NCBI GenBank assembly: GCA_944340905.1
Contig: CALVLT010000003.1
Span: 17,184-81,183, forward strand
Source: an uncultured Clostridia bacterium
GTDB lineage: Bacteria > Bacillota > Clostridia > Christensenellales > Borkfalkiaceae
Direction of reading: 5' to 3'
Length of the DNA stretch: 64,000 nucleotides
Shown: positions 1-64,000 of the stretch, in pieces
Layout: the number at the start of each line of letters is the position of its first letter
Position numbering within the stretch: position 1 is the stretch's first letter
The notes under the pieces: model-generated
The model's input: only the letters and a program-made list of their open reading frames with translations
Databases searched by the model: none
Told to the model about the DNA's origin: nothing
Program-made: the position numbers and the translations under genes

Positions 1-60
1 GGTGAAAAAACAACAAAAAATAAAAAAATTTTCTCCGAAAAAAAGGAGTTTTTTATTTTT

Positions 61-1083
61 TTGCGAAATAACCAGTTGATGAAAGAACCTACGTTGAAGG
101 AAAAGACCTACGAGAAGGAGCGCGCGTTTCTCTCGCCCTATGCCACAAGGTCGTATGAGAGCCGCGGGAGAGCGCGCGAGGAGACGCCCTGTCCCATGCG
201 CACGGACTTCCAGCGCGACAGGGACCGCATCATCTATTCCAAGGCGTTCCTGCGTCTGAAAAACAAGACGCAGGTCTTTTTCGCGCCCGACGGCGACCAC
301 TATATGTCCCGCCTGACGCATACGCTGGACGTCTCGCAGATCGCGCGCTCGGTCGCGCGCTGTCTCTCCCTCAACGAAGACCTGGCGGAGGCGATCGCGC
401 TGGGGCACGACCTCGGGCACACGCCCTTCGGGCACGTCGGCGAACGCGTGCTCGCCGCACTCAACCCCGCGGGATTCCGCCACAGTGAGCAGTCCCTGCG
501 CGTGGTGGACGTGCTGGAGAAGGACGGCAAGGGGCTGAATCTCACCTTTGAAGTGCGCGACGGCATCGTCAACCACACCAAGAGCGGGCATCCCGCCACG
601 CTCGAGGGGTGCGCCGTCTCGCTTGCGGACCGCATCGCCTATATCAATCACGACATCGAGGACGCAATCCGCGCCGGCATCATCACGGAGGACGAGCTGC
701 CCGAGGAGAGCGTGCGCGTGTTCGGGCGGGACACCTCGGCGCGCATCAACACCTGCGTGATGGATATCTACGAGACGTCGGCGGGCAAGCCCTACGTCAG
801 GATGTCGGAGGAGAAGGGCAGGGCGCTCGACGAGCTGCGCGCCTTCATGTTCGAGCACGTCTATGAACATGCCAACCGCCTCATTCAGGAGAGTGCGGAG
901 CGGCTGCTGCGCTCGCTGTACGGCTATTTTCAGCAGCGGCCGGAGGAGCTTCCCCCGCTCTATCGCGAGACGGCGCGCAGCGACGTGCCCCGCGCGATCT
1001 GCGACTATCTCTCCTCCATGACGGACCGCTATGCGATCGGGCTGTTCAAAAAGCTGTTCGTGCCGCGGGAGGGGAGCGTATGA
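61..1083 (+). CDS. dgt: dGTP triphosphohydrolase-like HD-domain protein
   Basis: This is a deoxyguanosinetriphosphate triphosphohydrolase-family protein of 340 aa, expected to cleave dNTPs to the nucleoside plus triphosphate. The metal-binding HD quartet is visible as H87, H116-D117 (in GHDLGHTPFGH) and D190 (in SLADRIAYINHD). The N-terminal RTDFQRDRDRIIYSKAF block is typical of the family. I chose the TTG at 61 because AGGAG at 44-48 lies 12 nt upstream; an in-frame ATG at 79 has no ribosome site. The gene overlaps dnaG by ATGA, the dgt-dnaG-rpoD order common in Clostridia. The promoter is probably outside the window. The substrate is inferred from the family only. Confidence 0.88.
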   Translation: MRNNQLMKEPTLKEKTYEKERAFLSPYATRSYESRGRAREETPCPMRTDFQRDRDRIIYSKAFLRLKNKTQVFFAPDGDHYMSRLTHTLDVSQIARSVARCLSLNEDLAEAIALGHDLGHTPFGHVGERVLAALNPAGFRHSEQSLRVVDVLEKDGKGLNLTFEVRDGIVNHTKSGHPATLEGCAVSLADRIAYINHDIEDAIRAGIITEDELPEESVRVFGRDTSARINTCVMDIYETSAGKPYVRMSEEKGRALDELRAFMFEHVYEHANRLIQESAERLLRSLYGYFQQRPEELPPLYRETARSDVPRAICDYLSSMTDRYAIGLFKKLFVPREGSV

Positions 1084-2870
1084 ACAAAGAGAGCTTTACC
1101 GACTTCATCCGCGTTCTCAAAGAAAAGAACGACATCGTGGAAGTCATCGGAAGCTATATAAAATTGGAGCGGCGTGGCTATAACTATTGGGCATGCTGTC
1201 CCTTCCACCATGAAAAGACGCCCTCCTTCTCCGTCAATGCGGCGGACAGGTACTATCATTGTTTCGGCTGCGGAGCGTCGGGCGACGTCATCGGCTTTGT
1301 CAAGAATTACGAGAACGTGGACTTCATGCAGGCGGTGCAGATTTTGGCTGTCCGCGCCAAGCTGGAGGTGCCCGCCTACGACGACCGCACGGCGGAGGAG
1401 GCGGCGGCAAAGAAAAAAAAGCGGGACAGGCTCGCCGCCATCATGATGGACGCCGCCCGCTTTTACCTGGGCAACCTGTATTCGGGCAGGGCGGACGCGC
1501 ACCTCGCCTATCTGCAGGAGCGCGGCGTCTCGCCCTCCACGGCGCGCAAGTTCGGCATCGGGGCGTCGCTCGACTACTCCTCGCTGCCCTCCCATCTGCT
1601 CGCGCAGGGGTACACGCCCGAGGAGTGCGCGGAGAGCGGCGCCTGCACCAGAACGGACGACGGGCGGCTCATCGACGCCGAGGGCGAGCGCCTCATCATT
1701 CCCATCATCAACCACATGGACGAAGTGGTTGCGTTCGGCGGACGGCTGCTGAAGAAGAGCGACCGCGCCAAGTACAAGAACACGCGCGAGACGCTGCTCT
1801 TCAACAAGAGCAGAACGCTCTACAACATCAATCTCGTCAAAAAGGAAAAGCGGGCGGGCGGGCTGTCCTCCATCATCCTCGTCGAGGGGTACATGGACGC
1901 CATCTCCCTGTACGAGGCGGGCTTTCACGGCGTTGCCGCGAGCATGGGGACATCGCTCACCAAGGAACAGGCGCGCCTTCTTCGGCGCTACACCGAGAAT
2001 GTGCTCATCAGTTACGACGGCGATTTTGCGGGGCAGAAGGCCAACCTCAGGGGGCTGGATATCCTCCGTCAGGAGGGGCTGAAGGTGCGCGTGGTGCCCC
2101 TGCCCGAGGGGCTGGACCCCGACGACGTTATCCGCCGCCGGGGGGCGCAGGGGTATCAGGCGTGCCTCGATGCGGCGATGCCGCTCATCGACTTCCGCCT
2201 GCTCGCCGCGCGGCGCAAGTACGACCTTGCCAAGACGGACGAAAAGCGGGAATATGTCGCCGAGGCGCTCACAATCGTCAAAGACGCCGAGAGCGCCACC
2301 GAGCGCGAGGAGCTGCTGCGGCGCATCTCCGCCGAGACGGGGGTGAGTACGGCGTCCCTTGCACGCGACCTCGAGAACGTGCCCAAGCTCCCCGCCGCAC
2401 AGACGCCGCAGCCCCTCCCCATGCGCGAGGACGACGCGGGACTGGAGAAGAAGGCGGCGCGCTTTGTGCTGGCGGCATGCCTTCTGGACAAGCCCTATGC
2501 GCGCGGCTGCGACCTTGCGGCGCTGCCCTTCGAGGACCCCGCGCACCGCACGGTGGCGGGCTATGTGCTGAAGGCGCGCAAAGAGGGCGCGGTGCGCGCG
2601 AGCGGCATCTTCGACCTGCTGCCTGCGGACGGCGAACTGGCGGAGATCCTCGACCTCGACTACGGCGACAACCTCGATTCGCCCGCGGCGGAAAAATATT
2701 TTGCGGACTGCATCGCGGCACTGCGCCGCCGTCCGCTCACCCAAAAGATCGCCGCCGCGCGCGAGGAGTATGAGCGCGCCGGGACAATGCAGGAAAAACG
2801 GGACATTCTCACCCGCATCAACGAATATACCAAAGAGCTGAAAAACCTATCGGCAGGAGGAAAGGTATGA
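1080..2870 (+). CDS. dnaG: DNA primase
   Basis: Primase that makes RNA primers for DnaB-coupled replication, 596 aa. The N-terminal CHC2 zinc-binding module has C40, H43, C61 and C64. The TOPRIM catalytic core has E269 (in ILVEGYMDA) and the DxD pair D313/D315 (in YDGDFAG). The C-terminal part (about 420-596) fits the helicase-interacting region. It overlaps dgt upstream and rpoD downstream by ATGA, so the three are probably translationally coupled. Length and motif order are normal for the family. Confidence 0.97.
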
Positions 2871-3922
2871 GTATAACCGAAGAAAAGCTGAACGAAATCA
2901 TTGCCAAGATCGCTTCCGACTACAAGATGAAGGGGAGCATCTCGACCAACAACCTCTACGACCTTCTGGAGCAGTACGATCTGACGCCGCTGCAGATCGA
3001 GCAGGTCTACAAGTCCCTGCCCGAGATGGGTGTGACCATCTTCGACGAGGAGGAGCGCGAAAAGGAACTGTTCGAGCAGGCACTCTCCGACATCGGGCTG
3101 GACGACCCCGTCAAGATGTACCTGAAGGACATCGGCAGGGTGCCCCTTCTCTCCAGCGACGACGAGATCGAACTCGCCCGCCGCATGCAGGAGGGGGACG
3201 AGGAGGCCAAGCGCCGCCTCTCGGAGGCAAACCTGCGCCTGGTCGTATCCATCGCCAAGCGCTACGTGGGGCGGGGCATGCTCTTTCTCGACCTCATTCA
3301 GGAGGGCAACCTCGGCCTCATGAAGGCGGTGGAGAAGTTCGACTACCAGAAGGGGTTCAAATTCTCCACCTATGCCACGTGGTGGATCAGGCAGTCCATC
3401 ACCCGCGCCATCGCGGACCAGGCGCGCACCATCCGCATCCCCGTGCACATGGTGGAGACCATCAACAAGCTCACGCGCGTATCGCGCATGCTGCTGCAGG
3501 AAAACGGCAGGGAGCCGACGCCCGAGGAGATCGCCGAGGCGATGGAAGTGGACGTTGCCAAGGTGCGTGAGATCCAGAAGATCGCGCAGGACCCCGTCTC
3601 GCTGGAGACGCCCATCGGCGAGGAGGAAGATTCCCACCTCGGGGACTTCATCGAGGACGACAAGACGCAGACGCCCGGCGATTCCGTCGCGTTCATCATG
3701 CTCAAGGAACAGCTCCTGGGCGTTCTGGATACGCTCACCCCGCGCGAGGAAAAGGTGCTGCGTTTGAGATACGGAATCGACGACGGCAAGCCCCGCACCC
3801 TCGAGGAGGTGGGCAGGGAGTTCAACGTCACGCGCGAGCGCATCCGCCAGATCGAGGCGAAGGCCTTGAGAAAGCTCCGCCACCCCAGCCGCAGCAAAAA
3901 GCTCAAGGACTTTCTCGACTGA
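2867..3922 (+). CDS. rpoD: primary RNA polymerase sigma factor SigA/RpoD
   Basis: Housekeeping sigma factor, 351 aa. It has an acidic region 1.1 (about residues 1-70), region 1.2 ([17 protein letters not shown]), regions 2.1-2.4 (core binding and -10 recognition, around [11 protein letters not shown]), region 3, and a region 4.2 helix-turn-helix ([19 protein letters not shown]) near the C terminus for -35 recognition. The many TTGACA/TATAAT promoters in this window fit this specificity. It overlaps dnaG by ATGA and trmK by TGATG, completing the dgt-dnaG-rpoD cluster. Confidence 0.98.
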
Positions 3923-4581
3923 TGACGGGGCGGCTGCAATTTATCTGTGAGCACATTCCGCGTGCGAAGGTATTTGCGGACATCGGCTGCGACCACGGCT
4001 ACTGCACCAAGTTCGTGCTCGACAACGATCTGTGCGAACGGGCGTATGCCTGCGACGTGAGCGAGGCGTGTCTTGAAAAAGCCAGGACGTTGCTGAAAAA
4101 CGAGATCGCGGCGGGCAGATGTGTCCCCGTGTGCGCGGACGGGCTGGAGGGTCTGCGCGAAGAGGCGGACTGCGTGCTTGCCGCGGGACTGGGCGGCGAG
4201 GAGATCGTGCGCATGTTTACGCAGCGCGCCCTGCCCGAACAGTTCGTACTGCAGCCCATGAAGAATGCCGAGAAGGTGCGCCGCTTTCTGCTGGCGCGCG
4301 GCGCGCACCTGACGTGCGACGTGACCTTTGCGGACGCGGGCAAGTTTTATGACCTGATCACGGGCACGGCGGCGGGCGGCGACGCCTACTCGGAGTTTGA
4401 ATACCGCTACGGGCGGGACAACCTGAAGTCTCCCTCGCGTGCCTTCTATGAAAAAACCGAACGGGAGATCGAAACCGTGCGCGGCGCACTGCGCCATGCC
4501 GCGGGGGAGCAGCGCGAAGGGCTGCTTGCGCGGCTGCATGAACTGGAGGGAATTTCCGATGCAATTGAAGAACGTCTATGA
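3922..4581 (+). CDS. trmK: tRNA (adenine(22)-N(1))-methyltransferase TrmK
   Basis: Rossmann-fold SAM methyltransferase of the TrmK (YqfN) family, 219 aa, which methylates N1 of A22 in tRNA. The SAM-binding motif FADIGCDHGY is at residues 18-27 and the family block AGLGGEEI lies near residue 90. Its place directly after rpoD and before a Nif3 protein matches the B. subtilis order sigA-yqfN-yqfO. It starts within the rpoD stop (TGATG) and its 3' end overlaps the next gene by 23 nt. Confidence 0.92.
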   Translation: MTGRLQFICEHIPRAKVFADIGCDHGYCTKFVLDNDLCERAYACDVSEACLEKARTLLKNEIAAGRCVPVCADGLEGLREEADCVLAAGLGGEEIVRMFTQRALPEQFVLQPMKNAEKVRRFLLARGAHLTCDVTFADAGKFYDLITGTAAGGDAYSEFEYRYGRDNLKSPSRAFYEKTEREIETVRGALRHAAGEQREGLLARLHELEGISDAIEERL

Positions 4582-5326
4582 TGCGGCGGACGCGCTCGCG
4601 CCCTTTGCGCTCAGCTGCGAATACTGCGATACATACGGGATGCACGACAACAGCGGTATTCTGCTCGACTGCGGGCGGGAGGTGACGGGCGTGCTGTGCG
4701 CGCTCGATCTGTCCGAGCGCGCCGTCGCGGAGGCGAAGCGGGCGGGGGCGAACGTCATCTTCACCCATCACCCCGCCATCTTTTATCCCATCTCGTCGCT
4801 CGCCGCCGGCGATCCGCTCACCGCATGCGCTGTGGCGGGCATCTCCGTCATCTCGGCGCACCTCAACCTCGACTGCGCGCCGGGCGGCATCGACGAGGAG
4901 CTGATGCTGGGCCTCGGCGGCAGCGGCGCAAGGCTCATGCACAGGCTCTCGGACGGCGGCTACGGGCGGGTGTATGCCGTGCAGGAGGAGCCGCTCTCCG
5001 CCTTTGCCGAGCGCATCCGCGCGCGCTTTTGCACGGAACGCATCGTTATGTACGGCGATCGTCCCGTCTCGCGTGTGGCAAGCTTTTGCGGCGCGGGTAT
5101 GGACGAGCATTCCGTCGCGTTCGCGCTTGCGGAGGGGGCGGATACCTTCGTCTCGTCGGACGGCAAGCATCATCACATTGCCGCGCTTGCGGCGCGCGGG
5201 GTCAACGTCGTGCTCCTGACGCACTATGCGGCGGAGCAGTACGGCTTTCTCCGCTTTGCGCAAAATCTGAAAAATAAATTAAAGGGGGTGCCCGTCTGCA
5301 CGTTTACGGACGAGCGCCTGCTGTAA
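4559..5326 (+). CDS. Nif3-like dinuclear metal centre protein (YqfO family)
   Basis: Nif3/YqfO (GTP cyclohydrolase I type 2-like) family protein, 255 aa. Metal ligands are visible in IFTHHPAIF (H70, H71), HLNLD (H101, D105) and the C-terminal THYAAEQYG block. At 255 aa this is the short form; many Bacillota homologues carry an inserted PII-like domain and are about 370 aa. The start at 4559 is set by GGAGGG at 4545-4550 and by homology of MQLKNVYDAAD to family N termini. The gene begins inside the end of trmK. The biochemical role of the family is not settled, so no function is claimed beyond metal binding. Confidence 0.88.
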   Translation: MQLKNVYDAADALAPFALSCEYCDTYGMHDNSGILLDCGREVTGVLCALDLSERAVAEAKRAGANVIFTHHPAIFYPISSLAAGDPLTACAVAGISVISAHLNLDCAPGGIDEELMLGLGGSGARLMHRLSDGGYGRVYAVQEEPLSAFAERIRARFCTERIVMYGDRPVSRVASFCGAGMDEHSVAFALAEGADTFVSSDGKHHHIAALAARGVNVVLLTHYAAEQYGFLRFAQNLKNKLKGVPVCTFTDERLL

Positions 5327-5337
5327 GGAGTGGAACT

Positions 5338-6036
5338 ATGTCGGTAATGAGCGAACTTTTGGAGTATCAGAAGGTGGATGCGCAGCTGCGCAAGATCGAA
5401 CAGGAAGTCGCCGCGAGCGAGGAGCAGAAGAAGTTCTCGCAGGCGAACAAATTCATGAAGTCCGCGCCCGAGCGTTTCGAGGCGCAGGACAGGCGCGCCG
5501 CCGAGCTGACGGCGCTGCGCGAGGACCTCATCCGCCGCGCGGAGGACATCTCGCGCCAGATCGCCGAGTATTCCGAACTGGACGAGATGGTGGAGGAGGG
5601 GGGCGACGTCTCCTTCTACAAGAAGAATGCGCAGGCGCTTTTAGACAGGCTGCGCGCCCTCAAGGGGGAGATGCAGAAACTCAATGCGGACATCGCCGCC
5701 ACCGTCGAGGAGTACGAGCGTTTCAAAAAGCAGGGCGCGGCGATGCAGAAACAGTACAAGGAGTACAAGGCAAAGCGCGATGAGCTTGTAGGTTCGCGCA
5801 AGGAGGAGGTGAACGCCCTGCGCGCCCGCCTCGCGCAGATCGCCAAGAATATTCCCGCCGACATCCTTGCCAAATATCAGCAGAAGCGCAAGGAAAATAT
5901 CTTTCCCATCATCGTGCCGCTGGGCGGCAATGCGTGCGTGTGCGGCATGGATTTTCCCCTCGCCCTGCAGGAGCGCCTTGCGGGCGGGAACGTGGTGGAG
6001 TGCGAGCACTGCCGCCGTTTCGTGTATAAGAAGTGA
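5338..6036 (+). CDS. coiled-coil protein with C-terminal C4 zinc ribbon (DUF164-like)
   Basis: A 232-aa protein with a long predicted coiled coil (about residues 1-185, rich in E/K/Q/R/A heptads) followed by a zinc ribbon with cysteine pairs CVCG and CEHC. This is the architecture of the CT398/DUF164 zinc-ribbon family often found beside Nif3 genes in Bacillota. The molecular role is not established; a scaffolding or nucleic-acid-associated function is possible. The start follows AAGGAG with ideal spacing, 11 nt after the Nif3 gene. Confidence 0.85.
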   Translation: MSVMSELLEYQKVDAQLRKIEQEVAASEEQKKFSQANKFMKSAPERFEAQDRRAAELTALREDLIRRAEDISRQIAEYSELDEMVEEGGDVSFYKKNAQALLDRLRALKGEMQKLNADIAATVEEYERFKKQGAAMQKQYKEYKAKRDELVGSRKEEVNALRARLAQIAKNIPADILAKYQQKRKENIFPIIVPLGGNACVCGMDFPLALQERLAGGNVVECEHCRRFVYKK

Positions 6037-6069
6037 CGCGGACGGGGCGGCGGCGCATACAATAGGGGT

Positions 6070-7059
6070 ATGCAAAAACCGCTTGCAGTCATCTCGCTGC
6101 GCAATATCCGCAGCAATGCCTGCGCGCTCGCGCGCGCTGCGCGCCGCCCGCTCATCGCCGTCGTCAAGGACGACGCCTACGGACACGGTGCGGAGCGCGT
6201 CGCACTGGAGATCGCGGACATGGTATGCATGTTTGCCGTCGCCACGGTGGACGAGGGCGCGCGGCTTAAGAGCGCGGGCGTCGGACGGGACGTGCTCGTT
6301 CTCACGCCGCTCACGCGGGATACGGACGCCCTGCGCGCAGGGCATTACGGTCTGATCGTCACCGCCGCATCCTTTCCCTCCCTCGCGTTCTGCACGGGGC
6401 TGCGCACCCACATTGCCGTCAACACGGGCATGAACCGCTACGGGTTCTCCCCGCGTGAGGTGGGAGAGGCGGTGCGCCTTGCCGGGGAGCGGGGCGTGCG
6501 TGTGGAGGGGGTGTTCTCCCACCTGTACGAGCCGTCCGACAAGGCGGCGCGCAGCGCGCAGGAGCGCGCGTTCGTCAGCTGTGCGCAGGCGGTGCAGGGC
6601 GTCTTTCCGGATGCCATGCGCCATCTGTGTGCCACGGGCGGCATTCTTGCGGGCGGTGCGCGCTGCGACGCCGTGCGCCCCGGTCTGGGACTGTACGGCT
6701 ATGCGCCGCCGCCCTTTGCAAACACGTTCGGCCTGCGCCCCGCCATGCGGGTGTACGCCTTCGTCACGCAGAACACGCAGCCCTTCGGCGCGGGTGCGGG
6801 CTACGCTGCCGCCCCCAAGACGTTCGGGGCGCTGCATACGCTGTGCGCGGGGTACGGCCACGGATTCTTCCGCGCGGGCGGACTGGGCGCGGTTGGAAAG
6901 CTGTGCATGGACGCCTGCGTGCGGGAGGGGAGGCTCCCTTTCGGCACGCGCGTATGTATTTTAGAGGACGCAGCCGCCTATGCGGCGGAGCACGCTGCGA
7001 CGGCGTATGAAGTGCTCGTCGCGGCGGGAAGGGGGGCGGAACGGCACTATGACGGATAA
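6070..7059 (+). CDS. alr: alanine racemase
   Basis: PLP-dependent racemase supplying D-alanine for peptidoglycan, 329 aa (slightly shorter than the usual 360-390). The PLP lysine is in AVVKDDAYGHG near residue 38, where the common motif is VVKADAYGHG. HIAVNTGMNRYGF, RPGLGLYGY and the C-terminal AGYGHGF and GKLCMDAC blocks are also present; the tyrosine in AGYGHGF is expected to be the second catalytic base. The start is weak: the only G-rich stretch (6065-6068) is almost touching the ATG, so translation may be poor or coupled. It overlaps the next gene by 11 nt. Confidence 0.92.
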   Translation: MQKPLAVISLRNIRSNACALARAARRPLIAVVKDDAYGHGAERVALEIADMVCMFAVATVDEGARLKSAGVGRDVLVLTPLTRDTDALRAGHYGLIVTAASFPSLAFCTGLRTHIAVNTGMNRYGFSPREVGEAVRLAGERGVRVEGVFSHLYEPSDKAARSAQERAFVSCAQAVQGVFPDAMRHLCATGGILAGGARCDAVRPGLGLYGYAPPPFANTFGLRPAMRVYAFVTQNTQPFGAGAGYAAAPKTFGALHTLCAGYGHGFFRAGGLGAVGKLCMDACVREGRLPFGTRVCILEDAAAYAAEHAATAYEVLVAAGRGAERHYDG

Positions 7060-7579
7060 AGGGACACTGCGCGCGCACTACCTGCGTCTGCGCGCCGCGG
7101 CAAAGAGCGAACAAAAGGATGCCGCGATCTTGCAGAATATTCTGCGCTCCCCCTTTGCGGAGGCGGAGAGTTTTTTCATCTACTGCTCGGTGGGCAGCGA
7201 GGTTGCGACGGGCGCGCTCATCTGTGCGCTGCTGGCGGCGGGCAAACGAGTGTGCGTGCCCCGCATCGAAGGGGACATGCTCGCCGTGCCCTACGGCCTC
7301 CTCGAAGAGGGGGCGTTCGGCATTCCCGCGCCGCGCGGGGGAGAGGATACTTTCTGCGATGTCGTGTTTGCACCCCTTCTGGCGGCGGACGGACGCGGCG
7401 TGCGGCTGGGGCAGGGCGGCGGCTATTACGACAGGTACTTTGCGCGACGGCCGCAGGCATTGCGCGTGGGGCTTGCCTACCGCGCCCAGCTTGCTTCGGA
7501 GCTGCCGCGCGATACGTGGGACATGCCCCTGCACGCCGTTGTCACTGAGGAGGGGATCACCCGCTTTCCGAACACTTGA
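7049..7579 (+). CDS. 5-formyltetrahydrofolate cyclo-ligase
   Basis: ATP-dependent 5-formyl-THF cyclo-ligase (MTHFS/YgfA family), 176 aa, converting 5-formyl-THF to 5,10-methenyl-THF in folate metabolism. The N-terminal LRAHYLRLR block and the C-terminal signature GQGGGYYDRYF are diagnostic. The start at 7049 overlaps the alr 3' end, and GGGGGGCGGA just upstream can serve as ribosome site. Its stop codon lies inside the -35 box of the next promoter (7576-7581), so the operon ends here and a new one begins at once. Confidence 0.93.
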   Translation: MTDKGTLRAHYLRLRAAAKSEQKDAAILQNILRSPFAEAESFFIYCSVGSEVATGALICALLAAGKRVCVPRIEGDMLAVPYGLLEEGAFGIPAPRGGEDTFCDVVFAPLLAADGRGVRLGQGGGYYDRYFARRPQALRVGLAYRAQLASELPRDTWDMPLHAVVTEEGITRFPNT

Positions 7580-7605
7580 CAGCCGCCCCGTTTACGGGGT
7601 ATAAT
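7576..7605 (+). promoter_or_regulatory. SigA-type promoter with inverted repeat in the spacer
   Basis: TTGACA at 7576-7581 and TATAAT at 7600-7605 are separated by 18 bp. The spacer contains CCCCG-TTTA-CGGGG (7586-7599), a perfect 5-bp inverted repeat sitting between the boxes. It drives the membrane protein-rsmD-coaD-aroG-pheA operon. Function of the inverted repeat (operator or chance) is unknown. Confidence 0.85.
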
Positions 7606-7637
7606 GGAAAAACAGGCGCTGCCTGCGGAGGAACCCA

Positions 7638-8339
7638 ATGCTGAACGAACTTCCCAAAAAGGAGAAAAAGCAAAAACCCTTGACACCGTGGCGGTATTTC
7701 TGGCGCATCCAGAAAGTGTGTGCGCTGCGCGCCGTCACGCCCTTCATGATGTATCTGTTCATGAGCCTGATCGCATTTGCCTGCCAGGCGATCGCCCCCG
7801 ACGCCACCGAGTGGTACGAAGTGCTGCTGGGCAGCGTGTGCATCCTGGGCGGCGCGGCGTTCAATGCGCATCTGACGTTCACGTACGGAAAGATGCACTA
7901 TGATTCCTATCTGACGGGGTGTATCCACCGCAAGAACAAGATGTTCGGCATCGAATCGGGCGGCGACCACTGCCCCGAACAGGAATACCGCTGGTGGAAG
8001 GGGCTGCTCATCGGCTTTTATATCGGCGTACCTGTGCTTGTCATGGGGCTGTTCGCCACCCTTCCCGCCACATGGTCGGGCGGCGAGGTCGCTTTGGTCA
8101 TGTTTGCGGGCTGGGCGATCTTCCCCGTTCAGTGGATCCGCAGCTATCTCTATCCGGGCGGGGAATGGACGTACCCTCCCGTCAGCGGCGGCTACAGCAT
8201 GCTCATGATCTTTCTGCCCATTCTCGTATCGGGCGTGTTCTATGTCGTCGGCGCCATGGTGCAGCGGCGCAATAAGGCGCTGGAGGCGGAGCGCAGCGCG
8301 CGCGTTGCCGAGGCCGCGCAGAAGTCCAAACGCAAATGA
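7638..8339 (+). CDS. hypothetical polytopic membrane protein
   Basis: A 233-aa protein with a basic N terminus and about four or five hydrophobic segments (roughly residues 34-52, 60-77, 117-138, 148-165 and 182-204), then an A/E/R/K-rich cytoplasmic tail. I recognise no family. A hydrophilic loop between segments 2 and 3 holds GCIHRKNKMFG and GDHCPEQEYRWW, with His/Cys residues that might bind metal, but this is speculation. The gene has its own strong promoter 33 nt upstream, and GCGGAGGAA precedes the ATG. Its stop overlaps rsmD by ATGA, so it leads the operon. Confidence 0.8.
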   Translation: MLNELPKKEKKQKPLTPWRYFWRIQKVCALRAVTPFMMYLFMSLIAFACQAIAPDATEWYEVLLGSVCILGGAAFNAHLTFTYGKMHYDSYLTGCIHRKNKMFGIESGGDHCPEQEYRWWKGLLIGFYIGVPVLVMGLFATLPATWSGGEVALVMFAGWAIFPVQWIRSYLYPGGEWTYPPVSGGYSMLMIFLPILVSGVFYVVGAMVQRRNKALEAERSARVAEAAQKSKRK

Positions 8340-8869
8340 GGATCATTGCGGGAAAGCACCGCGGCAGGGCGCTCGCGCAGTTCCGCGGCAATGCGGTGCG
8401 CCCCACGCCCGACCGCGTCAAGGAATCCCTCTTTCAGGTGCTCGGCGCGCGGCTGAGCGGTGCGCGCGTGCTCGATCTGTTCTGCGGCAGCGGCGCGCTG
8501 GGGCTGGAGAGCCTGTCGCGCGGCGCGCGGGAGGCGGTGTTCAACGACGCCTCGAGGGACAGCCTCGCCATCTGTAAAAAGAACATTGCCGCGCTCGGGG
8601 AGCACGCTCAGGTGTACAACCTCGATTTCCGCGCCTGCCTCATGCGCGTCGGCGGGCGCTTTGACGTCATCTTTGCCGATCCGCCCTACGCCGAGCGCTT
8701 CACGCAGGAGGCGCTCACGCTCATCGCCCGCGGCGATCTTTTAGAGGAGGGCGGCGTCGTCGTGTGGGAGAGCGAGCGGGAGGAGACCCCGCCCGAGGGC
8801 TGGCGGCTCGCCGACAGGCGCAGCTACGGCAGGACCAAGATGTTCTTGTTTGAAAGGAGCAACGCATGA
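8336..8869 (+). CDS. rsmD: 16S rRNA (guanine(966)-N(2))-methyltransferase RsmD
   Basis: SAM-dependent methyltransferase that modifies G966 in the 30S P-site region, 177 aa. N-terminal RIIAGKHRGR and RPTPDRVKESLF blocks are family signatures. The SAM motif is DLFCGSGALGLE and the catalytic motif is DPPY (in FADPPYAERF, near residue 114). It corresponds to B. subtilis ylbH, which also precedes coaD. It overlaps both neighbours by ATGA. Confidence 0.95.
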   Translation: MRIIAGKHRGRALAQFRGNAVRPTPDRVKESLFQVLGARLSGARVLDLFCGSGALGLESLSRGAREAVFNDASRDSLAICKKNIAALGEHAQVYNLDFRACLMRVGGRFDVIFADPPYAERFTQEALTLIARGDLLEEGGVVVWESEREETPPEGWRLADRRSYGRTKMFLFERSNA

Positions 8870-9348
8870 AAAAGTGTGTGTTTGCGGGGACGTTCGACCC
8901 CTTCACCGTCGGCCATGAGGACACGGTGAAAAAGTGCCTTGCGCTCTTCGACGAGGTGATCGTCGCCGTCGCCGAGAACAAGCAGAAGCGCAGCCTTTTT
9001 TCCGCACGGGCGCGCGAAGAGATGATCTGCGCCGTCTATGCGCAGGAGCCGCGCGTGCACGTTCTGTGCTGGGCGGGCGTCATTGCCGATCTGCTCGCCG
9101 CCGAGGGCACGCCCTTTTACGTGCGCGGTCTCAGAAATGCGGGGGACTATGAATATGAGACGGCGGACTTTTACGCCAGCCGCGATCTGGACGACAAGCT
9201 CATCGTGCTCTATCTCCCCGCCGAACAGCGGCACACGCACATCAGTTCCACCCTCGTCAAAAACTGCATCGCCTTTGAAAAGCCCTTTGACGGCTACGTT
9301 CCGCAGGCGGTGTACGACTATATCAGGAAGGAAATCAACCATGTTTGA
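8866..9348 (+). CDS. coaD: phosphopantetheine adenylyltransferase
   Basis: Adenylyltransferase making dephospho-CoA from 4'-phosphopantetheine and ATP, the penultimate step of CoA synthesis; 160 aa. The nucleotidyltransferase motif GTFDPFTVGHED is at the N terminus (GxFDPxxxGH), YVRGLRN near residue 88 binds pantetheine, and ISSTLVKN near residue 125 is the second ATP motif. It pairs with rsmD as in B. subtilis ylbH-ylbI. AAGGAG precedes the ATG, and the gene overlaps the DAHP synthase start by 8 nt. Confidence 0.97.
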   Translation: MKKCVFAGTFDPFTVGHEDTVKKCLALFDEVIVAVAENKQKRSLFSARAREEMICAVYAQEPRVHVLCWAGVIADLLAAEGTPFYVRGLRNAGDYEYETADFYASRDLDDKLIVLYLPAEQRHTHISSTLVKNCIAFEKPFDGYVPQAVYDYIRKEINHV

Positions 9349-10369
9349 ACGGCAGATACGCATTCCGTCCGCGCAGGAGATCTGCGCGCAGATCCCGATG
9401 CCCGCCTCCCTTGCCAAGGTCAAGGCGGAGCGGGACGAACTCGTCAAGGACGTCATCGCAGGCAGGAGCGACAAGCTCCTCGTCATCGTCGGGCCGTGCT
9501 CCGCGCACGAGAGCGCGCCCGTCCTCGAATATGTGCGCCGCCTCGGGCGGCTCAACGAGCGCGTGAAGGACAAGCTCGTGCTCGTCCCGCGCATCTACAC
9601 CAACAAGCCGCGTACCAAGGGGGTAGGCTACAAGGGCATGTTTTCCCAGCCCGACCCCGAGAACCGCGAAAATATCTTAAAGGGCATTCTGACCATCCGC
9701 GCGCTGCACATCCAGGCCATCGAGCAGTCCGGGCTTTCCGCCGCGGACGAGATGCTCTATCCCGAAAACTACGCCTACGTCGAGGACCTTCTCACCTACA
9801 TCGCGGTGGGGGCGCGCTCGAGCGAGAACCAGCTGCACCGGCTGGTCTCGAGCGGCATCGAGCTGCCCGTGGGCATCAAGAACCCGACGGGCGGCAGCAT
9901 TCCCGTCACCCTCAATTCGGTGTTCGCCGCACAGAGCCCGCAGGTGTTCATGTACCACAACTGGCAGGTGGCAACGCAGGGCAATGAATATGCGCACGTC
10001 GTGCTGCGCGGCAGGGTGGACCACTACGGCAACGATATTCCCAATTACCACTATGAGACGGTCATGCAGGTGTTCGAGGGGTACGCCGCCGCGGGGGGCG
10101 AGCTGAAGAATCCCGCCGTCGTCATCGATTCCAACCACTCCAACTCCAAAAAGCAGTTCCGCCAGCAGATCCGCATCGTGGAAGAGGTGCTGCAGAACAG
10201 GCTGTACGACAAAGACTTCAAGCGCATCGTCAAGGGGTTCATGATCGAGAGCTTTCTGGAGGAAGGGTGCCAGAAACACGACATCGTATTCGGAAAATCC
10301 ATCACCGATCCCTGCCTCGGCTGGGAGGATACCGAGCGGCTCATCCTCGACATTGCGGAGAAGGCGTAA
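9341..10369 (+). CDS. aroG: 3-deoxy-7-phosphoheptulonate (DAHP) synthase, class I AroG type
   Basis: Class I DAHP synthase, 342 aa, condensing PEP and erythrose-4-phosphate in the first shikimate step. VIVGPCSAHE, PRIYTNKPRTKGVGYKG, ARSSENQLHR, GIKNPTGG and the C-terminal DSNHSNSKKQ blocks match the AroG/AroF/AroH family. There is no fused chorismate mutase or long regulatory extension. The family choice fixes the ATG at 9341; GGAAGG lies upstream inside coaD. It forms an aromatic pair with the prephenate dehydratase two bases downstream. Which aromatic amino acid inhibits it cannot be read from sequence. Confidence 0.94.
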   Translation: MFERQIRIPSAQEICAQIPMPASLAKVKAERDELVKDVIAGRSDKLLVIVGPCSAHESAPVLEYVRRLGRLNERVKDKLVLVPRIYTNKPRTKGVGYKGMFSQPDPENRENILKGILTIRALHIQAIEQSGLSAADEMLYPENYAYVEDLLTYIAVGARSSENQLHRLVSSGIELPVGIKNPTGGSIPVTLNSVFAAQSPQVFMYHNWQVATQGNEYAHVVLRGRVDHYGNDIPNYHYETVMQVFEGYAAAGGELKNPAVVIDSNHSNSKKQFRQQIRIVEEVLQNRLYDKDFKRIVKGFMIESFLEEGCQKHDIVFGKSITDPCLGWEDTERLILDIAEKA

Positions 10370-10370
10370 C

Positions 10371-11177
10371 ATGGCGGGGGCAAAACGCGCGGCATGTCTG
10401 GGGCCTGCGGGCAGCTATTCCGAGCTTGCCGCAAGAACGCTGTGTCCGCACTGCGCGCCGCTGCTGCAGCCCACCTTTCCCGCCGTGTTCGGGGCGCTGG
10501 AGGGGGGCGGGGCGGACTGCGCGGTCATTCCCATCGAAAATTCCATTCAGGGCGGCGTGCTGCAGAACCTCGACCTTCTGGAGACGCGCAGCGCCGTCGC
10601 CGTTGCGCAGGCGCGCCTGCGCATCGACCACCGCCTCGCGCTCAGGCAGGGCGTGCGCCTTGCCGACGTCACGCGCGTCTATTCACACGAGCAGGCGATC
10701 GGCCAGTGCGCGCACTTTCTCGATACCTTCCTGCCCCACGCGGAGCGCATCTTTACCGACTCCACGGCTAAGAGCCTCTCCCTTCTGGACGCGCATTCGG
10801 CGGGCATCGTCGGCGCGCATATCCGTGCGGAGGGCGTCGTGCTCTCTGAGGAGAACATTGCCGACGAGAAGAACAATTTCACGCAGTTCTTTCTTTTGCG
10901 CCTCCGCGCGCAGGGGCTGCCAGCAAGCGGCGGAACGGTCTTTTTTTCCGCCGTGTGCGAACACCGCCCGGGCAGCCTGCTCACACTGCTGCAGACGTTT
11001 TCGGCGCGCGGCATCAACTTAACGCGCATCGAAAGCCGTCCCATTCCGTCCGTTCCGGGCGAATACCGCTTTTTCATCGAGATCGATGGGGACATTGCCG
11101 ACCCCAGGGTACGCGAGGCGCTCGACGAGGCGCAGGGGAGCTGCCGCACCTTCCGCATTCTGGGCGTCTACGATTAA
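10371..11177 (+). CDS. pheA: prephenate dehydratase
   Basis: Prephenate dehydratase converting prephenate to phenylpyruvate, 268 aa. The catalytic domain (about 1-185) has LGPAGSYSELAA, VIPIENSIQGG and DEKNNFTQFF. A C-terminal ACT regulatory domain (about 190-268) contains HRPGSLLTLL and the ESRP motif that forms the phenylalanine-binding site. No chorismate mutase domain is fused. I prefer the ATG at 10371 over an upstream TTG at 10353 because GGAG at 10357 then has proper spacing. The gene converges on ylbJ: the two stop codons overlap in TTAA at 11174-11177. Confidence 0.94.
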   Translation: MAGAKRAACLGPAGSYSELAARTLCPHCAPLLQPTFPAVFGALEGGGADCAVIPIENSIQGGVLQNLDLLETRSAVAVAQARLRIDHRLALRQGVRLADVTRVYSHEQAIGQCAHFLDTFLPHAERIFTDSTAKSLSLLDAHSAGIVGAHIRAEGVVLSEENIADEKNNFTQFFLLRLRAQGLPASGGTVFFSAVCEHRPGSLLTLLQTFSARGINLTRIESRPIPSVPGEYRFFIEIDGDIADPRVREALDEAQGSCRTFRILGVYD

Positions 11178-12124
11178 ACGCCGCACGCGCACGCGAGGGC
11201 AAAGCAGACAATCGCCGCCAGCAGCCCCTGCGCGAGCTTGACGAGCACGAATTTCCCGAAGGGGATGCCCGTCTTTGCCAGAAAGCTCCACTGCTGTACC
11301 AGCACGCACAGCCCGCCGAATGTCACCAAAAAGGCGGCAAGGGCGAGCGCGAGGGGGGTGGGGGAGGCGAGCAGGCGCGCACAGCCCGCCGTCATCTCCA
11401 GAAGTCCCGCCAGGACGGCTGAGATTCCCTCCGGCAGGGCGAGGGGGGCGAGCGCATCGCCCAGTATGCAGCCGAAGGCATAAAAGACCGCAACCGCGCC
11501 GCCCACCGTCAGCACGGACAGCACGGCGGAGGCGAGCGTCTCGGGCAGCGCCGCGGCGCCCCTTCCCGCAGCAGGCAGGGCGGCGCAGGGCATGCGTTTT
11601 CCCCGCCCGAGCAGCAGCGAAATGCCCAAAATTCCCACAACGTGTGAGAAAAACAGCAGCCATCCGAGCACGGCGCTGCCCGCCATGGCGGCGCCCGCCA
11701 CGCCCACCAGAAAGGCGGGGCCGCTCGTCGAGGCAAGGCAGGCGCAGCGCAGGCATTCCTCCCGTGCGATCTGCCCGCGCGCATACAGGCGCTCCACCGC
11801 CTTCGCACCGGCGGGATAGCCGGAGAGCACGGACAGGAGAGCGGCGCATCCGCCCGCGCCCGATATGCCGAACAGGCGGGAAAAGAGGGGCGCTGCCGCG
11901 CGCGCAAGGCGGAAAAAGAGGGGCGTCTCCGCAAGCAGTCCCGTCAGAACGAGAAAGGGGAGCGCGGCGGGCAGCACGCTGACCGCCCACAGCGATACGC
12001 CGTCCGAGACGCACTGCATATAGCGCGCCGGACGCAGCAAAAAGGCGAAGAATGCCGCCGGCACGCAGGCGGAAAAGAGGGCAGTCGCGAGCGGTTGCAG
12101 GCTGCATTTGATGCGCGGTTTCAC
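11174..12124 (-). CDS. ylbJ: YlbJ-like sporulation integral membrane protein
   Basis: Multi-spanning membrane protein of about 316 aa with the YlbJ hallmarks: LWAVSVLPAALPFLVLTGLL near the N terminus, the SGYPAGAK motif, and repeated hydrophobic segments of the nucleoside-recognition/gate fold. In B. subtilis, ylbJ is sporulation-linked and sits next to coaD and ylbK, as here, though this copy is inverted. The start is uncertain: GTG at 12124 or GTG at 12136 are possible and neither has a good ribosome site; the frame stays open further upstream but that part is antisense to ylbK and has no family similarity. Its 3' end overlaps pheA in convergent orientation. Confidence 0.8.
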   Translation of the reverse strand: MKPRIKCSLQPLATALFSACVPAAFFAFLLRPARYMQCVSDGVSLWAVSVLPAALPFLVLTGLLAETPLFFRLARAAAPLFSRLFGISGAGGCAALLSVLSGYPAGAKAVERLYARGQIAREECLRCACLASTSGPAFLVGVAGAAMAGSAVLGWLLFFSHVVGILGISLLLGRGKRMPCAALPAAGRGAAALPETLASAVLSVLTVGGAVAVFYAFGCILGDALAPLALPEGISAVLAGLLEMTAGCARLLASPTPLALALAAFLVTFGGLCVLVQQWSFLAKTGIPFGKFVLVKLAQGLLAAIVCFALACACGV

Positions 12125-12139
12125 GTTGATTTTCACGTT
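12119..12139. repeat. tandem direct repeat between divergent ylbJ and ylbK
   Basis: TTTCACGTT occurs twice, at 12119-12127 and 12131-12139, with a 12-bp period. It lies at the 5' end of inverted ylbJ and just upstream of ylbK, where both promoters must be. It could be a regulator site or simply the N-terminal codons of ylbJ (AACGTGAAA repeated on the minus strand). Confidence 0.5.
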
Positions 12140-12166
12140 AAAATATACGGAAAGGAGAGCGGAAAT

Positions 12167-12967
12167 ATGAAAAAGAAATTGGGGCTTGCACTCGGCGCGG
12201 GCGGCGCGCGCGGCGTCGCGCACGTCGGTTTTTTGCAGGCGCTCGACGAGGCGGGCATCCGCGCCGACTATGTGGCGGGCTGCTCGATGGGGGCGATCGT
12301 GGGGGCATGCTATTGCGCGGGCGTCTCCATGCAGACCGTTCAGCCCATCCTGACGACGCTGCGCCTCTTGCGCATTGCCTCGCTCAATGCAAACATCATG
12401 CGCGCATGCGGGCTGTTCCGCCTGAACAAGGCGCGCAAACTGCTCGAGGACTATATCGGCGCGGAGACGACGTTTGCCGACCTCGCCGTTCCCTTCCGCT
12501 GCATCGCCACCGATCTGCTCTCGGGCAAGACGGTGTGCCTGAAGGAGGGGGGCGTCATCGACGCCGTCATCGCCTCCAGCTCCGTTCCCGGGGCGTTCTC
12601 CCCCGTCGAACGGGAGGGCATGCTGCTTGTGGACGGCGGCGTCATCGAGCGCGTGCCCGTCAGGGAGGTCAAGGACATGGGGGCGGAAGTCATCGTCGCC
12701 GTGGACGTGCTGGGCGATCTTGTCACGTCGGTGTCCGAGCCGCCCGCCAACCTCATCGAGACCTTCCTGCGCTACATCGACGTCATCGACACGCGCGTGA
12801 CGCAGGGCAAGCGCCTGCGCCGTTCCAAGGACATCGACCTCTGGCTGGAACCCGCCCTCGGGGACATGAACCAGTACAAAGTGAAACATCTCGCCTTTGC
12901 CTATGACAAGGGCTATGAGCTGGGCAGGGCGAACGTGGAAAAAATTGCGCGGCTCATCGGGGAATAA
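12167..12967 (+). CDS. ylbK: patatin-like phospholipase (YlbK family)
   Basis: Patatin-like serine lipase/acyl hydrolase of 266 aa, RssA/YlbK type. The oxyanion loop GAGGARG is at residues 10-16, the nucleophile S40 is in GCSMG (GxSxG) and the catalytic dyad aspartate is D156 in DGGVIERVP. The start at 12167 follows AAGGAG at 12152-12157. No signal peptide is seen, so a cytoplasmic or peripheral membrane location is likely. Its substrate is unknown. In B. subtilis, ylbK directly follows ylbJ; here the two are divergent. The stop overlaps rarA by TAATG. Confidence 0.9.
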   Translation: MKKKLGLALGAGGARGVAHVGFLQALDEAGIRADYVAGCSMGAIVGACYCAGVSMQTVQPILTTLRLLRIASLNANIMRACGLFRLNKARKLLEDYIGAETTFADLAVPFRCIATDLLSGKTVCLKEGGVIDAVIASSSVPGAFSPVEREGMLLVDGGVIERVPVREVKDMGAEVIVAVDVLGDLVTSVSEPPANLIETFLRYIDVIDTRVTQGKRLRRSKDIDLWLEPALGDMNQYKVKHLAFAYDKGYELGRANVEKIARLIGE

Positions 12968-14274
12968 TGGACCTGTTTGACTTCAACGATCACGAAGAAA
13001 GGGCAAAGCCGCTCGCCGAACGCATGCGCGCCTCCACGCTGGAAGAGTTTGTGGGGCAGGAGCACCTCGTTGCGCAGGGCAGCCTGCTGCGGCGCGCCAT
13101 CGCGCTCGACAGGCTGGGAAGCTGCATCTTCTGGGGACCGCCCGGGTGCGGCAAGACGACGCTCGCCAACGTCATCGCCGCCAGGACGAATGCCGAATTC
13201 GTCAAACTCAACGCCGTCAACGCGGGCGTTGCCGACGTCAAAAGGGCGGTGGACAGGGCGCGCGACCTGCTCAGGATGCACAACCGCCGCACCTATCTCA
13301 TGCTGGACGAGTGCCACCGCTTCAACAAGGCGCAGTCCGATTCGCTGCTGCCCGCCATCGAACAGGGCACCATCGTGTTCATCGGTTCCACAACGGAAAA
13401 CCCTTACGCCTCCATGACGCCCGCCATTGTCTCGCGCTGCCGCGTGTTTGACTTCCGCCCGCTCAGCGAACGCGATATCCGCGGCGCGCTCGTGCGCGCC
13501 CTTGCCGATAAGCGCAAGGGGCTGGGCGGCTATGCCGCGCAGGTGGACGATGCGGCGCTCGACCACATTGCCCGCACGGCGGGCGGAGACCTGAGAACGG
13601 CGTACAACGCCCTCGAGCTTGCCGTGCTTACCACGCCGCCAAATCCGGACGGCGGCATTCACGTCACGCTCGCGGATGCCGAGCAGTCCATCCAGCGCAG
13701 GGCGCTCTCCTATAACGAGGACCTGTACTACGACCTGCTGTCCGCGTTCTGCAAATCGCTGCGCGGGAGCGATCCCGATGCCGCGCTCTACTATGCGATG
13801 CGGCTCATCGAGGGCGGGTGCGACCCGCTGCTCATCCTGCGCCGCCTCATCGTGCATTCCGCCGAGGACGTGGGCATGGCGGACCCCAATGCGCTCGTCG
13901 TGGCGACATCCGCCCTGACCGCCTTTCAGAATATCGGCTATCCCGAGGGGCTGATCCCCCTCTCTGAGGCGATCATCTATGTGTGCGAGGCGGAAAAGAG
14001 CGGCGCGGTAAAGAATGCCATGTATGCCGCGCAAAAGGATGCGCGCGAAAATCGGGATGACGCCGTTCCCGCCTATCTGCGGGACGTCTCCTACGGCAGC
14101 CGCGAGATGAAGGCACAGCACGAAAAGTACCTCTATCCGCACGACTTCGGCGGCTGGGTGCCGCAGCAGTATCTGCCCGATTCGCTCAGGGACAGGGTGT
14201 ACTACCGTCCCACCGAAAACGGCTTTGAAAAGACCGTCCGGCAGGTGCGCAAACACAAGGGCATGGAACCGTAA
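12967..14274 (+). CDS. rarA: replication-associated recombination protein A (MgsA/WRNIP1 AAA+ ATPase)
   Basis: AAA+ ATPase of the RarA/MgsA family, 435 aa, acting at stalled replication forks with SSB. Walker A is GPPGCGKTT (near residue 57), Walker B is LMLDECHRF, sensor 1 is FIGSTTENPY, and the C-terminal tetramerisation part holds RRLIVHSAEDVGMADPNAL and SYGSREMKAQ. The N-terminal LAERMRASTLEEFVGQEH block is diagnostic. It is coupled to ylbK by TAATG and followed by a strong terminator. Confidence 0.96.
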   Translation: MDLFDFNDHEERAKPLAERMRASTLEEFVGQEHLVAQGSLLRRAIALDRLGSCIFWGPPGCGKTTLANVIAARTNAEFVKLNAVNAGVADVKRAVDRARDLLRMHNRRTYLMLDECHRFNKAQSDSLLPAIEQGTIVFIGSTTENPYASMTPAIVSRCRVFDFRPLSERDIRGALVRALADKRKGLGGYAAQVDDAALDHIARTAGGDLRTAYNALELAVLTTPPNPDGGIHVTLADAEQSIQRRALSYNEDLYYDLLSAFCKSLRGSDPDAALYYAMRLIEGGCDPLLILRRLIVHSAEDVGMADPNALVVATSALTAFQNIGYPEGLIPLSEAIIYVCEAEKSGAVKNAMYAAQKDARENRDDAVPAYLRDVSYGSREMKAQHEKYLYPHDFGGWVPQQYLPDSLRDRVYYRPTENGFEKTVRQVRKHKGMEP

Positions 14275-14291
14275 CGGCAACTTAACTATAA

Positions 14292-14334
14292 CAGCCGCGC
14301 CCGCCGTCTTTTGACGGCGGGCGCGGCTGGTTTT
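14292..14334 (+). terminator. strong intrinsic terminator after rarA
   Basis: A 17-bp perfect stem (CAGCCGCGCCCGCCGTC at 14292-14308, complement at 14313-14329), a TTTT loop and GTTTT after it. It ends the ylbK-rarA operon. Confidence 0.93.
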
Positions 14335-14340
14335 CACTGT

Positions 14341-14354
14341 GCTCTGAATGACGG
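14341..14354. repeat. fragment of dispersed GAATGACG-type intergenic repeat
   Basis: GCTCTGAATGACGG lies just after the rarA terminator. The same core occurs at 45941-45954 and, as GCTCAGAATGACG, at 59631-59643, always between genes. This copy looks like one end of the element only. Confidence 0.5.
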
Positions 14355-14391
14355 TTCACGGAAGGACTTTCTCTGAACGTATGGCGAGGAA

Positions 14392-14471
14392 TTGGTCTGT
14401 TTATGTATGAAATAATATATATTCCCATTATAATGGGAAGTCAAGCATTTTTCCCAATATTGTGGGAAAAA
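14392..14471 (+). promoter_or_regulatory. promoter and twin palindromic operators of the XRE regulator
   Basis: Two copies of TTCCCA-N6-TGGGAA occur at 14422-14439 and 14451-14468. The first is a perfect 18-bp palindrome; the arms of the second extend to 9 bp (14448-14456 and 14463-14471). Their centres are 29 bp apart, close to three helical turns, so two dimers could bind one DNA face. Possible promoter elements are TTGGTC (14392) with TATATA (14416), or TATAAT at 14429 inside the first palindrome; the -35 assignment is weak. The small XRE protein starting 8 nt downstream is the obvious candidate binder. Confidence 0.75.
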
Positions 14472-14478
14472 TAGAACT

Positions 14479-14685
14479 ATGAACGGGGTATTTTGTGAAC
14501 GGCTGAAGGAACTTCGCCAGGAAAAGGGGATCGGGCAGGTGCAGCTTGCCAAGGAGCTGGACGTCGGCAAGTCCGTCATCAGCCTGTGGGAGCTGGGCAA
14601 ATGCGAACCGACGCTCTCGCGGCTCGTCGCGATGGCGCGCTTTTTCGGCGTGAGCATCGACTATCTCGCAGGGTTGGAGGATTAG
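14479..14685 (+). CDS. small XRE-family HTH transcriptional regulator
   Basis: A 68-aa protein that is almost entirely one Cro/C1-type helix-turn-helix: RLKELRQEKGIGQVQLAKEL (helices 1-2), KSVISLWELGK (recognition helix) and a C-terminal FFGVSIDYLAGLED typical of single-domain XRE repressors. There is no ligand domain. Its promoter region holds two TTCCCA-N6-TGGGAA palindromes 8-57 nt upstream, which suggests autorepression. No obvious ribosome site precedes the ATG, so it may be translated at a low level. It stands alone between terminators, and its other targets are unknown. Confidence 0.9.
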   Translation: MNGVFCERLKELRQEKGIGQVQLAKELDVGKSVISLWELGKCEPTLSRLVAMARFFGVSIDYLAGLED

Positions 14686-14723
14686 CGGGCTCCTCGCGCA
14701 AAGCGCCCGCAAAAAATTTCATC

Positions 14724-14769
14724 TGTCAAGTAAAAATGCTTGACAGCGCACCGCTCTGTCGGCTATAAT
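14724..14769 (+). promoter_or_regulatory. SigA-type promoter of the ylxM-ffh operon, with inverted repeat over the -35
   Basis: TTGACA at 14740-14745 and TATAAT at 14764-14769, 18 bp apart. The -35 is the right arm of an inverted repeat TGTCAAG-N8-CTTGACA (14724-14730, 14739-14745), a potential operator. Transcription should begin near 14776, which rules out the upstream ATG codons at 14768 and probably 14777 as the ylxM start. Confidence 0.87.
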
Positions 14770-14788
14770 GGTCGGGATGGGGGGTGAC

Positions 14789-15166
14789 ATGGATCTGCAC
14801 TTTTTACGGCTGTGGGACGTCTATCATCCGCTCCTGACGCAGCATCAGCGCGAAGTCACCGACCTGTATTTCAACTGCGATCTGTCGCTCTCCGAGATCG
14901 CCGAACAGAAGGGCTGTTCGCGGCAGAGCATTTCCGACACGCTCACAAAGGCGCGCCGACAGATGGAGGAATACGAGGAAAAGCTGCACGTCGTGCGCAC
15001 GCTTGCGGAGGGGTCGCTCGCGCAGTCATTTCTGATGACCGACCTTGCAAGGTGGGCGCAGTCGCTGCCCGCGGACAAGCGGCGGGAGGCGGAGGACATT
15101 CTGCACAGGGACTATTCCGCCCAGGTCACGCAGGCGATCGAAGAACACCGCAGCGAACTGTTATAA
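14789..15166 (+). CDS. ylxM: YlxM, SRP-associated HTH protein
   Basis: YlxM/p13-like protein of 125 aa with a sigma region 4-type helix-turn-helix (LTQHQREVTDLYF, then LSEIAEQKGCSRQSISDTL at about residues 30-50). YlxM proteins interact with Ffh and SRP RNA, and the gene precedes ffh in many Bacillota, as here. The start at 14789 is chosen because the promoter -10 box covers the earlier ATG and GGGGGGTG lies 5 nt upstream; the leader would be only about 13 nt. It is 12 nt from ffh. Confidence 0.9.
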   Translation: MDLHFLRLWDVYHPLLTQHQREVTDLYFNCDLSLSEIAEQKGCSRQSISDTLTKARRQMEEYEEKLHVVRTLAEGSLAQSFLMTDLARWAQSLPADKRREAEDILHRDYSAQVTQAIEEHRSELL

Positions 15167-15178
15167 GGAGGGAATGCC

Positions 15179-16495
15179 GTGGCACTGTTTGCATCTTTGT
15201 CCGTGCGGCTCAATCATATCTTTTCCAAGCTGACCAAGCGCGGCAGGCTCACAGAGCTGGAGATCCGCACGGCGATGCGCGAGGTGCGCATCGCGCTTTT
15301 GGAGGCGGACGTCAACATCAAGGTCGCCAAGCAGTTCATTGCCGACGTGTCCGAAAAAGCGGTCGGGCAGGAGGTGCTGCAGTCCCTCAATCCCGCCCAG
15401 CAGGTCATCAAGATCGTCAACGACGAACTTGTGGCGCTCATGGGGCCGGGCAACGCCAAGCTGGAGGTCTCCCCCAAGCCGCCCACCGTCATCATGATGT
15501 GCGGTCTGCAGGGCGCCGGCAAGACGACGCTGTGCGGAAAACTGGCATACCTCCTCAAAAAACAGGGCAAAAAGCCCCTTCTCGTGGCGTGCGACATCTA
15601 CCGTCCCGCCGCAATCGAACAGCTCAGGATCGTGGGAAAAAAGGCGGAGTGCGAGGTCTTTGAAAAGGGCACGCAGGCGCCCGCCAGGACGGCGAAGCAG
15701 GCGGTGGAATATGCCCTGAAGATGGGCTACGATACCGTCATTGTGGATACCGCGGGGCGGCTGCACATCGACGATGCGCTCATGAAGGAGCTGGAGGAGA
15801 TCGAAAAAGCGGTCTCCGTCACCGAGATTTTGCTCACGGTGGACGCGATGACGGGGCAGGATGCCGTGACCGTCGCCGAGACGTTCAATGCGCGCCTCGG
15901 GGTGACGGGCGTCATCCTCACCAAGCTGGACGGCGATACCCGCGGCGGCGCCTGTCTTTCCATCAAGGCGGTCACGGGCAAGCCCATCAAGTTCATCGGC
16001 GTGGGGGAAAGGCTCACCGACCTCGAACCCTTCTATCCCGACCGCATGGCATCGCGCATCCTCGGCATGGGGGACGTGCTTTCCCTCATCGAAAAGGCGC
16101 AGGAGGCGGTCTCCGAACAGCAGGCGAAGGAGATGGAGCGCAAGATGCGCGAAAATTCCTTCACGCTCGCCGATTATCTCGATCAGTTCGAGGCGCTCAA
16201 AAAGATGGGCGGCGCGTCCGCGCTCATGAGCATGCTCCCGGGCAGCAAACTGCGGCTCAAGGAGAGCGATTTCGACGAAAAGAAGATGGAGCGCACGCGG
16301 GCGATCATCCTCTCGATGACCCCGAAGGAGCGGGAAAATCCGCAGATCATCAACTCGTCGAGAAAGCGCCGCATCGCGCTCGGTTCGGGCACGAGCGTAC
16401 AGGAGATCAATCAGCTCCTCAAGCAGTTCGAGCAGACAAAGCTCCTGATGAAACAGATGAAGGGCGGAAAGGGCAGAATGCGCCTTCCCTTCTGA
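15179..16495 (+). CDS. ffh: signal recognition particle protein Ffh (SRP54)
   Basis: SRP GTPase that targets nascent membrane and secretory proteins to FtsY and SecYEG, 438 aa. The N domain (1-90) begins with the usual [13 protein letters not shown]. The G domain has GLQGAGKTT (G1), DTAGR (G3) and [10 protein letters not shown] (G4). The methionine-rich M domain (about 300-438) ends in [22 protein letters not shown]. The GTG at 15179 is well placed after AAGGAGG at 15165; an ATG at 15174 is out of frame. Confidence 0.98.
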
Positions 16496-16566
16496 AAACA
16501 GCCGTATCCCGCCCTGTGCGGCGGCGGACAATAAAGCGAAGAAAAACAAATTCCGGAGGTAACTGT

Positions 16567-16860
16567 ATGGTCAAAATGAGATTGGTGCGCATGGGCGACA
16601 AGAAGTCTCCCGTGTACCGCATCGTCGTTGTGGATGCGCGCAAGGCGGCAACGGGTGAGTACATCGAGAAGATCGGATTCTACGATCCCAAGAGCGAGCC
16701 TGTAACGCTCACCGTGGACGTCGAAAAGGCGAAGGAGTGGCTTGCAAAGGGTGTCCAGCCCACCGAGACGGTGCGCAGCCTGCTCGTTCGCGCGGGCGCG
16801 ATGGAAAAGCCGACAAAGCTTTCGCCTTCGAAGACCAAGACGAAAAAGAAGAAGTTCTGA
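16567..16860 (+). CDS. rpsP: 30S ribosomal protein S16
   Basis: S16, 97 aa, a 30S assembly protein. The N terminus [20 protein letters not shown] and IEKIGFYDP are standard; the C terminus has a basic K/T-rich tail (KTKTKKKKF). The start follows CCGGAGGT with good spacing. It lies 71 nt after ffh, a gap with a small GC-rich hairpin but no T-run and no clear promoter, so read-through from ffh is likely. It is followed by khpA, as in most Bacillota. Confidence 0.97.
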
Positions 16861-16914
16861 TCGGGTGTCTGACTCCCTCTTTCCAAACACACCGCAAATA
16901 TAGGAGGAACCGAT

Positions 16915-17157
16915 ATGCTGGAACTCATCAAATATATCGTCGGCCAGTTTGCCGAGGATAAGGAGCACGTCTCATACGACGTGGAAGAGACGGACGAGGC
17001 GATCAACGTCACCGTGTGGCTGTCCGATTCGGATATGGGCAAGGTCATTGGCAAACAGGGCAAGATCGCCAAGGCGCTGCGCACCCTCGTGCGCGCCGCA
17101 ACGCCCAGGGATTCCAAGAAGTACAACGTCGAGATCAAGGAGCGTCCGGCGGAGTGA
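16915..17157 (+). CDS. khpA: KH-domain RNA-binding protein KhpA (YlqC)
   Basis: An 80-aa single KH-domain protein, KhpA/YlqC family, a small RNA-binding protein that in other Bacillota pairs with KhpB. The GxxG loop is in GKVIGKQGKIAKALR near residues 43-57. TAGGAGGA precedes the ATG. The usual rimM-trmD-rplS genes do not follow; a terminator and an unrelated gene come next. Confidence 0.95.
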   Translation: MLELIKYIVGQFAEDKEHVSYDVEETDEAINVTVWLSDSDMGKVIGKQGKIAKALRTLVRAATPRDSKKYNVEIKERPAE

Positions 17158-17160
17158 ACC

Positions 17161-17184
17161 ATCCCGCCCGTGGGGCGGGATTTT
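17161..17184 (+). terminator. intrinsic terminator after khpA
   Basis: Perfect 9-bp stem ATCCCGCCC (17161-17169) / GGGCGGGAT (17173-17181) with a 3-nt loop, followed by TTTTGC. It overlaps the end of the khpA transcript by starting three bases after the stop. Confidence 0.88.
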
Positions 17185-17203
17185 GCTTACGTATGAGGAT
17201 ATT

Positions 17204-17896
17204 ATGAGCATCATTGCAGTCAAATGCAGTGCCTGCGGCGCCCCGCTCGAGGTGGACGATTCGTCGGCATACGGCGTGTGCCCGTATTGCGGAACGAAGT
17301 ACCTGACGGGCGTCGGGCAGGCGCCCTCTGCCGAGCGGGAGAGCATCGACCGCTTTCTGGCGCTGGAAAAAATAGGCGACAGCGCGGGTGCGGCCGCCCT
17401 CGCCCGCGAGCTGGCGGGCAGATTTCCCCAAAAGGCGTTTTCCTGGGCGTGCCTCACACGCGCCTGCTGTGCGCAGGCAAACGAGAGCCTGCGGCGCGTC
17501 GAGGAGCAGTTCTCCGGCCTGAAGATCCGCGACAGCCGCGGCCGCGACGTATATTTTCCGCTGTCCGGCAGGTCGATCCGTGCGCACGGAACGGGCGGCG
17601 CGGACAGGCGTGCCGACGAGCGCATCCGTTCGATCGCCTCCGATTTTTACAGGGCGGAAACGAGCGTGCGGCAGGCGGAGCAGGCGCTGGCAAACATGCG
17701 CAGTTTCCGCAAGAACGGGGAGGACGACAGCTTTTGCAGGGATGCCGAAATGCTCACCTCGCGCGCAAGGGAGCGCTGCAATTCGGCATCCATCCTGCTG
17801 GACCGTTCCGCTGCGGCGCACGCCAAGGGCAAAAAGGCAGCCACGATCGTCGTCGTAGCCGCAGTTATCCTTGCGATCATTTTCAATTTTCTGTAA
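17204..17896 (+). CDS. zinc-ribbon protein with C-terminal membrane anchor, function unknown
   Basis: A 230-aa protein not assigned to a family. It has an N-terminal zinc ribbon (KCSACGAPL ... CPYCGTKY, residues 8-32) of the type found in many stand-alone Bacillota zinc-ribbon proteins. A middle helical, charged region (about 45-205) contains further cysteines. A single C-terminal hydrophobic helix (about 208-228, ending in IIFNFL) suggests a tail-anchored protein facing the cytoplasm. The start at 17204 follows GAGG; an ATG at 17193 is out of frame. It lies between two terminators, with no strong promoter seen, so it may rely on read-through. Confidence 0.82.
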   Translation: MSIIAVKCSACGAPLEVDDSSAYGVCPYCGTKYLTGVGQAPSAERESIDRFLALEKIGDSAGAAALARELAGRFPQKAFSWACLTRACCAQANESLRRVEEQFSGLKIRDSRGRDVYFPLSGRSIRAHGTGGADRRADERIRSIASDFYRAETSVRQAEQALANMRSFRKNGEDDSFCRDAEMLTSRARERCNSASILLDRSAAAHAKGKKAATIVVVAAVILAIIFNFL

Positions 17897-17933
17897 TAAA
17901 CTTATCATGGAACCGTATCTGCCGACAGGCCAG

Positions 17934-17966
17934 AAGAGCGCATCCTTCCGCGCTCTTTTTTCTTTT
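17934..17966 (+). terminator. intrinsic terminator
   Basis: Stem AAGAGCGC (17934-17941) / GCGCTCTT (17950-17957) with an 8-nt loop and a long T-rich tract. It ends the zinc-ribbon gene. Confidence 0.88.
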
Positions 17967-18052
17967 GGGGAGTGCTTTGTCCGGGAATGTGTGCGGACGG
18001 GGAAACCTTGGCTGAAAAGATAAATTTACCGCGAAAATCTTGCAAAAGGGTA

Positions 18053-18081
18053 TTGCTTTTTGTAACAATTTCCCGTATAAT
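18053..18081 (+). promoter_or_regulatory. SigA-type promoter of the glycosidase operon
   Basis: TTGCTT at 18053-18058 and TATAAT at 18076-18081, 17 bp apart, 30 nt before the GH3 start. No obvious operator or catabolite-response element was seen nearby. Confidence 0.75.
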
Positions 18082-18111
18082 AGCGGTAATGTCTGATATA
18101 GGAGAAAAGGT

Positions 18112-20103
18112 ATGGAAAAGAAAACCAAAGCAACTCTGACCTTGCAGGAAAAGGTCCGCCTTCTTACGGGAAAAGACTCCTGGCATACCGACGATCTGGA
18201 CGGGAAAATTCCCTTCATCACGATGTCGGACGGGCCGGTGGGGCTGCGCACCGAGCGCACGGGGGAGGACGGAAAGCCCTACACCATTCCCGCCGTCGCT
18301 TACCCCTCCATTCAGGTGCTGGCAAACACGTGGAGCACGGACTGCGCGCGTCTGATGGGCGAGTGTCTTGCCGACGACTGCCGTGACCGCGGCGTCGAAC
18401 TGCTGCTCGCGCCCGGCGTGAACATCAAGCGGCATCCGCTGAACGGGCGCAACTTCGAGTATTTTTCGGAGGACCCTCAGCTCGCGGGCGACATGGGCAA
18501 GGCGTATGTTGAGGGCGTGCAGTCCTCGGGCATCGGCGTCTGCCTCAAGCATTTTTGCTGCAACAATCTGGAATATGACCGCCTGCACCAGACGAGCGAG
18601 GTGGACGAGCGCACGCTGCGCGAAGTGTACTACCGTCCCTTCGAGATCGTCTGCGAGGCGAAGCCCGTCTCCGTCATGTGTTCGTACAACCGCATCAACG
18701 GCGAATACGGTTCGGAATACCGCAAGGGGTTCGACTTTTTGCGCGACGAGTGCGGATTTGACGGGGCGATCGTCTCCGATTGGGGCGCGGTGCGTGACAG
18801 GACGGCGGCGGCAAAGGCGGGGCTGGACATCGAGATGCCCTACAGCGAGGCGGGCAGGAAAAAACTTGCCGACGATCTGGCTGCGGGCAGCATTTCGGAG
18901 GAGGAGATCGACGCCTGCGCACAGCGCGTTCTGCAACTCGTCGGACGGCTCAAGGAGATGGGCAGGGGCAGGAAAAACAAGCGTTCGGAGCAGGAGCGCA
19001 TTGCGGCGGCGCGCGATATCGCCGCAGAGGGCATCGTCCTTGTCAAGAACGAGGGCGTGCTGCCCTTGGCGAAGGGCGCAAAGCTGTCGGTGTGCGGCAT
19101 CTATGCAAGGCCCGACAACACGGGCTACCTTTCGGGCGGCGGCTCGGCAAAGGTGAGGTGGACGCAAATGTCCGCCGATCTGCCCGCCGAACTCGTCTCC
19201 CGCGGGCACGAGGTCGCCTATGAGGGGGCGTTCGGCACGCGCGTCATCCATTCCTTTGCGCAGAATACGCGCACGGCGGTGCTGAATGCGGCGCAGTCGG
19301 ACGCGAACATCGTCTGCGTCGGAACGGGCGACGGCGTGGAATTCGAGGAGGGGGACAGGCTCACCATGCGCCTGAGCGAGGTGCAGGAGCGCGCCATCCT
19401 CGATACGGCGGCGCGCAATCCGGACACCGTCGTCATCGTCTTTGCGGGCGCGGCGGTGGATATGTCTGCCTGGGCGGACAGCGTCGCCGCGATCGTCTAT
19501 GCGGGATTCCCCGGCATGGGCGGCATGGGGGCGATCGCCGACATTCTGACGGGCAAAGTCAATCCGAGCGGCAAGCTCTCCGAGACCTTCCCGCTCGATT
19601 TGGACGACGTTCCCGCAGTCCATACATACCGCGCCGCGGGCGTCACGCGCTATCAGGAGGGGCCGGACGTCGGGTACCGCTATTTCGATACCTACGACGT
19701 CCCCGTGCTCTATCCCTTCGGGCACGGCATGAGCTATTCGGAATTTGTCTACCGTGATTTGAAACTCTCCCTCGAGGGGGGCAAGGTCGTTGCCGAATAC
19801 GTCGTGGAGAACGTCTCCGATCGGGACGGCAGGGAAGTCTCGCAGGTGTATGTGGGCGAGAGCGCGCCCCTCGTCTACCGCCCGAAGAAGGAGCTGAAGG
19901 GCTTTTCCAAGGATTTGATCGGCGCGGGCAAGTCCGTAAAAGTGCGCGTGGGACTGGATTTTCGCGCATTTGCGCATTGGAACACGGCGCGCGATACATG
20001 GGAAATGACGGACGGCGTCTACGAAGTGTTTGTCGGCGCGTCGAGCGCGGACATCCGCCTGACGGCGCGGCTGCGCGTGGAGAACGGCAAGTTCGTTCTC
20101 TAA
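18112..20103 (+). CDS. glycoside hydrolase family 3 (beta-glucosidase-like)
   Basis: GH3 enzyme of 663 aa without a signal peptide, so probably cytoplasmic. The N-terminal TIM-barrel domain has SDGPVGLR, KHFCCNNLEYDR and the nucleophile D223 in VSDWGAV. The alpha/beta sandwich domain (about 310-510) holds a likely acid/base glutamate in VEFEEGDR near residue 411. A C-terminal fibronectin III-like domain is seen from about 550 (REVSQVYVG, RPKKELKGFSK). Substrate is not determinable; beta-glucosidase or beta-xylosidase are typical. AGGAG precedes the ATG. The GH31 gene 19 nt downstream suggests joint breakdown of an imported oligosaccharide. Confidence 0.93.
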   Translation: MEKKTKATLTLQEKVRLLTGKDSWHTDDLDGKIPFITMSDGPVGLRTERTGEDGKPYTIPAVAYPSIQVLANTWSTDCARLMGECLADDCRDRGVELLLAPGVNIKRHPLNGRNFEYFSEDPQLAGDMGKAYVEGVQSSGIGVCLKHFCCNNLEYDRLHQTSEVDERTLREVYYRPFEIVCEAKPVSVMCSYNRINGEYGSEYRKGFDFLRDECGFDGAIVSDWGAVRDRTAAAKAGLDIEMPYSEAGRKKLADDLAAGSISEEEIDACAQRVLQLVGRLKEMGRGRKNKRSEQERIAAARDIAAEGIVLVKNEGVLPLAKGAKLSVCGIYARPDNTGYLSGGGSAKVRWTQMSADLPAELVSRGHEVAYEGAFGTRVIHSFAQNTRTAVLNAAQSDANIVCVGTGDGVEFEEGDRLTMRLSEVQERAILDTAARNPDTVVIVFAGAAVDMSAWADSVAAIVYAGFPGMGGMGAIADILTGKVNPSGKLSETFPLDLDDVPAVHTYRAAGVTRYQEGPDVGYRYFDTYDVPVLYPFGHGMSYSEFVYRDLKLSLEGGKVVAEYVVENVSDRDGREVSQVYVGESAPLVYRPKKELKGFSKDLIGAGKSVKVRVGLDFRAFAHWNTARDTWEMTDGVYEVFVGASSADIRLTARLRVENGKFVL

Positions 20104-20122
20104 GGGATACGGAGGAAAAACG

Positions 20123-22681
20123 ATGCAGGAATTTACGATCGGAAAGATCCGCGTGCAGTTTCTCTCACGGGACGTCGTGCGCATCGAGCGCATGAAAAAG
20201 GGGAGATTCTGCGATAAAAACACCTTCTTCGTGCCCGATCGCGCGCAGTTTGCAGGGTTTGACGGAGCATCGGTGCAGGAGGATGAACAGGGGGTGCACA
20301 TCGTTTTCGGGGAGTACGCCCTCGTTCTGCCTGCGGCGGCGCGTTCGCTCTCGGGCACCCGCCTCGAGCGCGCGGGTAAGGCGGTGTGGAAGTATAAGCG
20401 GCTTGCCAATTCGGGCGAACTGCCCGCCCCCGGCAGCACGCCCGAGGTGTTCGCGCTTGCGGACACGCCTCGCATCACGGTGCCGGAGGGCGGCTATGCC
20501 TGGCGCGACCGCAAAAACAGCGGCTATAAGGCGGAAGAGAACGTCGAGGACGTCTATCTGCTGCTGTGCGGCAAGAACGCCAAGACGCTGCGCCGCCTGT
20601 ATGTGACGCTCACGGGCAGGAGCGAGCTGGTGCGCCTCTCTACGCTCGGGCTGTGGGATTCTCGCTATTACGAGTATGACCAGGCGGGCGCCATGCAGCG
20701 CATTCTCGACTATGAGGCGCACGAGGTCCCGCTCGACAATATCGTGATCGATACCGACTGGCGCGCCGCCTCCGACCGCGGCATCGGCTACGACGTCAAC
20801 ACAAAGCTCTTTCCCGACGTCGGGCAGTATTTTGCGTTTGCGCATGCGCACGGGGTGGAGGTCATGTTCAACGACCATCCCGAACCCGTCGAGGGCGCAA
20901 AGGACCTGCTCGACCCCGCGGAGGTGAAATACCGCGAGGAAAAGCTGCAGGCGCTCATGGCGCAGGGGCTGGATACGTGGTGGTATGACAGGAACTGGCA
21001 CACCAAGCTGATAAGCCCCGTCGGCGGCATCGCGCCCGAGACGTTCGGCCTCTATCTGTTCACGGACATCACGCGGCACTATTATCAGAAGAAGGCGAAA
21101 AACAAGCGCGTGTACCGCCGTCCCGTCATCATGGGCAACGTCAACAATGTACACAACGGCACATATACGGGCAGCGGGGAATGTTCCGTGCGCGACAGCG
21201 CCTCCCACCGCTATTCCATTCAGTGGACGGGGGACATCCGCTCGGACGAGGCGGCGCTCGGTCAGGAGGTGGAAACGCTCGTCCGGGCGGGTGCGAACTG
21301 CCTTCCCTACGTCAATGCCGACTGCGGCGGACATACGGGCAATCCCGATGCAAAAACTTACATCCGCTGGATGCAGTTCGGCGCGCTCTCTCCCGTGTTC
21401 CGCCCGCACTGCACCAAGAGCATCGTCAGGACGCGCGAACCCTGGGCGTATGACGAAAGAACGCTGCGCATCGTGCGCGAATATATCCGCCTGCGCTACC
21501 GCCTGCTGCCGCTCATCTATTCGCTTGCATATGAGAGTTATGAGACGGGGGTGCCCGTCTGCCGCGCGCTCGGGTTCGAGTATCCGGAGGACAGGCGCGC
21601 CTGCCGTGAGACGAGCGAGTACCTGCTGGGCAAAGATATTCTCGTCGCGCCCGTCGCGCGATATGACGAAACATGGATGTCCCTTCCGCGCTCGTACTAT
21701 GCTGCGCCTGTCAAAGCGACCTACTATGCGGGCAGGGAGTGCAAAGGGGATCCGCTTTGCGCCACGCAGTACGATTTTCTGGATCTGCACTTCAGGGGAG
21801 AGTCTCCCCATCCCGACGTGCCCGTCTATAATTTCTCCGCGCGCTTTGAAACGGTCATCGTTCTGCCCGTGGAAACGGAGCTTGCCGTCCTTGCGGACGA
21901 CGGCGTGCGCATCCGCATCGATGGGAAAAAGGTCTTTGAGGACTGGAGTATCCACGATGCGCAGCAGACGCATTTCGGCGTCTTCCCTGCGGGCGAACAC
22001 AGGGTGAGCATCGAATATTTCCAGGCATACGGCGATGCGCGGCTCTCGCTCGGCACCACACAGAGCGAACGGCGCTATCTGCCCGAAGCGCGCGAGGTGT
22101 ACCTGCCCAAGGGCAGATGGGTGAATGTGTTCACCGGAAAGGCATATGCGGGCGGAAGAGCGCACGCCGTTCCCTGCCCCGTCGAACAAATGCCGCTCTT
22201 CGTGCGCGAGGGGGCGCTCATTCCGCTCGCGCAGGATGCAAAGAATACCAAGGAGCAGTCCTGGCAGTCTCTTGCCTTTGATTTCTACCCCTCCGAAGAG
22301 GCGTACTGCGAAGGGGCGCTCGTCGAGGATGACGGCGAGACGACCGCCTACCAATTGGGCGAAAAGCGTACCTGCGGCTATATTTCTCAGTTCGACAGGG
22401 TGGAAAACTGCCACGTAGTGACGTTTGAAGGCGCAGAAGGCTGCTTTGCGGGGGAGCGCTGCTGCGCCGATCGGCAGGTGTGCCTGCGCATTCACCTGTC
22501 CGCAGGCAGGATCGCCCGCATCCGCGTCAACGGACAGGAGGCGTCCTATACCGTCATAAAGCGGGACGGGACTGCGTTTCCCTTCTCCTTTGACGGTGCA
22601 GCGCCCGATTCGGACGTGGCGGAAGTACGCCTTTCGTTCGCTGTCTCCGAGGGCGCGGAAGTCAGAATTTACCGCAAATGA
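20123..22681 (+). CDS. glycoside hydrolase family 31 with PA14 domain
   Basis: GH31 alpha-glycosidase-type enzyme of 852 aa with no signal peptide. The catalytic barrel (about 160-480) has VIDTDWR, a likely nucleophile D289 in WWYDRNW, and the acid/base-side block HRYSIQWTGDIRSD near residue 372. The nucleophile motif differs from the usual WxDxxE form, pointing to a less studied subfamily. At about 560-645 there is a PA14-like carbohydrate-binding module (ARFETVIVLP, LADDGVRIRIDGKKVFEDW, PAGEHRVSIEY), followed by distal beta domains. It is in an operon with the GH3 enzyme. Whether it acts on alpha-glucosides, xylosides or galactosides is open. Confidence 0.9.
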   Translation: MQEFTIGKIRVQFLSRDVVRIERMKKGRFCDKNTFFVPDRAQFAGFDGASVQEDEQGVHIVFGEYALVLPAAARSLSGTRLERAGKAVWKYKRLANSGELPAPGSTPEVFALADTPRITVPEGGYAWRDRKNSGYKAEENVEDVYLLLCGKNAKTLRRLYVTLTGRSELVRLSTLGLWDSRYYEYDQAGAMQRILDYEAHEVPLDNIVIDTDWRAASDRGIGYDVNTKLFPDVGQYFAFAHAHGVEVMFNDHPEPVEGAKDLLDPAEVKYREEKLQALMAQGLDTWWYDRNWHTKLISPVGGIAPETFGLYLFTDITRHYYQKKAKNKRVYRRPVIMGNVNNVHNGTYTGSGECSVRDSASHRYSIQWTGDIRSDEAALGQEVETLVRAGANCLPYVNADCGGHTGNPDAKTYIRWMQFGALSPVFRPHCTKSIVRTREPWAYDERTLRIVREYIRLRYRLLPLIYSLAYESYETGVPVCRALGFEYPEDRRACRETSEYLLGKDILVAPVARYDETWMSLPRSYYAAPVKATYYAGRECKGDPLCATQYDFLDLHFRGESPHPDVPVYNFSARFETVIVLPVETELAVLADDGVRIRIDGKKVFEDWSIHDAQQTHFGVFPAGEHRVSIEYFQAYGDARLSLGTTQSERRYLPEAREVYLPKGRWVNVFTGKAYAGGRAHAVPCPVEQMPLFVREGALIPLAQDAKNTKEQSWQSLAFDFYPSEEAYCEGALVEDDGETTAYQLGEKRTCGYISQFDRVENCHVVTFEGAEGCFAGERCCADRQVCLRIHLSAGRIARIRVNGQEASYTVIKRDGTAFPFSFDGAAPDSDVAEVRLSFAVSEGAEVRIYRK

Positions 22682-22690
22682 CAACATGAG

Positions 22691-22726
22691 TGCGGCGCGC
22701 GTCACAAGACGCACGCCGCATATTTT
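22691..22726 (+). terminator. intrinsic terminator after the GH31 gene
   Basis: A 13-bp stem with one mismatch, TGCGGCGCGCGTC (22691-22703) / GACGCACGCCGCA (22708-22720), ACAA loop, then TATTTTC. The 22681-22996 gap also holds the polysaccharide operator, promoter and leader. Confidence 0.85.
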
Positions 22727-22825
22727 CATATGCTGCGGGCATACTTTGATAAAAAGTGTCTGCGGGTGCGGGTTTCCCTTTATGCCGTCCGCCTGTTCGC
22801 ATTATAATAGGGAAAGAAACGCACA

Positions 22826-22885
22826 TATGTCATACGATTATATGACATAAATGGATTGACAGCTCTTAAAAGGACATGATATAAT
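22826..22885 (+). promoter_or_regulatory. palindromic operator and SigA-type promoter of the polysaccharide operon
   Basis: TTGACA at 22856-22861 and TATAAT at 22880-22885 (18 bp apart). Seven bases upstream of the -35 is a perfect inverted repeat TATGTCATA-CGATTA-TATGACATA (22826-22834, 22841-22849), a typical dimeric regulator site positioned for activation or repression. A further TATAAT at 22803-22808 lacks a convincing -35. No regulator gene is adjacent. Confidence 0.85.
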
Positions 22886-22891
22886 AAATTC

Positions 22892-22996
22892 ATACAGTTC
22901 CGCGCCGGACTTTTTTCAGGCACCGTAGTTTGGGGGAGACGTGACGGGAGAGGCGGAACCATCCTGCTCGGCGTTCTATAGTTGGGAGGATCACAG
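22892..22996 (+). promoter_or_regulatory. 105-nt leader of the polysaccharide operon with terminator-like hairpin
   Basis: Starting near the predicted transcription start there is a small hairpin TCCG-CGC-CGGA (22899-22909) followed at once by C and six T (22911-22916), resembling a weak terminator. Its 5' part, GTTCCGC (22897-22903), can instead pair with GCGGAAC at 22953-22959. These are mutually exclusive pairings, as in attenuators. GGGAGGA at 22985-22991 is the ribosome site of the first gene. The interpretation is inferred. Confidence 0.45.
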
Positions 22997-23797
22997 ATGG
23001 ATAAAGAAGAACGGGATGCGCAGCCGCAGCCCGCACAAAATAGTACAATTGAACTGCCGGATCGGACATCGGAGGAGATGCCCGTCGTTGAGCCTGCTTC
23101 CGTTTCGGAGCAGGCGTCTTTGCTTGCGCAAAAAAATCCGCCCGCGCAGGAGCCGCCCTACACGCCCCGCAAAGGGTTTCGCTACGGATGCTATCTGTTC
23201 GTCAAGCGCACGTTCGATATTCTCTCCTCCGGCCTTGTTTTGATCGTTTTTTCATGGCTCATTCTGCTGTGCATTCTCATCAAGTGGCTGGAGGATTTTC
23301 ACAATCCCATCTACGTCTCCAAACGGGTGGGAAAGAACGGAAAAATTTTCAAGTTTTACAAGATCAGGACGATGTGCCCCAATGCCGAGGAGATGAAACA
23401 AAAACTCATCGAGGCGGGGCTGAACGAGGCGGATCCGCCCGCCTTCAAGATGAAGAACGACCCGCGCATCACAAAGGTGGGCAAGGTGCTGCGCAAGCTG
23501 TCGCTGGACGAGCTGCCCCAACTGTTCAACATTTTGAACGGCACAATGAGCGTGGTGGGGCCGCGCCCTCCCATTCCAAGCGAGGTGGAGCAGTACACCG
23601 AATATCAGCGGCACCGTCTGGACGTCAAGGGGGGACTGTTGTGCCTGTGGCAGATCCAAAAGAACCGCAACGCGCTCTCGTTCGACGAATGGGTGCGGCT
23701 CGATCTGGAATACATTCAGAAACAGAGTATCTGGCTCGATCTGAAGATCATCTTCAAGGGCGCCTACATGGTCATCTTCGACCGCAGCGGCGAATGA
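22997..23797 (+). CDS. undecaprenyl-phosphate sugar phosphotransferase (priming transferase)
   Basis: Bacterial sugar transferase (WcaJ/WbaP C-terminal type), 266 aa, expected to move a hexose-1-phosphate onto undecaprenyl phosphate and start the repeat unit. A Q/P/E-rich N-terminal extension (1-55) precedes one membrane segment (about 74-95) and the cytosolic catalytic domain with KRTFDILSS, KFYKIRTMC, DPRITKVGKVLRKLSLDELP and MSVVGPRPP. There is no multi-span N-terminal domain, so it is the short form. The ATG at 22997 is preceded by GGGAGGA. It opens the polysaccharide operon; which sugar it transfers is unknown. Confidence 0.93.
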   Translation: MDKEERDAQPQPAQNSTIELPDRTSEEMPVVEPASVSEQASLLAQKNPPAQEPPYTPRKGFRYGCYLFVKRTFDILSSGLVLIVFSWLILLCILIKWLEDFHNPIYVSKRVGKNGKIFKFYKIRTMCPNAEEMKQKLIEAGLNEADPPAFKMKNDPRITKVGKVLRKLSLDELPQLFNILNGTMSVVGPRPPIPSEVEQYTEYQRHRLDVKGGLLCLWQIQKNRNALSFDEWVRLDLEYIQKQSIWLDLKIIFKGAYMVIFDRSGE

Positions 23798-23813
23798 GAT
23801 AAGGGAGCAAATC

Positions 23814-24884
23814 ATGCCTGAACACATTTACGGCATCATTATGGCGGGGGGTGGCGGAACGCGGTTCTGGCCGCTCTCCCGCAGGGAAACGCCCAAGCAG
23901 CTGCTCAACCTGAGCGGACGGGAGCTGATGGTCAACGAGGCGGTGGACCGCCTGACCCGCGTCGCCGCGTATGAAGATATCTATATCGTCACAAACTGCG
24001 AACAGGCGGAGGCGATGGAGCGGGCGACGCAGGGGCGCATTCGTGCGGAGCGCATCCTCCGCGAGCCGTGCGCGCGCAACACCGCCGCCTGCATCGGCTA
24101 TGCCGCCATGAAGATCGCGCATGAACGCGGAGACGGCATTCTGGTCATCACGCCCTCCGACGCCTATATCCGCGACGAGGCGGCGTTCGGCGAGACGCTG
24201 CGCGTCGCTGTGGATGCCGCGCAGGCGACGGGCAAGCTCGTCACCATCGGCATCACGCCCACGTTTCCCGCCACGGGCTATGGGTATATCCGTTGCGAAA
24301 AAGCGGCAGGGCGCGTCAAGCCCGTCGCGCAGTTCGTGGAAAAGCCGCCGCGCGAGAGGGCGGAGGAGTACCTGAAGAGCGGGGACTACGTGTGGAACAG
24401 CGGCATGTTCGTCTGGCGTGCGTCCGTCATTCTGGAAAAGTTCCGCCTGCTTCTGCCCGAACTGTATGCGGGGCTGGAAAAAATTGCAGCAGCGTTCGGA
24501 ACGGGAGAGGAGGAGCGCGTCTTGTCCGAGACATATCCCATCCTTCCCTCCGTTTCCGTCGATTACGGCATTCTCGAGCGCAGCGGCGACATTCTCGTCG
24601 TGCCCGGCGAATTCGGCTGGAGCGACGTCGGCAGCTGGGACATGCTCGGCACGCTGCATCCCTGCGACGATGCCGGCAACGTCGTCGTGGGTAACGCCGT
24701 GCAGGTGGATACGCACAATACCGTCATCTACTCGAGCGGCAGGCTGATCGCCGCCGTGGATGTGAGCGATCTCGTCATCGTCGAGACGCCCGACGCCGTC
24801 CTTGTGTGCCCCAAGTCGGGCGCGCAGGACGTGAAGAAGGTGGTGGAGCGCCTGCGGGCAGAGGGCAGGGAGGAACTGTTGTGA
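23814..24884 (+). CDS. manC: mannose-1-phosphate guanylyltransferase
   Basis: GDP-mannose pyrophosphorylase, 356 aa, single nucleotidyltransferase domain without a fused isomerase. The signature MAGGGGTRFWPLSRRETPKQLL-type start (shown here in part as GGGGTRFWPLSR), RNTAACIGYA, PATGYGYI, FVEKPPRE and WNSGMFVWR are all canonical. It makes GDP-mannose from mannose-1-phosphate and GTP for the Gmd/Fcl pair downstream. It overlaps the phosphomutase start by GTGA. Confidence 0.95.
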   Translation: MPEHIYGIIMAGGGGTRFWPLSRRETPKQLLNLSGRELMVNEAVDRLTRVAAYEDIYIVTNCEQAEAMERATQGRIRAERILREPCARNTAACIGYAAMKIAHERGDGILVITPSDAYIRDEAAFGETLRVAVDAAQATGKLVTIGITPTFPATGYGYIRCEKAAGRVKPVAQFVEKPPRERAEEYLKSGDYVWNSGMFVWRASVILEKFRLLLPELYAGLEKIAAAFGTGEEERVLSETYPILPSVSVDYGILERSGDILVVPGEFGWSDVGSWDMLGTLHPCDDAGNVVVGNAVQVDTHNTVIYSSGRLIAAVDVSDLVIVETPDAVLVCPKSGAQDVKKVVERLRAEGREELL

Positions 24885-26641
24885 GCGATTATCTTGCCGA
24901 ATGGCGCAGGTGGTGCACCGACCCCGTGTTCGACGGGGCGACGCGCGCGCAGGCTGCCGCCATGTCGGATGAGGAAAAGAAGGACGCCTTTTACCGCTCG
25001 CTCTCCTTCGGAACGGGCGGGCTGCGCGGCGTGCTCGGTGCGGGCACCAACCGCATGAACGTCTACACCGTCGGAAAGGCAACGCAGGGGCTTGCCGATT
25101 TCATCCGTTCGCAGACGGGGGAGGGGAGCGTCGTCATCGCCTATGACAGCCGCAGGATGAGCGCCGAATTTGCGCTCGACTCCGCCTGCATCCTCGCCGC
25201 GAACGGGGTGAAGGCGTATCTGTTCGAGGGGCTGCGGCCCACACCCGAGCTCTCCTTTGCGGTGCGCCGGCTCCGCGCCACGGCGGGCATCGTCATCACG
25301 GCGAGCCACAACCCGCCCGCCTACAACGGCTACAAAGTTTACTGGAGCGACGGCGGGCAGATCGTCCCGCCCTATGACGCGCGCATCATCGCCGCCATCG
25401 GTGCGGTACGGGACTATGCCGCCATCCGGCGTATCTCAGAGCGGGAGGCCGCCGCGCGCGGGCTGCTCGTGCGCATCGGCGAAGAGGTGGACGGGCGCTA
25501 CGTGCAGGCGGTCAAAGACCTCGTCCTGCGTCCCGCGCTCGTGCGCGAGATGGGAAAGCGATTGAAGATCGTCTACACGCCGCTGCACGGAACGGGCAAT
25601 CTCCCCGTGCGGCGCGTGCTCGCCGAACTGGGCTTTGAGCACGTGTTCGTCGTGCCCGAGCAGGCGGAGCCGGACGGCAATTTCCCCACCGTGGAATATC
25701 CCAATCCCGAGGACAAGCGCGCCTTTGCGCTCGCGCTCGCCCTTGCAGAGCGGGAGCAGGCCGACCTCGTGCTCGCCACCGATCCCGATGCGGACAGGCT
25801 GGGCGTGTACTGCCGGACGAAGGCGGGGGAATACGTCTCCTTCACGGGCAACATGAGCGGTCTGCTCATCGCCGACTATGTGCTGTCCGCCCGCAGGGAG
25901 CAGGGCCTTCTGCCCGCGCGCGCGGCGGACGGTGCGCTCGTCACCACCGTCGTCTCCTCGGACATGGTATACCCCGTTGCCGCGGAGTACGGACTCACTG
26001 TCATTGAGACGCTCACGGGTTTCAAGTATATCGGCGAGCAGATCAAGTTGTTTGAAGAGGCGGCCCGCGCAAACGGCGGACGGCCGGACGGGGCGAAGGG
26101 CGCCTATGTGTTCGAATTCGGATTCGAGGAGAGCTACGGCTGTCTGGCGGGCACGTATGCGCGCGACAAGGACGCCGTGGCGGCCGTCACGCTGCTGTGC
26201 GAGGCGGCGGCATATCATGCGAGCCGCGGCGAGACGCTCTGGGACGCCATGCTCGCCATGTATGAAAAGTACGGGTTCTATGAAGAGGACCTGGCAAGTC
26301 TCACACTGCAGGGCGCGGACGGCGCGCACCGGATCGCACAGATGATGGATGATCTGCGCGCACATCCCCCCGCGCAGCTTGCGGGCATGCGCGTGCTCGC
26401 CCTGCGCGACTATGCCGCGGGAGTGCGCCGCGACCTTGCCTCGGGGCAGGAGAGCGCGACGGACCTTCCCGCAAGCAATGTGCTGTATTTTGAACTGGAA
26501 GAGGAAGCATGGTGTTGTGTGCGTCCCTCGGGTACCGAGCCGAAGATCAAGTTCTATTTCGGCGCAAAGGGCAAAACGATGCAGAGTGCAAAGGAGAATG
26601 TGCGCCGCCTCAGGCAGGCGCTGCTCGGTCTGGTAAAATAA
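24881..26641 (+). CDS. phosphomannomutase/phosphoglucomutase
   Basis: Alpha-D-phosphohexomutase of the PgcA/PGM2-like type, 586 aa. The phosphoserine is S142 in ITASHNPPAYNGYK, the metal loop is DPDADRLG, the sugar loop is GFEESYG, and the phosphate loop is RPSGTEPKIKF. In this operon the likely job is mannose-6-phosphate to mannose-1-phosphate, but phosphoglucomutase activity cannot be excluded. The GTG at 24881 overlaps the manC stop and follows AGGGAGGAA. A related enzyme is encoded at 40153-41871. Confidence 0.92.
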   Translation: MSDYLAEWRRWCTDPVFDGATRAQAAAMSDEEKKDAFYRSLSFGTGGLRGVLGAGTNRMNVYTVGKATQGLADFIRSQTGEGSVVIAYDSRRMSAEFALDSACILAANGVKAYLFEGLRPTPELSFAVRRLRATAGIVITASHNPPAYNGYKVYWSDGGQIVPPYDARIIAAIGAVRDYAAIRRISEREAAARGLLVRIGEEVDGRYVQAVKDLVLRPALVREMGKRLKIVYTPLHGTGNLPVRRVLAELGFEHVFVVPEQAEPDGNFPTVEYPNPEDKRAFALALALAEREQADLVLATDPDADRLGVYCRTKAGEYVSFTGNMSGLLIADYVLSARREQGLLPARAADGALVTTVVSSDMVYPVAAEYGLTVIETLTGFKYIGEQIKLFEEAARANGGRPDGAKGAYVFEFGFEESYGCLAGTYARDKDAVAAVTLLCEAAAYHASRGETLWDAMLAMYEKYGFYEEDLASLTLQGADGAHRIAQMMDDLRAHPPAQLAGMRVLALRDYAAGVRRDLASGQESATDLPASNVLYFELEEEAWCCVRPSGTEPKIKFYFGAKGKTMQSAKENVRRLRQALLGLVK

Positions 26642-26645
26642 ACAT

Positions 26646-28880
26646 ATGAAGTGTCTTGTTCTCGCGGGCGGCAGCAGCGACAGGCTTTGGCCCCTGTCGC
26701 GCAAGGACTACCCCAAACAATTCATGGAGATCCGTGAAGGCCGTTCCATGTTTCAGGAGACCATCCTGCGCAATATCCCCTATTGCGACGAATTCGTCGT
26801 ACTCACCAACAAGCGGTATGAGAACGTCGTCAGGGGGCAGCTGCAGGCTTTCCAAGGTATCACGTATTCCATTGTGTACGAGCGGGAGGCGCTCAAGACC
26901 GCGCCGCCCGTCATCGCCTATGCAAGGGAGTGCGATCCGGACGAACAGCTGCTCATCGTCTCGTCCGAGTGCCTGACGGAGGGCGACTACGGTGAGAGCA
27001 TGGCGCGCGTCAAGGAGATCGCCGCGCAGGACAAGATGGCGATTGTCGTCTGCAAGCCGACCAACAGCCGCCCGGGCTACAATTTCGTCAACGTGCGCGG
27101 AAAGACGGTCACGTGCAGCCCCAAACGGGGCAAGTACAGCTATTGGGACTGCGGGATCCTCGGCGTAAAGGCGTGGGTGCTGCTCTCCGTTCTGCCCCAC
27201 GGCGTGGTGGAGGACTGCGAGAAATTGCGCATTGCCGACGGCATGCTGGTCTCCGATACGCCCGTCACGCCCGTCAGCCTCTCTAAAATTCTGCACACCG
27301 ACAACTGCGAGCTGGTGCAGGCGACGTTTGAATGGGCGCGCATCACCGACATCACATCCTTCTACGAATACGTCGATAAAGTGACCAGGAACAACGGGAA
27401 TGCCATCGCCTACAACTGCAAGGGGGTGGAGATCGTCAACATTCCCGAACAGAAACTCATCGTTGCGAACGGGCTGAAGAACATCGTCATCGTCAACACG
27501 CGCGATACCGTCTACATTGCCGAAAAATCGCGCGAGGCGGACATCAAGGGCATCGCCCAGAAATACTACCCCGCTAAAAAGCGGTATTTCGATATTCAGC
27601 CCAAGCGCTATCAGACGTGGGGCACGGAGGAGACGATCTACACCACCGACCGCATCACCGTGAGCGATATCACGGTTTACCCCGGCGAAAGCTATGCCTG
27701 CCAGTGCAGGCGCGGGCATGTCGCCAACTATCTCGTCCTGCGCGGCAGCGCCCGCCTGCAGGGCAGCCACGACGAGATCGACTACACCGTCGACCAGAGC
27801 ATCGCGATCGCGGACAACGCCACCTATCAGATCATCAATACGGGCAAGGATGAACTGCAGCTGCTGTATACGGACAGGCGGCTCAAGCCCCTCGCGCACA
27901 GGCGCAAGGGGGAACCCGAGCTGCTCGTGCGCCTCGCGCCCGTGTTCAAGGACAATCTCTGGGGCGGGCAGAAGATCCGCGATATGCTGCACAAGGACAC
28001 CGGAGAGATGGAGCATGTCGCCGAGAGCTGGGAGCTTTCCGCGCATCCGGACGGGGAATCCTGCATCGCGGAGGGGGGATTTGCAGGACTGCCCTTCCCC
28101 GATTATATCGAGGCGATCGGCAGGGAGCGCCTGGGCTGGAAGGCGCAGGGGTATGAAAAATTCCCCGTCATGATCAAGTTTATCGATGCGGGGCAGGACC
28201 TCTCCATTCAGGTGCATCCCGCCGACGACTATGCCTTCTCCGTGGAACGCGAATACGGCAAGAGCGAGATGTGGTATGTGCTCGACGCCGAGGAGGATGC
28301 CTGCATCTACGTCGGGTTCAACCGCGACGTTACGGCACAGGAGCTGCGCAGGCGCATCGAGGACGATACGCTGCCCGAGGTGCTCAACCGCGTTCCCGTG
28401 CACAAGGGGGATGCCTATTTCATGGCGGCGGGCACGGTGCACGCGATCGGCGCGGGGTGCCTCATCTGCGAAGTGCAGCAGTCCTCCAACGTCACTTACC
28501 GGCTGTACGATTACGGCAGGCGGGACAGGGACGGAAAGAAACGCGAGCTGCATGTGGACAAGGCTCTGGACGTTCTGGACATGCACGCCGTCGCGCCCAA
28601 GGCTTTTGACCGTTACGAGGCGCAGATGGGGGCGGACTATGTGAAATCACTCATCGGGGAATGCAAGTATTTCTCCGTGACGCAGTACTTTGTGGACGGG
28701 GAGTGCGATCTTCCGCAGTCGGAGGCAAGCTTTCAGGCGATCGTCGTCATCGAGGGGGAGGGCACCATCTCGGACGGGCGGCTGACTTATAGCTGCGCCG
28801 TGGGCGATACCTTCTTCGCCGCCGCAAAGGAAAAGATCACGTTAAAAGGAAAGATGAAAATTCTGGCAGTCAACGTATAA
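26646..28880 (+). CDS. NTase-cupin-mannose-6-phosphate isomerase fusion protein
   Basis: A 744-aa three-part protein. Residues 1-240 resemble a mannose-1-phosphate guanylyltransferase ([21 protein letters not shown]) but the usual GGxGTR is GGSSDR and the FVEKP loop is absent between GYNFVNV and WDCGILGV. Residues about 315-405 are a cupin like the type II PMI tail ([19 protein letters not shown]). Residues about 425-744 are a complete class I ManA isomerase: [71 protein letters not shown]. The isomerase should make mannose-6-phosphate from fructose-6-phosphate. Because a full manC is 2.8 kb upstream, the N-terminal domain may be regulatory or inactive. Confidence 0.88.
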
Positions 28881-28896
28881 ACGCAGGAGTTCGGAA

Positions 28897-29949
28897 ATGA
28901 AAAAAGCATTGATCACAGGCATTACGGGGCAGGACGGCAGTTATCTGGCGGAGTTTCTGCTGGAAAAAGGGTATGAAGTGCACGGCATCGTGCGCCGCTC
29001 GTCCGTTTCCAATACGCAGCGCATCGACCATCTGATTGCAAAAAATGCGCTCACGCTGCACGACGGCGACCTGTCCGATTCGTCGAGCATCATCCGTATC
29101 GTGGCGCAGGTCCGTCCGGATGAGATATACAACCTTGCGGCGCAGAGCCACGTGCAGGTCAGCTTTGACGTGCCCGAATATTCGGGCGATGTGGATGCAC
29201 TCGGCGTTCTGCGCGTTCTCGAGGCCGTCCGCATTCTTGGGCTTGGCAAGATGTGCCGCATCTACCAGGCATCCACTTCCGAGCTGTTCGGCAAAGTGGA
29301 GGAGATCCCGCAGCGCGAAACAACGCCCTTCCATCCGTACAGCCCTTATGCCGTTGCCAAGCAGTACGGCTACTGGATCACCAAGGAATACCGCGAGGCA
29401 TACGGCATGTTCGCCGTCAGCGGCATTCTGTTCAATCATGAATCGGAGCGCCGCGGGGAGAATTTCGTCACGCGCAAGATCACGCTTGCAGCGGGGCGCA
29501 TCGCCTGCGGCCTGCAGGATCATCTGGAGCTTGGCAATCTCGACAGCCTGCGCGACTGGGGCTATGCAAAGGACTATGTGGAGTGCATGTGGCTCATCCT
29601 TCAGCACGATACCCCCGAGGACTTCGTGATCGCCACGGGCGTACAGCATACGGTCAGGGATTTTACGGAACGTGCGTTCCGCCACGTCGGCATCGAGCTT
29701 CGCTGGGAGGGGAGCGGCGTCGACGAAAAGGGGTATGACGTCCGCACGGGCGAGATGCTTGTCTGCGTCAATCCCAAGTGGTTCCGCCCCACCGATGTGG
29801 ATAACCTCTGGGGCGACCCGACCAAAGCCAGGACCGTCCTCGGCTGGAACCCGCAAAAGACGAGCTATGAAGAACTCGTGCGCATCATGGCCGAACATGA
29901 CTTCGCGCTTGCAAAGCGGGAGGCCGCGGCAAAGAAGGGGATGCTATGA
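28897..29949 (+). CDS. gmd: GDP-mannose 4,6-dehydratase
   Basis: SDR-family dehydratase, 350 aa, converting GDP-D-mannose to GDP-4-keto-6-deoxymannose with bound [17 protein letters not shown] is the nucleotide motif, [11 protein letters not shown] and STSELFGKV are Gmd signatures, and the catalytic Y151xxxK155 is in [27 protein letters not shown]-like substrate loop is present as [14 protein letters not shown]. It overlaps the fucose synthase gene by ATGATG. Confidence 0.97.
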
Positions 29950-30890
29950 TGGAAAAAACCGCAAAAATATATGTGGCGGGCCACCGCGGCATGGTCGGTT
30001 CCGCCATCGTCCGTGAGCTGCAGCGGCAGGGCTATGCCAACATTGTCACAAGGACGCATCAGGAGCTGGACCTCATCCGCCAGGATCAGGTCGAGGCGTT
30101 CTTTAAGCAGGAACGGCCCGAATACGTCTTTCTCGCTGCGGCCAAGGTGGGCGGCATCGCTGCCAATGCCGAGGCGCTCGCCGACTTCATGTACGACAAC
30201 ATGATGTTGGAGATGAACGTCATTCACGCGGCATGGCGCAACGGCTGTAAAAAGCTGGAATTTCTCGGTTCGTCCTGCATCTATCCGCGCCTTGCGCCGC
30301 AGCCCATGCCGGAGAGTTGCCTTTTGACTTCCGCACTCGAAAAGACCAACGAGGCATATGCGCTCGCCAAAATTTCGGGGCTGAAGTACTGCGAATTTCT
30401 CAACAGGCAGTACGGCACGGACTATATCTCCGTCATGCCCACCAACCTCTACGGTCCGAACGACAACTATCATCCGACGCACAGCCATGTGCTGCCCGCG
30501 CTCATCCGCCGCTTTCACGAGGCGAAGGAGAGCGGCGTGCCCTATGTCACCTGCTGGGGGGACGGCAGCCCGCTTCGGGAGTTCCTGTACGTGGACGACC
30601 TTGCAAACCTGTGCGTCTTTCTCATGAATCACTACAGCGGGAATGAGACGGTGAATGCGGGAACGGGCAAGGAAATTTCCATTAAGGAACTGACGGAGCT
30701 GGTGGCGGATGTGGTCGGCTATCGCGGCGAGATCAGGTGGGATACGAGCAAGCCAAACGGCACGCCGAGAAAATTGTTGGATGTTTCCAAAGCGGCAAAA
30801 CTCGGCTGGACGTACAAAACGGAGCTTCGCGACGGCATCCGCCTCGCCTACGACGACTTCCTGCGTAACCCCGTTCGCGCGGAGAGATGA
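29946..30890 (+). CDS. fcl: GDP-L-fucose synthase
   Basis: Epimerase-reductase (WcaG/Fcl), 314 aa, turning GDP-4-keto-6-deoxymannose into GDP-L-fucose with NADPH. The N-terminal [15 protein letters not shown] is diagnostic, [15 protein letters not shown] carries the catalytic Ser/Cys, and [12 protein letters not shown] carries Yxxx[21 protein letters not shown] and [17 protein letters not shown] complete the family pattern. The start may be the ATG at 29946 or at 29949. With manC, the phosphomutase, the PMI and gmd this gives a full route from fructose-6-phosphate to GDP-L-fucose. Confidence 0.97.
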
Positions 30891-32242
30891 GTATGAGTAA
30901 AAAGACCGATCAAAAGAAAAAGTTGTTGGTATATGCAAATTACTATTATCCCGAACTGGCTTCCACGGCGCAGCTGTGCACCGATATCTGTGAAGGGCTG
31001 AAGGATACTTTTGACATCACTGTGATCTGTACCGTTCCCTGTTATACGGGTACCATTCCGCAGGAATACAGGAAAAAGAAATATTATCGGGAAGAATATA
31101 ACGGCGTCAAGGTAATCAGGGTCAGGGTGCCCGATGTCGATAAACACAGCAAAAAGAGCAGGGTCAAGCACATTCTGGCCTACTTTTTCCGCTCGGTTTG
31201 GGCAACTTTCAAGGCTCCGGGGGCGGATTTGATCTTTGCCATTTCTCAGCCGCCGGTTTTGGGGGGAATGCTGGGCGTGATCGGCAAACGCATCAATCTG
31301 TTCTTCAGGTTCAGGCGGGCAAAGTATATTTATAATATTCAGGATTATAACCCCGAACAGACGATCGCCGTTGGCTACAGCAAAAACAAAGCCGTATTGA
31401 AGGCGATGATGGCGTTCGATAAGCATAGCTGCAAGGTTGCAGATAAAGTGATCGTTGTCGGCAGCGACATGGTCGAAACAATGAAAAAGCGTTTCACAAA
31501 GCGGAACGGAACATTGTCGAAGGCCATGCCGGAGACTGAATTCATCAACAACTGGATGGACCATACACAGATATATCCTCTGCCGCGTGAGCACGAAAAG
31601 GTTGCTGCTTTCAAACAAAAATACGGGCTGGAAAATAAATTTGTGATCATGTATTCCGGCAATATCGGCCTCTATTATGATCTGGAAAATATTATGCGGG
31701 TGATCGGAAAATTCAAGGACGATTCCGAAGTGGTATTCCCGTTCGTCGGGGACGGAACGCTGAAGCAGACGTTGCAGGAATATGTGCAGGAACAGGGGCT
31801 GAAGAACGTTGTATTTATTCCCTATCAGGCAAAAGAGGAATTGATATACAGTCTGAATGCGGCAGACGTGCTTTGGGTCGTCAATGCAAAAGGAATAAAG
31901 GGGATTTCCTGTCCATCCAAATTATATGGGGTGTTGGCGGTGGCAAAGCCCGTTCTCGGCGTTTTGGAAGAGGGTACGGAAGCCCGTAACATCGTGGAAA
32001 AGACCCAATGCGGCAAGGTTGTCTCGCCCGGGGATTATGACGGGATAGAACGTATCATCCGTGAGTTGATCGCTGAAAATCCGGACATACTGTCTGAGCA
32101 GGGAACAAGAGGCTATCACTATATGCTTGAGAATCTGACGAAAGATATTTCGGTCGCAAAGTACAAAAAAGCCTTGGAGGCGTTAGTGATTGCGAAAAGA
32201 CAGGAAAAGAATAGCTGCGGGCATGAAGGAAAGACGATATGA
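30887..32242 (+). CDS. glycosyltransferase family 4 (WcaI/WbuB-like)
   Basis: GT-B glycosyltransferase, 451 aa. The N-terminal acceptor domain starts [19 protein letters not shown], with [16 protein letters not shown] and [13 protein letters not shown] typical of WcaI/WbuB fucosyl or acetamido-sugar transferases. The donor domain has [35 protein letters not shown] and a C-terminal [16 protein letters not shown]. Acceptor and donor cannot be told from sequence; GDP-fucose is a reasonable donor given the context. GC content begins to fall within this gene. It overlaps both neighbours by ATGA. Confidence 0.9.
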
Positions 32243-32820
32243 ATAGTAATTGGTTCAAATTGATACTGAAATTGCAGAAAATAAAATATGGTAAAAAGCT
32301 GAAATTGGAAGGAATGCCTGTTATTGTTAATAAAGGTAAAGAACTTGTCATAGGGGATCATGTAACTGTTAAAAGCGGGTTTTTATCCAATTTAGTAGGT
32401 CTTTATTCACGCAGTATTATAATAACAAGAACGCCGCAAGCAGTCATTCAAATCGGGAATCATGTTGGTATTTCAGGAGCAACAATATATGCAAGAAAGG
32501 GCATTTACATCGGAGACAATACATTGATTGGGGGAAATGCCAAAATATTGGACAATGATTTTCATCCGTTGGATGCCATTGAAAGAAATAAACTTGAGAG
32601 GGGAGATAATAAAGAGGAGATAGAGATACCGTCCAAAGAAATTCATATCGGCGCTAATTGTTTTATTGGTTGTAATACAATTATATTGAAAGGAACTTCT
32701 TTGGGCGATGGTTGTGTTGTGGGTGCGGGAGCCGTGGTTTCAGGGGTATTTCCTGAGAACAGTGTGATCGTTGGAAATCCTGCGCGAGTGATTCGTACTT
32801 TATCTCACAAAGAATTATGA
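32239..32820 (+). CDS. left-handed beta-helix acyltransferase (acetyltransferase)
   Basis: Hexapeptide-repeat acyltransferase, 193 aa, of the WcaF/serine-acetyltransferase-like kind. Repeats run from about residue 35 to the C terminus (VIGDHVTVKSG, IQIGNHVGISG, IYIGDNTLIGGNAKI, IHIGANCFIGCNTIIL), with the catalytic-type histidine in NDFHPLD and the C-terminal GNPARVIR end cap. It probably O-acetylates a repeat-unit sugar. The gene is strikingly AT-rich compared with the operon before it, marking the left edge of the AT-rich block. Confidence 0.9.
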   Translation: MNSNWFKLILKLQKIKYGKKLKLEGMPVIVNKGKELVIGDHVTVKSGFLSNLVGLYSRSIIITRTPQAVIQIGNHVGISGATIYARKGIYIGDNTLIGGNAKILDNDFHPLDAIERNKLERGDNKEEIEIPSKEIHIGANCFIGCNTIILKGTSLGDGCVVGAGAVVSGVFPENSVIVGNPARVIRTLSHKEL

Positions 32821-33920
32821 AAATCGCATATGTTAATTCATTTAGTAATGGATCAACCGGTAAAATTGTAAGAAAGCAAATCGCAGATGATGTATCATCT
32901 CATATTGAAAGTCGCTTATATTATGCACGTGGACCGCAATATGATGATTTGTCTGTTAATTTTTCTTCCAAGACGGATATCTATCTCCATGGTGTTTTTT
33001 CCAGAATGTTTGACAGCCAAGGATTGCACTCAAAAGGCAAGACAGGGCGGTTGATCGCACTTTTGAAGGAATATGATCCGGATGTGATTCATCTTCACAA
33101 TCTGCATGGGTATTATCTGAATTATCCGTTGCTGTTTCGTTATTTGAAACGATCCGGAAAGCAGGTGCGCTGGACGCTGCATGACTGCTGGGCATTTACG
33201 GGGCATTGTGCTTATTTCAGTTATGTCGGGTGCGAAAAATGGAAAACCGGATGCTATCAATGTCCGCAAAAACATTCCTATCCGAAGTCGCTGTTATTGG
33301 ATCGTTCCAAACGAAACTATCGTCTGAAGAAACAATGGTTTACCTGTCTTGACGAGAGCCAAATGACGCTTATCACGCCGTCGGAGTGGTTGGCGGGATT
33401 GGTGCGGCAGTCTTTCTTGGGGAAGTATGAAGTAACCGTAAAGCGAAATCAAATCGACAGGAATATTTTTTATCCGCGCGATCCTGCAAGAGTAATTGAA
33501 AAGTATGGGTTGCAGGGAAAAAAAATTATTTTGGGCGTTGCAGGAGTATGGGATGACCGAAAGGGCCTGAAATTCTTTGTTCAGCTCGATCAGGCGCTCG
33601 ATCATGACAGGCAGCAGATCGTGCTTGTGGGGGTATCGGAAAAACAGGCAAAAGAGCTGCAGAAAAGCACGTGGATACAGCCCGTTTTACGCACGGAAAA
33701 TCAGGAAGAATTGGCGGAACTGTATTCTGCGGCCGATGTCTTTTTCAATCCTACGATGGAAGAAAATTATCCGACCGTCAATCTGGAGGCGCAGGCATGC
33801 GGCACAAAGGTCTTGTCGTTTGATACGGGCGGCTGCAGAGAAACAGATTTGGGTATGGGCTTATTTGAACTTTGCAGCAGCGAAAATTTCATTGAAAAGA
33901 TGTTAAAAAAGAATTATTGA
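32817..33920 (+). CDS. glycosyltransferase family 4 (WcaC/WcaL-like)
   Basis: GT-B glycosyltransferase, 367 aa. HLHNLHGYYLNYPLLF and TLHDCWAFTGHCAYF with a CxxW/CxxC-like cluster (GCEKWKTGCYQC) are typical of colanic-acid-type WcaC transferases. The donor half has GVAGVWDDRKGLKFF, PVLRTENQEELAELYSAADVFF and PTMEENYPTVNLEAQACG with the conserved glutamate. The C terminus ends soon after the donor motif, a little short for the family. The gene is AT-rich and overlaps the acyltransferase by ATGA. Confidence 0.9.
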   Translation: MKIAYVNSFSNGSTGKIVRKQIADDVSSHIESRLYYARGPQYDDLSVNFSSKTDIYLHGVFSRMFDSQGLHSKGKTGRLIALLKEYDPDVIHLHNLHGYYLNYPLLFRYLKRSGKQVRWTLHDCWAFTGHCAYFSYVGCEKWKTGCYQCPQKHSYPKSLLLDRSKRNYRLKKQWFTCLDESQMTLITPSEWLAGLVRQSFLGKYEVTVKRNQIDRNIFYPRDPARVIEKYGLQGKKIILGVAGVWDDRKGLKFFVQLDQALDHDRQQIVLVGVSEKQAKELQKSTWIQPVLRTENQEELAELYSAADVFFNPTMEENYPTVNLEAQACGTKVLSFDTGGCRETDLGMGLFELCSSENFIEKMLKKNY

Positions 33921-35212
33921 TGGAACATGTTATGGAAAGGAACAGAGATGTAAATTATATGAATGACCTCGTGTTTTATCTCGGGGTATTCTTTATTCCG
34001 TTTGATAATTTATTCTTTGCTCCGTCAGCAGGCTGGGCAACAATTGCGCCTATTATTTTGTTTTGTTACGTATTACTAAATCTAAAATACGTAACTGTTA
34101 ATTTTAAGGTTATTATTATTGCTTTTCTAGTTGCTATTCTATCACTCATTAATTACATTTCCTTTTCGCCAACAGCAGAAGGATTATTTGATTGTGTAAG
34201 TACATTATGTTTGGGGATTGCGTTTTATTTGGCGATTAATATTTTCTTTTTAAAAAAGAATAATTCGGCAAAATTGTTTTTACAAATTTTATTTATTGCT
34301 TATACTATTGCATTCTGTTATGGTTTGATTTCCTTGTTAAATCTTCCTGCATTTGAGTCTTTTAGAATGCTATTTGAAAAAAGAAATTATGAGGGCAGAT
34401 TACAGTATACATTTACAGAGCCTTCATTTATTTCTATGCATTTATATGGCGTAATGTTACCATGCATTTTTATATTCAAGAAATATGTGCATGAAGTAAA
34501 AAAACTAAAAATATTATTGTTATGCTACGTTGTTATAACTTGTGTTTTTGGCGCAAGCGCAAGATTTTATTTGGATACGTTAGTAGTTGCTGCAATTTTA
34601 TTCGTGCAATGGATTGTTCATGTTAAGAGTGTTAAAAATGCTTTGATTGGAATGTCTGTTGCGGTAATTGTATCAATGGCAGGGATAGTATTCGTTTTCA
34701 GTCAAGAAAGGTTGAGGACAATATTGGATTTAGGGGTTTATGCTGATGCATCTTTAGCGTCAAGATTTTTTAGAATCAATGCAATAATCAAGGGATTGTT
34801 TCAAGATTCGATGCATGCCATTTTTGGTTTTGGGATTGGAAATACGTCATATCCATTCAATATGGGTTATGATAGCGCATTGGCTGAATATCAGAATTCT
34901 TATATGGCTGAGATACTTGATCTAAAAGATACTACAGCAACGTCCTTTTTTTGTGGACATTTGCGCGTAATAGCCGAAATGGGACTAATATTTTATATTT
35001 TATTTATGGCTGTGTTATGGAAAAAGAGCAAAGGGAATCGAATTTTGTTTGTTTTAGTAGTATATTTGTATGTTCAGTTTGATTCTTATGCGTTTTATAC
35101 CGTTTGGCTGCTGTTATTTTATTCGTCTTACTCGCGAACTGGCGCTTATGCGAAGAAAAAAATGTTGAGCTCAAACGGTTCCTGTATTCAAACTGTATCC
35201 GCTAAAATATAA
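33920..35212 (+). CDS. wzy: Wzy-type polysaccharide polymerase (O-antigen ligase-like)
   Basis: A 430-aa polytopic protein with about ten hydrophobic segments and an extracytoplasmic loop between roughly residues 235 and 345, the layout of Wzy polymerases and O-antigen ligases. The short block TFTEPSFISMHLYG and a loop containing GFGIGNTSYPFN are typical. It should polymerise flipped repeat units. This is the most AT-rich gene here: the 60 bases from 34081 contain 14 G+C, while 60 bases in nusA (from 50401) contain 41. The start is uncertain (ATG at 33920, 33932 or 33959); no good ribosome site is seen. Confidence 0.82.
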   Translation: MEHVMERNRDVNYMNDLVFYLGVFFIPFDNLFFAPSAGWATIAPIILFCYVLLNLKYVTVNFKVIIIAFLVAILSLINYISFSPTAEGLFDCVSTLCLGIAFYLAINIFFLKKNNSAKLFLQILFIAYTIAFCYGLISLLNLPAFESFRMLFEKRNYEGRLQYTFTEPSFISMHLYGVMLPCIFIFKKYVHEVKKLKILLLCYVVITCVFGASARFYLDTLVVAAILFVQWIVHVKSVKNALIGMSVAVIVSMAGIVFVFSQERLRTILDLGVYADASLASRFFRINAIIKGLFQDSMHAIFGFGIGNTSYPFNMGYDSALAEYQNSYMAEILDLKDTTATSFFCGHLRVIAEMGLIFYILFMAVLWKKSKGNRILFVLVVYLYVQFDSYAFYTVWLLLFYSSYSRTGAYAKKKMLSSNGSCIQTVSAKI

Positions 35213-35254
35213 AAGTTGTGCGTGTTTTTGATAGGCGGAGAATCAAGTATAGGT

Positions 35255-37027
35255 ATGATCATGAAAGAACGTTGTATGGCAGAATCCCGTGTTGCAAAAT
35301 CGATGAAAAATACAGTGTTCGGGATGGTCGGTCTCTTTTGCAGTCTGATCGTCTCCTTTATTACGCGCTCTGTTTTCATCAGCATTCTCGGGGTGGAATA
35401 CAACGGCGTCAACGGGCTTTTTACCAATGTTCTGCAGGTACTTAACCTCGCCGAACTCGGTTTTGCCACGTCCATCGCCTACTCCCTGTACAAACCGTTA
35501 AAGGAGCATGACGAAAAGACGGCGGCCATGCTCATGCGGTATTTCGCAAAAATCTACCGCATCATTGCCTTGGTCGTGGCGGTTGCAGGCTGCTGCTGTA
35601 TCCCTTTTTTGCAGCATCTGATCTCGGAGGATATTTCCGAATTATCCTTCTCGCTCAACGAGCTGCGTATCTATTTCGCAATGTATGTTGCGAATACGGT
35701 ATGCAGCTATCTTCTGGCATATAAGCGGACGATCATCACGGCGGATCAGAACAATTACCTGACTTCCAATGTGGACAATATCTGCAACATCTGCCTGAAT
35801 GTGCTGCAGATCGTTCTGTTGTACATCACCCGCAATTACTATGCTTATCTGATCACGCTGATCGCAAAGACGGTTGTCAACAATCTGATCATACACCTGA
35901 TCGCGGGGAAGCGCTATCCTTATTTGTCCAAATATAAGGGTGAACATCTTGCGAAAGAAGAAAAGTCGCAGCTGTTCAAAAACGTGCGGGCAATGTTCTG
36001 CCATCGCGTAGGGAACGTGATCAGCGTCAGCACGTCTTCGATCATCATTTCGGCATTTGTCAGCCTGATCGACGCGGGGAAGTACAGCAATTATATCATG
36101 ATCGTCACGAACATCAATAACTTTATCAATATCATTTTCAATTCCATGACGGCGAGCATCGGGAATCTCTGTCTGGGGAGCGATAAAGAGCATCAGTATG
36201 TCGTGTTCAAACGAATTTCATATATCTCCAATTTCTTTGCCGTATTTACCATGGTGTGCTATGTCTGCCTGTTCAACGATTTTATTGCGGTATGGCTGGG
36301 CGAGAGCATGCAGTTCGGGCTTCTGACCGTCGCTGCAATTTCTCTGAATGCGATGATCGGCTATATCCGCAAGACGGTAAACGCTTTCAAGGATGCCATG
36401 GGGCTGTTCCGGCAGGATTGGTTCAAGCCCTTGCTGGAGGCGGGGGCAGGGATCGGTCTTGCCATCGGACTGAGCTACGTCTGGGGGACGTTCGGCGTTG
36501 TGATCGGATATACCATCGCGACCGTCGTGATCGCAATCCCGATCGAAAATTTTGTGTTGTTCCGGTATGGACTCAAACGTAAGGCAGCGGGGCAGGTTGT
36601 GAGCCTGCTTGCGACCGCTGCGATGAGTTTTCTTCTCACCGCTTTGGTTTACTATATCTGCACGTTCATTCCGGTCGGGATCGGGTGGTTCATACTTGAA
36701 TGTGTATTTGTGGTCGTCTTTGCGGCGGGGGCATTCTTCCTTTTGACCTGCCGTACGAGCGAATTCAGATATTACGTGGGGCTGGCAAAACAAATCCTGA
36801 AAAAGATATTCAGAAGGGGAGAGCGGGCGGCAACTGCCTTGCAGGCGTCCTCCGACGCCCTTCCCGAGGAATTGGAGCGGGAGGTGGCGCAGACGACGCT
36901 GCCCGAGGATGCACTGCCCGAGGACGCACTGCAGACAGACGAACCGTCTGAGAACAGCACCCCGCCGCATGGCGACGCATCGCAACAGACAGCGGGCGAA
37001 CCGCCGCAGGACGGAAAATCGGAATGA
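35255..37027 (+). CDS. wzx: Wzx-type lipid-linked oligosaccharide flippase
   Basis: A MATE/MOP-superfamily polysaccharide transporter of about 590 aa with 12-14 membrane segments between roughly residues 20 and 510; NTVFGMVGLFCSLIVSFITRS and SILGVEYNGVNGLFTNVLQVL are typical of Gram-positive Wzx. It should flip undecaprenyl-linked repeats outward. After the last helix there is an unusual hydrophilic, acidic tail of about 70 residues rich in E, P, S and Q, with a tandem LPEDA. Start candidates are 35255, 35261 and 35276, none with a clear ribosome site. GC content returns to normal in this gene. Confidence 0.88.
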   Translation: MIMKERCMAESRVAKSMKNTVFGMVGLFCSLIVSFITRSVFISILGVEYNGVNGLFTNVLQVLNLAELGFATSIAYSLYKPLKEHDEKTAAMLMRYFAKIYRIIALVVAVAGCCCIPFLQHLISEDISELSFSLNELRIYFAMYVANTVCSYLLAYKRTIITADQNNYLTSNVDNICNICLNVLQIVLLYITRNYYAYLITLIAKTVVNNLIIHLIAGKRYPYLSKYKGEHLAKEEKSQLFKNVRAMFCHRVGNVISVSTSSIIISAFVSLIDAGKYSNYIMIVTNINNFINIIFNSMTASIGNLCLGSDKEHQYVVFKRISYISNFFAVFTMVCYVCLFNDFIAVWLGESMQFGLLTVAAISLNAMIGYIRKTVNAFKDAMGLFRQDWFKPLLEAGAGIGLAIGLSYVWGTFGVVIGYTIATVVIAIPIENFVLFRYGLKRKAAGQVVSLLATAAMSFLLTALVYYICTFIPVGIGWFILECVFVVVFAAGAFFLLTCRTSEFRYYVGLAKQILKKIFRRGERAATALQASSDALPEELEREVAQTTLPEDALPEDALQTDEPSENSTPPHGDASQQTAGEPPQDGKSE

Positions 37028-37088
37028 TCGTTCCGAACGGGCTGCCGCAGAACACAGAGGCAATACAAATGACAAAGGAGACGCAGAG

Positions 37089-38105
37089 ATGAAAATTGTA
37101 ACGGTGGGAGAGATCATGCTCAGGCTTGCCCCTGCGGGGTACTACTGTTTTGTGCAGGCGGACGGGTTCGGAGCGGAATACGGCGGAGGGGAGGCGAACG
37201 TCGCCGTCTCTCTTGCCAATTTCGGTGCGGAGAGCGTCTATGTGACCAAGCTGCCCGCCCATGACATCGGACAGGCTGCCGTCAATGCGCTGCGCCGCTA
37301 TGGGGTCGATACGCGCTATATCGTGCGCGGCGGCGAGCGGATCGGCATCTATTTCATGGAGAAGGGAGCTTCGCAGCGTCCCAGCAAGGTCATCTATGAC
37401 CGCAAGGGGTCTGCCTTTGCCGAGTCCCGCTATGAGGAGTTTCGTTGGGAGGACATCCTGCGGGATGCCGACTGGCTGCATATCACGGGCATCACGCCCG
37501 CGCTGGGTGAGAACACCGCCGATCTGACGCTGCGTCTGTGCAGGGCGGCAAAGGAACGGGGGGTGAAGATCTCCTGCGATCTGAATTACAGAAAGAAACT
37601 GTGGACGCGCGAACGGGCGCGGAAGGTCATGTCGCAGGTCATGCCCTATGTTGACGTGTGCATCGCCAACGAAGAGGATGCAAGCGACGTGTTCGGCATC
37701 CATGCGGCGAATACCGATGTGACGAAGGGCGCGCTCGACAAGGACGGCTATGTAAGCGTGGCAAAGCAGCTCGCGGAGCGGTTCGGCTGTGCCAAGGTCG
37801 CGATCACGCTGCGCACCTCCCTGTCGGCGAGCGACAACCTCTGGGCGGGGATGCTCTATGACGGCGAGGCGCACTTCTCGCGCGAGTATCCCGTGCACAT
37901 CGTTGACCGCGTGGGCGGCGGCGACAGCTTTGCGGCGGGGCTGATCTACGCGCTGCTCAAGGGGGAGGAGGCGCAGGGCGCGATCGAATTTGCGGTCGCG
38001 GCGAGTTGCCTCAAGCACACCATCGAGGGCGATTTCAACATGGTCGGCGAGGCGCAGGTGCGCGCGCTGGCGGGCGGCGACGGGAGCGGCCGTGTGCAGA
38101 GATAA
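37089..38105 (+). CDS. PfkB-family sugar kinase (KdgK-like)
   Basis: Ribokinase/PfkB-family kinase, 338 aa, most like 2-keto-3-deoxygluconate kinases: GEIMLRLAP at the N terminus, GGGEANVAVSLANFG, CDLNYRKKLW, IANEEDASDVFGI, and the C-terminal anion-hole motif DRVGGGDSFAAGL with catalytic aspartate near 278. The start at 37089 follows AAGGAG. It is the last gene before the operon terminator, 61 nt after wzx. Its link to the polysaccharide is unclear; no other Entner-Doudoroff genes are here. Confidence 0.87.
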   Translation: MKIVTVGEIMLRLAPAGYYCFVQADGFGAEYGGGEANVAVSLANFGAESVYVTKLPAHDIGQAAVNALRRYGVDTRYIVRGGERIGIYFMEKGASQRPSKVIYDRKGSAFAESRYEEFRWEDILRDADWLHITGITPALGENTADLTLRLCRAAKERGVKISCDLNYRKKLWTRERARKVMSQVMPYVDVCIANEEDASDVFGIHAANTDVTKGALDKDGYVSVAKQLAERFGCAKVAITLRTSLSASDNLWAGMLYDGEAHFSREYPVHIVDRVGGGDSFAAGLIYALLKGEEAQGAIEFAVAASCLKHTIEGDFNMVGEAQVRALAGGDGSGRVQR

Positions 38106-38168
38106 CCGGAAGAAAGGGGCACGCGGGGATGTCTCTCGCGGGAATCTCGGCTGCCCGCCTGAAAAATT

Positions 38169-38191
38169 GCCGCCTTTGGGCGGCTTTTTTT
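38169..38191 (+). terminator. intrinsic terminator closing the polysaccharide operon
   Basis: Stem GCCGCC (38169-38174) / GGCGGC (38179-38184), TTTG loop, then seven T. Confidence 0.9.
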
Positions 38192-38200
38192 CAAAAACTC

Positions 38201-38229
38201 TTTACACGGGGCGGGATTTGTTATATAAT
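38201..38229 (+). promoter_or_regulatory. SigA-type promoter
   Basis: TTTACA at 38201-38206 and TATAAT at 38224-38229 with 17-bp spacing, directly after the polysaccharide terminator and 19 nt before the next start. Confidence 0.82.
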
Positions 38230-38247
38230 AGCAGGGAAGGAGTGGCT

Positions 38248-39069
38248 ATGCGTACAGTGTTCGGTAGTTGGAAATACGTCTTCAAAAACATATGGTTCTT
38301 GCTGCCGTTTGCCGTGGTGCCGGCGGTATTCATGTCTCTCTCGCTCGACTATCAGTGCGTCAGTACGGTATGGGGGAACTTCTTTGCGGGCGATCCCCGC
38401 GCAGACTTTTTGGAGCTGTTCCATGCATGGAGCTTTATCCGCGTGGACAGCTGGCTCGGAGGCATCTACAGCGCGCTTGCCGTCATTTCCGTCATCTTCT
38501 TCATGTCGCTGTTGCTGGCGTTCGTGGAAAAGCATATGCGGCTGGGCAAGTGCACGCTCAGCGGCATCGGCGCACAGTTTTTGAACAACCTGCCCTCCGT
38601 CACCTTTGCAGCACTCGCCTACCTTGTGCTGTATGAAGTGTGGGCGGTCGTGCTCTCGGCGGTTATGTTTGCCGTGTCGGAAATTTCCGCAACGGCTACG
38701 GTGTACGCGGCAGACGTCGTATTCATCCTCATTTTTTCGTTCGTGCTCGTCTACCTTTCCACCATTCTCTACCTGTGGCTGCCCTGTAAGCAGATGACGG
38801 GGTTCCGCTTTTTCGAGGCGTTCACCTACTCCTACCGCCTGATGGTGGGGGTGCGCGGCAAACTTCTGCTCTCTTTTTCCATCTCGCTTGCGGCGCTCTT
38901 CATTCTGTTGTGCGGCTGTTCCTTCCTGCCCTCGGCAGTTTTCTATCTCGTCGGGCTGGCTGCGTTTGCACTGCTGTTCATGAATTTCTGCGTCCGCATG
39001 GAAGCGGTCTATTTCGAGACGGACAAACTCGATCGGGAAGATCTGCTCCGTCATAAGTGGGAGGTCTGA
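38248..39069 (+). CDS. hypothetical polytopic membrane protein
   Basis: A 273-aa protein with about six hydrophobic segments (near residues 15-32, 72-92, 108-132, 144-172, 208-226 and 230-250) and a charged C terminus (DKLDREDLLRHKWEV). I do not recognise the family. AAGGAG precedes the ATG, which is 19 nt from a strong promoter. The next gene starts one base after its stop and is a similarly organised membrane protein, so the two may act as a pair. Nothing in the sequence indicates a transporter motif. Confidence 0.82.
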   Translation: MRTVFGSWKYVFKNIWFLLPFAVVPAVFMSLSLDYQCVSTVWGNFFAGDPRADFLELFHAWSFIRVDSWLGGIYSALAVISVIFFMSLLLAFVEKHMRLGKCTLSGIGAQFLNNLPSVTFAALAYLVLYEVWAVVLSAVMFAVSEISATATVYAADVVFILIFSFVLVYLSTILYLWLPCKQMTGFRFFEAFTYSYRLMVGVRGKLLLSFSISLAALFILLCGCSFLPSAVFYLVGLAAFALLFMNFCVRMEAVYFETDKLDREDLLRHKWEV

Positions 39070-39070
39070 A

Positions 39071-40093
39071 ATGCGGTTCCGCAACGCCGTTCATATCACC
39101 GTCGATAATTTTTCAAGCGCATTCAAAATGTTTTTGTACAGGTTGGTCGTGGGCGTGCTCACGTTCAGCCTTGTCTACGTCATTTTGCAGCTCTCGCTCA
39201 GCGTCATTGTGGGAAGTGCCGAGCTGCAGGCGCTCAAGGACCTGGTGGGGGAATTTTTCCGTGCGCTCTTTAGCGGGGACTCTGCGTACCTTGCGCAGTT
39301 TCAGGAGAACTTCAACGCGGCGCTCGGGGATTTTTTGCGCCTGATCACACAAAACGGCGGAGCGATCGCGGGCGCGGTCGTGGGCGTGTGTCTGATCTAT
39401 CTTCTGTCACGGTTCCTGAACGGACTCTGCCACTTTACGGCGGCAAGCATCATGAACGACCGCATGGGCTCGTTCGCGCGTACCAGTTTTTCCGCAGCGT
39501 TCTTCAAAAATCTGGGCAGCGCCGCGCTCTATGAGGTCATCTATGTGCCGATCTCCTTCGTGTACGATGCGCTCTCGCTGGCGGCGTGCTGGTTTTTGTT
39601 CTTCTATCTGCCCTCCTTCCTGCCCACATGGGGATTTCTGACGATCTTGCTTGCGCTCTCGCTGACGATCGCGCTCTTCATCTGCCTGCAGTCGCTCAAG
39701 ATGACGCTCATCTCCGCATGGATCCCCGCCGTGCTCACGGGCACCGCGAGCGTGGCAAAGGGGCTGCGGATGTCGCTGCGCAGCAAAAGCCCGTTCTGGA
39801 AGCGGTTTGCCAGCTATCTCGTGGCAGACTATCTCATTGTAGTGGTCAACGTCATGTTCGGGCTGTTCACGCTGGGCAGCGCGCTGCTCGTCACCATTCC
39901 GCTGAGCTTTCTGTTCCTGCTGGCGCTGCAGTGCGTGCATTTTTATGAGGACAGCGGGAAGAAATATTTCATCTCCATCCACAATATTGCGGGAGCGGAG
40001 GGGACCGTCGCGCAGAACATCGATACGGGCGAGGACAGCCTGGAAGAGCTGAACAGGAAGACCAACGCCCCGACGGACGGCGGCGACAAGTGA
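39071..40093 (+). CDS. hypothetical polytopic membrane protein
   Basis: A 340-aa protein with about six hydrophobic segments (near 24-46, 97-119, 155-178, 180-205, 250-285) and a hydrophilic C-terminal tail (about 300-340) ending in APTDGGDK. Family not recognised; the loop SLRSKSPFWKRFASYLVADY resembles the amphipathic stretches seen in bacterial multi-helix membrane proteins of unknown function. It follows its membrane partner by one base, with the ribosome site GGGAGG inside that gene. Confidence 0.8.
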   Translation: MRFRNAVHITVDNFSSAFKMFLYRLVVGVLTFSLVYVILQLSLSVIVGSAELQALKDLVGEFFRALFSGDSAYLAQFQENFNAALGDFLRLITQNGGAIAGAVVGVCLIYLLSRFLNGLCHFTAASIMNDRMGSFARTSFSAAFFKNLGSAALYEVIYVPISFVYDALSLAACWFLFFYLPSFLPTWGFLTILLALSLTIALFICLQSLKMTLISAWIPAVLTGTASVAKGLRMSLRSKSPFWKRFASYLVADYLIVVVNVMFGLFTLGSALLVTIPLSFLFLLALQCVHFYEDSGKKYFISIHNIAGAEGTVAQNIDTGEDSLEELNRKTNAPTDGGDK

Positions 40094-40152
40094 GTTCGGA
40101 AATTACGGCGCGCGGAAAACGGCGCGCCGAAGAAGTATAAGGAGTGAAGAAT

Positions 40153-41871
40153 ATGAGTTATCAGAGCATCTATGAGGCATGGCTGGCGGACCCGCGCCTG
40201 GCGGAGACGGACAGGGCGGAGCTTGCGGCGATCGCCGCGGACGAAAAGGAGAAGGAATACCGCTTCGGCGGCGAGCTGGAATTCGGCACGGCGGGCATGC
40301 GCGGCATCATCGGCTGCGGCATGAACATGATGAACGTCTATACCGTCATGCGGGCGACGCAGGGGCTTGCCGGATACCTCAAGACGCTGCCTGCCGCGCA
40401 GCAGGCAAAGGGCGTGGTCATCTCCTACGATACGCGCAGAAATTCCGCCCTGTTTGCGCGCAAGGCGGCGGGGGTGCTCGCCAGGAACGGCATCAAAGTC
40501 TATCTCTTCGACGACGTGCACCCCGTTCCCATGCTCTCGTATGCGGTGCGGTATCTGGGCACTGCGGCGGGGATCATGATCACCGCATCGCACAATCCCA
40601 AGGAATACAACGGCTACAAGGTGTACGGCGAGGACGGCGCGCAGATGTCGCCCGAGGCGACCAAGGTCGTCGTCTCGTTCATCGATCGGATCACCGATTA
40701 CCTGTCCGTCACGGGGGAGGAGGACAGCCCGCTCATCCTGCCCGTTCCCAGGGAAGTGGACGATACCTATATCGAGGCGCTCAAAAAGCTCACCCTGTCC
40801 CAAGAGGCGGTGGCAAAGTGCGGGAAGGACTTAAAGCTCGTCTACACGCCCGTGCACGGTTCGGGCTATGTTCCCGTCACGCGCATCCTGAAGGAGCTGG
40901 GCATCAACGTGACGGTCGTGCAGGAACAGACGACGAAGGACACCGAATTTTCCACCGTGAAGGTGCCCAATCCCGAGTTCAAGGAGACCCTCTCGATGGG
41001 CATCGCGCTCGCGGATAAGATCGATGCGGACGTCGTGTTCGGCACCGACCCCGATTCCGACCGCCTCGGCGTTGCCGTCAAGAACGGCGAGGGCGAGTTC
41101 GTGGCGCTCTCGGGCAACCAGGTGGGCATCCTGCTTCTGGATTACATTCTCACCCGCCTGAAGGAGGAGAACGCCCTGCCCGCCAATGCCGCGGTCGTCA
41201 AGTCCTTTGTCACGACGGGTATGGCGAAGGCGATCTGCGACGATTTCGGCGTCGCCCTCTTTGAAACGCCCGTCGGGTTCAAGTTCATCGGCGAGAAGAT
41301 CAAGGAGTGGGAGGCGGACGGCTCGCATACCTTCGTGTTCGGGTTTGAGGAATCGTGCGGCTATCTGCGCGGCACCCATGCCCGCGATAAGGACGCCGTC
41401 GTCGCGTCCATGCTGTGCGCGGAGATGGTCTGTTACTACACCTACATCGGCAAGACGGTGTGGGGCAGGCTGCAGGAAATTTACGCAAAATACGGCTATG
41501 TGCTCGACAAGAACGAGTCCATCCAGTATGCCGGCCTGAACGCGATGAAGGAGATGAACGCCGTCGTGGACGCGCTCAAGACGGTGGACGTCAAAGCGTT
41601 CGGTTCTTTCCCCGTGGAGGCGGTGCGCGACTATTCCGCCGACGTGCGCAGGGCGGCGGACGGCACCACGCAGCCGCTGAACATTCCCAAGTGTAACTGC
41701 GTCTACTATGAGCTGGCGGGCGGTTCCTTCGTGTGCGTGCGCCCCTCGGGCACGGAGCCGAAGCTGAAGATTTACTACTCCGTCAAGGCGCCCACCGAGC
41801 AGGCGGCGCAGGAAGAGCTGGTCGGCGTCAAGGCGTCCGTCCAACAGCTTTTGGACAGCGTGAAACAGTAA
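40153..41871 (+). CDS. phosphoglucomutase/phosphomannomutase family protein (second copy)
   Basis: Alpha-D-phosphohexomutase, 572 aa. Phosphoserine S146 is in ITASHNPKEYNGYK, the metal loop is DPDSDRLG, the sugar-binding loop is GFEESCGYL and the phosphate loop is RPSGTEPKLKI. Like the enzyme at 24881 it is the PgcA/PGM2 type, and this one is the better candidate for housekeeping phosphoglucomutase since it is outside the polysaccharide operon. The ATG at 40153 follows AAGGAG. A GC hairpin without T-run (40107-40129) lies in the gap before it, so it may be co-transcribed with the membrane proteins. Confidence 0.92.
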   Translation: MSYQSIYEAWLADPRLAETDRAELAAIAADEKEKEYRFGGELEFGTAGMRGIIGCGMNMMNVYTVMRATQGLAGYLKTLPAAQQAKGVVISYDTRRNSALFARKAAGVLARNGIKVYLFDDVHPVPMLSYAVRYLGTAAGIMITASHNPKEYNGYKVYGEDGAQMSPEATKVVVSFIDRITDYLSVTGEEDSPLILPVPREVDDTYIEALKKLTLSQEAVAKCGKDLKLVYTPVHGSGYVPVTRILKELGINVTVVQEQTTKDTEFSTVKVPNPEFKETLSMGIALADKIDADVVFGTDPDSDRLGVAVKNGEGEFVALSGNQVGILLLDYILTRLKEENALPANAAVVKSFVTTGMAKAICDDFGVALFETPVGFKFIGEKIKEWEADGSHTFVFGFEESCGYLRGTHARDKDAVVASMLCAEMVCYYTYIGKTVWGRLQEIYAKYGYVLDKNESIQYAGLNAMKEMNAVVDALKTVDVKAFGSFPVEAVRDYSADVRRAADGTTQPLNIPKCNCVYYELAGGSFVCVRPSGTEPKLKIYYSVKAPTEQAAQEELVGVKASVQQLLDSVKQ

Positions 41872-41881
41872 CTTACTCTAT

Positions 41882-41913
41882 GCGCGCCCTGCGGTTCTTT
41901 GCAGGGCGCGCTT
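41882..41913 (+). terminator. probable terminator hairpin after the phosphohexomutase
   Basis: Perfect 11-bp stem GCGCGCCCTGC (41882-41892) / GCAGGGCGCGC (41901-41911) with an 8-nt loop, but followed only by TTGC, so termination may be incomplete. Confidence 0.65.
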
Positions 41914-41974
41914 GCTGTCCGGCATGTCTGATTTTAATTTTTTGTGAAACTTTTACGAAATGTAGAAGTTTATA

Positions 41975-42020
41975 TTGACAATTCTCCCGATTTGGTCGTA
42001 TAATGGGGAAAACTCGGGAG
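41975..42020 (+). promoter_or_regulatory. SigA-type promoter with split inverted repeat, upstream of the HTH regulator
   Basis: TTGACA at 41975-41980 and TATAAT at 41999-42004, 18 bp apart. CTCCCGA (41984-41990) and its complement TCGGGAG (42014-42020) flank the -10 box, arms 30 bp apart. The right arm overlaps the ribosome site of the regulator. This fits autoregulation by the encoded HTH protein but is unproven. Confidence 0.78.
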
Positions 42021-42029
42021 ATTGAAGAT

Positions 42030-42941
42030 ATGATTTATCTAAAGGATTTCAAACAGGGGCGCCTGTTGTACGAGGCGCTCGATTCCGATGTGCGGCTGGG
42101 CATTCTCGACGAGCTGCGCCAAAAGGGGGAGCTGAACCTCGCCTACTTTGCCAACCGTTTCAACGTGTCCAACGGCGCGATCACGGCGCACGTCAAAAAA
42201 CTGCACGCGGCGGGGCTGATCGAAATTTCCACTTCCTCGGGCATCCGCGGCACGCAGAAGATCTGCTCGCTCGCGGCGGACAAGATCGTCATCGACTTTC
42301 TTGCCAACCGGCAGGAGGAGGGTCGCGTGGACTCGGCGCAGATCGACGTGGGGCAGTATGTCGCCTACGAGGTGCATCCCACCTGCGGGCTGGCGACGCG
42401 CGAATCCATCGTGGGAAGATTTGACGATCCCGCCTGTTTTTCCTACCCCGAGCGTTTCCGCGCGGGCATTTTGTGGCTCTCATACGGCTATGTCGAATAC
42501 CTGCTGCCCAATTATCTCACGGAGACCACCCGTCTTTCCGCACTGCAAATTTCTTTGGAGCTTGCCTCGGAGGCGCCCGGCTATGCCGCCTACTATCCGA
42601 GCGACGTGCACTTCTCCCTCAACGGCAAGGAGCTGGGCACGTACCTGAGCAAGGGCGAGTACAACGACCGCACCGGCTCGGTCAGCCCCTCCTGGTGGTA
42701 CGGCAACCTCGGGCAGTACGGCAAGAAAGTCACCGTCACGGTGGGGGCGGACGGCACCTATATCGGCGGCGTCAAAACTTCGCCGACGCGCCTGACTGAC
42801 CTCGGCATCCGCCCGGGCGAACAGCTGCGCCTGCGCATCTCCGTGCCCGAAAATGCCGAACACCGCGGCGGATTCACGCTGTTCGGCAAGGGATTCGGCG
42901 ACTATGACGAGGGGATCGTCTGCAGCTTTATCGGCAAGTGA
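42030..42941 (+). CDS. ArsR-like winged-helix transcriptional regulator with unknown C-terminal domain
   Basis: A 303-aa regulator. Residues about 10-75 form an ArsR/MarR-type winged helix (SDVRLGILDELRQKGELN, then YFANRFNVSNGAITAHVKKLHAAGLIEI). The remaining 220 residues are rich in aromatic and beta-forming sequence (VAYEVHPTCGLATRES, WWYGNLGQYGKKVTV, PTRLTDLGIRPGEQLRL); I do not recognise the domain, which may bind a sugar or other ligand. The ATG at 42030 is chosen because an earlier ATG at 42003 is inside the -10 box and GGGAG sits 9 nt upstream. It probably controls the two enzymes downstream. Confidence 0.88.
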   Translation: MIYLKDFKQGRLLYEALDSDVRLGILDELRQKGELNLAYFANRFNVSNGAITAHVKKLHAAGLIEISTSSGIRGTQKICSLAADKIVIDFLANRQEEGRVDSAQIDVGQYVAYEVHPTCGLATRESIVGRFDDPACFSYPERFRAGILWLSYGYVEYLLPNYLTETTRLSALQISLELASEAPGYAAYYPSDVHFSLNGKELGTYLSKGEYNDRTGSVSPSWWYGNLGQYGKKVTVTVGADGTYIGGVKTSPTRLTDLGIRPGEQLRLRISVPENAEHRGGFTLFGKGFGDYDEGIVCSFIGK

Positions 42942-42961
42942 GGCAAACGGGGAGGGAGGAT

Positions 42962-44086
42962 ATGGACATTCAGGCGCTTTCCGCGCGGTTCGGCATCAAC
43001 GCCGAGCGCAGGACGGGCGGAGGCTTTCCCGTCTTTGAAACATCGGTCAAAGGGCTGCGCGTGCTGCTCGTGTCGGACGAGACGACGGCACGCTTTTTGC
43101 CGCAGGCCGCGGACATGGTGGGGCGCAATGCCGCCAAGTGCGCCGCGCTTGTGCTGCCCTCGCCCGAGCCCGTGGCGGACGAGGCGACGGTTGACGCCGT
43201 CATAAAGGCGGGCGCGGAATATGACTACCTGCTCGCCGTGGGGGCGGGCACGCTCAACGACCTTTGCAAGTACGCGGGTTTTCTCATGCACAAAAAGAGC
43301 GGCGTGTTCGCCACCGCGCCCTCGATGGACGGCTTTACCTCGGGCGTGACCCCCCTCATCGAGGGCGGGCGCAAGATCACCCGCCCCGCGCAGACGGCGT
43401 CCGACGTTCTGATGGATCTCGGCGTGCTGTGCGCGGCGCCCCGCATCATGACGGGCGCGGGCGTGGGGGACATTCTCGCCAAGTACTGCGCGCTCACCGA
43501 CTGGCGCATCTCCTCTTATCTGACGGGGGAGGCGGTCAACGAGGAGGCGTTCTCCCTCATGCTCGAGGCGGTGCGCGCGTGCGACGGCGCCCTGCCCGTC
43601 CTGCAGCGCGGCGAGGCGGAGGGCGTGGAAAAGCTGATGGATGCCCTGCTCATCTCGGGCTATGCCATGGTCATCGCGGGCAATTCCCGCCCCGCATCTG
43701 GCGCGGAGCACCACATGAGCCACTTTCTGGAACAGGACTTTCTGCGCCGCGGCGAGCGCATCCCGCTGCACGGCGTCAAGGTGGGGCTGGGGACGATGGT
43801 CTCCCTCTACCTGTACCATACGCTTGCGCGCCGCCCCGCGTTCGAGGGGTGCGAAAGGGTGTATGCCGCGGCGGAACATCTGCCGCAGCCCGAATATGTC
43901 GAGGGCGCTTTGCGCTCGTTCGGCTGCCCCGTCCGCTTTTCACGGCTCGGGATTCCGCGCGAGACGGTGCGCCGCATGTTCTTCGAGGCATACAAGCTGC
44001 GCGATCGGTTCACCATCCTCGCGCTGTACTGCAAGTACGGCTTCATGCGCGACACGGCGGACGAACTGCTGGAGAGGTTTTATTGA
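42962..44086 (+). CDS. sn-glycerol-1-phosphate dehydrogenase-like (AraM/EgsA family)
   Basis: Iron-containing-alcohol-dehydrogenase-fold enzyme, 374 aa, close in pattern to AraM/EgsA glycerol-1-phosphate dehydrogenases. AVGAGTLNDLCKY is the dinucleotide/phosphate loop and ATAPSMDGFTSG is a family signature. Likely metal ligands are D170 (GAGVGDILAK), H250 (SGAEHHMSHFLE) and H270 (PLHGVKVG). It would reduce dihydroxyacetone phosphate or a related keto-phosphate. The start at 42962 follows GGGAGGGAGGA. It overlaps the following TIM-barrel enzyme by one base. Substrate is inferred from family only. Confidence 0.88.
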   Translation: MDIQALSARFGINAERRTGGGFPVFETSVKGLRVLLVSDETTARFLPQAADMVGRNAAKCAALVLPSPEPVADEATVDAVIKAGAEYDYLLAVGAGTLNDLCKYAGFLMHKKSGVFATAPSMDGFTSGVTPLIEGGRKITRPAQTASDVLMDLGVLCAAPRIMTGAGVGDILAKYCALTDWRISSYLTGEAVNEEAFSLMLEAVRACDGALPVLQRGEAEGVEKLMDALLISGYAMVIAGNSRPASGAEHHMSHFLEQDFLRRGERIPLHGVKVGLGTMVSLYLYHTLARRPAFEGCERVYAAAEHLPQPEYVEGALRSFGCPVRFSRLGIPRETVRRMFFEAYKLRDRFTILALYCKYGFMRDTADELLERFY

Positions 44087-44871
44087 TGAAGATCGGGATT
44101 TCCACGGCGTCGCTCTTTCTGCGCCTGAACAACGAGGAGGCGCTGCCCCTGCTCGACGAATGGCACGTTCCGTATGCGGAGGTGTTCCTCACCTCCTTTT
44201 CGGAGTACAGCCCCCGCTTTGCAAGCGCGCTCGCCGCGTCCAAGGGGAATGTGAAGGTGCATTCCGTGCACGTGCTCAACACGCAGTTTGAGCCGCAGCT
44301 GTACGCCGAGCATCCGCGCGTGAAGGCAGATGCCTTCGATTGGCTGAAAAAAGCGATGGCGTCCGCAAGAAATCTGGACGCACACCACTATACCTTTCAC
44401 GGCATCGCGCGCCTGAAGCGCACGTTCCGCGAGGACCTTGCCCGCTCTGCCAAGCAGACGGCGGAAATTTTCGCGCTGTGCAAGACGTATGGCGTGCAGC
44501 TTTGCTACGAGAACGTGGAATGGGCGCTCTACAACCGCCCGGGCGTGTTCACCCGTCTGAAGGAGGCGTGCCCCGCGCTCGGGGGCGTTCTGGATATCAA
44601 GCAGGCGCGCATCTCGGGGTATAACTGGCGGGAGTATCTTACGGAGATGGGGGAGAGCCTTGCCACCGTGCACGTGAGCGATGTGGACGTTGCGGGCAGA
44701 ATGTGCCTGCCCGGCAGGGGCACCTTTCCCTTCCGCGAACTGTTCTCGCGCCTGAACGATGCGGGGTTCTGCGGCGCCGTGCTCATCGAAAATTATTCGC
44801 GGGACTATTCCGGACTTTCCGAACTCAAGGCGTCCTATGAATACCTTGCCGAACTTTCGCAGCGCGGCTGA
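44086..44871 (+). CDS. sugar phosphate isomerase/epimerase-like TIM-barrel protein
   Basis: Xylose isomerase-like/AP endonuclease 2-superfamily TIM barrel, 261 aa. It begins KIGISTASLFLRL, has candidate metal ligands in HYTFHGI, CYENVEWAL, VLDIKQA and HVSDVD, and a late glutamate in VLIENYSRDY. The family covers sugar isomerases, epimerases and nucleases; the neighbour (a polyol-phosphate dehydrogenase) favours carbohydrate metabolism. It starts within the stop codon of the dehydrogenase and ends the three-gene module. No clear terminator follows. Confidence 0.82.
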   Translation: MKIGISTASLFLRLNNEEALPLLDEWHVPYAEVFLTSFSEYSPRFASALAASKGNVKVHSVHVLNTQFEPQLYAEHPRVKADAFDWLKKAMASARNLDAHHYTFHGIARLKRTFREDLARSAKQTAEIFALCKTYGVQLCYENVEWALYNRPGVFTRLKEACPALGGVLDIKQARISGYNWREYLTEMGESLATVHVSDVDVAGRMCLPGRGTFPFRELFSRLNDAGFCGAVLIENYSRDYSGLSELKASYEYLAELSQRG

Positions 44872-44901
44872 AAAAAATTTCCTGCGGCGGGGCGAAAAAA
44901 T

Positions 44902-44930
44902 TTGACAAGAAGTTCCTGCTTTGCTATAAT
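44902..44930 (+). promoter_or_regulatory. consensus SigA-type promoter of rpsU
   Basis: TTGACA at 44902-44907 and TATAAT at 44925-44930, ideal 17-bp spacing. Confidence 0.9.
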
Positions 44931-44981
44931 ATGCGAGCATGGAAATGCAAGTAAGTGCTGCGGCGAAGGAGGGTTGAGAAA

Positions 44982-45158
44982 ATGTCCACGATCAGAGTCG
45001 GTGAAAACGAGAATCTCGAGAGCGCACTTCGCCGTTTCAAGAGAAAGTGCTCCCGCGACGGCATCATCGGAGACCTTCGCAAGAAGGAGTTCTACGAGAA
45101 GCCTTCCGTCAAGAAGCGCAAGAAGGCAGAGGCCGCCCGCAAGAGAAGCAGAAACTGA
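44982..45158 (+). CDS. rpsU: 30S ribosomal protein S21
   Basis: S21, 58 aa, a small basic 30S protein near the anti-Shine-Dalgarno region. [20 protein letters not shown] is diagnostic, followed by [15 protein letters not shown] and a basic tail. AAGGAGGG precedes the ATG with 7-8 nt spacing. It is monocistronic here: own consensus promoter and own terminator. The yqeY gene that usually follows in Bacillota is absent. Confidence 0.97.
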
Positions 45159-45168
45159 GAAACAAAAG

Positions 45169-45195
45169 ATCCGCAGCAGACGCTGCGGATTTTTT
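45169..45195 (+). terminator. intrinsic terminator after rpsU
   Basis: Stem ATCCGCAGC (45169-45177) / GCTGCGGAT (45182-45190), AGAC loop, six T. Confidence 0.92.
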
Positions 45196-45243
45196 CTTGC
45201 AATTTTTGTCGTCCGGTCACGAAACAGGAGGGATTTTGTCGAT

Positions 45244-45633
45244 ATGGAACGTTCGCTCAAAATGCTTGCAAAAGAGGCAAAGACGCGCATGAAAAAGGGC
45301 TTTTGGGAGCGGTGCGGGCAGGAACTGGAGGCGTGCCGCCGCGATGCCCGCGTACAGGGCATCAGCGAGAGCAAGGCGGAACGCTATTTTGTTTCCAAGG
45401 TCGCGGACGAGATCCGCGGGGAGGCGCCCGATGCGTTCTATCTCAAGGTCCGCAAGATGCTTCTGGAGGAGGGCGAGGTCTCCGACGCCATCGGCCGTCT
45501 CACCGATCGGGCGTACTATGCCACGCTCTCCTACGAGGAAAAGCAGCGCTACACCCTCGAGCTGTCTGAACGCTATCTCGAGGCGCTCAAGCGCTTCCGC
45601 CGCGAGTGCGAATTTGAACGCGGAAGAACTTGA
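45244..45633 (+). CDS. hypothetical small helical protein
   Basis: A 129-aa charged, mostly helical protein (rich in E, K, R, A) with no membrane segment or cysteine motif; I do not recognise it. It starts MERSLKMLAKEAKTRMKKGF and its middle has SEKQRYTLELSERYLEAL-like amphipathic helices. GGAGG lies 12 nt before the ATG. It sits just after the rpsU terminator and could be expressed by read-through. GC-rich codon use matches the core genes. Confidence 0.75.
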   Translation: MERSLKMLAKEAKTRMKKGFWERCGQELEACRRDARVQGISESKAERYFVSKVADEIRGEAPDAFYLKVRKMLLEEGEVSDAIGRLTDRAYYATLSYEEKQRYTLELSERYLEALKRFRRECEFERGRT

Positions 45634-45676
45634 GCGGCGCAGGGCAGAGGGGTGATCCCCCCGTCGCTGCGCGCCA

Positions 45677-45709
45677 CCCCCCTTAACGCCCTGCGGGCGT
45701 TAAGGGGGG
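45677..45709. repeat. perfect 15-bp inverted repeat
   Basis: CCCCCCTTAACGCCC (45677-45691), TGC loop, then the exact complement (45695-45709). No T-run follows, so it is not a standard terminator. It lies at the start of a 430-nt gene-free stretch (45634-46062). Confidence 0.8.
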
Positions 45710-45753
45710 CAACTCCTGAAGGATAGGGGAATTGTGCTCACCGCATTTTGCGG

Positions 45754-45954
45754 GGGGATTCTTACAGCGGCTGCGCCTCGTGCGCTGCATCGTCAAAATA
45801 CTCCCGCAAGCGGGTATTTTTCCTCGCATCGGGCGCTGCGGGCTGCGCTCTTCGCTCTGCTCGCCGCAGCAGGCGGCACACGAGCCTCGAGGAGGCGAAG
45901 TTATGACGTGTAGCGCGAGGGGCTACGCTCCACTGCGTTCCGCTCTGAATGACG
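45754..45954. repeat. composite copy of dispersed intergenic repeat
   Basis: The left end GGGGATTCTTACAGCGGCTGCGC (45754 on; read in part) resembles 59604-59628, and the right end GCTCTGAATGACG (45942-45954) matches 14341 and nearly 59631-59643. The 165 nt between the ends have GC-rich short hairpins and no open frame of note. It may be a repeat into which other sequence has been inserted. Confidence 0.5.
45795..45821 (+). terminator. possible terminator hairpin
   Basis: AAAATA-CT-CCCGC (45795-45807) pairs with GCGGG-TATTTT (45810-45820) with a 2-nt bulge, followed by a T. It could terminate the small helical-protein gene, 160 nt after its stop. Confidence 0.5.
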
Positions 45955-45986
45955 ATGCACATACGTATGCAATTTTCCCCAAACCC

Positions 45987-46015
45987 TTTACAAAAGCAAA
46001 TAAATGTGGTATAAT
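45987..46015 (+). promoter_or_regulatory. SigA-type promoter of nrdR
   Basis: TTTACA at 45987-45992 and TATAAT at 46010-46015 (17 bp). GTGGTA (46006-46011) and TACCAC (46026-46031) form an inverted repeat across the -10 and start region; it does not look like an NrdR box. Confidence 0.82.
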
Positions 46016-46062
46016 CGTACAAAAGTACCACAAAATATACCGTTTCGGAAGGGGGAGACAAC

Positions 46063-46539
46063 ATGCGCTGCCTGTATTGCAACTGTACGGAGAGCAAGGT
46101 CATCGATTCACGCTCGGCGGACGATGAGCGCACCATCCGCCGCCGCCGCGAGTGCATGGGCTGCGGACGCAGATTCACGACGTATGAGACCATCGAGGTC
46201 GCGCCCATTCTCGTCGTCAAGGCGGACGGCACCCGCCAGGCGTTCGATCTGGGCAAGATCAAGCGCGGGGTCATCAAGGCGTGCGAAAAGCGCCCCGTTC
46301 CCATTGAGAAGATCGACGAACTTGCCGAGGACATCGCCAAGCGCGTCTACAATTCCATGGAGCAGGAGATTTCCTCCAAACAGATCGGGGAGATGGTCAT
46401 GGAGGGCCTGCAAAAACTCGACGAAGTGGCATACGTGCGCTATGCCTCCGTTTACCGCTCCTTCAAGGACATTTCCTCCTTCATGGCGGAACTGCAGAAG
46501 ATGATCGAGCGCAAGGAAGGGGAAGGCGGGGCAAAATGA
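46063..46539 (+). CDS. nrdR: transcriptional repressor NrdR
   Basis: NrdR, 158 aa, an ATP/dATP-sensing repressor of ribonucleotide reductase genes. The N-terminal zinc ribbon uses C3, C6, C31 and C34 (MRCLYC ... CMGCGRRF). The ATP-cone domain (about 48-138) has VVKADGTRQAFDLGKIKRG and KISSKQIGEMVMEGL-like blocks. GGGGGAG precedes the ATG. Here it leads an operon with ispG and the PolC-derived exonuclease. No nrd gene is in the window. Confidence 0.97.
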   Translation: MRCLYCNCTESKVIDSRSADDERTIRRRRECMGCGRRFTTYETIEVAPILVVKADGTRQAFDLGKIKRGVIKACEKRPVPIEKIDELAEDIAKRVYNSMEQEISSKQIGEMVMEGLQKLDEVAYVRYASVYRSFKDISSFMAELQKMIERKEGEGGAK

Positions 46540-47573
46540 TCCGCAAGGTTTGCGTCGGCAGCTTTGTTCTGGGCGGCGGCACCGTCGCCGTGCAGAGCAT
46601 GACAACCAAAAAGACGAGCGACGTGCAGGCGTGCGTCGCTCAAATTCTTGCCCTGCAGGCGGCGGGGTGCGATATCGTACGCGTGGCGGTCGCGGACGAG
46701 GCGGACGCGCGCGCACTGCGCGCGGTCGTGGAGCGCGTGAACGTCCCCGTCGTGGCGGACGTGCACTTCTCGGCAAAGCTCGCCGTGCTCGCCGTGGAAA
46801 ACGGCGCGCACAAACTGCGCATCAACCCCGGCAACATCGGCGGCGAGGCACAGATCGCGCGCGTTGCCGCCTGTGTGAAGGCGCACCACGTCCCCGTGCG
46901 CGTGGGCGCCAATACGGGGAGCATCGAAAAAGAGCACCTTGCCAGGTACGGCAGGAGCGCGCAGGCGCTCGTCGAGAGCGCCCTTGCCAACGTCGCCGTG
47001 CTCGAGCGGCAGGGCATGGAGGACATCGTCATCTCCGTCAAGGCGTCCGACGTTCCGCTCACGGTGGAGGCGTACACGCTGCTGCGCAGCCGCTGCGGCT
47101 ATCCTCTGCATCTCGGCGTGACCGAGGCGGGAACGAAGGAGGCGGGCATCGTCAAGAGCAGCGTGGGCATCGGGGCGCTGCTGCTTGCGGGCATCGGCGA
47201 GACCATCCGCGTCTCCCTCTCTGCCGATCCCGCGGAGGAGGTGTACGCGGGGCACGCCATCCTGCGCGCCTGCGGGCTGGAGAACGACTATGTGGAAGTC
47301 GTCGCCTGTCCCACCTGCGGCAGGTGCCGCTATGACTGCATCGGGCTTGCGGCGCGCGTGCAGGATCGCGTGCGCGCGGTCAGGAAAAAGTGCAAAGTCG
47401 CCGTCATGGGCTGCGTGGTCAACGGGCCGGGCGAGGCGCGCGGGTGCGACCTCGGCATTGCGGGCGGCGAGGAGTACTGCGTCATCATACAGAAGGGAAG
47501 GGCGGACGAGCGCGTGCGCAAAGAGGATGCGGAGCGCGTCTTTTTTGAACGGCTCGAGGAATTGATCGGATGA
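46536..47573 (+). CDS. ispG: 4-hydroxy-3-methylbut-2-en-1-yl diphosphate synthase (flavodoxin)
   Basis: IspG/GcpE, 345 aa, a [4Fe-4S] enzyme of the MEP isoprenoid pathway. The N-terminal TIM barrel includes VQSMTTKKTSDV, DVHFSAKLA and KLRINPGNIG; the Fe-S domain has cysteines in ACPTCGRCRYDC and MGCVVNGPGEA. It overlaps nrdR and the next gene by ATGA. In Bacillota ispG usually precedes proS/polC and rimP; the neighbourhood is conserved except that full-length polC is missing. Confidence 0.96.
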   Translation: MIRKVCVGSFVLGGGTVAVQSMTTKKTSDVQACVAQILALQAAGCDIVRVAVADEADARALRAVVERVNVPVVADVHFSAKLAVLAVENGAHKLRINPGNIGGEAQIARVAACVKAHHVPVRVGANTGSIEKEHLARYGRSAQALVESALANVAVLERQGMEDIVISVKASDVPLTVEAYTLLRSRCGYPLHLGVTEAGTKEAGIVKSSVGIGALLLAGIGETIRVSLSADPAEEVYAGHAILRACGLENDYVEVVACPTCGRCRYDCIGLAARVQDRVRAVRKKCKVAVMGCVVNGPGEARGCDLGIAGGEEYCVIIQKGRADERVRKEDAERVFFERLEELIG

Positions 47574-49087
47574 AGAGCAGAGAGTATCTGGAAGAAATAC
47601 GGAAGGCACCCGGGCTGAGGCGCGCCGTGCTGCGCAAGATAGAGGTCTCGGGCAGGACGGCGGCGTTTTTTCTGGTGACGGACGTCACCTATTCGCCCGA
47701 GGACGTCGAATATGCGCGCGGCGTCTCGCAAAAATACGTCCCCGAAGGGTTTACGGCGCAGGCGCGCGTCCTCAAGTCGGTGCCCGACGAGGCGGGCGTG
47801 CGCCGTGCCGTGGCGGACATTCTCAAGAACCGCTTCCCCGCCGTGGCGGCGTTCGTCGATCCCGACGACATCGCCGTTGCGCTGGACGAGGGGGGCGGCA
47901 GGTTCTACATATCGGTGGGGGAGCTGGAGCGCGACCGCATGACGGGCGACGGCATCCTCGACGCCGTGAGCGCCGAACTTGCGCGCACCTTCTGCGGAAC
48001 GTGGTTCGGGGAGGTCCGCTTTGTGGAAAAGGAGCGCGGCGAGATCGAGCATGCTGCGCCGCCCGAGGCGGAGTATGTCAGCGCGCCCCGCTTTTTCCCC
48101 ATCGAGGGGTACGAGCCGATCGACGGGGCAAAGCCGATGCACGCCGTCTATCTTGCCGACCTCGTCAAGGAGATGCAGGGCGTCACCGTCTGCGGGACGG
48201 TGTCCTATATCGAAGAGCGCTCGACCAAGACGGGCAAGCCGTACTTCTCCATCTCCGTTGCCGACGCCACGGGTCAGCTGCGCTGTTCCTACTTTTCCAA
48301 AAAGGCGACCGTTGACAAGGTGCGCGCCGTCACGCAGGGTACGGGCGTATGCCTGACGGGGGACAACGAGCTGTTCAACGGCGGGCTTTCCTTCCGCGCA
48401 AAGGCGATCGACCTCGGACATGCCCCCGACGGATTTGTTCCCGAGGAGCGTCCCTCCCGCCCCGTGCCCGCGCAGTACCGCACCGTGTTCCCCGCCCCCG
48501 TCAGCGACTACGTGCAGGCGACGCTGTTCACGGGCAAGCCCTTGCCCCAGGATGTGACCGCGCGCGAATTCGTCGTGTTCGACCTGGAGACGACGGGGCT
48601 GAACAACACGCCCGCAACGGGGTCGATGGACCGCATCATCGAACTGGGCGCGGTGAAGATCCGCGGCGGGCAGATCGTCGAAAAATTTTCCACCTTTGTC
48701 GCCTGCCCCGTCCGCCTGTCGGAGGAGATCGTCAAGATCACGGGCATCACGGACGATATGCTTGTCGGCGCGCCCGAGGTCGGGGACGTGCTGGCGGACT
48801 TTTACAAGTTCACGGCGGGCTGTGCGCTCGTGGGGCACAACGTGCAGTTCGACTACAAGTTCATCCGCTATTACGGGGAGAAGGAGGGGTACCTGTTCGA
48901 TCAGAGGCAGTACGATACGATGGTCATGTCCCAGCGCATCCTGCGCCTTCCGCACAACCGCCTCAACGACGTGGCGGACTACTTCGGGTTCACCTTCCAC
49001 CACCACCGCGCGTTCGACGATGCCTTTGTCACGGCAAAGGTATTCCTCGAACTTGCCCGCCTTGCGGGAAAGCTGGAGGAAAGGTGA
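47570..49087 (+). CDS. PolC-derived OB-fold/3'-5' exonuclease protein lacking the polymerase
   Basis: A 505-aa protein with strong resemblance to the N-terminal third of PolC. Residues 1-190 resemble the PolC N domain, about 199-283 the OB domain (VTVCGTVSYIEER, GKPYFSISVAD), and 330-500 the DEDDh proofreading exonuclease: D338 and E340 in FDLETTG, GHNVQFDYKF, and H479/D484 in HHRAFDD. The split PHP domain that flanks the exonuclease in true PolC is absent: only a 45-residue linker joins OB and exonuclease, and no polymerase domain follows. The linker carries Q316-A-T-L-F320, matching the QxxLF clamp-binding pattern. It occupies the polC position between ispG and rimP. Catalytic residues are intact, so it is not a dead remnant. 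Confidence 0.88.
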   Translation: MKSREYLEEIRKAPGLRRAVLRKIEVSGRTAAFFLVTDVTYSPEDVEYARGVSQKYVPEGFTAQARVLKSVPDEAGVRRAVADILKNRFPAVAAFVDPDDIAVALDEGGGRFYISVGELERDRMTGDGILDAVSAELARTFCGTWFGEVRFVEKERGEIEHAAPPEAEYVSAPRFFPIEGYEPIDGAKPMHAVYLADLVKEMQGVTVCGTVSYIEERSTKTGKPYFSISVADATGQLRCSYFSKKATVDKVRAVTQGTGVCLTGDNELFNGGLSFRAKAIDLGHAPDGFVPEERPSRPVPAQYRTVFPAPVSDYVQATLFTGKPLPQDVTAREFVVFDLETTGLNNTPATGSMDRIIELGAVKIRGGQIVEKFSTFVACPVRLSEEIVKITGITDDMLVGAPEVGDVLADFYKFTAGCALVGHNVQFDYKFIRYYGEKEGYLFDQRQYDTMVMSQRILRLPHNRLNDVADYFGFTFHHHRAFDDAFVTAKVFLELARLAGKLEER

Positions 49088-49106
49088 AATTTCTGCGCGG
49101 AAATGC

Positions 49107-49135
49107 TTGCATTTTTTTCCGGAACGTGGTAAACT
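49107..49135 (+). promoter_or_regulatory. SigA-type promoter of the rimP-nusA operon
   Basis: TTGCAT at 49107-49112 and TAAACT at 49130-49135, 17 bp apart, in the gap after the exonuclease gene. Confidence 0.72.
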
Positions 49136-49163
49136 AAGGATAGTCTTAATCTTGCATTGGATT

Positions 49164-49190
49164 GAGAGCGGTTCTCCGCTCTCATTCTTT
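49164..49190 (+). promoter_or_regulatory. leader hairpin upstream of rimP (weak terminator/attenuator)
   Basis: Perfect 8-bp stem GAGAGCGG (49164-49171) / CCGCTCTC (49176-49183), TTCT loop, followed by an interrupted U-tract ATTCTTTG, about 60 nt before rimP. It resembles a weak intrinsic terminator. In B. subtilis the homologous operon (ylxS-nusA) is autoregulated by NusA-dependent termination in its leader; the same role here is inferred. Confidence 0.6.
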
Positions 49191-49249
49191 GTATGTGGGG
49201 CAGGCCGCGGCGCGGCATTTCCGCTGCGGCGGCCCGACGGAGAGTTGAT

Positions 49250-49705
49250 ATGAACGTAAAACCCATGAAGGAAGTGGAGGAATATCTTGCGCCCGTTGCA
49301 GCGTCGGTGGGCGCGGAGCTTGTGGAGGCGGTGTGGAACAACCGCGAACGCTCTTTAACGCTCGTCATCGATGCGCCCGGCGGCGTCGACCTCAACCTGT
49401 GCGAGAAGTTCCACCATGCGGCGGACGCCGCGCTCGACGAGCTGGACCCCACCTACGGGGCGGCGTACACGCTGAACTGTTCCTCCCCGGGGCTGGACCG
49501 TCCCTTCAGGACGGAGCGCGATTTTGCGCGCCACCTGGGGGAGATGATCGAGGTGCATCTGTACGCGCCGTTCGCGGGCACAAAGTATCACGAGGGCAAG
49601 CTCACCGCCTTTGAGGGGGGCGACGTGGTGCTTGAAACGCCCAGGGGGGAACTGCGTATCCCCTTTGAAAAGACCTCCAAGGTCTGTCTGCTCATCGAAG
49701 TGTGA
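49250..49705 (+). CDS. rimP: ribosome maturation factor RimP
   Basis: RimP (YlxS/YhbC), 151 aa, needed for 30S maturation. The N-terminal domain has the family pattern LAPVAASVGAELVEAVW and LVIDAPGGVDLNLCEKF; CSSPGLDRPF is the diagnostic motif; the C-terminal Sm-like domain covers about 90-151. The start follows GGAGAG. It begins the conserved rimP-nusA-ylxR-ylxQ-infB-rbfA order. Confidence 0.95.
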   Translation: MNVKPMKEVEEYLAPVAASVGAELVEAVWNNRERSLTLVIDAPGGVDLNLCEKFHHAADAALDELDPTYGAAYTLNCSSPGLDRPFRTERDFARHLGEMIEVHLYAPFAGTKYHEGKLTAFEGGDVVLETPRGELRIPFEKTSKVCLLIEV

Positions 49706-49747
49706 CACCCGAGCGTTCGGGGATAAGGATAAAATAAGGAGAACACT

Positions 49748-50836
49748 ATGATCAACAAGGATTTCTTTGCGGCGCTCGCCGACCTCGAGCGCGAGAAGGG
49801 CATCAGCGAAGAGACGTTCATCGAGGCGCTGGAGACGGCGCTCGCCTCCGCCTATAAAAAACAGTATATCGGCGAAGGGGGGAACGTGGAGGTCAAACTC
49901 AATCCCGAAAAGGGGACCATCCGCTTTTACCTCAAGCGCACCGTCTCGGATGCGGAGGAGCTTGCCGACGGCGAGATCTCGCTCGAAGATGCGCAGCAGA
50001 TCAAAAAGAGCGCCAAGCCGGGCGACGTCCTGACGAATGAATTCACGCCCAAGGACTTCACGCGCATCGCGGCGCAGACCGCCAAGCAGGTCATCTTGCA
50101 GAAGATCCACGAGACGGAGCGCGACAACACGCTCTCCGAGTTCTCGGACAAGGAGGGCGAGCTGATGAGCGGCCTCGTGCGCAAGGTGGACGCGCGCAAC
50201 GTGTACGTCGAACTGGGCAAGGGGCAGATCGAAGGACTCATGCTCCCGCAGGACCAGGTGCCCGGCGAAAAATACCTCACGGGGGACCGCATCAAGGTGT
50301 ACGTCAAGCGCGTGAAGAGCGGCAGCCGCAACGCGCAGGTGCTCGTCTCGCGCGCCGCCCCCGGGCTGGTCAAGCGGCTCTTTGAAGAGGAAGTGCCCGA
50401 GATCAAGGCGGGCACGGTCATCGTCAAGGGCATCGCCCGCGAACCGGGGCACCGCACCAAGATGGCGATCGCCTCCGAGGATCCGCGCGTGGACGCCGTG
50501 GGCGCCTGCGTGGGCAACAAGGGCGCGCGCGTCAACGCGGTCGTCGCCGAACTTGGCGGGGAGAAGATCGACATCATCCTCTGGAGCGAAAATCCGCTCG
50601 AATTCATTGCAAAGGCGCTCTCGCCCGCCACGGTCATTTCCGTCACGCAGATGAGCGAAAAGTCCGCCATCGCCGTCGTTCCCGACGACAAGCTCTCCCT
50701 CGCCATCGGCAGGGACGGGCAGAACGCGCGGCTCGCGGCACGGCTGACGGGCTGGAAGATCGACGTCAAGAGCGAATCGGCGGCGGCGAAACTCAATCTC
50801 GACGCCCCTGCGGCGGAGCCTTCCGCGGAGGAATAA
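49748..50836 (+). CDS. nusA: transcription termination/antitermination protein NusA
   Basis: NusA, 362 aa, the short Bacillota form without the C-terminal AR repeats found in proteobacteria. The N-terminal RNAP-binding domain (1-125) starts INKDFFAALADLEREKGIS, the S1 domain (about 135-200) has SGLVRKVDARNVYVELG, and two KH domains follow with GACVGNKGARVNAV and SLAIGRDGQNARLAARL. AAGGAG precedes the ATG. Its stop abuts the ylxR start. Confidence 0.97.
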   Translation: MINKDFFAALADLEREKGISEETFIEALETALASAYKKQYIGEGGNVEVKLNPEKGTIRFYLKRTVSDAEELADGEISLEDAQQIKKSAKPGDVLTNEFTPKDFTRIAAQTAKQVILQKIHETERDNTLSEFSDKEGELMSGLVRKVDARNVYVELGKGQIEGLMLPQDQVPGEKYLTGDRIKVYVKRVKSGSRNAQVLVSRAAPGLVKRLFEEEVPEIKAGTVIVKGIAREPGHRTKMAIASEDPRVDAVGACVGNKGARVNAVVAELGGEKIDIILWSENPLEFIAKALSPATVISVTQMSEKSAIAVVPDDKLSLAIGRDGQNARLAARLTGWKIDVKSESAAAKLNLDAPAAEPSAEE

Positions 50837-51109
50837 ATGCCCGTTCAGAAAAAAATTCCCATGCGCACCTGCATCGCCTGCCGCGAGGAAAAACCCAAAA
50901 AGGAGATGCTGCGCGTCGTCAGAAATGCCGCGGGGGAGATCCGCCTCGATTTTTCGGGCAAGCTCCCCGGGCGCGGCGCATACGTGTGCGGCAGCGAGGC
51001 GTGCATCAGAAAGCTGAAAAAGTACCGCCTTCTGAACAAGACGTTCTCCGCCGACGTCGCCCCCGAGGTCTATGACGCCATCGAGGAGGAATTCCTGCGT
51101 GCAAAGTAA
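50837..51109 (+). CDS. ylxR: YlxR family protein (RnpM-like)
   Basis: YlxR/DUF448 protein, 90 aa, a small basic RNA-binding protein; the B. subtilis homologue has been linked to RNase P modulation. PMRTCIACREEKPK and LPGRGAYVCGSEAC are the family motifs. It begins immediately after the nusA stop and overlaps ylxQ by 11 nt. Confidence 0.94.
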   Translation: MPVQKKIPMRTCIACREEKPKKEMLRVVRNAAGEIRLDFSGKLPGRGAYVCGSEACIRKLKKYRLLNKTFSADVAPEVYDAIEEEFLRAK

Positions 51110-51386
51110 GGTGCGCACCTATCTCGGGTTCTGCAGGCGCGCGGGCAAGCTCACGTTGGGCGTGAACGCGGCGCGCGCGGTGCGCGGAAGGGTATTTTTG
51201 CTCGCGGCGGACAATTCCGCCTCGGAGAACTGCAAAAAGGAGATCGCAAAGCTTGCAAACAAATTCTCCTGCCCCGTCGTCTGGCTGGACGGGCTGGGGG
51301 AGATGGTCGGAAAGGAGACGTGCAAGCTCGCCGCCGTGCGGGAGGAACACCTTGCCGCGGCGATCGGAAGGGAATTGAAAGAATAA
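51099..51386 (+). CDS. ylxQ: YlxQ, ribosomal protein L7Ae-like RNA-binding protein
   Basis: L7Ae/L30e-fold protein, 95 aa, probably binding kink-turn RNA. The N terminus KVRTYLGFCRRAGKLTLGVN and the AADNSASENCKKEI block are typical of YlxQ. The GTG at 51099 is chosen because GAGGAGGAA lies 8 nt upstream and the match to the family begins there. It overlaps the end of ylxR, as is usual in this operon. Confidence 0.92.
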   Translation: MQSKVRTYLGFCRRAGKLTLGVNAARAVRGRVFLLAADNSASENCKKEIAKLANKFSCPVVWLDGLGEMVGKETCKLAAVREEHLAAAIGRELKE

Positions 51387-51440
51387 GGGAACAACGGACA
51401 GCGGACGGCGCACTGCGCGCGTGCCGCCATCGGAGGAGAT

Positions 51441-54029
<2,589 letters not shown>

Positions 54030-54069
54030 GCGGCGCGCCCGTAGCGGGCGCAGGTTTGGAGAAGGAGAT

Positions 54070-54435
54070 ATGTCACGAAGAACGGAACGTGTGGACGGGG
54101 AACTGCAGCGCGAGATCGCCGCGATCATCTCGGGCGAGCTGAAAAACCGCTGCCCCGACCTGAAGGGTCTCATCAGCGTCACGGGGGTGGACGCCGCGCC
54201 CGATTTCAAGACGGCGAAGGTGTATGTGAGCGTCTACGCCGCGAGCGAGGAGGAGAAAAAGGCGTCGCTCGCCGTGCTGCGCGAGAACGCGGGTCTCGTG
54301 CGCCGCGCCCTCGCCGGCGTCATGCGCATGCGCACCGTTCCCGCCCTCACCTTTTTGGAGGATACGAGCATGGCGTACGGCTCGCACATGGACGCGCTGT
54401 TCGCCTCCCTGCACGATAAGGAACAGAAAAAGTGA
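54070..54435 (+). CDS. rbfA: ribosome-binding factor A
   Basis: RbfA, 121 aa, a KH-type 30S maturation factor. RTERVDGELQREIAAIIS opens the protein, with ISVTGVDAAPDFKTAKVYVS and the C-terminal PALTFLEDTSMAYGSHMDALF block. GGAGAAGGAG precedes the ATG. It overlaps nrnA by GTGA. Confidence 0.96.
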   Translation: MSRRTERVDGELQREIAAIISGELKNRCPDLKGLISVTGVDAAPDFKTAKVYVSVYAASEEEKKASLAVLRENAGLVRRALAGVMRMRTVPALTFLEDTSMAYGSHMDALFASLHDKEQKK

Positions 54436-55400
54436 ATACGTTATCGGAAATTGCGGACGTTTTGAAGCGTCTGAAAAGCGCGGTGATCTTCACGCACATG
54501 CGTCCCGACGGGGATACCCTCGGGGGCGCAATGGCGCTGCATCGCGCTCTTTTTATGCTGAATATCCCAAGCGAGGTCGTCAACGAAGGGGATATTCCCG
54601 AAAAATTCCTCTTTCTCGAGGGGATGAAGGGAATCCGCCGCACGCCCTCGCTCGATGCGGACGGGTATATCTGCGTTGATTCGAGCGACGAGGCGCGCCT
54701 CGGGCTGCTGCAGCCCGTCTTTCTCGCGGGAAAAAAGAAGGGGAAAGTGACCGTCAACCTCGATCACCACGTCTCCAACACGCGCTACTGCAAATATAAT
54801 TTCGTGCGTGCGCGCGCGAGCAACTGCGAAAATATCGCCGAACTCCTTTCCCTGATGGGCGTCGCGGCGGACAAGCTGCTGGCAAGCTACCTTCTGACGG
54901 GCATGATCACCGATTCGGGCGCCTTCTCGCACGGCGACGTCAACGGCGATACCTTCCGCGCGGCGGCAGCCTGTGCGGATGCGGGCGCGGACGTGGGCGC
55001 GATCACCTACGAGGTGTTCAAAAAGCAGAGCAAGGCGCGCGCGGGACTGTATGCGGAGGTCATCGCGCACCTGCGCTACGACCTTGAGGACCGCCTCGCC
55101 GTCGCCCTCGTCACGCAGGCGCAGCTCGCAAAATACGGCCTGAAACAGGACGCCACGGAGGGCATCGTCGATTTTGCGCTCAGCGTGGAGCCGGTCGAAG
55201 TGAGCGTGTGCATGATGGAAGTCAAGAGGGGACAGTACAAGGCGTCGCTGCGCTCCAAGGGGAGGGTCAACGTCAACGAGGTCGCGGGCGTATTCGGCGG
55301 CGGCGGGCACGTGCTCGCCTCGGGCTGCATGTTCTTCGGGGCGTTTGAAGAGGTGTACGACAGGCTGCGCTACGCCGTCGCGCAGAGGCTGCCGCAATGA
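54432..55400 (+). CDS. nrnA: DHH-family oligoribonuclease/pAp phosphatase NrnA
   Basis: DHH-DHHA1 phosphoesterase, 322 aa, degrading nano-RNAs and 3'-phosphoadenosine 5'-phosphate. Metal motifs are THMRPDGDTLGG, CVDSSD, the DHH box in NLDHHVSNT, and GMITDSGAF; the DHHA1 tail has GGGGHVLASGC. It starts at a GTG that overlaps the rbfA stop and overlaps truB by ATGA. This order (rbfA-nrnA-truB-ribF) is standard in Bacillota. Confidence 0.95.
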   Translation: MNTLSEIADVLKRLKSAVIFTHMRPDGDTLGGAMALHRALFMLNIPSEVVNEGDIPEKFLFLEGMKGIRRTPSLDADGYICVDSSDEARLGLLQPVFLAGKKKGKVTVNLDHHVSNTRYCKYNFVRARASNCENIAELLSLMGVAADKLLASYLLTGMITDSGAFSHGDVNGDTFRAAAACADAGADVGAITYEVFKKQSKARAGLYAEVIAHLRYDLEDRLAVALVTQAQLAKYGLKQDATEGIVDFALSVEPVEVSVCMMEVKRGQYKASLRSKGRVNVNEVAGVFGGGGHVLASGCMFFGAFEEVYDRLRYAVAQRLPQ

Positions 55401-56230
55401 CGGGATTCGTCAATGTGTTCAAGCCGGAGGGGGTCGGCTCCACCAAGGCCGTCGGACGCGTCAAGTATTTGTTAAAGACGCCCTGCGGGCACATGGGCAC
55501 GCTCGATCCGCTCGCGTGCGGCGTGCTGCCCGTCGGCGTCGGCAATGCCGCGCGGCTGTTCGACTACTTTCTCGGCAAGGAAAAGCGCTACACGGCGCGC
55601 TTTGTGTTCGGCGCCACGACGGACACCCTCGACCGCGAGGGGGAGATCGTGCGCGGCGGGCGCGTTCCGGCGGCGGAGGAGGTGGCGGCGGCGCTCCCCG
55701 CGTTTGTCGGGGAGATCATGCAGACGCCCCCCCGCTACAGCGCCGTATCGCTGCAGGGCAGAAGGGGGTACGACCTCGCCCGCAGCGGGGCGGCGTTCGA
55801 GCTGCCCGCAAAACAGGTGCGCATTGCAGCGTTCACGCTGTGTGCGCAGACCGCGCCCGATGAGTATGAATTTGAGATCGTCTGCGGCGGGGGAACGTAC
55901 ATCCGTTCGCTCGCGCGCGACCTCGCCGCCGCGCTCGGCACGCAGGGGTATATGAGCTATCTGCGGCGCACGGCGAGCGGGCCGTTCACCGAAGGCACGA
56001 GCGTTCCATTGGAGGAGCTGACGGCGGAAAATATCCGGGAATGCATCATTCCCACGCAGAGCGTGCTGCCCTTTCCCGTGCTGGAGGGGGCGGACGGGCG
56101 CATTTTCAACGGCGTGGGCGTGCGTGTTCCCTGCGCGGACGGGCGCTATAAGCTCTATCGCGAAGGGGAATTTTACGGTATTGCGCGCGTGGAAAACGGC
56201 ATTGCGCGCGCGGAGAAAAAGTTATGCTGA
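55397..56230 (+). CDS. truB: tRNA pseudouridine(55) synthase TruB
   Basis: TruB, 277 aa, forming pseudouridine 55 in the T-loop. FVNVFKPEGVGSTKAV is the N-terminal motif, the catalytic aspartate is in GHMGTLDPLACG, and YSAVSLQGRRGYDLAR and CGGGTYIRSLARDL are also present. A C-terminal PUA-like stretch completes it. It overlaps ribF by 7 nt. Confidence 0.96.
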   Translation: MTGFVNVFKPEGVGSTKAVGRVKYLLKTPCGHMGTLDPLACGVLPVGVGNAARLFDYFLGKEKRYTARFVFGATTDTLDREGEIVRGGRVPAAEEVAAALPAFVGEIMQTPPRYSAVSLQGRRGYDLARSGAAFELPAKQVRIAAFTLCAQTAPDEYEFEIVCGGGTYIRSLARDLAAALGTQGYMSYLRRTASGPFTEGTSVPLEELTAENIRECIIPTQSVLPFPVLEGADGRIFNGVGVRVPCADGRYKLYREGEFYGIARVENGIARAEKKLC

Positions 56231-57087
56231 TCCTGAGAGAGGGGGAGGGCTTTCCGGACCCCTGCGCCCTGCTGCTGGGCGGATTTGACGGGCTGCACGC
56301 GGGGCATGCCGCCCTGCTTGCGGCGGCGCACGGGACGGGGCTGCCCGTCGGCATCACCTCCATCGCGGGGAACAAGGCGGGGGGCGAGCTGTTCACCGCG
56401 CGGGAGCGGGAGTACGTGTTTGCGGCGCAGGGCATCGCCTTCGTCGCGGAATACCTGTTTTCGGACGCCTTCCGCGCCACCCCGCCCGAGGCGTTTTTGC
56501 GGGAGCTGTTCGCCCGCGTGCAGGCGCGGGCCGTGTTCTGCGGGGAGGACTTCCGCTTCGGCAAGGATGCCGCCGGCACGCCCGCCCTTCTGCGCACGCT
56601 TGCGCCCTGCCCCGTTCAGGTGCTGCCCCTTGCCGAGGCGGACGGGGAGAAGATCGCCACGTCCCGCATCAAGGGCATGGTCGCGGCGGGGGACATCGCG
56701 GGCGCGAACGCCCTTCTGCTGCAGCCCTATTTCATCGGGGGTACGGTGGAACACGGGCGGCACGTCGGCGGGCCTGTGCTCGGGTTTCCCACGCTGAACG
56801 TGGCGCTGCCCGCGCAAAAGACGCCCCCCAAGGAGGGCGTGTATGCGGGCCGCGTGCAGACGAGTGCGGGGGAGTTTCCCGCCGTCATCAACGTCGGCGC
56901 GCGCCCCACGTTCGGGGTAGCGGAAAAGAAGGCGGAGGCATACCTCGACGGCTTTTCGGGCGATCTGTACGGCGCGCAGGTGCGCATCTTTCCCGAACGG
57001 TTTCTGCGCCCCGTCAGACGATTTGAAAGCGCCGCTGCGCTGAAGAAGCAGCTGGAACAGGATAAGGAGGCGCTCCATGTGCCATAA
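56224..57087 (+). CDS. ribF: bifunctional riboflavin kinase/FAD synthetase
   Basis: RibF, 287 aa. The N-terminal FAD synthetase domain has LGGFDGLHAGHAAL and FCGEDFRFGKDAAG; the C-terminal riboflavin kinase domain (about 165-287) has GPVLGFPTLNV and PKEGVYAGRV. It makes FMN and FAD. It overlaps the next gene by 11 nt and follows truB as usual. Confidence 0.95.
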   Translation: MLILREGEGFPDPCALLLGGFDGLHAGHAALLAAAHGTGLPVGITSIAGNKAGGELFTAREREYVFAAQGIAFVAEYLFSDAFRATPPEAFLRELFARVQARAVFCGEDFRFGKDAAGTPALLRTLAPCPVQVLPLAEADGEKIATSRIKGMVAAGDIAGANALLLQPYFIGGTVEHGRHVGGPVLGFPTLNVALPAQKTPPKEGVYAGRVQTSAGEFPAVINVGARPTFGVAEKKAEAYLDGFSGDLYGAQVRIFPERFLRPVRRFESAAALKKQLEQDKEALHVP

Positions 57088-57712
57088 ACAGCTTCCGGCA
57101 GGCTATGTTCTGCATGACACCATCGATCTGCAGGGAAACAGGCGGCAGTTTTGGTCCGTGAACATTCTTGCGCTCGTGCTTGCCGCAGCGCTTGCGGCGG
57201 CGGGCGTTTTTATCGCTCCGTTCAGCGGTTTTTCATCGCGCTTTTCGGACGGGGGATATCTGCTCGCACAGGTCCTTCCCGCCTGTCTTACGGCGCTGTT
57301 CGGTGCGGCCGCCTATCTCATCGCGCACGAGCTGACGCACGGCACATTCCTGTATGCCTTTACCCGCGTGAAACCGAAATTCGGGTTCGTCGGCTGGGCT
57401 GCATACTGCGGCAACAGTGCCTATTGCGATAAACCCCGCTACGCCGTTGTGGCGCTCGCTCCGCTCGTCATCTGGGGTGCGGTGTTCGGCGTACTCAATG
57501 CATTCTTCCACGAAGGGATATGGTTCTGGGCGATCTGGATCTTGCAGATCATCAATATTTCAGGGGCATCGGGCGATGTGTTCGTGTTCTGCAAGCTGCT
57601 GCGTTATCCGAAAGGCGTGCTTGTCGGGGATACGGGGCTGAAGATGTCCGCATGGGTGCCCGCCCGGGAAGGGGCTGTGCCCGATGCGGCTGAAAAAGGA
57701 GACAACGTATGA
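57077..57712 (+). CDS. putative membrane zincin (DUF3267-like)
   Basis: A 211-aa membrane protein with about four hydrophobic segments (near 30-50, 66-86, 122-142, 150-165). The second segment contains AHELTHG, an HExxH zinc-protease motif inside a membrane helix, the pattern of DUF3267 putative zincins. A second-half motif with conserved Asn/Asp (SGASGDVFVF) could give a third ligand. A site-2-protease-like role is possible but unproven. It overlaps both ribF and the endonuclease IV gene, so it is in the operon. Confidence 0.82.
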   Translation: MCHKQLPAGYVLHDTIDLQGNRRQFWSVNILALVLAAALAAAGVFIAPFSGFSSRFSDGGYLLAQVLPACLTALFGAAAYLIAHELTHGTFLYAFTRVKPKFGFVGWAAYCGNSAYCDKPRYAVVALAPLVIWGAVFGVLNAFFHEGIWFWAIWILQIINISGASGDVFVFCKLLRYPKGVLVGDTGLKMSAWVPAREGAVPDAAEKGDNV

Positions 57713-58554
57713 TAAAATTCGGGCCGAGCGGCAATTCCGCAAGCTTTTATGCGGCGGGCTATGAGCACACCGAGGAGGCGGCGTCCTACGTCAAGGAGAT
57801 GGGGCTGGACTGCTTTGAGTATTCCTTCGGGCGGGGCGTGCGCATGGGCGCGGAAAAGGCGCGCTCCATCGGCAGGGCGTTTGCGCAGGAGGGCGTGGAG
57901 ATCTCCGTCCACGCGCCCTATTTCATCAACTTTGCCAATCCCGACGACGAGATGGCGGCAAAGTCCTACGGCTATGTTCTGGACAGTGCCAGGATGGTGC
58001 GCGAGATGGGCGGCAGGCGCATCGTCTTTCACCCTGCGGCGCAGGGCAAGGACGCGCGCGAGAGCGCCGTACAGCGCACCGAGGACAGGCTGAAAATCCT
58101 GCGCGACTATATCTATCTGAACGGACTGCAGGACTGCATGTTCTGTCCCGAGACGATGGGAAAACTCGCCCAGATCGGCACGGTGGAGGAGATCGCCCGT
58201 TTCTGCCTGGTGGACGAGGTGTTTACGCCCTGCGTGGATTTCGGGCACGTCAACGCGCGCGAGCAGGGGAGCCTGAGGACGGAGGAGGACTACCGCCGCC
58301 TGCTCGAATACCTCATCGAAAAGCTCGGCTTTGCGCGTATGCAACACTTCCATGTGCATTTTTCCAAGATCATGTACGGCGCCAAGGGGGAGATCAAGCA
58401 CCTCACCTTTGCGGACGAGGTGTACGGCCCCGAGTTCGCGCCGCTTGCCCGCGTTCTCAAGGAATTAAAGCTCGAGCCGTATATCGTCAGCGAATCGGAC
58501 GGCACGCAGGCGGAGGACGCCCTCGCCATGAAACGCATGTACGAGGCGGTATGA
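57709..58554 (+). CDS. nfo: endonuclease IV-like (AP endonuclease family 2) protein
   Basis: TIM-barrel protein of the Nfo/EndoIV family, 281 aa. Candidate zinc ligands appear in SVHAPYFINFA, VFHPAAQG, FCPETMGK, CVDFGHVNAR, HFHVHFSK and a late glutamate in YIVSESDG. These fit an AP endonuclease acting on abasic sites, although FARMQHFHVHFSK and the length are those of the Bacillota/archaeal-type branch. It overlaps the zincin gene by ATGA and ends the operon. Confidence 0.85.
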   Translation: MIKFGPSGNSASFYAAGYEHTEEAASYVKEMGLDCFEYSFGRGVRMGAEKARSIGRAFAQEGVEISVHAPYFINFANPDDEMAAKSYGYVLDSARMVREMGGRRIVFHPAAQGKDARESAVQRTEDRLKILRDYIYLNGLQDCMFCPETMGKLAQIGTVEEIARFCLVDEVFTPCVDFGHVNAREQGSLRTEEDYRRLLEYLIEKLGFARMQHFHVHFSKIMYGAKGEIKHLTFADEVYGPEFAPLARVLKELKLEPYIVSESDGTQAEDALAMKRMYEAV

Positions 58555-58566
58555 TCGTATCATATG

Positions 58567-58606
58567 AAATCGCCATGCCCGCAAGAAGAGGGCATGGCGA
58601 TTTTTT
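58567..58606. terminator. bidirectional-type terminator
   Basis: A 14-bp stem AAATCGCCATGCCC (58567-58580) / GGGCATGGCGATTT (58590-58603), 9-nt loop, six T on the + side. It separates the nfo operon from the convergent minus-strand gene. Confidence 0.92.
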
Positions 58607-58613
58607 GTTTGCG

Positions 58614-59471
58614 TTATTTCCAGAGTTCTGTGGGGTCGAATCCGAACACCTGTACCACTTCAAACAGGTTGCTGTTCGCAATGTCCTTTGCGGTGCAGAG
58701 CGGCCCTCCGTCCGAATCGATGTCGTAGCCGTAATAGTGATATGCCTGCCAGACGAGGTGCGAACAGTGCGTCTCCTGCGGCGTCTCCCCCTGATCCTTG
58801 GGAGAGAAAAAGCCGACGGTCAGCGAATAGGGGACATTCCGCAGCCGTTCGAGCGCCGTCTGTGCAATGGCGCCCCGCGTTTCGGCGTCCGCATCCTTCA
58901 GACGCAGCACCATGAAGTTGGTTCCGTAGCGGAACCATTCGTCGCCGTAGGTCGTCACGGTGCTGGGAATGCCGAGGGAGACGGACTCCAGAAGGGAGGA
59001 ACTGCGCGCATCGACGACGAGCGCGGCGTGTCCGTTCCGCCAGCCGAAGGAATGGCAGGTGGAGGTGACGAGCACGTCGCCGTTTTCCAGATCGACGATG
59101 GGGGCGCGGTAGCTCGCGTCCGCAAACATATCCCGCTTGGTTGTGATCGACACTTCCTCGTGGGCGAGTTCGCCGTCGTAGAACAGGGCGTCCTGAAAGG
59201 AAAGAATGCGCTCGCTGTCCCCCTTCATGCCCTTGAGCGCAGAGCGCCCCAGCCCCGTCTGCAGGTAGAGCGTCTCGTAGTCCTCGTCCGACCATTCCTC
59301 CCGATCGAGCAGGGCGGTGATGTCCTCGCGCGCATAGGAGGGCAGGGTGCGTGCGCTCGCGTCCACGGCGGCGTCCGCAATGAGCAGGGCGGCGGCCAGC
59401 AGTGCCAGAAGGACGATCAGCGAAAAGAGCACGGCAAGCAGAATAAAAGCAATGCGCCTTACCACCTTCAC
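58614..59471 (-). CDS. YiiX/permuted papain-like cysteine hydrolase, membrane-anchored
   Basis: A 285-aa protein with an N-terminal membrane anchor (about residues 7-33) and an extracytoplasmic region with a permuted NlpC/P60-like (YiiX/YebB) pattern: a histidine in NGHAALVVDARS and a cysteine in THCSHLVWQAYHYYG further C-terminal, the reverse order of classical NlpC/P60. It may hydrolyse an amide or thioester in the envelope. The GTG start at 59471 follows AAGGAGGAA on the minus strand and has its own promoter. Substrate unknown. Confidence 0.78.
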   Translation of the reverse strand: MKVVRRIAFILLAVLFSLIVLLALLAAALLIADAAVDASARTLPSYAREDITALLDREEWSDEDYETLYLQTGLGRSALKGMKGDSERILSFQDALFYDGELAHEEVSITTKRDMFADASYRAPIVDLENGDVLVTSTCHSFGWRNGHAALVVDARSSSLLESVSLGIPSTVTTYGDEWFRYGTNFMVLRLKDADAETRGAIAQTALERLRNVPYSLTVGFFSPKDQGETPQETHCSHLVWQAYHYYGYDIDSDGGPLCTAKDIANSNLFEVVQVFGFDPTELWK

Positions 59472-59507
59472 GGCAAATTCCTCCTTTGCGTTTTTGAACC
59501 ATACAAA

Positions 59508-59536
59508 AGTATAGCCGTTTTTTCATTCGCTGTCAA
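59508..59536 (-). promoter_or_regulatory. SigA-type promoter, minus strand
   Basis: On the minus strand TTGACA (59536-59531) and TATACT (59513-59508), 17 bp apart, serving the YiiX-like gene. Confidence 0.82.
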
Positions 59537-59603
59537 CTCGGGAAGGGGAAAATTGCGTGAAAACCGCGCCCGCAGGGACGCCGTGGTGTAACGTGTACCC
59601 CGA

Positions 59604-59676
59604 GGGGATTCTCACGCCGCGCTGCGCGCGGCTCAGAATGACGTGGCACCAAAAGAACGCCCGCCGACCGTCATTC
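59604..59676. repeat. dispersed intergenic repeat copy
   Basis: GGGGATTCTCAC (59604-59615) through GCTCAGAATGACG (59631-59643), with an inverted partial copy CGTCATTC at 59669-59676. It resembles 45754-45954. The whole 59472-59779 gap contains no gene that I can see. Confidence 0.6.
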
Positions 59677-59779
59677 CGAACGTATGTGAGGAATCCCTAA
59701 GTACGTTGTCTTACGAGCTTGATAATGCGTACAAGCCTTCCTCCTCGGGATGAACGGCGCAGCCGGGAATGGCGCGAGG

Positions 59780-60430
59780 TCACAGGGTATCCACCCTGCG
59801 GGCGAGCACTTCTCCCGTTTCGGCGTCCAGCAGCAGCGCTGTGCGCTCCGAACCATCCGTGACGGCGGCATAGTAATAATTTTTATCCCGCCGCAGCAGT
59901 CGGATGCAGAACTCCCCGCAGAATACCCCGTCCTGTTTCATCCGCCCGAGCGTCTCCTCCTCCGCATCGACAAGCACGGCAAGCGCATCGTCGGGCGTGA
60001 TCGTGGCCTCGGTTTTTACACTCGTTGCCACAATTTCGTGACTTTCGCCGTCCTGTACGACGCGCAGGGAGACGCTCCCCGCGGGAAATTCGTCCACTCC
60101 CTGCGAAAAGCGGTAGTCCCCGAACACGGCGGAAAAGGACGCCTCGCCGCCCCAGCCGTCATCGCAGTATACCTCCACGGTGCCGCCCGTCGCCTGTGTG
60201 AGGACGATGCTCACCTCCACGATGTCCGTCATCGGGCAGGGGATGCCGTCGTCCGCATACGGGTATTCGCGGGAGACGCAGGAGAGCGTCAGCGAAAAGC
60301 TGTCCGTTTCGGCAAGAAAGAGGTCGGAGCGGATTTCGGAGACGCGGTCGGAATAGTCATAGGGGGCGCAGGCGGCGAGCAGCGGCACAAGCCCCGTGAG
60401 CAAAAGGGCGCAAAACGTTCGTTTTTTCAT
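59780..60430 (-). CDS. putative lipoprotein
   Basis: A 216-aa protein with a lipoprotein signal: basic KKR start, hydrophobic stretch and lipobox LAAC at residues 18-21. The mature part is acidic and beta-rich (LTLSCVSREYPY, TVEVYCDDGWGGEASF, and a C-terminal NYYYAAVTDGSERTALLLDAETGEVLARR that looks like a PepSY-like beta hairpin). I do not recognise the family. It is on the minus strand upstream of the YiiX-like gene but separated from it by 308 nt of repeats. No clear ribosome site. Confidence 0.78.
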   Translation of the reverse strand: MKKRTFCALLLTGLVPLLAACAPYDYSDRVSEIRSDLFLAETDSFSLTLSCVSREYPYADDGIPCPMTDIVEVSIVLTQATGGTVEVYCDDGWGGEASFSAVFGDYRFSQGVDEFPAGSVSLRVVQDGESHEIVATSVKTEATITPDDALAVLVDAEEETLGRMKQDGVFCGEFCIRLLRRDKNYYYAAVTDGSERTALLLDAETGEVLARRVDTL

Positions 60431-60492
60431 GCCCTATTCATATGCGCGCCCCCATTCTGAAATGACTTTTCTCATTTTTTTCAAAGATTCGG

Positions 60493-60521
60493 TTGCATTT
60501 TGCCCGCGCGTGTGTTAGAAT
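60493..60521 (+). promoter_or_regulatory. SigA-type promoter
   Basis: TTGCAT at 60493-60498 and TAGAAT at 60516-60521, 17 bp apart, 46 nt before the next start. It would also serve guaB. Confidence 0.72.
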
Positions 60522-60566
60522 AGATAAAATCCTTATGAACGGAGAACTTGTCCGGGCAACCATCCT

Positions 60567-62643
<2,077 letters not shown>

Positions 62644-62654
62644 CGAAACAGCCA

Positions 62655-62678
62655 AAAAACGCCCGCACGGGCGTTTTT
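62655..62678 (+). terminator. intrinsic terminator between guaB and guaA
   Basis: AAAAACGCCCG (62655-62665) / CGGGCGTTTTT (62668-62678), tight loop. guaA has only 31 nt after it and no strong promoter seen, so partial read-through is likely. Confidence 0.88.
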
Positions 62679-62709
62679 CCAATGAAAAATTTTGTTCGGA
62701 GAATACGAT

Positions 62710-64000
62710 ATGCAGCATGAACGCGTGCTCGTCCTCGATTTCGGCGGGCAGTACAACCAGCTCATCGCGCGCCGCGTGCGCGACCTCAAAGTCTACTGTG
62801 ACTTGAAATCCTGCGACATGACCGTCGAGGAGATCAAGGCATACGATCCCATCGGCATCATCTTTACGGGCGGCCCGAACAGCGTGTATGACGCCGCCTC
62901 CCCCCACATCGACCGCGCCGTGCTCGAGCTGGGCATTCCCGTCCTGGGCATCTGCTACGGCAGCCAGCTCATCGCTTACACGCTGGGCGGTCGGGTGGAA
63001 CACGCCGCCGCAAGCGAATACGGCAAGCGGGAATTTTCCTTTGTGAAGGACAGCCCGCTCTCGGCGGACATTCCCGAAACGAGCGTGTGCTGGATGAGCC
63101 ACACCGATCACGTGTGCGCCGTTCCCGCGGGGTTTGAGGTGCTCGCCTCCACGCCTACCTGTCCCGTCACCGTGTACGGCAACATTGGCAAAAAAATATA
63201 CGGCGTGCAGTTCCACCCCGAGGTCGTGCATTCGCAGTACGGCAACAAACTGCTGGAGAACTTCCTCTACAAGGTGTGCGGGGCGAAGGGGGACTGGACG
63301 ATGGGCGGCTTTGTCGCCGAACAGGTCGCCCTGCTCCGCGAGAAGATCGGGGACAGGCGCGTGCTGTGCGCCATGTCGGGCGGGGTGGATTCCGCCGTCG
63401 CCGCCACCCTCGTGCACCGCGCCGTGGGCAGCCGTCTCACCTGCGTGTTCGTCGATCACGGCCTCTTGCGCAAGGGCGAGTCGGAGGAGGTCATGTCGGT
63501 ATTCAAAGAGGGGCTGGGCATGAACCTCATCCGCGCGGACGCGGGCGAGCGCTTTCTTGCCAAGCTTGCGGGCGTCTCCGATCCCGAACAAAAGCGCAAG
63601 ATCATCGGCGCGGAATTCATCAAGGTGTTCGAGGAGGAGGCAAAGAAGATCGGCGCTGTCGATTTTCTGGTGCAGGGCACCATCTATCCCGACGTCATCG
63701 AGAGCGGAAAGGATAAGTCCGCCGTCATCAAGAGCCACCACAACGTGGGCGGGCTGCCCTCCGTGGTCGATTTCAAGGAGATCGTCGAACCGCTGCGCGA
63801 CCTGTTCAAGGACGAGGTGCGCCGCGTGGGAACCGAACTCGGCCTTCCCGAGGGCGTCGTGCAGCGCCAGCCCTTCCCGGGGCCGGGGCTTGCCATCCGC
63901 ATCATGGGCGAGGTGACGCGCGAAAAGCTGCAAACGCTGCGCGACGCCGACTATATTTTCCGCGAGGAAGTGGCAAAGGCGGGGCTTGCGCGTTCGATCT
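62710..64000 (+). CDS. guaA: GMP synthase (glutamine-hydrolysing), partial at window end
   Basis: GuaA, first 430 codons; the gene continues past the window. The class I glutamine amidotransferase domain starts [17 protein letters not shown] and has the nucleophile cysteine in GICYGSQ plus the HPE triad partner in QFHPEVVHS. The ATP pyrophosphatase domain has the PP-loop in [11 protein letters not shown], followed by the dimerisation region with RQPFPGPGL. It converts XMP to GMP. GGAG lies 9 nt before the ATG. Confidence 0.97.

Follow-up and report, generated by a model that had tools for sequence, protein, structure and literature searches.

The polC locus of an uncultured Clostridia bacterium contained, in place of a gene for full-length PolC, a gene for a 505-amino-acid protein, and sequence comparisons identified its N-terminal domain (NTD), OB fold, and exonuclease as PolC-derived. 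This short form was conserved in families lacking PolC, and we consider it reasonably likely that the non-polymerase half of PolC survives there as a clamp-tethered trans-proofreader for the replicase DnaE1, having become non-catalytic in some lineages. The following features were assigned in the window (the whole stretch of 64,000 nucleotides that was analyzed):

46536..47573, + strand: gene taken to be ispG, upstream neighbor, overlapping by 4 bp
47570..49087, + strand: PolC-derived NTD-OB-exonuclease protein, 505 amino acids plus stop, conserved in 16 families
47570..48124, + strand: PolC-type NTD, about residues 1-185 (approximate boundary), profile-profile match to the PolC NTD
48182..48409, + strand: OB fold, residues 205-280, Pfam PF01336 (27.2 bits versus a cut-off of 27) and profile match to the PolC OB fold
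48515..48529, + strand: putative sliding-clamp-binding motif QATLF, residues 316-320, with Q316 and F320 invariant and the motif enriched in the linker
48572..49045, + strand: DEDDh 3'-5' exonuclease domain, residues 335-492, Pfam PF00929 (RNase_T), E 2e-32
49193..49705, + strand: gene taken to be rimP, downstream neighbor
49748..50836, + strand: gene taken to be nusA
50837..51109, + strand: gene taken to be ylxR

The names of the four neighboring genes are tentative, and those of ispG and rimP also follow the initial annotation.

Domain composition and PolC ancestry

The open reading frame begins with ATG and overlaps the stop codon of ispG by 4 bp. The initial annotation had described PolC-like N-terminal and OB regions, the lack of both PHP halves, and no polymerase following the exonuclease; profile comparison with PolC (see below) bore out the former, and a Pfam search the latter, with no PHP or C-family polymerase match at E values up to 1, where the remaining matches were weaker relatives of the OB fold and RNase_T. 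The DEDDh site was intact, as annotated, and consisted of D338, E340, D428, H479, and D484 (the annotation had named four of the five, omitting D428). All five residues were invariant in 69 aligned sequences (the 505-amino-acid protein and 68 relatives drawn from 77 loci, partial or distant loci being excluded) and also in 36 diverse intact rows; several of the 77 loci are titled Candidatus Gallimonas or Candidatus Borkfalkia.

The protein has no dedicated NCBIfam model, and in the NCBIfam models of PolC only the exonuclease was matched well, far under the cut-off (148 bits versus 873). The closest solved chain by sequence was a PolC exonuclease (2p1j, 114 bits), whereas chains of Pol III epsilon (1j53, for example) scored 41 bits; since the protein was closer to PolC than to epsilon, a separate origin from epsilon is likely.

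The N-terminal part was too diverged for Pfam detection, and its PolC nature holds by profile comparison. When NTD and OB fold were compared together with those of nine PolCs from the same order, the E value was 8e-24 over 285 columns for 30 short forms of other families and 9e-15 for the window's own family. The OB fold alone matched the PolC OB fold at 2e-18 (other families) and 9e-13 (own family), and the NTD alone matched the PolC NTD at 3e-10 in the other families and more weakly in the window's own (1.2e-5, probability 81%); three cross-domain profile controls gave nothing (0.15 to 0.46). In an exonuclease tree, constructed without L117-L119 and without the catalytically dead versions described below, the intact short forms made up one clade (support 79) among the PolC exonucleases, where a group of other separate exonucleases was also placed, and the branching point of the short forms among the PolCs was not settled (supports of 54-81). 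A separate 227-amino-acid exonuclease of an f3 genome (L223, G002:C8:74582-75112) was found on a long branch inside the short-form clade with the window's family, a position that may reflect either transfer of an exonuclease domain or an artefact of the tree.

The gene neighborhood was also that of polC. The initial annotation had placed the gene in the polC position, between the ispG region and rimP, and this was confirmed at all nine sister-family loci read, where a PolC open reading frame lay in the same neighborhood with ispG and/or rimP beside it. Among the 146 short-form genes read, ispG was upstream of 128 and rimP downstream of 116; 143 had one or both of these neighbors and 101 had both; ispG was not seen beside the short-form gene at the f28 loci, and some of the 146 stretches end before rimP. 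An unrelated fusion of an OB fold and an exonuclease was rejected on two grounds: the NTD matched that of PolC on its own, and the gene occupies the polC locus.

Distribution of PolC and of the short form

A PolC profile search of 248 genomes from 33 families of the order detected no PolC in 154/154 genomes, which were all the sampled members of 16 families; their best match to the profile (E 2.6e-50) was an exonuclease. In the other 17 families, PolC was found whole or in pieces in 87/94 genomes (81 over the cut-off and six with pieces), and of the seven genomes without it, six were at most 88% complete and one (G039) 96%. One genome of the order, 74% complete, contained two PolC-like genes (G022:C16 and G022:C57).

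The short form, defined as an open frame of at least 466 amino acids beginning with the NTD-OB match, was present in 144 of the 154 PolC-less genomes (a fragment in two and none in eight), and in 131/131 of those with completeness of 90% or more and contamination of 5% or less. Its open frames, of about 470-760 amino acids, recurred in the 16 families, which answers the question raised by the initial annotation of whether the short form is conserved in relatives. The whole-genome profile match reached only positions 315-328 in three genomes (G044, G183, and G085), the rest of their frames of about 500 amino acids being too diverged, and the short forms of G020 and G030 matched in pieces. In the window's own genome (84% complete), the profile search found no PolC, with a best match of E 7.5e-37; the intact polC elsewhere that the annotation had considered damaging to its proposal was thus not found at this completeness, and the probable absence of PolC leans on the relatives.

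A species tree from IspG, NusA, and RimP (60 taxa and 841 columns, L144 dropped and 16 others on IspG alone) separated PolC genomes from short-form genomes with support of 81. This was consistent with one truncation, and we infer a single one, an origin that depends on the midpoint rooting of the tree.

Outside these families, 344 of 391 genomes in a sample of the class, 19 of which belong to the order, were over the PolC cut-off. No NTD-OB-exonuclease short form was found among the matches listed in 22 class genomes with weak or partial PolC (20 outside the order whose best PolC E value exceeded 1e-70, as well as G481 and G503, which have partial PolC); the N-terminal match in G503 lay inside a 1035-amino-acid frame, and that in G279 (76% complete) covered positions 100-291 in a 331-amino-acid frame on a locus stretch of 2126 bases. 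In a sample of the phylum, 251/398 genomes matched the short-form profile at E 1e-30 or better, and only the window's own protein spanned the NTD among the matches listed. PolC loss also occurs elsewhere, and retention of the NTD-OB-exonuclease half looks specific to the clade.

Apparent complete loss, with neither PolC nor a remnant found, was observed outside the order in four genomes of family f107 (G515, G547, G581, and G598) and in four of genus g153 in family f71 (G285, G386, G448, and G485), two of the latter being only 78-85% complete. Genome G384 had a PolC-length frame and also a 481-amino-acid frame matching profile positions 289-501 (G384:C1:206804-207445), a possible second PolC-related exonuclease protein.

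The linker motif and the catalytically dead versions

The QATLF sequence that had been annotated at residues 316-320 was present, with Q316 and F320 invariant in the 69 aligned sequences; the motif was absent from a more distant member of the window's family (G042). Of the 116 proteins with an intact catalytic site, 78 carried the canonical form, Q-x-x-[LIM]-[FLY], whose two middle residues vary freely, in the 40 residues preceding the exonuclease and 38 did not, versus 45 of 1540 other 40-residue segments of 144 proteins (counted on uncut proteins, with fragments G117 and G093 excluded). The clamp-binding-like motif of the initial annotation was, by this enrichment, far above chance. Family f6 was the main exception, with the canonical motif in 4/17, L-F without Q in eight, and neither in five, as read from the printed linkers (the xxxLF pattern also catches unrelated matches in the 40-residue segment). 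A looser pattern was matched in 103/106, including QSNIF in L129. In the linker (window positions 48440-48559, residues 291-330), a conserved P-x-x-Y-x-x-V-x-P stretch was also seen in many rows just before QxxLF. Separate exonucleases with printed sequences had no QxxLF before the exonuclease, except for L185 (G006, family f7), with QDYLF about 50 residues before its exonuclease match.

In the sister PolCs, Qxx[LI]F was located at the C terminus in 8/9, and no such motif was found at the C-terminal end of the 505-amino-acid protein. In B. subtilis PolC, the clamp motif QLSLF is reported to be the last five residues, and attempts at truncation to have failed, in the portion available of PMC12309361. 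The ancestral clamp motif was probably lost with the polymerase and may have been replaced by that in the linker, such that QATLF would mediate clamp binding.

The DEDDh site was intact in 117 of the 146 short-form genes read and degenerate in 28, one fragment being not judgeable. Catalytic residues were lost in 12/12 proteins of family f16, 14/16 of f19, and 2/16 of f32 (28/144 proteins), which corresponds to losses in at least three lineages; this number is a minimum because f16 was not monophyletic in the species tree. The dead versions retained NTD, OB fold, linker, and the same neighborhood, with open frames of 484-559 amino acids. In 12 dead pairs (f16 and f19 only), dN/dS, where it could be computed, was 0.05-0.17 in each half, although dS approached saturation, and in all eight close intact pairs compared, the exonuclease was better conserved than NTD-OB; judged by these sequence comparisons, the short protein is under purifying selection. 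The canonical motif was rarer in the dead than in the intact proteins (3/28 versus 78/116), and Q at the motif place was kept in 28/28 dead proteins. A second exonuclease-domain match (E 1e-15 or better) was found in 19/28 genomes with a dead version versus 13/116 (Fisher p 4e-9, no correction for relatedness), a difference that is suggestive only and would fit a transfer of the catalytic function to a different protein. Since a dead exonuclease is kept in some lineages, proofreading cannot be the only role everywhere, and a non-catalytic role, original or gained, is indicated where such versions persist.

Possible roles beside DnaE1

The only match to the C-family polymerase domain (PF07733) in the window's genome (84% complete) was a DnaE1 on another contig, of 1196 amino acids and adjoining a gene that we take to be whiA. 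It contained a clamp-type motif (QMSLF) and an intact PHP site (HHDHEHCDH), and the four PHP matches of this genome were all on other contigs. With DnaE1 present and PolC absent at this completeness, the genome showed the DnaE1-only pattern of replication, in line with the initial proposal that the replicase is encoded elsewhere. A partner polymerase carrying the missing parts was rejected: the sole PF07733 protein found was this ordinary DnaE1 with its own PHP domain and QMSLF. In a search of 30 genomes, the PHP active site HHDHEHCDH was intact in 27/27 DnaE1s read (four from genomes with PolC and 23 from those without; the DnaE1 of G146 was split). DnaE1 was not found in two of the 26 PolC-less genomes searched (G041 and G241, 93-94% complete), presumably because of gaps, yet this limits the statement that DnaE1 is always present.

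In the reading that we favor, polC would have lost its first PHP half (between OB fold and exonuclease) in the ancestor from which a large clade of gut bacteria descends, together with everything past the exonuclease (the second PHP half and the polymerase), and NTD, OB fold, and exonuclease would have stayed in place at the polC locus. DnaE1, the only C-family polymerase found, would copy both strands. The remnant may act like epsilon of E. coli, as a clamp-held exonuclease bound through QxxLF that removes mispaired 3' ends of DnaE1 in trans, the linker motif standing in for the C-terminal motif lost with the polymerase. If the ancestral PolC exonuclease already proofread DnaE1 in trans, the polymerase could have become dispensable while the proofreading half was still useful; such an ancestry fits the retained DEDDh site and clamp motif, but the dead versions need a further explanation. 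Decay of the catalytic site in at least three lineages would have left a protein kept for a non-catalytic role, for example in tethering DnaE1, the clamp, or the clamp loader. With its intact PHP domain, DnaE1 would provide additional proofreading, which may have allowed catalysis to be lost. The earlier proposal that domain loss turned polC into a free proofreading factor is supported as a reading, in which exonuclease activity, clamp binding, and proofreading of DnaE1 are all predicted from sequence. Trans-proofreading has a precedent because, in B. subtilis, the PolC exonuclease is reported to proofread DnaE errors in trans, in a complex of DnaE, PolC, and template (PMC5627055, as far as accessible). 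On the other hand, DnaE1 may proofread for itself since its PHP site was intact in every copy read, which counts against the favored reading, as do the 28/144 proteins with a lost catalytic site and the 38/116 intact ones with no canonical motif; self-proofreading has been reported for DnaE1 of M. tuberculosis (accessible part of PMC5636811).

It is rather unlikely that the protein serves chiefly as a replisome component without catalysis, whose NTD and OB fold would bring together the clamp, DnaE1, the clamp loader, or single-stranded DNA, with a dispensable exonuclease. The loss of the catalytic site in f16, f19, and part of f32 with frames and neighborhood kept, the low dN/dS of dead f16 and f19 pairs in both halves (with dS near saturation), and the PHP site intact in 27/27 DnaE1s agree with such a role, but the DEDDh site was intact in 117/146 genes, the exonuclease was the better conserved half in 8/8 close intact pairs, and the motif was rarer without a catalytic site, as expected if it serves the exonuclease.

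DEDDh exonucleases serve many roles, and an intact PHP domain in DnaE1 could cover proofreading, in which case the short protein would be a nuclease for repair or end trimming that is guided by the clamp, and not a proofreader at replication. We regard this as improbable: its PolC ancestry and polC locus, its presence in 131/131 high-quality PolC-less genomes across 16 families, and the known trans-proofreading by PolC (PMC5627055, same portion) all point to replication. An explanation by a pseudogene in decay, or by an artefact of assembly or binning, is hardly credible. The named relatives are metagenome-assembled genomes by title, the window's genome is 84% complete, and dead exonucleases exist, but the presence in all 131 high-quality genomes, the recurrence of open frames of about 470-760 amino acids in 16 families, and the purifying selection, with catalytic residues invariant in 36 diverse intact rows, led us to reject it for the protein family.

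Three replicase sets have been published, namely, DnaE1, PolC with DnaE1, and PolC with DnaE3 (PMC3919608 and PMC12926913, in the parts available). Timinskas 2014 noted some Clostridia with DnaE1 alone and regarded the function of PolC alongside DnaE1 as unknown (PMC3919608, in part), and the accessible text of a 2026 survey of complete genomes describes Clostridia as PolC with DnaE1 (PMC12926913); one of these surveys raises the question of the task left to PolC where DnaE1 is fully equipped (PMC3919608, PMC12926913, available portions). DnaE1 with a polymerase-stripped PolC, re-equipped with a linker clamp motif and later deprived of catalysis in at least three lineages but kept as a replisome adaptor, may represent a fourth bacterial arrangement, which we put forward tentatively. 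No description of a polymerase-less PolC was found among the papers listed in searches of the open-licence full text of PMC, mostly outside subscription journals, and a term search of the available text of the ibezapolstat paper PMC11963600 gave no match on the subject. Inhibitors of PolC, ibezapolstat among them, would have no target in these gut commensals. The clade offers a natural experiment on what PolC contributes alongside DnaE1, in which the polymerase was dropped and the NTD-OB-exonuclease half kept.

The short protein shared with PolC the order of NTD, OB fold, and exonuclease, homologous by profile and at the same locus, but differed from it in having no PHP domain split around the exonuclease, no polymerase, and the clamp motif in the linker rather than at the C terminus. 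Epsilon (DnaQ) of E. coli Pol III is likewise a separate DEDDh exonuclease beside DnaE1, with a clamp-binding-type motif located after its exonuclease; the short protein, unlike epsilon, has NTD and OB fold in front, its motif before the exonuclease, and no C-terminal tail. It illustrates a route by which a polymerase, once stripped, could give rise to an epsilon-like subunit. The mirror image of this domain loss is also known among clostridial PolCs, with the polymerase kept and the exonuclease lost: 6% of PolCs are without the exonuclease insertion, nearly all in Clostridia and Negativicutes (PMC3919608, part available). The nuclease part was likewise kept in PolX-like proteins without a polymerase region, for which a repair role has been suggested (PMC12926913, accessible text), but these belong to another family and their nuclease is of the PHP type.
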